A DNA stretch of 22,059 nucleotides from the IMG/VR virus record IMGVR_UViG_3300021131_000054, positions 1-22,059 of that record; one strand, given 5' to 3'. Source of the stretch: a virus. A program made the translations under genes and the position numbers. Below the pieces are notes generated by a model. It was given only the letters and a program-made list of their open reading frames with translations, was not told where the DNA came from and ran no database searches. Positions 1 through 22,059 of this stretch are shown here, piece by piece; position 1 is the stretch's first letter; each line of letters begins with the position of its first letter.

Positions 1-194
1 CTCGCGCCCCCGGATGTGCCATTATATGATCCACCACCTCCGGTAACTATGACTTTTACCCTAGTTATTCCAGGAGGAACATTCCATATGATATAACCAG
101 TTATAACTTCCATCGTAGGAATAGTTTTGGCAAAAGTACTCTGTACAGTAGAATCTGGAAATGTTACACCAGCATTGCCTATCTTTGTTGACAT
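1..194 (-). CDS. Tail fibre-like glycine-rich protein, N-terminal part (runs off window)
   Basis: Reading the minus strand from the ATG at 194 gives about 64 residues before the window edge. The segment VTFPDSTVQST (residues 10-20) resembles the opening of many phage tail-fibre and adhesin proteins, of the type ITFxDGTxQTT. It is followed by a beta-like stretch (VPPGITRVKVIVTG) and then a glycine run GGGGSYNGTSGG, as in glycine-rich fibre tips and adhesins. A GAGG Shine-Dalgarno lies about 9 nt upstream. It follows the holin-like gene by 15 nt, a usual place for a tail fibre next to lysis genes. The receptor specificity and the rest of the protein are outside the window. Confidence 0.7.
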   Translation of the reverse strand, partial: MSTKIGNAGVTFPDSTVQSTFAKTIPTMEVITGYIIWNVPPGITRVKVIVTGGGGSYNGTSGGA

Positions 195-209
195 TTATAT
201 GATCCTCGA

Positions 210-398
210 TTACTTGTCGCTTAGTGGTTGTGTTGTCAATACTCGCAATACTGCTACGATAATTGATACAGCCAACATAACCAAACCTGAGTTTTGTTGA
301 CCAGCCAATTGTGTGATAATTCCTTGAGACTGCTCAAGAATACCACCAATAGCGAGAATGATAGCAAACCATATTGTTCTGGACTTTAATGCATTCAT
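210..398 (-). CDS. Small two-helix membrane protein, holin-like
   Basis: The product has 62 residues with two hydrophobic segments: roughly residues 8-21 (TIWFAIILAIGGIL) and 38-53 (GLVMLAVSIIVAVLRV). A glutamine-rich turn separates them and the tail is short and charged (TTQPLSDK). The order Lys/Arg N-terminus, helix, loop, helix, then LRVLTxxP is common in small phage holin-like proteins that permeabilise the inner membrane at lysis. An AAGGAAAA ribosome site precedes the ATG. It lies between phoH and the fibre gene. No endolysin is visible next to it, so holin is an inference from topology only. Confidence 0.5.
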   Translation of the reverse strand: MNALKSRTIWFAIILAIGGILEQSQGIITQLAGQQNSGLVMLAVSIIVAVLRVLTTQPLSDK

Positions 399-408
399 TT
401 GATTTTCC

Positions 409-1152
409 TTATTCGTGATCTTCGTATTTCATCTTAGCCAAGATATAGTCCTTGACCAAACTTGAACGTACAATGTCATCTGCTGTGAATTCAATTCGTG
501 TGAATGAACTCATATGCATTGCAATATCAAAGAATTTCAAAATGCCCGACATATCGTTCTTTTTCTTATTTAGGTCAGTCTGCCTGTAATCTCCACACCA
601 AATGATCTTGGATCGATATCCGACCCGTGTCATTACTGTATCAATCTCTTCAAATGTCAGATTCTGCATCTCATCAACAATGATGATTGCATCGTCAAAG
701 GACATACCCCGAATGAACGATGTAGAGATGAATTCAACATAACCCTGTTCTTCCAGTCTCTGATATGCGTCTTTACGACCAAATAGAGTCTCACAGATTT
801 GCTGATAGGGTTGTTGGAAGATTTCCATCTTCTCTGTTACATCACCCGGAAGATGACCAATCTCTCTTGACTGGACGGCTGAACGAACAATAATGATCTT
901 GTTGAATGGGTTTGCCTTATCCAACACTTCTTCTAATGCCTTATACAATGCACAGAAGGTCTTGCCTGTTCCTGCTACTCCGTGTAATGCAACAAAGTAA
1001 TCACCTTGTTTATATGCATCAAAAAACTTCTTTTGATTTTCAGTTAGAGGTGAGAAAGTCTTGAGATCATCTATCCTTATTTTTAGTGAATTAGTTCTGG
1101 ATTCATTTGCTGAAATTTCTACTACGGTCGCAGACTTTCTTTTTGTTGACAT
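409..1152 (-). CDS. phoH: PhoH-like P-loop ATPase
   Basis: This 247-residue protein has Walker A GVAGTGKT at residues 58-65, the PhoH signature IIIVRSAVQSREIGHLPGD around 86-104, Walker B DDAIIIVDEMQN at 153-164 and a GDYRQTDL sensor-like motif at 187-194. Together they identify the PhoH family, close in length to the phage type, which lacks extra domains. PhoH proteins are ATPases related to helicases. Phage PhoH is common in marine and T4-like phages, but its role is unsettled (RNA metabolism or phosphate stress have been proposed). A GGGAG Shine-Dalgarno lies 5 nt before the ATG. It is divergent from the homing endonuclease at 1248, whose late promoter lies in the shared gap. Confidence 0.92.
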   Translation of the reverse strand: MSTKRKSATVVEISANESRTNSLKIRIDDLKTFSPLTENQKKFFDAYKQGDYFVALHGVAGTGKTFCALYKALEEVLDKANPFNKIIIVRSAVQSREIGHLPGDVTEKMEIFQQPYQQICETLFGRKDAYQRLEEQGYVEFISTSFIRGMSFDDAIIIVDEMQNLTFEEIDTVMTRVGYRSKIIWCGDYRQTDLNKKKNDMSGILKFFDIAMHMSSFTRIEFTADDIVRSSLVKDYILAKMKYEDHE

Positions 1153-1181
1153 AAAATCTCCCTTTTTTTATCACCTATTAT

Positions 1182-1189
1182 TATAAATA
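1182..1189 (+). promoter_or_regulatory. T4-type late promoter box TATAAATA in front of homing endonuclease 1
   Basis: The exact octamer TATAAATA is the known T4-family late promoter -10 element, which needs no -35 box. It stands 59 nt before the ATG at 1248. The expected start of transcription, about 5-7 nt downstream, would put the hairpin at 1193-1222 at the very 5' end of the mRNA. The equivalent position before the second endonuclease (16223-16230) carries CATAAATA. No sigma factor gene for late transcription is visible in this window. Confidence 0.6.
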
Positions 1190-1192
1190 AGT

Positions 1193-1222
1193 GTAGGTCA
1201 CCAGATTGCAGTCTGCACCTAC
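1193..1222 (+). promoter_or_regulatory. 5' leader hairpin of homing endonuclease 1 mRNA
   Basis: GTAGGT (1193-1198) pairs with ACCTAC (1217-1222). Inside it CAGA (1202-1205) pairs with TCTG (1212-1215) around the 6-nt loop TTGCAG. The two stems are joined by an internal loop of three nt on the left (CAC) and one on the right (C). The hairpin at 16234-16263 has exactly the same geometry with different paired bases, which supports a real RNA structure. It is followed by ACTCTAACA and an AAAGGAA ribosome site, both shared with the second gene. Confidence 0.7.
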
Positions 1223-1247
1223 TCTAACATTGTAAAGGAATGTCAGC

Positions 1248-2009
1248 ATGAATATATATTCAATTTATAAAGCCACCAATAAAATTACTGGTAAAATTTA
1301 TATCGGTTTTGATTCAAATTGGCCAAAAAGAAAAAAAAGACATTTATCCGATAGTTTTAATAATACTTCTAGAGGATACAATGATGTTTTCCATAAAGCT
1401 ATAAGAAAATATGGTAAAGATTCATTTGAATGGGAAATCATCTATCAGTCTTTAGATGGTGAATATTGCAAGAATATAATGGAAAAACATTTCATATCTG
1501 AATATAACAGTTTCATAAATGAAAAGAATTCAAATGGTTATAATATGACACTTGGTGGTGATGGAATGTTAGGTTTTAAACATTCTCAAGAATCTAAAAA
1601 TAAAAATTCTATCTCTTGTGGCAAAAACTTTAGAGTTTGGCATAAAAATGGTCATATTGTTTCAGGTAAACATATTAAAAATTTCTGTTCAGAAAATAAC
1701 TTAGAGTATAATTCATTTAAGTTACTATTAAAAGGTCATATGTTTTCTTACAGAGATTTTTATCCTTATGATAATGAAATTGACATCTCTGAAGTATTAG
1801 AAAAATACAAAGAAAAAATAAAAGTTTCTATGGATACTATGGGTGAAAAACATTCAAAAATTTACACCTTATTATCTCCAAATAATACACTAATCACATT
1901 TAAAAATTTAGCCAAATTTGCCAGGGATAATAATTTGAATCCACAGTCACTAAAACATGTTGCAATGGGAAAAATAAAATCCAACAAAGGATGGAAATTA
2001 CCGGTTTAA
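1248..2009 (+). CDS. GIY-YIG homing endonuclease with NUMOD3 and IENR1-like repeats (1)
   Basis: The product has 253 residues. The GIY-YIG nuclease domain covers about 1-105: SIY at 5-7, YIG at 18-20, basic cluster with R28 and R31, candidate metal-binding Glu79 in IMEKHFI, and the GYNMTLGGDG ending typical of this family. A NUMOD3-like motif (GFKHSQESKNK) follows at 109-119. Two DNA-binding IENR1/NUMOD1-like repeats follow, near 131-168 and 205-251 (the second ends SNKGWKL). Such enzymes cut a target allele lacking the gene so that repair copies the gene in. It is a free-standing gene on the opposite strand to all neighbours and is visibly AT-rich. Its stop overlaps that of the convergent gene at 2006 (shared TTTAAA). 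The AAAGGAA ribosome site lies before the ATG. Confidence 0.93.
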   Translation: MNIYSIYKATNKITGKIYIGFDSNWPKRKKRHLSDSFNNTSRGYNDVFHKAIRKYGKDSFEWEIIYQSLDGEYCKNIMEKHFISEYNSFINEKNSNGYNMTLGGDGMLGFKHSQESKNKNSISCGKNFRVWHKNGHIVSGKHIKNFCSENNLEYNSFKLLLKGHMFSYRDFYPYDNEIDISEVLEKYKEKIKVSMDTMGEKHSKIYTLLSPNNTLITFKNLAKFARDNNLNPQSLKHVAMGKIKSNKGWKLPV

Positions 2010-2287
2010 AATTCTCTGGGAATTTTTGTTTTGTGATATTGGCCTATTGTGTTTCCAGGGATAGTCTCTTTCATTCGACCAATAACATATTTCTCAAAGG
2101 TTGAATCAGGTTTCAGACCTGCATTGACGGACATTCTCATCGTATCTCCAAATTGTGGGAGATTTTCTGCTGAGAAATATCGTTCTAAATTGGGATTTGA
2201 TTCTTTGAAAGCATCGAGATCCTTGTAGGACATACGATGCTCTTCAATTTCATTAGTTTCTTTATTCAAAAAAACATAGTTAGGCAT
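2006..2287 (-). CDS. Small conserved phage protein (MPNYVFLNKET type)
   Basis: I chose the ATG at 2287 (93 residues) because it has a CGGAG ribosome site and an 8-nt ATGCCTAA overlap with the stop of the upstream gene. The longer frame would start inside that gene. The N-terminus MPNYVFLNKETNEIEEHRMSY resembles short phage proteins of the pattern MPxYxFxNKxTGEExE, whose start is like FmdB-type proteins but here without a zinc ribbon. A Pro/Lys-rich tail follows (HKTKIPREF). It has no cysteines and no membrane segment. Function unknown. It is translationally coupled to the 2280-2855 gene and runs convergently into homing endonuclease 1. Confidence 0.7.
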   Translation of the reverse strand: MPNYVFLNKETNEIEEHRMSYKDLDAFKESNPNLERYFSAENLPQFGDTMRMSVNAGLKPDSTFEKYVIGRMKETIPGNTIGQYHKTKIPREF

Positions 2288-2855
2288 GAAACCACTCCGG
2301 TGCATTACGGGAATTAACTTTACCTTGCCATGAAGCAAGGTGCTGCTTATTATTTATATAGTAATTACGATAAGACGCAATACTGTCATAATGAAACTTG
2401 CCAGTATTCTTGTGGACTTTTACCTCATCAGGCATAGCCGGCGTAGGTTCAGTAAAGGGTAAGTCTTTGATATTCTTGGGTGCTTGTGATAGTTCTGTTA
2501 CAAGCCCGATTTCTGCACACTTATGCACTTTACCATAACGATAGGTGTATTCCATGCACAGGTTTACCAGCAGACTATGCAGCCACACATAGTTATGCTT
2601 TGACAGGCGACACCAAACAGCAGAAGGATGATTGATATGAGTAGCAGCATACAGAATAGCTTCTCGCTCATCCGATAGAATCCACTTGCGTTTGGCACGC
2701 CCTGTCGCAGTCTTTGCAGCAACTTCTTTGCCATCTAGTACACGGTGTGCAGTAGACAATAGCTGACATGTCTCTAGGATCATTTTTATTGTATGGCGAT
2801 CCATATGAAATCGCGCACACTCAGCCGGGTCATTGGACAAATAAAAGATATTCAT
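2280..2855 (-). CDS. Conserved phage protein with MNIFYLSNDPxxCA start, unknown function
   Basis: This 191-residue protein opens with MNIFYLSNDPAECARFHMDRHTIKMILE and continues with TCQLLSTAHRVLDG, HPSAVWCRLSKHNYVWL and AMPDEVKV, ending YRNYYINNKQHLASW near the C-terminus. I recognise this pattern from many unrelated large phages, where it is usually listed as hypothetical. The conserved His, Cys, Trp and Asp residues suggest an enzyme or metal site, but I know of no proven activity. It has no signal or membrane segment. It follows homospermidine synthase by 18 nt and overlaps the next gene by 8 nt, so the three are probably co-transcribed. Confidence 0.75.
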   Translation of the reverse strand: MNIFYLSNDPAECARFHMDRHTIKMILETCQLLSTAHRVLDGKEVAAKTATGRAKRKWILSDEREAILYAATHINHPSAVWCRLSKHNYVWLHSLLVNLCMEYTYRYGKVHKCAEIGLVTELSQAPKNIKDLPFTEPTPAMPDEVKVHKNTGKFHYDSIASYRNYYINNKQHLASWQGKVNSRNAPEWFHA

Positions 2856-2873
2856 AATATAAAAAAGCCCTTA

Positions 2874-4340
2874 TCAAGTCCAAACTCTGAAATTTTCCAG
2901 TGCGTTGGGGTGCTTCTTGTTAAATGGTCGATAGAACAAACTGTTCTTATCTTCTTCAGGACGCCAATCAGTTTCTACAAATGGTACAGGTCCAAGATAT
3001 GCTGTTGCGTGTTCTAGAATGAAATCATATGGTAAATCTTCAGGTTCAATATAACCACGGCGTGGATTTTGAATAGCCCACATCATCTCTGAATAGATTG
3101 ATGCAACCACTTGTAATGATGTTGCATTCTCACCAGGGATCAACTTGCGAGCCTCTTTGATATCCAATTGTGAACCGTACCAATATGATTTACCGTTCTT
3201 GCAAATCAACAACACACCAAGTTCATCCATACCTGAGATGATCTCATCTTTAATGATACGCTCTTTTGTTTGCATTGTCAACTCACGACCACGCAATTCA
3301 TGTACGGACGCAATTGCAGCATCGGTAGGTTGATACACATAGTAAACAGATGGGCGATAGTCTCCCTTCTCTGTTTGGAAGTATTCGGACATGGTAATGG
3401 CTTCAGAGTGTTGCACCAAGAAACCATTGTATGGTCCACCGTTAGGTACCCATGATTTCACCAATACTGACAAACCAGGTTGGTGCAAGAATGCAGTATG
3501 CCCTTGAATTGTACCACCTTCCAGTTCTTTGGGTTCATGTGTGCCATAACCCATTTCAGCAGGTGCTCGACCTTCTGCCCAAAATCCTTCACAAGACCAA
3601 GTATTGACAAACTCATCTTTCAGTTTAGGTTTATTAATGATCTGTGTATCACGTTCTGCAATTTGAATTACCTCGACACCTAGCTTCTTGGCTAATTGTG
3701 CCCAACCCTCTTTATCAGTTGGTGCTTCTACCTTGCGCCCTGCTTTTTCTGCAATCTTGATCATTGCAGCCTTTGTCAGATATGTTACCAATCCAGGATT
3801 TGCACCACCAGTTGATACGACAGTGGCAGCATTTGGATATTCTTTAGCCATGTCACGGACCATATTGTGAGTATGGTACAGAGTACGATCTTCCATCTTT
3901 GGGATCTTCTCGTCCTGCATATGACCCCAACGTTCCAATGAAGTATTTACATACATTACATCATTCTGCAAGCACCATTCGATGATATTCTTTGCAGAGA
4001 TATTCAAAGAAACATCAACAATAAAAGAACCTGGTTCTGTATATTGCTTCAGAACAGCCTTCATGTTGCTGGGAAGAATCTCTTTCTTGATATACTTTAC
4101 ACCATTTCCAGCATTGCGTTTGCGAAATAGCATACCATGGTTATCTTTTTCGATAACAGTGACTTTACTTGGATCATTGGTAATATGACGCAAAATCAGA
4201 GGTAGAATGGCTTGACCTACAGAACCGTAACCGATAATCAAAATCTTCTTGTCAAAATTGGCATGATTTGCTGATTTTTTTGGTTTTGTTGCTTCGGTAA
4301 TAGTTTGTGAAAATGACTTAAATGGCTGTAGTCCAGGCAT
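2874..4340 (-). CDS. hss: Homospermidine synthase with capsid-targeting-like N-terminal extension
   Basis: The 488-residue product matches homospermidine synthase, the NAD-dependent enzyme that makes homospermidine from putrescine/spermidine. It has a Rossmann motif IIGYGSVGQAI (residues 35-45), the STGGANPGLVTYLTKAAM segment, NTWSCEGFWAEGRAPAEMGYG in the middle, and a C-terminal end close to that of bacterial enzymes. Bacterial forms reach the Rossmann motif after about 15 residues; here there are 34. The extra segment FKSFSQTITEATKPKK resembles the T4 capsid-targeting peptide and contains a possible prohead-protease site ITE|A. A GGAG ribosome site precedes the only sensible ATG. It is the first gene of a three-gene run (to 2006). 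Enzyme identity is strong; packaging is inference. Confidence 0.88.
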   Translation of the reverse strand: MPGLQPFKSFSQTITEATKPKKSANHANFDKKILIIGYGSVGQAILPLILRHITNDPSKVTVIEKDNHGMLFRKRNAGNGVKYIKKEILPSNMKAVLKQYTEPGSFIVDVSLNISAKNIIEWCLQNDVMYVNTSLERWGHMQDEKIPKMEDRTLYHTHNMVRDMAKEYPNAATVVSTGGANPGLVTYLTKAAMIKIAEKAGRKVEAPTDKEGWAQLAKKLGVEVIQIAERDTQIINKPKLKDEFVNTWSCEGFWAEGRAPAEMGYGTHEPKELEGGTIQGHTAFLHQPGLSVLVKSWVPNGGPYNGFLVQHSEAITMSEYFQTEKGDYRPSVYYVYQPTDAAIASVHELRGRELTMQTKERIIKDEIISGMDELGVLLICKNGKSYWYGSQLDIKEARKLIPGENATSLQVVASIYSEMMWAIQNPRRGYIEPEDLPYDFILEHATAYLGPVPFVETDWRPEEDKNSLFYRPFNKKHPNALENFRVWT

Positions 4341-4376
4341 TCTACTCTCCGAATGTTGCGTTTAATGATCTCCTAT

Positions 4377-4790
4377 TTATTCCGTTTCGATATCTGCTGT
4401 AGTAGTACCTGCGGCAGCCTTTCGTGCTGCTCGACGGGCACGATCAGCTTCACGCCGTGCTTCACGTTCTGCATCAGCCTTATTCAGGTCAACAATAGGA
4501 TCTGGTTGTGCTTGAGGAATAACGCGAGGATATGGTTCCTTTTCAATCATATTCATTCTTTGAATGCGTTCTGCAATCATTTCTTGTGATACAGTTTCCA
4601 AAACAAATTGCTTGAACATCGTGTAGTTCTCACGCACCTTCATTGAAGTCTTGCCACCAACAGCAGCAGAATCAGGGAAGAAAATGTTGCAACCTCCTTC
4701 CTTCAATGGTGCAATTTCCAATACAGTATCAAGATTGATAATGACATTGCAATTCTTGTCAAAACTAAAAACTTCCACAAACATACTCAT
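4377..4790 (-). CDS. Hypothetical protein with Arg/Ala-rich basic tail
   Basis: The product has 137 residues. The N-terminal half (MSMFVEVFSFDKNCNVIINL through KVRENYTMFKQFVLETV) looks like a small beta-rich domain that ends in a helix. The C-terminal part, residues about 100-128, is a charged helix dominated by Arg, Ala and Lys (EREARREADRARRAARKAAAG), which could be a coiled coil or a nucleic-acid-binding tail. The ATG at 4790 has GGAG 6 nt upstream. It sits between the small genes and homospermidine synthase, with a 36-nt gap before the latter. I do not recognise a family. Confidence 0.7.
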   Translation of the reverse strand: MSMFVEVFSFDKNCNVIINLDTVLEIAPLKEGGCNIFFPDSAAVGGKTSMKVRENYTMFKQFVLETVSQEMIAERIQRMNMIEKEPYPRVIPQAQPDPIVDLNKADAEREARREADRARRAARKAAAGTTTADIETE

Positions 4791-4801
4791 ATACTTCTCC
4801 T

Positions 4802-4978
4802 TTACTCATCATTGTTAGTTTTTGGAACACTCGCACGTTTGCGAACTTCCTGTGCATGAATATCAGCATCAATCATGACACTCTTGTATGTATACTTGTC
4901 ATTCGAATGAGTAAACTTACTGAGAGCCATAATACGCTTTACTGTCTTGGGCATCTTGTAATCGGGACCACGTTTCAT
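4802..4978 (-). CDS. Small basic hypothetical protein
   Basis: It has 58 residues beginning MKRGPDYKMPKTVKRIMAL, with a basic first half and a mixed-charge tail (AQEVRKRASVPKTNNDE). I chose the ATG at 4978 because it overlaps the upstream stop as ATGA and has GGAG about 7 nt before it. The frame's earlier ATG at 4990 lacks a ribosome site. The segment KYTYKSVMIDADIHAQEVRK could form a short helical unit. Function unknown. It is translationally coupled to the membrane protein before it. Confidence 0.65.
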   Translation of the reverse strand: MKRGPDYKMPKTVKRIMALSKFTHSNDKYTYKSVMIDADIHAQEVRKRASVPKTNNDE

Positions 4979-5205
4979 AGTAAACTCCATATGTTATAAA
5001 GAACTGCTAAACCACAAATAAGTAAGATCCAAAACTTGATCAAAGTATGATTATACTCTTTATAATACTCAACCTCAAGCATAATCATGTCTCTTTGTGC
5101 AAGTATTTGAGAACCACATACATCTTCTCCACCATAAGACGCAATAAAATCGTTACACGCCTTGAGTCTTCTATTAGCCTCCCAATGATAATAGAACGAT
5201 CTCAC
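4975..5205 (-). CDS. Small membrane-anchored protein with C-terminal TM helix
   Basis: The 76-residue product starts with GTG at 5205, which overlaps the upstream TGA as GTGA and has GGAG 7 nt before it. The first 52 residues are soluble and helical with two Cys (C18, C30). The end (LIKFWILLICGLAVLYNIWSLL) is a single hydrophobic helix, so the protein is probably tail-anchored in the inner membrane with its N-terminus in the cytoplasm. No family is recognised. Confidence 0.65.
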   Translation of the reverse strand: MRSFYYHWEANRRLKACNDFIASYGGEDVCGSQILAQRDMIMLEVEYYKEYNHTLIKFWILLICGLAVLYNIWSLL

Positions 5206-5279
5206 TTATTATCTCCAAATACCGATGTGATCAGCCAATAGAACACAACAATCAATACACCAAAATAAATCCAAGTCAT
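5202..5279 (-). CDS. 25-residue single-TM protein
   Basis: The minus strand reads MTWIYFGVLIVVFYWLITSVFGDNK, one hydrophobic helix with a short charged end. The ATG at 5279 overlaps the preceding stop as ATGA, and its own TGA overlaps the next GTG start as GTGA. An alternative ATG at 5291 would add four residues (MLEL). It is too short for normal gene calling, but the chained overlaps on both sides and the uninterrupted membrane helix argue that it is real. Confidence 0.55.
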   Translation of the reverse strand: MTWIYFGVLIVVFYWLITSVFGDNK

Positions 5280-5437
5280 GAGTTCAAGCATTTCTCTAAC
5301 TCATCAATCCGTTTGAGTGCATCATTTAGTTCCTTTTCTAGCTGCCTGGCTAAGGACGAAGGGACAATCCCTTGTTTTGGTTTTCTCATATCGTGTATGA
5401 AAAATTCCTGCTTGTCGGTTCTTGGTGTTATACTCAT
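5276..5437 (-). CDS. 53-residue coiled-coil protein
   Basis: The frame opens MSITPRTDKQEFFIHDMRKP and ends with an amphipathic helix, SLARQLEKELNDALKRIDEL, whose leucines and isoleucine fall in heptad spacing (a likely short coiled coil). GGAG lies about 8 nt before the ATG. It overlaps the 3' part of the gene at 5322-5507 by 116 nt in another frame. Either both genes are used or the upstream gene was once joined to this frame. Function unknown. Confidence 0.65.
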   Translation of the reverse strand: MSITPRTDKQEFFIHDMRKPKQGIVPSSLARQLEKELNDALKRIDELEKCLNS

Positions 5438-5507
5438 ATGGAATGGCTCCAGTCAAAGTAAAGGGCAAGACATTAGGAATGGTGTATGCAAAATTTGTAG
5501 CAATCAT
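5322..5507 (-). CDS. 61-residue hypothetical protein overlapping the next gene
   Basis: It starts MIATNFAYTIPNVLPFTLTG at an ATG that overlaps the zinc-ribbon stop as ATGA, with GCGGAG 5 nt upstream, so initiation here is well supported. The first 32 residues are free of overlap. The remaining 29 (GIFHTRYEKTKTRDCPFVLS and on) are encoded by the same DNA as the coiled-coil gene at 5276-5437. If a single base were missing, the two frames would fuse into one protein of about 80 residues. No family is recognised. Confidence 0.5.
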   Translation of the reverse strand: MIATNFAYTIPNVLPFTLTGAIPYEYNTKNRQAGIFHTRYEKTKTRDCPFVLSQAARKGTK

Positions 5508-5605
5508 CTTATCTCCGCAGGTTCACTTGGTTTTCCACAACCAGGGCAACGATAGTTACCCCGATACACAATACCACACTCTATGCAACGCCATTTGGTT
5601 ACCAT
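5504..5605 (-). CDS. 33-residue zinc-ribbon protein
   Basis: The frame starting at ATG 5605 reads MVTKWRCIECGIVYRGNYRC followed by PGCGKPSEPAEIR. It has two CxxC knuckles (C7/C10 and C20/C23) nine residues apart, the layout of a rubredoxin-like or zinc-ribbon fold. It could bind nucleic acid or act as a small adaptor. Its stop overlaps the next start as ATGA, and its own start overlaps the end of the DUF3307 gene by 7 nt. Confidence 0.65.
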   Translation of the reverse strand: MVTKWRCIECGIVYRGNYRCPGCGKPSEPAEIR

Positions 5606-5928
5606 GGCTTTACCAGATAGTTGTAGGATACGATCATGCAAGTAAAATGAATAGCCTGATCAAGACCAATTACTGTGAAGAACCAGTGACGCTGGTTGTT
5701 CTTCCATAGATGAGATGTTGCTCTGCTGGTGCACCAGTCAGTCATGAAGTGGAGAACTCCATTGACAACCATGAATGCCCAACCAAAATACATGAAAAGA
5801 ATACTATAAATGACACAATGTTCAGCAAGGATCAAATTACTCTTGGACTTATTGAGTGCCATTCTATCGGTTTGGAAAATAAAATCTCCCAAGAAATGCA
5901 GCCAAATTATGATAAGAATATCAGTCAT
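5599..5928 (-). CDS. DUF3307-family membrane protein
   Basis: The sequence HFLGDFIFQTDRMALNKSKS near the N-terminus, then LAEHCVIYSILFMYFGW, GVLHFMTDWCTSR and DQAIHFTCMI, matches the DUF3307 family. This is a multi-helix inner-membrane protein found in bacteria and phages with conserved H, D and Q residues (HxxxDFxFQ, HxxxD, DQxxH). It has about 109 residues with three or four TM segments. I chose the ATG at 5928, which makes an ATGACTGA overlap with the upstream stop; an in-frame ATG lies at 5940. The function of the family is unknown. Confidence 0.8.
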   Translation of the reverse strand: MTDILIIIWLHFLGDFIFQTDRMALNKSKSNLILAEHCVIYSILFMYFGWAFMVVNGVLHFMTDWCTSRATSHLWKNNQRHWFFTVIGLDQAIHFTCMIVSYNYLVKPW

Positions 5929-6154
5929 CAATTTTATCATCCTCTATCAATGCATCTATTGCATATTGTGGAACATTATGCCCAGACTTCTTCAGTTCAA
6001 TCAATTTTTTTGCTGCATCACCTGCCGTACTGGCAATATGAGTATTATCACCTATAATATGTATGTAATACAGATTGTCATCTACAGCCTCATAGCAATA
6101 CACATTGGATTGTTTGCCGTCTTCAGTTACTGAGGACCATCTACAGTACGCCAT
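5921..6154 (-). CDS. Small conserved phage protein (MAYCRW type)
   Basis: The product has 77 residues, MAYCRWSSVTEDGKQSNVYC onwards, with an acidic C-terminus (LIEDDKIDD). Short phage proteins with a MAYCRF/W start and a following YVY segment are common and uncharacterised. The middle part (AGDAAKKLIELKKSGHNVPQ) is a likely helix, similar to the last segment of those proteins. AGAGGA stands 6 nt before the ATG. It overlaps the upstream gene by 28 nt and the DUF3307 gene by 8 nt. Confidence 0.7.
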   Translation of the reverse strand: MAYCRWSSVTEDGKQSNVYCYEAVDDNLYYIHIIGDNTHIASTAGDAAKKLIELKKSGHNVPQYAIDALIEDDKIDD

Positions 6155-6291
6155 TTATTTTCCTCTGCAATTAGTTGTTTTGCAAATTCGATCAATTGTG
6201 CTTCTGAGAAAGCCCAATAACCAACTGAAAATGATGAAGGATAGTATGTAGTAATTCTATTTGCTATCACTTTGATAATTGTATCGTTCAC
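6127..6291 (-). CDS. 54-residue hypothetical protein, GTG start
   Basis: From GTG 6291 the frame reads MNDTIIKVIANRITTYYPSS, then FSVGYWAFSEAQLIEFAKQL, IAEENKWRTVDGPQ. The helical SEAQLIEFAKQLIAEE segment and balanced composition look protein-like. It has no good ribosome site and its start is 2 nt after the upstream stop TAA, so it probably relies on translational coupling. The 28-nt overlap with the following gene, which has its own ribosome site inside, is usual for this region. Function unknown. Confidence 0.6.
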   Translation of the reverse strand: MNDTIIKVIANRITTYYPSSFSVGYWAFSEAQLIEFAKQLIAEENKWRTVDGPQ

Positions 6292-6293
6292 GA

Positions 6294-6449
6294 TTAAACC
6301 GATTTAAGTGTCATAAAAAGACCGATATTTGAAAATGCATAGCTTGTCCAAATAATTCCGCCAGCAAGATTAGAAAGATAGAATTGTTGGATACCCACAA
6401 TGAAATATGCTATAGCAACAAGTCCAATTATAACATGAGAAAGTGTCAC
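6294..6449 (-). CDS. 51-residue two-TM protein, GTG start
   Basis: The GTG at 6449 has AGGAG 6 nt upstream. The product MTLSHVIIGLVAIAYFIVGI, then QQFYLSNLAGGIIWTSYAFS, NIGLFMTLKSV has a first TM helix at 4-20 and a second, less hydrophobic one at 29-47. The pattern GLVAIAYFIVGIQQF...GGxxWxSYAxxNxGL resembles small membrane proteins found beside one another in large phages. Function unknown. It begins 2 nt after the stop of the preceding gene. Confidence 0.65.
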   Translation of the reverse strand: MTLSHVIIGLVAIAYFIVGIQQFYLSNLAGGIIWTSYAFSNIGLFMTLKSV

Positions 6450-6451
6450 TG

Positions 6452-6709
6452 TCAACTCCTATTACCATTTTTGATATAGTCTTTTACTTCATCTTTTGTT
6501 GCAACATATATCCTTGCTATGAACTCTTTAGAATCTGTGAGAGGATTAAGCACAGAAGTAAAGTACACACGATCTTGTTTGATCATTTCTTCCATCAATC
6601 TGTTTGTCAATTTTTTCTTTATTTCGTCAGGTTGGGGTATGCCAGACTTCATGACATCAAACCCTTGTAATTCCAATTTTACTTCAAACAAATGTGGATC
6701 AATCTTCAT
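6452..6709 (-). CDS. Hypothetical protein, 85 residues
   Basis: The product begins MKIDPHLFEVKLELQGFDVM and ends DEVKDYIKNGNRS. It alternates short beta-like and helical stretches and has no Cys. I prefer the ATG at 6709, 2 nt after the upstream stop; the ATG at 6721 would overlap that gene and add MGLI. The helix PDEIKKKLTNRLMEEMIKQD is strongly charged. No family is recognised. Confidence 0.65.
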   Translation of the reverse strand: MKIDPHLFEVKLELQGFDVMKSGIPQPDEIKKKLTNRLMEEMIKQDRVYFTSVLNPLTDSKEFIARIYVATKDEVKDYIKNGNRS

Positions 6710-6711
6710 GA

Positions 6712-7380
6712 TTAATCCCATAGCCCACGATAGTACAAACCAAAAAGTTTCAATCCATTACGAATACGATCAGAATGCTTTCTAATCCCTTCTTCATCAA
6801 CTTCATAAGTGTGAAAGGGACCTTTTACCATTTCAGAATACTCTGATCCTTCTACCTTGACCCATTTATAGTCGATTACACCACTGCTATACTGTAGTTC
6901 CCAATCGTTGTCAGGTTGCAATTGCTCAAACGTCCAAATCATCTCGTCGAGAACCCAATTCCATCGAGTATGCACTGCTTCCCATGTATCTTTCTCAAAC
7001 TTTTCGGTCACTTCAGTACCAAAATCCAAATGCAATTGCATATCTCCATTTTGAGGAGTGCCATTGAAACGAAGGTGATCAGGAACATCTCCAATATCAA
7101 CCAATGGTGACCCATGCTTCGTTTCTTTCAATTGCTTGAGCATTGGTAGAATGATCATTGCAAGAGTTTTATCCATGTTCCATGTGTCCCACCGGTCAAT
7201 TTTGATCTTGACCTTGCGAGTCCTCTTACTTTCAACCCATATGCATACGGTGGTAACCCATTCAGGCAGGGCAGCACCAATCTCTTGACACCGCTTTTCT
7301 GAAACACCGACATACTTCAAGAGATCAGCAATTTGATAAGGACCAACCCAGTTTTTGTATGGTCCAATGGAAACTTTCAT
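6712..7380 (-). CDS. Conserved large-phage protein (MKVSIGPYKNWVGPYQIA type)
   Basis: The 222-residue protein carries motifs I recognise from many T4-like and other large phages: IGPYKNWVGPYQIADLLKYV at the start, KIKIDRWDTWNMDKTLAMII and LPMLKQLKETKHGSP in the first half, NWVLDEMIWTFEQL near 147, and a C-terminal GLKLFGLYYRGLWD. The spacing and length agree with that family, which is conserved but of unknown function. The dense aromatic and charged motifs suggest an enzyme or structural role. Its ribosome site is the recurrent TGTCGAGGTAA, and its ATG shares one base with the upstream stop (TAATG). Confidence 0.8.
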   Translation of the reverse strand: MKVSIGPYKNWVGPYQIADLLKYVGVSEKRCQEIGAALPEWVTTVCIWVESKRTRKVKIKIDRWDTWNMDKTLAMIILPMLKQLKETKHGSPLVDIGDVPDHLRFNGTPQNGDMQLHLDFGTEVTEKFEKDTWEAVHTRWNWVLDEMIWTFEQLQPDNDWELQYSSGVIDYKWVKVEGSEYSEMVKGPFHTYEVDEEGIRKHSDRIRNGLKLFGLYYRGLWD

Positions 7381-7730
7381 TATTTTACCTCGACAGAAAT
7401 ATACTGATCTGTGATATCTTCTACTTCAGGATTACCCAATCGTGCAAGCCAATGATCGAACACATAATTACCATCACTGCCATAATCACCCTCATTAGCA
7501 GGTTCTCCTTCAAGGAAATACTTGCGCCCTGAGCGAGTGATAGCCGTTCGTGCAACCTTGTCAAAAGACTGAACGGGAGAACAAATACGACCAGTTCCTC
7601 TGTCCAATCCGACAAAGTGAACGGTATTACCTTTACCGTCCAAATTAGCCTTGACATTGTATGCGCGCCAACGGGTCAAAACAATTTCAGGTTCAACATC
7701 AACACCTGCTGGTCGATAAATCATGCTCAT
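7380..7730 (-). CDS. Hypothetical protein, 116 residues
   Basis: The product opens MSMIYRPAGVDVEPEIVLTR and has a beta-rich middle (NTVHFVGLDRGTGRICSPVQ) and an acidic C-terminus (EVEDITDQYISVEVK). The ATG at 7730 overlaps the upstream stop as ATGA. It is part of a chain of overlapping genes running from 8994 to 6712. No family is recognised and no signal or membrane segment is visible. Confidence 0.7.
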   Translation of the reverse strand: MSMIYRPAGVDVEPEIVLTRWRAYNVKANLDGKGNTVHFVGLDRGTGRICSPVQSFDKVARTAITRSGRKYFLEGEPANEGDYGSDGNYVFDHWLARLGNPEVEDITDQYISVEVK

Positions 7731-8107
7731 TCTCCTCTAAATTTCAATTCATCAGTAAATACTTTGCGAAGAACATCTGGAATCTGATACTGTGTTTTAA
7801 GTATAGCAGCAATATGATCACTAGTCAAATCTTTTATTGGCTTATATTGTAACGGTTGATTGCCACGAACACCACGGGTACCCCAACAAAATGCTTCACG
7901 AATCTCGGTATGTGGTGCATCAGAATAGACTGACATTTCTGTAGCAGGAACTTCATTCAGGTTTCGACGCAAATAAGCCAACCCACCATCAACCATGTAG
8001 GTTTCACCTGTTACAGCATCCACATGAGTCTTATAGTCATGTCGATTGTAACTCTGAAGAATCGTTCCATCAGGAGTCTTGATTCGATTTGCAAGAAGAT
8101 CAGGCAT
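7727..8107 (-). CDS. Conserved phage protein (MPDLLANRIKTPDGT type)
   Basis: The 126-residue protein begins MPDLLANRIKTPDGTILQSY and continues NRHDYKTHVDAVTGETYMVD then GGLAYLRRN. This block occurs in many phages as a short conserved hypothetical. The RHDYKTH...TYMVDGG segment has conserved His and Asp residues. The second half (AFCWGTRGVRGNQPLQYKPI, DLTSDHIAAIL) is also part of the family. Its ATG overlaps the nucleotidyltransferase stop as TAATG. Function unknown. Confidence 0.75.
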   Translation of the reverse strand: MPDLLANRIKTPDGTILQSYNRHDYKTHVDAVTGETYMVDGGLAYLRRNLNEVPATEMSVYSDAPHTEIREAFCWGTRGVRGNQPLQYKPIKDLTSDHIAAILKTQYQIPDVLRKVFTDELKFRGE

Positions 8108-8664
8108 TATTCAGTAAATCCTTGTTTGATGAGTTTGTCATAGCGACCATTTTTTTTACCTCTTTCTGCTGATTCTTTGTTGAAAACAACCAGCTTCTTT
8201 CCCATAATTGCCTCTAATGCACCCGGTGAAATATACAGTTTATTGGAATAGTAATCATAGTAAGGAGTAGTATGAAGATAATCAAAATGGGCGCGTACTT
8301 TATCTGGATGACCAACCCAACCTATAATAAACTGAAAGGTGTTTTTCAATGTAATAGCATTAGCCGTAATACATTTACCCTCAACTTTGGTAGTGCAATA
8401 ATCTGATACATCTTTTACTAGGTCCATGCGGTCAGCAATAAATTTTTCAAATGCAGTAATTGCATCTTGAGACCTGAAATAGAAATCATAATCATTGATA
8501 GGTTCATTTCTCAACATAGAACCAATGCATCCACCAGTCAAAAAAATTTGTGGACCCCAATCATTAAAAAATTCTCTCAAGTCTGAATATTCAGTAAGTG
8601 TAAAGTATATTTCAATGTAACTTCTTAATTTTACTTTAGTCTCGGTGATATGTTGAAAATTCAC
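8107..8664 (-). CDS. Pol-beta-superfamily nucleotidyltransferase
   Basis: The 185-residue protein has the core signature of DNA polymerase beta-type nucleotidyltransferases: FLTGGCIGSMLRN at 41-53 (the Gly-Gly helix turn) followed by INDYDFYF at 56-63 with Asp58 and Asp60 as metal ligands. This is the head domain seen in tRNA-CCA and poly(A)-adding enzymes. It is too short for the whole bacterial enzyme and lacks an evident tRNA-binding body. A small phage enzyme that adds nucleotides to RNA or protein is likely; an antitoxin-like role is possible. The start is GTG at 8664 with AAGGAA 5 nt upstream, directly after the preceding TAA. Confidence 0.7.
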   Translation of the reverse strand: MNFQHITETKVKLRSYIEIYFTLTEYSDLREFFNDWGPQIFLTGGCIGSMLRNEPINDYDFYFRSQDAITAFEKFIADRMDLVKDVSDYCTTKVEGKCITANAITLKNTFQFIIGWVGHPDKVRAHFDYLHTTPYYDYYSNKLYISPGALEAIMGKKLVVFNKESAERGKKNGRYDKLIKQGFTE

Positions 8665-8985
8665 TTAATTTCCTTTTTTGCTATCAGCAGCAATCTTTGC
8701 AAGAAGTTCATTAGCCAAAATCTTTGCATCATTTACTGCGGTTTCATCGAGTGGTGCAGTTTTGGTCTTTTGGTATGCCATCTCTCTTGATGCAACCTCA
8801 GTCGAAATGATTGTAGTCAACAAACGAATAAAATTGGATGATGCACCAAGTTGTTTAGCAAGCAGGTACATTCGTGCCAATGTAATTCCGCATACATCAG
8901 GAAAACCAACCTGATACTTTTCGGCTATCGATATAAAGAATTCATCGATTTCACCTGACATTCTAAAAAGTTCATCATCACTCAT
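8665..8985 (-). CDS. Hypothetical helical protein, about 106 residues
   Basis: The product starts MSDDELFRMSGEIDEFFISI at ATG 8985; a GTG at 8994 in the same frame would add three residues. It is largely helical with a Ser/Ala/Thr-rich middle (KQLGASSNFIRLLTTIISTE) and a lysine-rich end (AADSKKGN). Its stop TAA abuts the GTG of the nucleotidyltransferase, and the ribosome site of that gene lies in its last codons, so the two are translated together. No family is recognised. Confidence 0.65.
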   Translation of the reverse strand: MSDDELFRMSGEIDEFFISIAEKYQVGFPDVCGITLARMYLLAKQLGASSNFIRLLTTIISTEVASREMAYQKTKTAPLDETAVNDAKILANELLAKIAADSKKGN

Positions 8986-8994
8986 AGTATTCAC

Positions 8995-9321
8995 TTACTC
9001 TTTTGATTGAGGGTTAGGGTCATTCAGATGGTCCCAAGACCATTCATCAGGAATTTGAATTGTGGCTTCTTCTGACTTAAGTTTTTCTACACGCCTTTGC
9101 CCTATCACATTTTCACCTGCACACAGAACAGGAGTCAGGCTTTCAAAGCCATTCCACAACTTGTCAAACTTCATTTGATATAGGTTCTTCAGCCCAAGAA
9201 TGACATTGGCAACCTCATCAGATGACATATCATTCTCCAAAAGATTCTCATAAATCAGTTGGAGATCATCGGTGATACCCCACGCATTCATGATACATTG
9301 TTCAAAATCAAAACGATCCAT
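8995..9321 (-). CDS. Hypothetical acidic protein, 108 residues
   Basis: It begins MDRFDFEQCIMNAWGITDDL and contains helices such as MSSDEVANVILGLKNLYQMK FDKLW, and ends with DEWSWDHLNDPNPQSKE. Phage proteins with the starting pattern FEQxIMxxWxITDDL are known to me from several large phages, always uncharacterised. AGAGG lies about 8 nt before the ATG. A good sigma70-like promoter stands 42 nt upstream (9363-9391). Confidence 0.68.
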   Translation of the reverse strand: MDRFDFEQCIMNAWGITDDLQLIYENLLENDMSSDEVANVILGLKNLYQMKFDKLWNGFESLTPVLCAGENVIGQRRVEKLKSEEATIQIPDEWSWDHLNDPNPQSKE

Positions 9322-9325
9322 TATA

Positions 9326-9438
9326 TTAACCTCTCAGGTTGTTTTCAAGGTACTTCGGGGATATTTTACACTCTTCACCGAACTTTGTCAAGTGTTCTTT
9401 TTCTTCAACGCATCCTCTCAAAGTTCGCGGTCAGACAT
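9326..9438 (-). pseudogene. Small gene interrupted by a -1 frame change (37-residue product if joined)
   Basis: An ATG at 9438 has the strong ribosome site GAGGAG and makes the region's usual 8-nt overlap (ATGTCTGA) with the upstream stop. The frame reads MSDREL and then hits TGA at 9420-9418. One base back, the frame continues open as RGCVEEKEHLTKFGEECKIS then PKYLENNLRG, ending TAA at 9326. Joined, the product reads like a genuine small phage protein. Either a base has been lost or gained (mutation or sequence error) or ribosomes shift -1 at CTT-TGA. The same DNA also carries a promoter-like sequence. Confidence 0.5.
9363..9391 (-). promoter_or_regulatory. Sigma70-like promoter TTGACA-17-TAAAAT
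   Basis: The -35 box TTGACA lies at 9391-9386, the -10 box TAAAAT at 9368-9363, with the ideal 17-bp spacer. It would drive the 8995 gene and the operon below. It lies within the interrupted small frame at 9326-9438 and lacks the upstream GTAACAA element of the right-half promoters, so it could be partly a chance match. Confidence 0.5.
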
Positions 9439-9979
9439 TTTTTTCATACTCCTCAACATCTTTCAATCCATAATGTTCTATTGCATGGTCTCGACAGAGC
9501 GTTTTACTCCAACCCATAAAATATGTGTGTGAACCCATTTTACCACACACTTCACAAGTTCTTTCAGATAGATATTCTGCCATTCTGATAAACTCATGAT
9601 GTTGCTCGGTAGCATAAGAAACATAAAACCTCAGAAGACCAAACTTTTCTTTTACTTGTGTTGCATAAGGGAGATTGGTGAGCGCATCTTGTAACTTCTT
9701 TTTAGAATCTTCAAGTAATTCTTCGGTGTAATAAGACACCGCCCAATCATTCCAATGTTCCTTGTTTTTCTGTGCAAGTTGATTGCTGATTTCTCTTACA
9801 TCATGTTTAAGCATATTGACATCTCTTGAAATCATTGAACAAAGTACATCGATGATATCGTACCAACCATCTCCAATTTCAAAACCCCATGGCATCGCAG
9901 ACTTCATGATATTACCCTTGCGATCACGAAAAATCTCAGGATATTTTTCTACCAGTTTCACTTCAAGTTCATCACGCAT
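9431..9979 (-). CDS. Conserved phage protein with C-terminal zinc-binding motif
   Basis: The 182-residue product has the family block MPWGFEIGDGWYDIIDVLCS at 29-48, then TQVKEKFGLLRFYVSYATEQ and IRMAEYLSERTCEVCG, then a downstream GWSKTLCRDHAIEH. The Cys-x2-Cys (CEVC) plus later Cys and His (TLCRDHA) suggest a structural zinc. This combination, GDGWxxLIDxLC followed by VKEKFGxLRFY and a CxxCG, is common in phages and uncharacterised. It ends 4-8 nt into the start of the next small gene. Confidence 0.78.
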   Translation of the reverse strand: MRDELEVKLVEKYPEIFRDRKGNIMKSAMPWGFEIGDGWYDIIDVLCSMISRDVNMLKHDVREISNQLAQKNKEHWNDWAVSYYTEELLEDSKKKLQDALTNLPYATQVKEKFGLLRFYVSYATEQHHEFIRMAEYLSERTCEVCGKMGSHTYFMGWSKTLCRDHAIEHYGLKDVEEYEKNV

Positions 9980-9982
9980 GAT

Positions 9983-10219
9983 TTAATTCCTTGGATCAAA
10001 ATCGCCAGATACTGCCATTATATCAGAAAAAGATTCGTTTTTCTTGTTCTTCAAGTGTTCTATTGCTGCTTCCCAACCTTCTTGGAAAGTCTGCCAGTGA
10101 TCTTCTACGTTAGGGTTCTTGTACTCACCCTTGGAATTCTTCTTGATGATATCTGAGGTTGTTCCAAAAGAAGATGCGCTGACCTTCTCAAATGCTTCAC
10201 GGATAATTTTAGTCACCAT
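9983..10219 (-). CDS. Small conserved phage protein (HWQTFQEGWEAA type)
   Basis: The product (78 residues) starts MVTKIIREAFEKVSASSFGT at ATG 10219; a GTG one codon later is equally spaced from the GGAGG site. The segment NPNVEDHWQTFQEGWEAAIE HLKNKK is a recurrent motif of small phage proteins (W-x-T/A-FQxGWxAAxEH), of unknown role. The longer frame upstream to 10303 runs inside the preceding gene and was rejected. It overlaps that gene by 11 nt. Confidence 0.7.
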   Translation of the reverse strand: MVTKIIREAFEKVSASSFGTTSDIIKKNSKGEYKNPNVEDHWQTFQEGWEAAIEHLKNKKNESFSDIMAVSGDFDPRN

Positions 10220-10412
10220 ATCCTCCAAAATTTTTGATAATAAGTTCAAGTGCAGGAATAAGTTCCATTGTTTCTGCAACATCATCAGGGTGCATATACT
10301 CACCTTTCTTGTTGTGATCCTTCAATTCTTTCCTAAGATACTTGAGATAGTCTTTAAGGTTCAGAACAGTGATTTTGTCTGCGGTTTCACCGTCAAGTTC
10401 AATCTTTTTCAT
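10209..10412 (-). CDS. Small hypothetical protein, 67 residues
   Basis: It begins MKKIELDGETADKITVLNLK with a basic helix KDYLKYLRKELKDHNKKGEY following and ends PALELIIKNFGGYGD. Several phage proteins share the start MKxIxLDxETAxxIxxxxLKxxxxYLxxEL. They are uncharacterised and may be small regulators or decoys. The ATG overlaps the upstream stop as ATGA, so it is coupled to the 10409 gene. Confidence 0.7.
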   Translation of the reverse strand: MKKIELDGETADKITVLNLKDYLKYLRKELKDHNKKGEYMHPDDVAETMELIPALELIIKNFGGYGD

Positions 10413-10699
10413 TCTTCAGTTCTTTCGTAAGTTGCTGCGAAAATGTCTGGCTTACAGGCATAGAACTCACCTTGTACGCCTTTGATAATCCAATCACCTT
10501 CTGTGGCAATATGTTTGACAGTGAGATGTACACCATCCTCCAGTGTACCGATTTCTGCTTCTGCCTTAGCATCAGGATGTCTGGCTTTACTGATATTACC
10601 CAACGCACCACCACAAAATGCATGAATGGCGAGAATGCCTTGTTCATCGTAGGTAAATTGTATAGCCTCAATAACTACAGGTTTCTTTCGGAATTTCAC
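10409..10699 (-). CDS. Conserved phage protein (KKPVVIEAIQF...GDWIIKGVQGEFY type)
   Basis: This 96-residue protein has the two blocks that define a common phage/prophage family: MKFRKKPVVIEAIQFTYDEQ at the start, and GDWIIKGVQGEFYACKPDIF near 68-87, followed by the typical TY end. It is small, soluble and beta-rich; the family has no known function. The start is a GTG at 10699 overlapping the lipoprotein stop as GTGA, with AAGGGG upstream. Confidence 0.8.
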   Translation of the reverse strand: MKFRKKPVVIEAIQFTYDEQGILAIHAFCGGALGNISKARHPDAKAEAEIGTLEDGVHLTVKHIATEGDWIIKGVQGEFYACKPDIFAATYERTEE

Positions 10700-10902
10700 T
10701 TGTCACACCCCTTCGGATGACCATTTGTATCAACCAAAGGTGTAATCGCTACACCATGATCAGAATCCATGATAACATATCGAGTACCTTCAATACACCT
10801 AGTAGTGAATCCACTAACAGAACTCTGAAACATCTGCTCAAATTTTCCACAACCAGTCAATGCACCGACTACAATAAGACCCAAAATAATATTCTTATTC
10901 AT
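10696..10902 (-). CDS. Small phage lipoprotein
   Basis: The product is 68 residues. MNKNIILGLIVVGALTGCGK is a lipoprotein signal with lipobox ALTGC, so the mature form begins at Cys18 with Gly-Lys at +2/+3 and would probably go to the outer membrane. The mature part has two Cys (in FTTRCIEGTRYVIM and GHPKGCDK) that could form a disulphide. Small phage lipoproteins often act in lysis (outer spanin) or superinfection exclusion. No inner spanin partner is visible next to it, so exclusion or another envelope role is at least as likely. The ATG overlaps the RNA ligase stop as ATGA. Confidence 0.75.
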   Translation of the reverse strand: MNKNIILGLIVVGALTGCGKFEQMFQSSVSGFTTRCIEGTRYVIMDSDHGVAITPLVDTNGHPKGCDK

Positions 10903-11921
10903 CACTTTTCTCCCATAAGAAACTTGTTACTGATAGCTTTGAAACTGGTGTAGTTTTGCCCATTGCGCTTGAACACCACACCTTCCCGTTCTACGTTATT
11001 ATTCAATGCTGACTTACCTTCTGCATTATCCAACAGATAATCAATGGTAGTACCTGTCAATGACATTTCTCTTTCCAACAGAGGAACATGAAGAACACCC
11101 GTAAGAATTGCCCAAGGGCGAACAGCCCAAGGTGACAGGTATTCTTGTTGATCGATGTTGAAGATATTATACAGATAGAACTTCTGCCCTGTCAATCCGT
11201 ATGGGTTACCTTGAATGCCTTCTCCAACAAGTTCACCTTGAAGTGCAAGATTGGCACCATGATCTGTGAGCATCTTTTCAAAACCCGCAGAGATAGCAGT
11301 CTTCCAGAACGCATTGTTCTCATCACGAACCAAATCAATATTCCGTGAGCATACACCGAATACGCCATTATTGAAATAGACGGTCATCGAAGAACCATCC
11401 AACTTCTCGGTAACTTCCCAAGTATTATATTCAGTATTCCAATGCTCAAGTTCTTTCTTCAGGTTCTGAATCCGTTCTTGGTCAGTCTTGCGAATGAAAG
11501 ACGGGAAAGATCCACGCATTACGCCAGCCAATTGAGCAGGAATAGGTGCTTCCCACTTTTGGATACCAAGAAGTTCAGACACATCCGCATCTTCACCCAA
11601 TTGTGCATTAACACCGTATACACCGATACCCAAGGGCAATAACAGACCTTGACTGACCTGCCCACGAAGTTTTACAGTACGCAGACGCTCACCCTTCAGA
11701 CCATTGTACTCACGGGGTTCCTTGCCCTTCGACAGGAACGGTGCAAGTCCAGTGGGAATCCAAGAATCAATCTCACAGTATACAGCAAGATCACCAGCGG
11801 TAAATTCACCCTTCTTGACTACAACCTTCCAACCACCTACAGTAGCTACCTCGATAGCATCTGCACCTGCAATAGGATTGATTGCGTCGATCTTACGAAT
11901 TGTTGCCATCTTGCGAGTCAT
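10902..11921 (-). CDS. RNA ligase (ATP-dependent, DRB0094/Rnl5-like)
   Basis: The 339-residue product contains the nucleotidyltransferase signature EKLDGSSMTVYF, with Lys173 as the adenylated residue. Other ligase motifs are ALQGELVGEGIQGNPY (motif III region), REGVVFKRN (motif IV) and SFKAISNKFL (motif V). The N-terminal 120 residues (MTRKMATIRKIDAINPIAGA onwards) form the OB-like domain typical of the Deinococcus DRB0094 type of RNA ligase, which seals nicks with a 3'-OH RNA end. It fits RNA or tRNA repair during infection. I chose ATG 11921 because GGAG lies 7 nt upstream; a TTG at 11933 is not needed. A strong promoter with the conserved upstream element (11951-12000) drives it. Confidence 0.9.
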   Translation of the reverse strand: MTRKMATIRKIDAINPIAGADAIEVATVGGWKVVVKKGEFTAGDLAVYCEIDSWIPTGLAPFLSKGKEPREYNGLKGERLRTVKLRGQVSQGLLLPLGIGVYGVNAQLGEDADVSELLGIQKWEAPIPAQLAGVMRGSFPSFIRKTDQERIQNLKKELEHWNTEYNTWEVTEKLDGSSMTVYFNNGVFGVCSRNIDLVRDENNAFWKTAISAGFEKMLTDHGANLALQGELVGEGIQGNPYGLTGQKFYLYNIFNIDQQEYLSPWAVRPWAILTGVLHVPLLEREMSLTGTTIDYLLDNAEGKSALNNNVEREGVVFKRNGQNYTSFKAISNKFLMGEK

Positions 11922-11950
11922 GTCAAACTCCAATCAATTAATATGTGATC

Positions 11951-12000
11951 ATTATACAGAAATTTTGGCGTATGTCAAGTCAAAATTGTTACGAAGTATC
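11951..12000 (-). promoter_or_regulatory. Promoter P1 with conserved upstream element (RNA ligase)
   Basis: The -35 is TTGACA (11978-11973) and the -10 TATAAT (11956-11951) with a 16-bp spacer. GTAACAA (11992-11986) stands 7 bp upstream of the -35, preceded by TGATACTTC, which begins with the stop of the 11999 gene. Same family as P2-P8. Confidence 0.8.
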
Positions 12001-12736
12001 ACATCTTTCGGGTCTGTTCCATTCTTTTCAGGCAATCTTTGATAGATTCATTCGGTAACATTTCATAAGAACAACCGATTGTACCGCCTTTCCATGATCC
12101 CGTCCGTTCACCGACTTCATCATTGAATTCGATATCTATGACAGTCCTTTCCATTGTCAAAAATGGAAACCATTTACGGTGCCATTTTCTCTTTTCGACA
12201 CTGCATATAGCAGTTCTTTCTTGTACTTCACCACTTTTAAGTGTGTATGTGTATGGATGCGTTTCTGTATATGCACCCTGTTCACGGAATATCCACGGTT
12301 CAATATTGCTATCATTATTTTTGTGATCCATTACAACCCATTTATCGTCCTTGTCTTTGATCCAATGACCAACAAAGGTATAAGAGAAGAATGGTAGATC
12401 CAGTGCCCAATATCCATTCTGAGTTTGCCCACATTCATAGTCACCACCCTTGTATATCCATAGAGTGTCGCTATAAATTTTGAATCCATATTCTGGCATA
12501 ACACAACCTTCCTCAAGTCGAGTCTTGAAAGGGAGATATATTTGAAATAATCCCCAACCAAGTGCGAAACTCAGTGCATACCGACAATCAAAATATGTTC
12601 CACGATGAAGAACAAACTCAAATGCAAAACGGGGTGCAAAGTATCCCCACTTGAAATCGATTGATTCTTTGTTAATTCTCCATGCACCCAGCAGATTTAA
12701 CCATTTAGGAATTTCGTGAGTATATCGTTCTTTCAT
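11999..12736 (-). CDS. Hypothetical protein, 245 residues, Trp/Tyr-rich
   Basis: The product begins MKERYTHEIPKWLNLLGAWR and is rich in Trp, Tyr and Phe with many beta-like stretches (FAFEFVLHRGTYFDCRYALS; GYWALDLPFFSYTFVGHW). The end holds a charged helix (ESIKDCLKRMEQTRKM). No transmembrane helix or signal is clear. Phages of several kinds carry similar Trp/Phe-rich proteins of this length with the phrase GxxxxDxPFxSYxFxxHW. Function unknown. Its ATG overlaps the upstream stop as ATGA, and its TGA begins promoter P1. Confidence 0.75.
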   Translation of the reverse strand: MKERYTHEIPKWLNLLGAWRINKESIDFKWGYFAPRFAFEFVLHRGTYFDCRYALSFALGWGLFQIYLPFKTRLEEGCVMPEYGFKIYSDTLWIYKGGDYECGQTQNGYWALDLPFFSYTFVGHWIKDKDDKWVVMDHKNNDSNIEPWIFREQGAYTETHPYTYTLKSGEVQERTAICSVEKRKWHRKWFPFLTMERTVIDIEFNDEVGERTGSWKGGTIGCSYEMLPNESIKDCLKRMEQTRKM

Positions 12737-12993
12737 TCTTCAACTCCAAAATGTTCTTTTAGTCTGTATCCTATGCTATTCATAGGATGACTTGGTGGAC
12801 TTATTGTTTCATCAAGAACTTCAGCACATTCCCTCACAATCAACTCGGCGAACTTTTGATTAAACTGCTCATGCCACCCAATATGACCATCTTCCCAAAT
12901 CTTACCTGGAGTTTTACTTCTAACAGGTGGTGTATAAACAGAATTCACATATTCCCCAGCCTGTACAGCAAGTTTTTGAATTCGTTCGTTCAT
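12733..12993 (-). CDS. Small conserved phage protein (NERIQKLAxQAG type)
   Basis: It has 86 residues starting MNERIQKLAVQAGEYVNSVY with a later QFNQKFAELIVRECAEVLDE and a C-terminus ending KEHFGVEE. The frame E-x-I-x-x-LA-x-QAG...FAELIVRECAEV is one of the most common small-protein patterns of T4-like phages. The ATG at 12993 shares one base with the preceding stop (TGATG). A related start (MNDKAKELAQKAGF) appears in the 13582 gene. Function unknown. Confidence 0.75.
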   Translation of the reverse strand: MNERIQKLAVQAGEYVNSVYTPPVRSKTPGKIWEDGHIGWHEQFNQKFAELIVRECAEVLDETISPPSHPMNSIGYRLKEHFGVEE

Positions 12994-13289
12994 CAAAAGT
13001 CATCCGTTCCAAAACTAATACCAGTCACAGAATCAAACCTAAACGATCTCCAACCATTGGCTTCTGTGTCATATACTGCGATAGAATCATCAGACACCTT
13101 TCGTTCCTTCTTTACTCCTTCAGTGACTGGTGCAGCAGGGATCTTTTCAGTATTGAGAGTGCAATTCATGATACGGGTATTACCATCCTTCTTGACAAAG
13201 GTAACACGAACCACATTTTCAGTCAACATTTCTTTGAGCCACTTTTTTCCTTCTGAAGTATTCCAAAGATTTTCAACATTACAAGTCAT
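12993..13289 (-). CDS. WYL_2 / Sm-like SH3-barrel protein
   Basis: The 98-residue protein has the phage WYL_2 (Sm-like SH3 beta-barrel) pattern: VVRVTFVKKDGNTRIMNCTL around 25-44, then IAVYDTEANGWRSFRFDSVT near 72-91. The second block, xVxDxxxxxWRSFRxDSV, is typical of small phage proteins of this fold, which is shared with nucleic-acid-binding Sm and WYL domains and may bind nucleic acid or ligands. GAGGAG stands 7 nt before the ATG at 13289; the TTG at 13304 is not needed. Confidence 0.75.
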   Translation of the reverse strand: MTCNVENLWNTSEGKKWLKEMLTENVVRVTFVKKDGNTRIMNCTLNTEKIPAAPVTEGVKKERKVSDDSIAVYDTEANGWRSFRFDSVTGISFGTDDF

Positions 13290-13300
13290 CACAAAACTCC

Positions 13301-13582
13301 TCAACGTAATTGAAACTTCTTCAATATCTCTTGTGCTTCTTTCGTATCTTCGACTTTATCCATCTGATCTTCCATAAGTTTCAGTTGGATCTCATTTACT
13401 GCTATACCGAGTAATTGGTCTGCATAGATCAAATCATCATCCGATGCTTGAATCCACCATCGAGCATAACCATTCGGTGAAAGAGTAAGGAGAAATTCCA
13501 AATTAGTCTTGTCATGTTCATTCATACTTGTAACAAGATCAAGTAATTCTTGCACGGTCAATTTCCCCTTTGATGTAGTCAT
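13301..13582 (-). CDS. Hypothetical protein, 93 residues
   Basis: The product starts MTTSKGKLTVQELLDLVTSM and is helical and acidic, ending AQEILKKFQLR. The C-terminal part (KLMEDQMDKVEDTKEAQEIL) is likely a helix pair or coiled coil. It initiates at a TAATG overlap without its own ribosome site, so it should depend on translation of the 13582 gene. No family is recognised. Confidence 0.68.
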   Translation of the reverse strand: MTTSKGKLTVQELLDLVTSMNEHDKTNLEFLLTLSPNGYARWWIQASDDDLIYADQLLGIAVNEIQLKLMEDQMDKVEDTKEAQEILKKFQLR

Positions 13583-13818
13583 TATAGCAGATTGTCTTTG
13601 ATAGTGTCAATAAGTTTACCTCTCACATATTCAAAGGTGCTATGATCATATGTCGTTGCGATTCCACTTAGGTGTTGAATACTATTCATTACCTCGATGA
13701 CTTCTGCAACCAGTATCTGAGTGTAAATTGGAAGACTGCTATTGGGTCCAGCTTCCCATCGACCATTTACTTGTAAAAATCCGGCTTTTTGTGCTAGTTC
13801 TTTTGCTTTATCGTTCAT
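13582..13818 (-). CDS. Small phage protein with NxxAKELAQKAG start
   Basis: The 78-residue product begins MNDKAKELAQKAGFLQVNGR, like the 12733 protein and many T4-like small proteins, and has IYTQILVAEVIEVMNSIQHL in the middle at the place of the FAELIVRECAEV helix. The two are probably distant relatives. The ATG has the recurrent TGTCGAGGTAA ribosome site 4 nt upstream. Function unknown. Confidence 0.7.
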   Translation of the reverse strand: MNDKAKELAQKAGFLQVNGRWEAGPNSSLPIYTQILVAEVIEVMNSIQHLSGIATTYDHSTFEYVRGKLIDTIKDNLL

Positions 13819-13840
13819 ATGTTACCTCGACACTAATTCA

Positions 13841-14182
13841 TTATGTAGTTACCGTCTCTTTGGTATTGTTCACCTCAACATTTACCTCGACAGTTTCGGA
13901 GTTGGTTGCTGGTGCACCAATGTATCGCCCAGCAGCATTGAATGCCTGTGGATTGATCAGTTGGTAACCAGTCACGTTTCGACCGCTCTTGTGTACCTTG
14001 ATGATGCCACCGTCTCGCTTGATATTATAGATGTTCGTGGCGAGCCGGTACAAAACTTTTTCTTGGTCTGTACCAGTAAAACAGGCACGAATTTCATCAG
14101 GGCTTACAACATTCCCAGACAAAAGTACCTGTGCAATCTTCTCATGACGATTGGTTCGACCAGTTCGGGTAGTAATAGGCAT
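13841..14182 (-). CDS. Hypothetical protein with winged-helix-like N-terminus
   Basis: The 113-residue product begins MPITTRTGRTNRHEKIAQVL LSGNVVSPDEIRACFTGTDQ and reads EKVLYRLATNIYNIKRDGGI IKVHKSGRNVTGYQLINPQA. The order of helix, turn, helix, then a beta-wing with RDGGIIKVHKSGRNVTGYQL is what a winged-helix DNA-binding domain looks like. A flexible acidic tail follows (VEVNVEVNNTKETVTT). It is directly downstream of the CobS-like ATPase and probably shares its promoter, so a regulatory partner is possible. The AAAAAGGAAC ribosome site is good. Confidence 0.6.
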   Translation of the reverse strand: MPITTRTGRTNRHEKIAQVLLSGNVVSPDEIRACFTGTDQEKVLYRLATNIYNIKRDGGIIKVHKSGRNVTGYQLINPQAFNAAGRYIGAPATNSETVEVNVEVNNTKETVTT

Positions 14183-14200
14183 AATATAGTTCCTTTTTAA

Positions 14201-15355
14201 TTAAAATTCAACTTCTTTCAATTGATGCTCAGGTATTGAAGGAGGCACAGGCGCTTTAGCGTTGATCTTGCCATCGACCTTGGTGTACAGATCAAGGAAT
14301 GCTGACTTGGTTTCTTCATCAAAACGGTTAACGCAAAGAGTAATAGCCTTCATTCGATCTTCAAAAATCTCATAAGCCCTTGCAATATGGACCAATCGAC
14401 GGGTCGAGATAATTTCATCTGTACCACCATCAGCATGAGTCTTTCGGACAGTTTCTGCCCATGTTACAAGACACTCGACAAAATCTTTATCCTTGATAAG
14501 TGGAGTCAGAATCTTGGTTTCTGTCCGTGCATCAGGGTATTCTTGTTCGACCGTGATAGGGAATCGTTCCAAAAATGCGTCATCCAATATCTGTGACAGG
14601 TACTTACCATCATCAGAGCCACGCCCTTTGGTATTAGCCGTTGCGATCACAGTAAACCCTTGCTTGGCGTGTACCAGTTCACCAGACTTTTTATTGTAGT
14701 AAGGTTTGCCCTCCAAAATGCCCTGTAAACACATGAGTTTATTTGAGCCACGATCCACTTCATCAATCAACAGGACTGCACCACGTTTCATTGCAATCAG
14801 AACAGGACCATCACGGTTGACCACATTGCCATTGACAAGGGTAGGACCACCGAGCAGGTCTGATTCATCAGTTTCAATCGAGATATTGACACGGATGCAT
14901 TCTCGTTTCAGTTCTGCACAAACCTGTTCGACCATCAAGGTTTTGCCATTGCCTGACATACCAGTGATGAATACAGGGTAGAACATATTGGAACGAATGA
15001 TGTTCCGTAGGTCTTTGAAGAAACCAAAGGGCACATAGTCTGGATACAGATTAGGTACACTGGGATCAGATTCATCGACAAGTTTAGGTTGGCGTAACGA
15101 AACGACCTGGGCTGACAGTTCCATGACTGCGGTTTCTTCCTGTGGTGATTCAACAGGTACGCTATCTGCACCGTCGATAATTGGTACACGGTATTGACCT
15201 CGACCAACACGATATGATGATTGAGTTACAAGCCAGTACGGATAATGTAGACCAGTTGATTCTACCAGACTTTCAACCTCTGAACGGGTAAGAACGGCAT
15301 TTTTACCATACTTGCGTTCGCAGGCTTCGATAAATTGTTTACGATTGCGAGTCAT
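14201..15355 (-). CDS. AAA+ ATPase, CobS/MoxR-like
   Basis: The 384-residue protein has an N-terminal domain of about 60 residues (MTRNRKQFIEACERKYGKNA onwards, with a tight helical/basic pattern), a linker, and an AAA+ core: Walker A GMSGNGKT at 132-139, Walker B LLIDEVD at 195-201, sensor-1 ATANTKGRG near 239-246, and an Arg-finger-like LERF at 262-265. The ETDESDLLGG stretch and YFNKKSGE-type loops are those of CobS/MoxR/CbbQ ATPases, which remodel partner proteins. CobS-type phage ATPases are often paired with CobT-like VWA partners; none is in this window. A consensus promoter (15382-15410) drives it, with AGGA 6 nt before the ATG. Confidence 0.85.
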   Translation of the reverse strand: MTRNRKQFIEACERKYGKNAVLTRSEVESLVESTGLHYPYWLVTQSSYRVGRGQYRVPIIDGADSVPVESPQEETAVMELSAQVVSLRQPKLVDESDPSVPNLYPDYVPFGFFKDLRNIIRSNMFYPVFITGMSGNGKTLMVEQVCAELKRECIRVNISIETDESDLLGGPTLVNGNVVNRDGPVLIAMKRGAVLLIDEVDRGSNKLMCLQGILEGKPYYNKKSGELVHAKQGFTVIATANTKGRGSDDGKYLSQILDDAFLERFPITVEQEYPDARTETKILTPLIKDKDFVECLVTWAETVRKTHADGGTDEIISTRRLVHIARAYEIFEDRMKAITLCVNRFDEETKSAFLDLYTKVDGKINAKAPVPPSIPEHQLKEVEF

Positions 15356-15381
15356 GTTAAATCCTATGTGTTGAAAGTTTC

Positions 15382-15410
15382 ATTATAGCAGAACGGTAAT
15401 TAGTTGTCAA
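15382..15410 (-). promoter_or_regulatory. Consensus sigma70 promoter TTGACA-17-TATAAT (CobS-like operon)
   Basis: Both boxes match the consensus (TTGACA at 15410-15405, TATAAT at 15387-15382) with a 17-bp spacer. It does not carry the GTAACAA upstream element of P1-P8. It directly precedes the AAA+ gene at 14201-15355 and should be strong and active early. Confidence 0.85.
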
Positions 15411-15586
15411 GCAAATTTTCCGCTTTTTCGATTGCCGCACGGGCTACTCATAATAGAAAATCCAAAGTAGTTTATTCATAATAATTTTTTCCTGTTTCAA
15501 TATAAATTACGGTAATAATGTAGTTTCGACCCTTGACAACCAATTATCATATGATAGAGTGGTCGGTGTCAAGCCTGAATGTATAA
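15411..15586 (-). other. Intergenic stretch with a second promoter-like site and no clear gene
   Basis: No gene longer than about 14 codons is seen. On the minus strand TTGACA (15572-15567) is followed by TATGAT (15551-15546) at 15 bp or TGATAA at 17 bp, inside the palindrome ATCATATGAT (15546-15555). Downstream lies a possible 11-codon frame (MNKLLWIFYYE) after AGGA. On the plus strand a TTGACA at 15533-15538 faces the other way. It could hold a small RNA, a leader peptide or only spacer sequence before the CobS-like promoter. Confidence 0.3.
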
Positions 15587-15799
15587 TTAAATACCTACCT
15601 GTTTGAAAGTCCTCTTGTTCATATTGATAATCAGAGGTTGACGAAACTTCTGTACCTCATCAGTGATACCATTGAAGTATGCAATTGCCTTGCCCAGTTT
15701 TCCATTGGGCATCTTCTCAAAGACATAGGTGAAATTGCAAGTGTAATTATCTGCCCACTCAGTGGTTTCTTTCAGAAGGACATATTGCTTTTTAGCCAT
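15587..15799 (-). CDS. Small hypothetical protein, 70 residues
   Basis: It opens MAKKQYVLLKETTEWADNYT CNFTYVFEK and ends KRTFKQVGI. Phage homologues with KKYVLLxETTEWxxNxxxNHTYxxxDxxG are familiar to me, all uncharacterised. The ATG overlaps the previous stop as TAATG. No membrane segment. It is the last gene of the P2 unit. Confidence 0.7.
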   Translation of the reverse strand: MAKKQYVLLKETTEWADNYTCNFTYVFEKMPNGKLGKAIAYFNGITDEVQKFRQPLIINMNKRTFKQVGI

Positions 15800-15954
15800 T
15801 ATACGATCTCCTTGTTGCGGTGCTTTTCGTTCCGCTTGTAGCGATTCTTCAGATTGACTTGTTTTGGCCTGAAAGGGGTGTTTTCCATGAACAGGACATA
15901 ATGTGCCCTGGTTCTGGTTTTACTCTTGGGAATTTGAATGCTGATTTTCTTCAT
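15799..15954 (-). CDS. 51-residue conserved basic phage protein
   Basis: The frame from ATG 15954 reads MKKISIQIPKSKTRTRAHYV, LFMENTPFRPKQVNLKNRYK, RNEKHRNKEIV. This short basic type (I-PKSxxxxRxHxVLFxxNTPFRPxxxxxKxxYxRxxKHRN) is common in large phages. It has the ribosome site TGTCGAGGTAA 4 nt upstream and ends in TAATG with the next gene. It overlaps the 3' end of the zinc protein gene by 35 nt. Function unknown; the charge suggests RNA or DNA contact. Confidence 0.75.
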   Translation of the reverse strand: MKKISIQIPKSKTRTRAHYVLFMENTPFRPKQVNLKNRYKRNEKHRNKEIV

Positions 15955-16108
15955 TTTTTACCTCGACACATCTTATGCAAATAAAAGATTTGAATGGTTC
16001 ACCATCAAGGTCTGCGAACATGACTTCAGAAGGATAAAGCCCATTGCAATTCATGCAGACCAGTCGAACAGGATTCCAACGGTTAGGTATAATTTGCTTG
16101 AGGTTCAT
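15920..16108 (-). CDS. Small zinc-finger-type protein
   Basis: The product of about 62 residues (MNLKQIIPNRWNPVRLVCMN onwards) has two Cys pairs, CMNC and CIRC, 26 residues apart, consistent with one zinc site. The end EVKNEENQHSNSQE is charged. Small phage proteins with NRWNPVRxVCxxCxxLYPxxxMFxxxxGxPFKxYxCxxC are common. The exact start is unclear (ATG 16108 or 16117; neither has a good ribosome site); promoter P2 is just upstream. Confidence 0.6.
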   Translation of the reverse strand: MNLKQIIPNRWNPVRLVCMNCNGLYPSEVMFADLDGEPFKSFICIRCVEVKNEENQHSNSQE

Positions 16109-16137
16109 ATGGTGCATCGCCGAGTCGATAAGCAACC

Positions 16138-16189
16138 ATCATACACTATTCGGTAGAAATGTCAAGGGTAAAATTGTTACGAAGTATTA
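16138..16189 (-). promoter_or_regulatory. Promoter P2 with conserved upstream element
   Basis: TTGACA (16165-16160), 16-bp spacer, TATGAT (16143-16138). GTAACAA (16180-16174) is 8 bp upstream of the -35, preceded by TTAATACTTC. The downstream sequence GGTTGCTTA is shared with P4. It drives the three small genes 16108-15587. Confidence 0.8.
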
Positions 16190-16222
16190 AGGAAGTGAGT
16201 TATTCCTTGATATCACAATGTT

Positions 16223-16230
16223 CATAAATA
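16223..16230 (+). promoter_or_regulatory. Late promoter box CATAAATA in front of homing endonuclease 2
   Basis: It differs from TATAAATA by one base and lies 61 nt before the ATG at 16291. In both cases the following GTGTA starts the hairpin. The position relative to the hairpin is the same as at 1182-1189. Confidence 0.5.
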
Positions 16231-16233
16231 GGT

Positions 16234-16263
16234 GTATGCCGCGGCATTGGCGTGCCCGCATAC
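16234..16263 (+). promoter_or_regulatory. 5' leader hairpin of homing endonuclease 2 mRNA
   Basis: GTATGC (16234-16239) pairs with GCATAC (16258-16263). Inside, GGCA (16243-16246) pairs with TGCC (16253-16256) around the 6-nt loop TTGGCG. The internal loop is CGC on the left and C on the right. Geometry is identical to 1193-1222, with five of ten base pairs changed in a compensatory way. It is followed by TCTAACA and an AAGGAA ribosome site. Confidence 0.7.
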
Positions 16264-16290
16264 TCTAACAGTTTATAAGGAACTATCAGC

Positions 16291-16941
16291 ATGAATAATA
16301 TATATCAGAAAAACACAATATCAACCATTTACATGGCCACAAATAAGATAACTAAACTTTCATATATTGGATTTACAAGTTGTGATTTACTTCACCGAAT
16401 AAACGAACACAAATATGATAGTAAAAGAAGTGACACTTATTTTTATAGGGCGGCTAAAAAATATGGGTGGGATTCTTTTGAATGGATTATATTATATCAA
16501 TCATGGGACGTTGAACATTGCCATAAAATAATGGAAAGTTTTTTTATTTCAGAATATGATACCTATGAAAATGGTTATAACTCAACAATGGGTGGTGATG
16601 GGGTTAATTCTAAAACCATGTTAGATAGATGGTCTGATTCAAATTCACCATACAAAAAAATAAGTTATATCAAAAAACAATCAGAATCAATTAAGAAGTT
16701 ACATTTAGATGAAAATTCTGTTTACAAGTCTACTGCATATATTCAAAAACAAAAAAAAGTTCATATTGAAAAATATGGGTTAAAATTTATTGCAATTAGC
16801 CCTGATGGTACAATTTACAAACAAAAAGGTTTAAAAGAATTTTGTAAAGTACATAATTTAACACCACAGTGTGCAGGTCAAGTCTTAAAAGGTCACAAAC
16901 CTAGCCATAAAGGATGGTTATTCTACATTGATCCCATATAG
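16291..16941 (+). CDS. GIY-YIG homing endonuclease with IENR1-like repeats (2)
   Basis: The 216-residue product has the nuclease domain at about 10-105: TIY at 12-14, YIG at 25-27, basic residues R36 and H40, candidate metal ligand Glu82 in IMESFFI, and GYNSTMGGDG at 95-104. No clear NUMOD3 follows; instead a charged stretch (KKQSESIKKLHLDENS) and one IENR1-like repeat at about 168-210 (SPDGTIYKQKGLKEFCKVHN through SHKGWLF) are seen. It is clearly related to the protein at 1248-2009 (for example MATNKIT and YGWDSFEWIILYQSW). Its 3' end overlaps the convergent exonuclease gene by 24 nt. It is AT-rich and has the shared leader with hairpin. Confidence 0.93.
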   Translation: MNNIYQKNTISTIYMATNKITKLSYIGFTSCDLLHRINEHKYDSKRSDTYFYRAAKKYGWDSFEWIILYQSWDVEHCHKIMESFFISEYDTYENGYNSTMGGDGVNSKTMLDRWSDSNSPYKKISYIKKQSESIKKLHLDENSVYKSTAYIQKQKKVHIEKYGLKFIAISPDGTIYKQKGLKEFCKVHNLTPQCAGQVLKGHKPSHKGWLFYIDPI

Positions 16942-17496
16942 TAATTGCATAGCATCATAGATGCAATCATCTATAGGATTATGTTTGGTGATATGGAGAT
17001 AAGGATCAAAGCCAGGATAATCGACCTTACAGTAACCATTAATTGAACCTGTTGTTACATCAATAAATGTACGCACATCTCTCCATCGATTGAAAAAGAA
17101 TACTGGTTCAATACCCAACTTTTCTTCAATAGAATCTAAAACTAATTGATCCAAATTTCCTCTGGCAAAGACCCAGCACTTGTCATGCAAGGGAAAGGTC
17201 TTTGACCAAACCCGCATGGCTTCAATACCATCTTCAATCAGTACATCATTATCGGATGGCTTGAAGGACATAGCCTTGACGTTATCGCATTGTTTTGCCC
17301 ACCAGTCCAATGATGAACGGGTCATGGTACGCCCTAGACGTTCCATCTGGTCTTTGGCATTAAACTTTGCAAAGAATGCTGTCTCACGCATTTCATCAGG
17401 TGATGGCTTTTTGGTCGGATCAAAGTATACGCAAGCCATCGAGAGAATGACTGCCGATGATTCTTTTCCAAGTGTTTCTACATCATAAACAAACAT
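16918..17496 (-). CDS. DEDDh 3'-5' exonuclease, DexA/Rv2179c-like
   Basis: The 192-residue protein begins VYDVETLG with Asp5 and Glu7 (ExoI motif), has ARGNLDQLVL at 111-120 (ExoII region, Asp116), and ends KHNPIDDCIYDAMQL (His172 and Asp177), the H-x4-D pattern of DEDDh exonucleases. The segment SLDWWAKQC and the overall length agree with the T4 DexA-like / Rv2179c-like (DUF5051) exoribonucleases, which trim DNA or RNA 3' ends. It lacks a recognisable polymerase partner. The second homing endonuclease runs convergently into its end. Confidence 0.8.
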   Translation of the reverse strand: MFVYDVETLGKESSAVILSMACVYFDPTKKPSPDEMRETAFFAKFNAKDQMERLGRTMTRSSLDWWAKQCDNVKAMSFKPSDNDVLIEDGIEAMRVWSKTFPLHDKCWVFARGNLDQLVLDSIEEKLGIEPVFFFNRWRDVRTFIDVTTGSINGYCKVDYPGFDPYLHITKHNPIDDCIYDAMQLLYGINVE

Positions 17497-17505
17497 AATT
17501 AATCT

Positions 17506-17838
17506 CTAAATTTCTTTTTCAATGTCAACTTCAATCCACCCCATCGGGGCACACAGGAACTTCTTTCCGTCAACATCGATGATATCACCGACATTAACCC
17601 TCAACCCATTACCCCAACCACGTTTCATGCACTCATCCTCTCGCTCAGGATTGTTGGTCAAGTCGAACACCTCTTCTGCAACATCTTTACCTTCCTTGCC
17701 AGATACATTAAGCCAACCACCGAGGCGATATGTAAAAAGATATTGTTTCAATGCTGAGGTGCCACCAGCTTCGACAACCTTTAGGCGAAAAAAAAGATTA
17801 GTTGATGCAGGAAGAAGATACATGGTAGCAGTAGCCAT
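17506..17838 (-). CDS. Small conserved phage protein
   Basis: The product of 110 residues begins MATATMYLLPASTNLFFRLK and ends in GKKFLCAPMGWIEVDIEKE. The phrase EEVFDLTNNPEREDECMKRG is followed by GLRVNVGDIIDVDGKKFLCA PMGW. This pair (DLTNNPxREExC and SVGDIIxVDGxKYLCxxxGW) is common among phage proteins of unknown function. The ribosome site AGGGG is about 7 nt before the ATG. It lies 9 nt before the exonuclease gene. Confidence 0.75.
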   Translation of the reverse strand: MATATMYLLPASTNLFFRLKVVEAGGTSALKQYLFTYRLGGWLNVSGKEGKDVAEEVFDLTNNPEREDECMKRGWGNGLRVNVGDIIDVDGKKFLCAPMGWIEVDIEKEI

Positions 17839-17840
17839 AA

Positions 17841-18011
17841 TTAGCCCCTAAAAACCAAAGATTTTGCATCATCCAAGGTTTCAGGGCACACAAAGGTCAT
17901 AACGTCTCGACCCGTGATATCTTCTTCGATGTTCAGAAACTCGACGGAATTTACCTCATGTTTTTCATTGCAGCACGGGCACCGGACATAGTTATACATT
18001 TTCATCGTCAT
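17841..18011 (-). CDS. Small Cys-rich phage protein (zinc site)
   Basis: The product of 56 residues begins MTMKMYNYVRCPCCNEKHEV. C11 and C14 (CPCC) with a later Cys suggest a partial zinc knuckle, since the other half is only VCPET. ATG 18011 overlaps the upstream stop as ATGA and has AAGG 5 nt before it. Its own end precedes the 17838 gene by 2 nt. Function unknown. Confidence 0.6.
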   Translation of the reverse strand: MTMKMYNYVRCPCCNEKHEVNSVEFLNIEEDITGRDVMTFVCPETLDDAKSLVFRG

Positions 18012-18205
18012 CAAACCTTGACATAAGCCGAAAAAGAAACAGCATTGGACTTCAGACAATCTTTGCCCTTACCAAGGCGGGGACCAGCAAACCGAATCCG
18101 CATACCGCGCCCGTAGTATTCAACGAAACTGCCCAGGTACTTGATCGGGACGCCAGAAAACAGAGCCACGCCATCACTCGAAACATAACGGGAGAATTTC
18201 AGCAT
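18011..18205 (-). CDS. Hypothetical protein, 64 residues
   Basis: From ATG 18205 the product reads MLKFSRYVSSDGVALFSGVP, IKYLGSFVEYYGRGMRIRFA and on to SFSAYVKV. I chose this start because of the TGTCGAGGTAA ribosome site 4 nt upstream; the frame extends to 18241 without one. It is basic and beta-like (GSFVEYYGRGMRIRFAGPRL). Function unknown. A promoter with a palindrome at its -35 lies at 18232-18260. Confidence 0.65.
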   Translation of the reverse strand: MLKFSRYVSSDGVALFSGVPIKYLGSFVEYYGRGMRIRFAGPRLGKGKDCLKSNAVSFSAYVKV

Positions 18206-18231
18206 TTTTGTTACCTCGACAATAGAAAAGG

Positions 18232-18260
18232 AGTGTATCATAATGGGGGTGATCTGTCAA
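18232..18260 (-). promoter_or_regulatory. Promoter P10 with -35 box inside a 9-bp inverted repeat
   Basis: TTGACA (18260-18255), 17-bp spacer, TACACT (18237-18232). The repeat ATGGGGGTG / CACCCCCAT brackets the -35 box (18243-18270). It precedes the 18011-18205 gene. It lacks the GTAACAA element. Confidence 0.55.
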
Positions 18261-18276
18261 CCACCCCCATACTACA

Positions 18277-19143
18277 TCAACCAGTGATCGCATACTCCGC
18301 CAGATCACGCCAATTCTTGCTGGCACCGACGCGGATCTTGGTAACTTGAATCAGAGTCCGCAGAGACAGTTCCTTGACACGGTCCTGCAATTCTGCAATC
18401 AGGTCCATCGCATCAGTCTTCACAGCCATATCATACTCGGGCATGAAATCGGCTTCCGTGACCAGGTGACGCATCCGCTCGATCTTCTGTACGGTTGTCA
18501 TCGAGAGGTCGACCGCCAGCGAACGGCTGATGATGGCTTGGTCCATCGACGCTGACGGCAGGTTACTGATGAACACCACGCGACCCTTGAATTCAAAGAC
18601 CGTCGGCAGGTCTTCATCCTTGATATCAGCCCGCCAGGAAATGATACGGCGGCTGTAGGAGTCAAGGGCAGCCTTCAGCAGGTTCAGAGACACCGTATCT
18701 TTGAGCACCGAGTCGGTATCGTCGAACACCACGACCGAATTGCGGTTCTCATACAGAGTACGGTACAGACCTTTGGGCGTCGAGTAACCCTTGATCACAC
18801 GGAAGGACTTTTTGGGAATCGTATCACCGATAACGCCGTCGACCATGGTCATATCAGCGAAGCCAGCATCCTGAAGGGCTGCCGTAACGGTGTGAGACTT
18901 GCCGAGACCGCCAGGACCAGTGACCACAACCGACGCCTGATGACCAGCGGCTAGCAGTTGGACCATATCACGGACGAAACCGAACCGCTGGTTGATAGTG
19001 AAACGTGACTCGACCACAGGGGCAGCCTGGGTGTCGCCCTGGCGCTTCAGCATACGCTCTAGGGCTTTACGGTTAGCCCGCTTGACAACCTTGCCGTCGA
19101 CCAGGGCAGCATACTTATCGCCAATCATATAGATGCCAGACAT
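18277..19143 (-). CDS. AAA+ ATPase (second)
   Basis: The 288-residue protein has Walker A GPGGLGKS at 76-83, Walker B SVVVFDDTD at 136-144, sensor-1 FISNLP at 191-196 with likely Arg finger in ISRSL (Arg207). The first 45 residues (SGIYMIGDKYAALVDGKVV) form a small N-terminal domain. The GLGKSHT motif and VVFDDTDSVL are like DNA-replication or phage AAA+ ATPases; no helicase or clamp-loader motif settles its role. Promoter P3 (19172-19224) precedes it, with GGAG 6 nt before the ATG. The gene is much GC-richer than the left part of the window. Confidence 0.85.
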   Translation of the reverse strand: MSGIYMIGDKYAALVDGKVVKRANRKALERMLKRQGDTQAAPVVESRFTINQRFGFVRDMVQLLAAGHQASVVVTGPGGLGKSHTVTAALQDAGFADMTMVDGVIGDTIPKKSFRVIKGYSTPKGLYRTLYENRNSVVVFDDTDSVLKDTVSLNLLKAALDSYSRRIISWRADIKDEDLPTVFEFKGRVVFISNLPSASMDQAIISRSLAVDLSMTTVQKIERMRHLVTEADFMPEYDMAVKTDAMDLIAELQDRVKELSLRTLIQVTKIRVGASKNWRDLAEYAITG

Positions 19144-19171
19144 ATCGTTCTCCAGAACAAGTTAGGGATCA

Positions 19172-19224
19172 ATTATACAGGGAGTGGCAAGGATGTCAAG
19201 GGGGTAAATTGTTAAGAAGTGTTA
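19172..19224 (-). promoter_or_regulatory. Promoter P3 with conserved upstream element (AAA+ ATPase)
   Basis: TTGACA (19199-19194), 16-bp spacer, TATAAT (19177-19172). TTAACAA (19215-19209) is 9 bp upstream of the -35, preceded by TAACACTTC, whose TAA is the stop of the 19222 gene. Confidence 0.82.
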
Positions 19225-19509
19225 CGACCAGGTTCGATGGGTTTCTGCAACCCATTCCGCACCATCGTAATCTTGGATGTGCCACTTCACACCATCAGGC
19301 ACTTCCACGACCTTCAGGTCGGCGAATTTACCATTGGCATCCGAACCCATAGACTCGACCACTTCGACCAAGACCGGATCGTCCCGTTCGATATCCAAAT
19401 CGTATTCCACAGGTGCCTTCAGCCCGTAGATTCGACGGTTGTACTCTACAAGGGCTTCCTTCGACAAGGAAAACCCGCCGTAGCAGGTGCTGATCACGAT
19501 CTTTGGCAT
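19222..19509 (-). CDS. Conserved phage protein (CYGGFxLSKEA type)
   Basis: The 95-residue product begins MPKIVISTCYGGFSLSKEAL and contains DPVLVEVVESMGSDANGKFA, LKVVEVPDGVKWHIQDYDGA and EWVAETHRTW, a well-conserved phage and bacterial small family (KIVxxxCYGGFxLSxEA...LVxVVExLGxxAxGxxxxLKVVExPDxxxWxIxxYDGxEWVxExxRxW) with no known activity. The start at 19509 is two nt after the preceding stop. The gene shares a promoter with the 19511 gene. Confidence 0.82.
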   Translation of the reverse strand: MPKIVISTCYGGFSLSKEALVEYNRRIYGLKAPVEYDLDIERDDPVLVEVVESMGSDANGKFADLKVVEVPDGVKWHIQDYDGAEWVAETHRTWS

Positions 19510-19510
19510 A

Positions 19511-19777
19511 TCAATACTCCGAGTCAAAATGATCAAAATAATCATTGTCCATGATGTAGGACTCATCGACACCGAACCCGGCGGAAGCCAGGGCTGATTC
19601 ATGGTCACCGTCCATGGACTCATCGTAGCGGTCGCCAGCATCTTTCAGGTGCTCGGTGATAGCCGCTTCGACCATGTCCAACGGGATCCCAAGACGGGCT
19701 GCAATGTCATCAGCCTCCATGAGGTCTTGGTTGTACAGCGTGATAATTTCCTCATACAATTCAGCCATGCGACCCAT
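19511..19777 (-). CDS. Small acidic phage protein with helix-turn-helix-like segment
   Basis: The product has 88 residues, MGRMAELYEEIITLYNQDLM then EADDIAARLGIPLDMVEAAI. The segment EADDIAARLGIPLDMVEAAI is the shape of a small helix-turn-helix (A/I-DIAxxLGIxxxxVxxxI). The tail is acidic (DNDYFDHFDSEY), so a DNA mimic or regulator is possible. GAGGAG precedes the ATG; promoter P4 is 27 nt upstream. Confidence 0.65.
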   Translation of the reverse strand: MGRMAELYEEIITLYNQDLMEADDIAARLGIPLDMVEAAITEHLKDAGDRYDESMDGDHESALASAGFGVDESYIMDNDYFDHFDSEY

Positions 19778-19803
19778 AACTACTCCTCAGTAAGTAAGCA
19801 ACC

Positions 19804-19857
19804 ATCATACACTATCCAGCCAGAATGTCAAGGGGGAGAATTGTTACAAAGCATTAC
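19804..19857 (-). promoter_or_regulatory. Promoter P4 with conserved upstream element
   Basis: TTGACA (19831-19826), 16-bp spacer, TATGAT (19809-19804); GTAACAA (19847-19841) is 9 bp upstream of the -35. A 9-bp inverted repeat AGGGGGAGA / TCTCCCCCT (19831-19868) flanks the element. An orphan TGTCGAGGTG (19868-19877) lies between the 19882 stop and P4. Confidence 0.8.
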
Positions 19858-19881
19858 GCTCTCCCCCTCACCTCGACACCT

Positions 19882-20442
19882 CTAGATCACATTGAATTCC
19901 GTGACGCCGTACTTTTTGGTCAGGAAGCCCTTGGCTGCCTCGATCGTCGGGCGAGCCGCTTCAGCCTTGCCGCCGAACCACGCCATGTACTTCTGGCGAT
20001 CTTCACGGAACACAATCGTACCGTCGGGATGCACGGTCTTGGTACCGGCTACCTTCGGCGCCTTGGGTGCCTTCGGTGCTACAGTCTTGGCAGCCTTGGG
20101 TGCAGCCGTTGCAGCCTTCGGTGTAGCGGGCTTGCGACTCTTCGATACCTTGGCGACCGTAGTATCCGTGACAGTACCATCAACATCGACGGTGCCCGTG
20201 ACAGTCGGAACAGCCTCGACGGTCGAACCGTCATAGGCAACCCAAGGCAGGAAACCCAGCGAGGTCTTTTTCGCTTTGTTGCGGATAGCATCATCTTCCG
20301 TATGCTCCATGCGACCCCAGACACCATCTTCGGCATTGTAGTACCGATAAGCCTTGCCGTAGCCCTCATCATATGCAACATGGTACAGTCCCGTCTTGGC
20401 AGGGTTGCCAGATTCATTGAACGAAACACGTTTTGCAGCCAT
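19882..20442 (-). CDS. Hypothetical protein with Lys/Ala/Pro-rich linker
   Basis: The product has 186 residues, starting MAAKRVSFNESGNPAKTGLY. An N-terminal region of about 75 residues (HVAYDEGYGKAYRYYNAEDG then VWGRMEHTEDDAIRNKAKKT) and a C-terminal segment (TVHPDGTIVFREDRQKYMAW; TIEAAKGFLTKKYGVTEF) are joined by a linker of repeated KPATPKAATAAPKAAKTVAP units, like histone H1 tails. Two folded ends with a basic linker suggest DNA or protein bridging. The ATG has GAGGTG upstream; the GTG six nt earlier is not needed. It is driven by promoter P5. Confidence 0.68.
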   Translation of the reverse strand: MAAKRVSFNESGNPAKTGLYHVAYDEGYGKAYRYYNAEDGVWGRMEHTEDDAIRNKAKKTSLGFLPWVAYDGSTVEAVPTVTGTVDVDGTVTDTTVAKVSKSRKPATPKAATAAPKAAKTVAPKAPKAPKVAGTKTVHPDGTIVFREDRQKYMAWFGGKAEAARPTIEAAKGFLTKKYGVTEFNVI

Positions 20443-20466
20443 GATCACCTCATCGAAAAAAAAGAA

Positions 20467-20520
20467 AGGATACTACAGGGAAGAACCCCCGTCAAGGGGG
20501 TAAATTGTTACAAATTATTA
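20467..20520 (-). promoter_or_regulatory. Promoter P5 with conserved upstream element
   Basis: TTGACG (20495-20490), 17-bp spacer, TATCCT (20472-20467); GTAACAA (20511-20505) is 9 bp upstream of the -35. The -35 box is the centre of ACCCCC-TTGAC-GGGGGT. The TAA stop of GP88 begins the element (TAATAATTT). Confidence 0.72.
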
Positions 20521-21162
20521 CGCGGCTTTCGCCAGCATGATGACCTTTTTCATCTTATGCCCATGGGACGGGTAACCGATCACCTCGACATCCTTATCGT
20601 AGCAGGCATTGCAAGGACCACACTTACCAGCACGGGTGTACGCCTCGCACACCTTGACACCAGCAGGCGCTTCCGTACCAGCGGGGAAGATCACCGAGCC
20701 ATGCACACCAGGGGTGTATTCACCGGTGACTGAATCGCTGGAAAAACGCACCATGACATTCGGCAGGGCTTGCATCATGGCAAGGATGCCCTTGAATTTA
20801 GTAAACTTAGCCATCCGCGTCGGCAGCCAGTGGCGGCAATGCGGGGTGCGGAGCATGACCTGGTACATCTTGCGAGCCAGGGACAGCGAAACGATATCGC
20901 CCGAATCGAACCAGCGGAACAGGTCATCATTGCGGAGGGCATGGACCATATCGTCCTCCCAACCGTCTCGGCGCCAGTCGGCCATGTTATGCTCACGGGC
21001 TGCAATGGTAGCCGGCCAGGTGTACGCGCCGGTCGTAGCATAGCAGCCGGCACAGGCGGGAACCAGGTTGCCATCTTCGCCAATCGAGCCGGCGCAGGTC
21101 TTGACAGCCTGCAATGACCAGGACTTGGCGTTCAGTTTACCGGTTTGGGACAGCTTCAACAT
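20518..21162 (-). CDS. GP88-family phage protein with Cys clusters
   Basis: The 214-residue protein (from ATG 21162, with GAGGAG 8 nt upstream) begins MLKLSQTGKLNAKSWSLQAV then KTCAGSIGEDGNLVPACAGC YATTG. Cys23, Cys37 and Cys40 form the first cluster; Cys171, Cys180, Cys183 and Cys186 the second (VCEAYTRAGKCGPCNACYD). This matches the GP88 family found in many phages, whose cysteines suggest a metal or iron-sulphur site but whose activity is unknown. The middle holds VSLSLARKMYQVMLRTPHCR HWLPTRMAKF, rich in basic residues. Promoter P6 precedes it. Confidence 0.82.
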   Translation of the reverse strand: MLKLSQTGKLNAKSWSLQAVKTCAGSIGEDGNLVPACAGCYATTGAYTWPATIAAREHNMADWRRDGWEDDMVHALRNDDLFRWFDSGDIVSLSLARKMYQVMLRTPHCRHWLPTRMAKFTKFKGILAMMQALPNVMVRFSSDSVTGEYTPGVHGSVIFPAGTEAPAGVKVCEAYTRAGKCGPCNACYDKDVEVIGYPSHGHKMKKVIMLAKAA

Positions 21163-21193
21163 ACTGGGCACTCCTCATCAATCAACACCAACC

Positions 21194-21256
21194 ATCATAC
21201 ACTGCCTGGTCCGCCTGTCAAGGGGTATCCGAGGTCTTTTTTGTTGCGATATGTTA
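21194..21256 (-). promoter_or_regulatory. Promoter P6, upstream element one helical turn further away
   Basis: TTGACA (21221-21216), 16-bp spacer, TATGAT (21199-21194). GCAACAA (21247-21241) is 19 bp from the -35 instead of 7-9. The TAA stop at 21256-21254 begins the element (TAACATATC). Confidence 0.75.
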
Positions 21257-21379
21257 ACGTTCCGAAGGGTCAGACTCGATGCTGTCCAACCAGGTTTGGT
21301 ACTCGGCATCATCCTCTTCCGTCCACACGTCAAGGAAGAGCTGGAGAGGTTCATCGGCTGTCATCTGGTCGGTGCTCAT
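21254..21379 (-). CDS. 41-residue acidic protein
   Basis: From ATG 21379 the frame reads MSTDQMTADEPLQLFLDVWT EEDDAEYQTWLDSIESDPSE R. It is strongly acidic (12 Asp/Glu) and helical, so a DNA mimic or protein inhibitor is possible. A GTG six nt earlier (21385) has GGAG at a better 6-nt spacing and would add MT. Promoter P7 is just upstream and its stop begins the element of P6. Confidence 0.65.
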   Translation of the reverse strand: MSTDQMTADEPLQLFLDVWTEEDDAEYQTWLDSIESDPSER

Positions 21380-21410
21380 GGTCACTGGTGCTCCGTCGAA
21401 AAGAACACTC

Positions 21411-21460
21411 ATCATACACTACCTGGTTAGCCTGTCAAGGGGTACCGAAGGGTTTTTTTG
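21411..21460 (-). promoter_or_regulatory. Promoter P7, long-spaced class
   Basis: TTGACA (21438-21433), 16-bp spacer, TATGAT (21416-21411). The degenerate GACCAA is 19 bp upstream of the -35, as in P6 and P8. A short inverted repeat GTGGT-CACTA-ACCAC lies further upstream (21470-21484). Confidence 0.65.
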
Positions 21461-21535
21461 GTCTGTAAGTGGTCACTAACCACCAGTGTACTCTGCCCGT
21501 CCACCCCCAGCCTCGCCGATCGAACCGATGGGTCC

Positions 21536-21600
21536 ATTGTACACTTTTGGGTGCCGGTGTCAAGGGCTCCTTCGGGTCAATTTTGTTGCGAAGTGTTACA
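21536..21600 (-). promoter_or_regulatory. Promoter P8, long-spaced class, no clear gene below it
   Basis: TTGACA (21563-21558), 16-bp spacer, TACAAT (21541-21536). GCAACAA (21589-21583) is 19 bp upstream, preceded by TGTAACACTTC. The next 75 nt down to P7 contain no convincing ORF, so the transcript may be noncoding or read through to the 21379 gene. Confidence 0.7.
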
Positions 21601-21704
21601 ATCCGCAACCAACGGGGGGTCTGCCAACGCCCTACTAGATGGTCAACCCCCCTATCAGCCACGCGCCAGGCAGCGTCCTGGCGAGTCGATCCAGACTGCC
21701 CTGG

Positions 21705-21776
21705 TCAGAGCGTCAGATAGGCTAGGCGACCGGCTACTTCCAACGAAACAATCCGCAATGCTTCCTTGTTCATCAT
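21705..21776 (-). CDS. Possible tiny ORF or broken gene, 22-23 residues
   Basis: The frame MMNKEALRIVSLEVAGRLAY LTL begins at ATG 21776 (or ATG 21773) just after the stop of the 21783 gene and ends TGA at 21705. In another frame the DNA continues open as SDALTRAVWIDSPGRCLARG, so a longer gene may have been broken. The stretch between here and P8 holds a 7-bp GGGGGGT / ACCCCCC inverted repeat. Evidence is thin. Confidence 0.35.
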   Translation of the reverse strand: MMNKEALRIVSLEVAGRLAYLTL

Positions 21777-21782
21777 TTTCTC

Positions 21783-22004
21783 TTAGTCCAACAGGACCAT
21801 GTAGGCTTCGGGGTAATGTTTCATGAACCAGTCCAACCCTTTCCGGACGGTCTTGTAGTTTCCGATCATCTCCGCACCACGGATCGAATCGTAGACTGCA
21901 ACGGCTTCAGGCGTCAAGGTGACAGCCTCACCCGAGAACGGGTTACGGACCACCTCGGCTTGCGTCCCGACGATACAGTCAAAGGGCAATTTAATCGGCT
22001 TCAT
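21783..22004 (-). CDS. Small hypothetical protein, 73 residues
   Basis: It begins MKPIKLPFDCIVGTQAEVVR and has helix-rich TLTPEAVAVYDSIRGAEMIG and GLDWFMKHYPEAYMVLLD. Phage proteins with NPFSGxxxxLxPEAVAVYDxIxGAE and GLxWFxKxxPxxYMxLLD are common small ones of unknown role. ATGA overlaps the stop of the gene that runs off the window. Confidence 0.72.
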   Translation of the reverse strand: MKPIKLPFDCIVGTQAEVVRNPFSGEAVTLTPEAVAVYDSIRGAEMIGNYKTVRKGLDWFMKHYPEAYMVLLD

Positions 22005-22059
22005 TGTGCCACTCCTTCAAGGATTTTGTTCATGCTCTCCATTTGGACTTTTGCACCAT
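22001..22059 (-). CDS. C-terminal end of a gene running off the window
   Basis: The frame GAKVQMESMNKILEGVAQ reads to TGA at 22003-22001, overlapping the next ATG as ATGA. Only about 18 residues are visible, so nothing can be said about its function. Confidence 0.45.
   Translation of the reverse strand, partial: GAKVQMESMNKILEGVAQ

Follow-up and report, generated by a model that had tools for sequence, protein, structure and literature searches.

A predicted antisense RNA carried in front of homing endonuclease genes of uncultured T4-like phages

Two endonuclease genes and the leader they share

Free-standing homing endonucleases need enough activity to spread without harming the phages that carry them, and how most of them are controlled is not obvious (PMC2988022). 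A 22,059-base IMG/VR virus record, analysed over its whole length (the window), raises this question twice. Its recognisable phage genes lie on the minus strand, among them a phoH gene whose product is nearest to PhoH of T4-like cyanophages (approximately 48–53% identity), and two GIY-YIG homing endonuclease genes lie on the plus strand (Table 1). A preliminary description of the window reported a box, a hairpin and a common stretch in front of both plus-strand genes. All three are present, and both copies match that description exactly in stem sizes, 3×1 internal loop, 6-nt loop and all five compensated pairs. What does this folded leader do, and which strand folds? Read along the plus strand, the element consists of a late box, usually 3–5 bases, hairpin 1, the stretch CTCTAACA, hairpin 2 with the Shine–Dalgarno (SD) sequence in its loop, CAGC, the start codon and TATTTAT over codons 2–4. 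Hairpin 2 takes forms such as ACATT-GTAAAGG-AATGT, CATA-AAAGGAC-TATG and CAAG-AAAGGAC-CTTG. The preliminary description had overlooked this second covarying hairpin around the SD, the conserved motif CAGC-N5-TATTTAT, which extends into the coding sequence, and the evidence, given below, that points to the opposite strand.

Endonuclease gene 1 is an antisense insertion with a minus-strand operon gene on either side. The corresponding site is empty in four relatives (L275, L276, L290 and L297), in which the upstream gene is followed by approximately 30 bases and then by phoH; compared with this empty site, the window holds approximately 830 extra bases, made up of the RNA element and the endonuclease. 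The comparison bears out the earlier suggestion that the leader belongs to what moves. The leader, the predicted antisense gene and the endonuclease appear to travel as one unit, which has been joined to several unrelated endonuclease types. At two other loci (L278 and L281), the gene upstream of phoH apparently carries a different insertion in its last codons; the tail of that gene (RPREW-stop) lies after the insertion, and the covariance model described below (R1) has no match there. The window also encodes, on the minus strand, a 488-aa homospermidine-synthase-like protein with both saccharopine-dehydrogenase domains (2877–4340), a metabolic gene unusual in a T4-like phage, and an RNA ligase with a PHA02142 OB-fold domain (10905–11933).

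Table 1 Features of the two element copies and neighbouring genes in the window
Feature	Position	Strand	Remarks
RNA family copies in the window	1178-1262 and 16219-16306		two copies found with the covariance model
phoH	409..1152	-	first operon gene downstream of the insertion on the minus strand
Predicted T4-type late promoter box of the endonuclease, copy 1	1182..1189	+	TATAAATA; predicted from sequence
Hairpin 1, copy 1	1193-1222	+ coordinates	6-bp stem, 3×1 internal loop, 4-bp stem, 6-nt loop
Shine–Dalgarno AAGGA, copy 1	1235..1239	+	within the part complementary to hairpin 2′
Endonuclease start ATG, copy 1	1248	+	
GIY-YIG homing endonuclease gene 1	1248..2009	+	GIY-YIG E = 0.006; phrog_314 homing endonuclease E = 2.6e-23
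Predicted antisense RNA, copy 1	1182..1247	-	~65 nt; 5′ end 1247 (GCUG...), two hairpins, U-rich tail; both ends predicted
Hairpin 2′, copy 1	1224..1246	-	8 bp, 7-nt loop CCUUUAC complementary to the SD region
Hairpin 1′, copy 1	1193..1222	-	6 bp, 1×3 internal loop, 4 bp, 6-nt loop
U-rich tail after hairpin 1′, copy 1	1182..1192	-	ACUUAUUUAUA; family forms ACUUUUAUUUAU, ACCUAUUUAU, AUUUUU
Predicted antisense late box, copy 1	1253..1259	-	ATATATA; one mismatch to ATAAATA; 5 bases before predicted +1
Sense late box, copy 2	16223..16230	+	CATAAATA
Hairpin 1, copy 2	16234-16263	+ coordinates	
Shine–Dalgarno, copy 2	16277-16281	+	
Endonuclease start ATG, copy 2	16291	+	
GIY-YIG homing endonuclease gene 2	16291..16941	+	PF01541, 24.7 bits, exceeds cut-off
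Predicted antisense RNA, copy 2	16223..16290	-	hairpin 2′ 16265-16289, hairpin 1′ 16234-16263; R2 64.1 bits
Weak antisense late box, copy 2	16299..16305	-	ATATATA; 8 bases from GCTG

A family of elements in phage genomes

Our search pattern, gapped and 21 bases long, was taken solely from the unpaired parts that the leaders share, stems excluded. It occurred in at least 119 stretches of viral contigs compared with 3 among bacterial and archaeal genomes totalling 257 billion bases; none of the latter three had the hairpins, and they are chance matches. The RNA feature is far beyond chance. A first pattern scan, which yielded mostly chance matches, was used solely through the covariance model. 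That model (R1) was built from 85 copies, and covariance-model searching of the fetched IMG/VR viral loci (E-values are rough) gave approximately 160 distinct copies, with up to 9 in one record (a 329-kb jumbo-phage record) and 8 in a 236-kb record. Copies found with the pattern share CTCTAACA, AAGGA and CAGCATGA by construction, so pairing counts as evidence in the first alignment and the conservation of these bases does not. Whole-record searches with the model were independent of the pattern, and the copies found in this way (loci L230–L269) have the same anatomy. A covariance search for further copies in other large phages had been named beforehand as a possible refutation of the leader; copies were found, and their pairs covary.

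No Rfam 15 family scored above its gathering threshold in the window, and five loci with other copies returned an unrelated tRNA only, with nothing relevant at E-values of up to 10. Model searches of the whole genomes of phages T4, S-PM2, DSL-LC02, phiN3, RHph_TM30, ME01 and Fnu1 gave nothing significant (best E-value 0.05, 15 bits), nor did blastn searches for the element in named phages. The structured RNA appears to represent a widespread, previously uncatalogued family of uncultured T4-like phages.

The element stands almost always directly before a GIY-YIG or HNH homing endonuclease gene. Of 96 non-redundant downstream open reading frames (ORFs), 75 match phrog_314 (homing endonuclease), and members also match GIY-YIG, SegE, HNH, HNH_3 and NUMOD3; judged by domain and family, the downstream ORFs are probably homing endonucleases. 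Two apparently decayed copies in the 236-kb record G014 (L241:3001-3102 and L239:3001-3083) have no endonuclease ORF after them, and could reveal whether the RNA outlives the endonuclease. A related GIY-YIG gene of Sinorhizobium phage phiN3 (L366:661-1308) is likewise inserted antisense to the minus-strand genes on either side of it; a CTAAATA-like box precedes it, and the RNA element is absent.

Evidence for the folded strand

The stems, which were absent from the search pattern, pair in nearly every copy of the family, and in this respect the strong selection on RNA structure claimed at the outset holds. In the pattern-derived alignment, 9 of the 10 pairs of hairpin 1 change on both sides; covariation in the first alignment was 0.611 compared with 0.161 when shuffled (none of 500 shuffles was as high). 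RNA helices tolerate G·U but not A·C, and an A·C on one strand is a G·U on the other, so that the exceptions to Watson–Crick pairing point to the minus strand as the one that folds. Exceptions in hairpin 1 on the plus strand comprised 43 A·C cells and 4 G·U cells. Counted by sequence cluster (75–90% identity), there were 32–37 sense A·C events versus 4 sense G·U events, and a count of 33 to 4 gives P ≈ 5e-7 in a sign test. In the antisense reading of 159 unique copies, wobble-type cells were G·U in 305 cases versus A·C in 8. An alignment in antisense orientation (A6) had 98.7% of 917 cells paired, with 16 of 18 pairs changing on both sides and a covariation of 0.663 (shuffled, 0.209). For hairpin 2′, 98.8% of cells were paired and 6 of 8 pairs changed on both sides; one basal pair was an antisense G·U in all 51 aligned sequences, which is an A·C mismatch on the sense strand. 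Because its base holds this universal G·U, hairpin 2′ reaches 8 bp on the minus strand. In minimum-energy folding of both window copies, the antisense strand formed the two hairpins (z = −2.28 and −2.53), and the sense strand folded less well (z = −1.37 and −0.23). The conserved structure under selection almost certainly lies on the antisense strand, which is predicted to fold into conserved stem-loops, as is characteristic of cis-encoded antisense repressors. The covariation seen in the preliminary description is therefore real; its choice of the sense strand for the folded RNA is probably wrong, given that the non-Watson–Crick cells are A·C on the plus strand and G·U on the minus strand. Missing G·U pairs in a covariation analysis can thus reveal a structured RNA on the other strand.

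The motif CAGC-N5-TATTTAT is kept before GIY-YIG, HNH and other endonucleases; where these phages have GIY-YIG genes without the element, the motif is missing too. It persists across proteins starting MNIY, MYL, MLF, MFSNTIY and MSATIF: some copies have a start codon ahead of CAGC (MFSNTIYY, MTSNTIY and MSATIF), and in others the box is in another frame (ATG TAT TTA; ATG TTA TTT ATT). Protein-level conservation of M-x-I-Y was considered and rejected, since these bases persist when they are read in another frame or when the start codon lies upstream. Retention despite shifts of start and frame indicates that the signal lies in the nucleotides rather than in the protein. The minus-strand reading of CAGC-N5-TATTTAT is (N)ATAAATA-N5-GCTG, that is, a T4-type late box NATAAATA five bases before an invariant GCTG, and the spacing between box and GCTG is 5 in 78 of 95 copies. 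In T4 late promoters, a TATA box of 8 bp precedes the start by approximately one helical turn (PMC2988020), and NATAAATA is the late-box form reported for cyanophage S-PM2 (PMC2984593). The antisense boxes are imperfect in both window copies, markedly so in copy 2, which has no consensus antisense box at the usual spacing.

At the other end, hairpin 1′ is followed by a mean of 5.8 T in 9 bases. In the approximately ten copies with a separate sense box, this tail is mostly ATTTTT, and in several the sigma-70 promoter of the neighbour comes next. Termination after hairpin 1′ is a prediction: a simple terminator scan at hairpin 1′ called no terminator, and the internal loop weakens this hairpin as one. 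With minus-strand genes on both sides, the commonest arrangement (89 copies), a strong terminator at this point would silence the next operon gene unless a promoter of its own served this gene, as in some copies. At five loci (L234:3078-3106, and also L266, L177, L208 and L128), the element lies directly upstream of sigma-70-type promoters (a perfect TTGACA-17-TATAAT at L234), and the neighbour's promoter interleaves with the endonuclease late box.

These features bear on the reading given in the preliminary description, in which the hairpins form the 5′ end of the endonuclease mRNA and stabilize it or gate its translation, as for T4 I-TevI and segB and Aeh1 mobE. In its favour, T4 endonucleases are known to be controlled by hairpins (PMC2988022), the loop of hairpin 2 contains the SD, and a sense late box adjoins hairpin 1 in 92 of 104 non-redundant copies (NNTAAATA, 3–7 bases before the hairpin). 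The sense strand, however, has A·C where G·U would be expected, down to the universal mismatch in hairpin 2, and folds more weakly; CAGC-N5-TATTTAT has no evident sense role and ignores the reading frame. The sense box also moves: among copies without an adjacent consensus box, 11 of 12 checked have one, mostly TATAAATA, 12–44 (~45) bases upstream of the hairpin, with hairpin and U-tract still joined. As hairpin and U-tract stay together while the box moves, the sense promoter is a separable part, and the hairpin in such copies is not at the extreme 5′ end of the sense mRNA. Wobble pattern, frame-independent minus-strand late box and U-rich tail all point to an RNA of the opposite strand rather than to the 5′ end of a sense late mRNA, and we consider a sense-strand leader improbable. 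Two related candidates were rejected. An I-TevI-like switch, in which the sense ATAAATA would pair with TATTTAT of codons 2–4 in read-through transcripts, does not explain why copies without an adjacent box keep TATTTAT; sense hairpin control of the I-TevI type does not suit an SD placed in a loop rather than a stem, or a structural bias towards the antisense strand.

A candidate antisense repressor and its alternatives

With the structure and its strand bias, the frame-independent motif, the mobility of the unit and its association with endonucleases as the evidence, we estimate a probability of roughly 0.6 that the element is a small antisense RNA that represses the homing endonuclease. A late promoter in endonuclease codons 2–4, on the opposite strand, would direct synthesis of an RNA of approximately 65 nt starting 5′-GCUG (the complement of the CAGC beside the start codon), presumably as a discrete transcript late in infection. 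This RNA would fold into hairpin 2′ (approximately 8 bp, with a 7-nt loop that usually contains CCUU) and hairpin 1′ (6 bp, 1×3 internal loop, 4 bp) and finish in a U-rich end. Its complementarity to the leader of the endonuclease mRNA would be complete as far as the start codon, SD included, and the mRNA itself would come from the convergent late promoter beyond hairpin 1. Pairing of the antisense RNA with the leader, most likely through an initial loop–loop contact, would block ribosome binding or trigger decay of the mRNA, so that expression of a mobile gene whose product cuts DNA stays low and is damped with copy number. We infer the firing of both promoters, the RNA ends and the repression. 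In both window copies the folded region overlaps the leader and the SD up to the base before AUG, and the predicted RNA would thus be complementary to the translation start region of its target, as antisense repressors are; complementarity alone does not prove regulation, because any RNA that overlaps the leader is complementary to it.

Gene orientation allows a different use of the minus-strand signals to be weighed. By ORF calling, 89 copies run against both neighbours and 21 are co-oriented with them, counts that are approximate (the second window copy was miscalled on one side). The promoter and hairpins might serve the operon gene that the insertion cuts off, which in the window is phoH, and supply it with a new late promoter and a structured, stable 5′ end. 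Hairpins at mRNA 5′ ends can stabilize mRNA; most copies lie antisense within an operon, often with a few tens of bases between hairpin 1′ and the start of the next minus-strand gene, and the empty site leaves no room for a promoter between the upstream gene and phoH. Yet the co-oriented copies retain the structure, the antisense wobble of hairpin 2 and the antisense box; they lie between uvsY and a UvsW-like helicase gene or beside head-closure genes, gp32 and terminase (before either of the last two). These copies serve no minus-strand gene, which argues against a promoter merely for the next operon gene; their strand evidence rests on hairpin 2, because hairpin 1 is almost without wobble (1 of 220 cells, of either kind). 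A U-rich tail after hairpin 1′ likewise suits an end rather than a leader, and several neighbours have their own sigma-70 promoter past the tail. An outward promoter with a structured leader is, in our judgement, unlikely.

Conserved sequence beyond pairing, found in the linker, the internal loop (GYG) and the hairpin base, could also reflect another minus-strand role, either as an RNA that acts in trans (a guide, a decoy for a protein or an anti-SD RNA) or as folded minus-strand single-stranded DNA used when the unit moves. In favour, the unit is mobile, with many copies, and G·T pairing would fit single-stranded DNA as well. Against this, a shared RNA–protein complex is unlikely for an element common to unrelated endonuclease types, a promoter-like box and U-rich tail fit a transcript rather than DNA, and matches to HEARO or any other Rfam family were absent; such roles seem improbable. 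To our knowledge, the core sequences bear no resemblance to a self-cleaving ribozyme or an attC-like site.

IS10 RNA-OUT/RNA-IN, ColE1 RNA I and R1 CopA are antisense repressors of mobile elements. The antisense RNA predicted here would share with RNA-OUT, RNA I and CopA its short length, its stem-loops, an opposing promoter inside the 5′ end of the mobile gene, and complementarity to the leader and ribosome-binding site of a DNA-acting enzyme. It differs in having two hairpins (with 7-nt and ~5–8-nt loops), T4-type late boxes and an association with homing endonucleases instead of a transposon or replicon, and is predicted from sequence. HEARO/OMEGA RNAs, which are guide RNAs associated with IsrB and IscB, are also structured RNAs beside a mobile nuclease gene; unlike the element they are much larger, and the genes here are of GIY-YIG and HNH homing types, with no Rfam match. 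In the literature searched, the only antisense precedent for phage homing endonucleases was CfrI of cyanophage S-PM2, which PMC2984593 (citing Millard et al. 2010) gives as approximately 225 nt, antisense to an endonuclease gene and psbA, with one confirmed locus and a function unknown. CfrI resembles the element as an antisense RNA of a T4-like phage overlapping a homing endonuclease gene, but at ~225 nt it runs over psbA too, and S-PM2 has no match to the present model. Phage homing endonucleases are otherwise controlled by sense hairpins, late promoters, autorepression and RNase processing, and RNA hairpins limit expression of T4 I-TevI, I-TevII, I-TevIII and segB, Aeh1 mobE and seg43(25) (PMC2988022). 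The hairpins of this I-TevI group likewise combine a late promoter with RNA structure at a homing endonuclease leader; they lie on the sense strand and mostly hide the ribosome-binding site in early read-through transcripts, whereas the element here is antisense, and T4 has no match to the model. By sequence, the element does not appear to be a member of the CfrI, sense-hairpin or RNA-OUT/RNA I/CopA systems.

Tentatively, we suggest that the element may define a class of mobile-element regulator that is new, in which a self-contained gene for an antisense RNA travels with many kinds of homing endonuclease in T4-like and jumbo phages, damps each copy and perhaps cross-silences related copies in the same or a co-infecting phage, comparable to the multicopy inhibition of IS10. 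RNA identity was 0.65 within records versus 0.60 between them, values that do not discriminate cognate-only from cross-acting RNAs. The model makes a precise prediction, of two RNA ends and one promoter. A covarying antisense RNA on many unrelated endonucleases would be a general, portable solution to their control, and antisense control of mobile DNA would extend from transposons and plasmids to homing elements.
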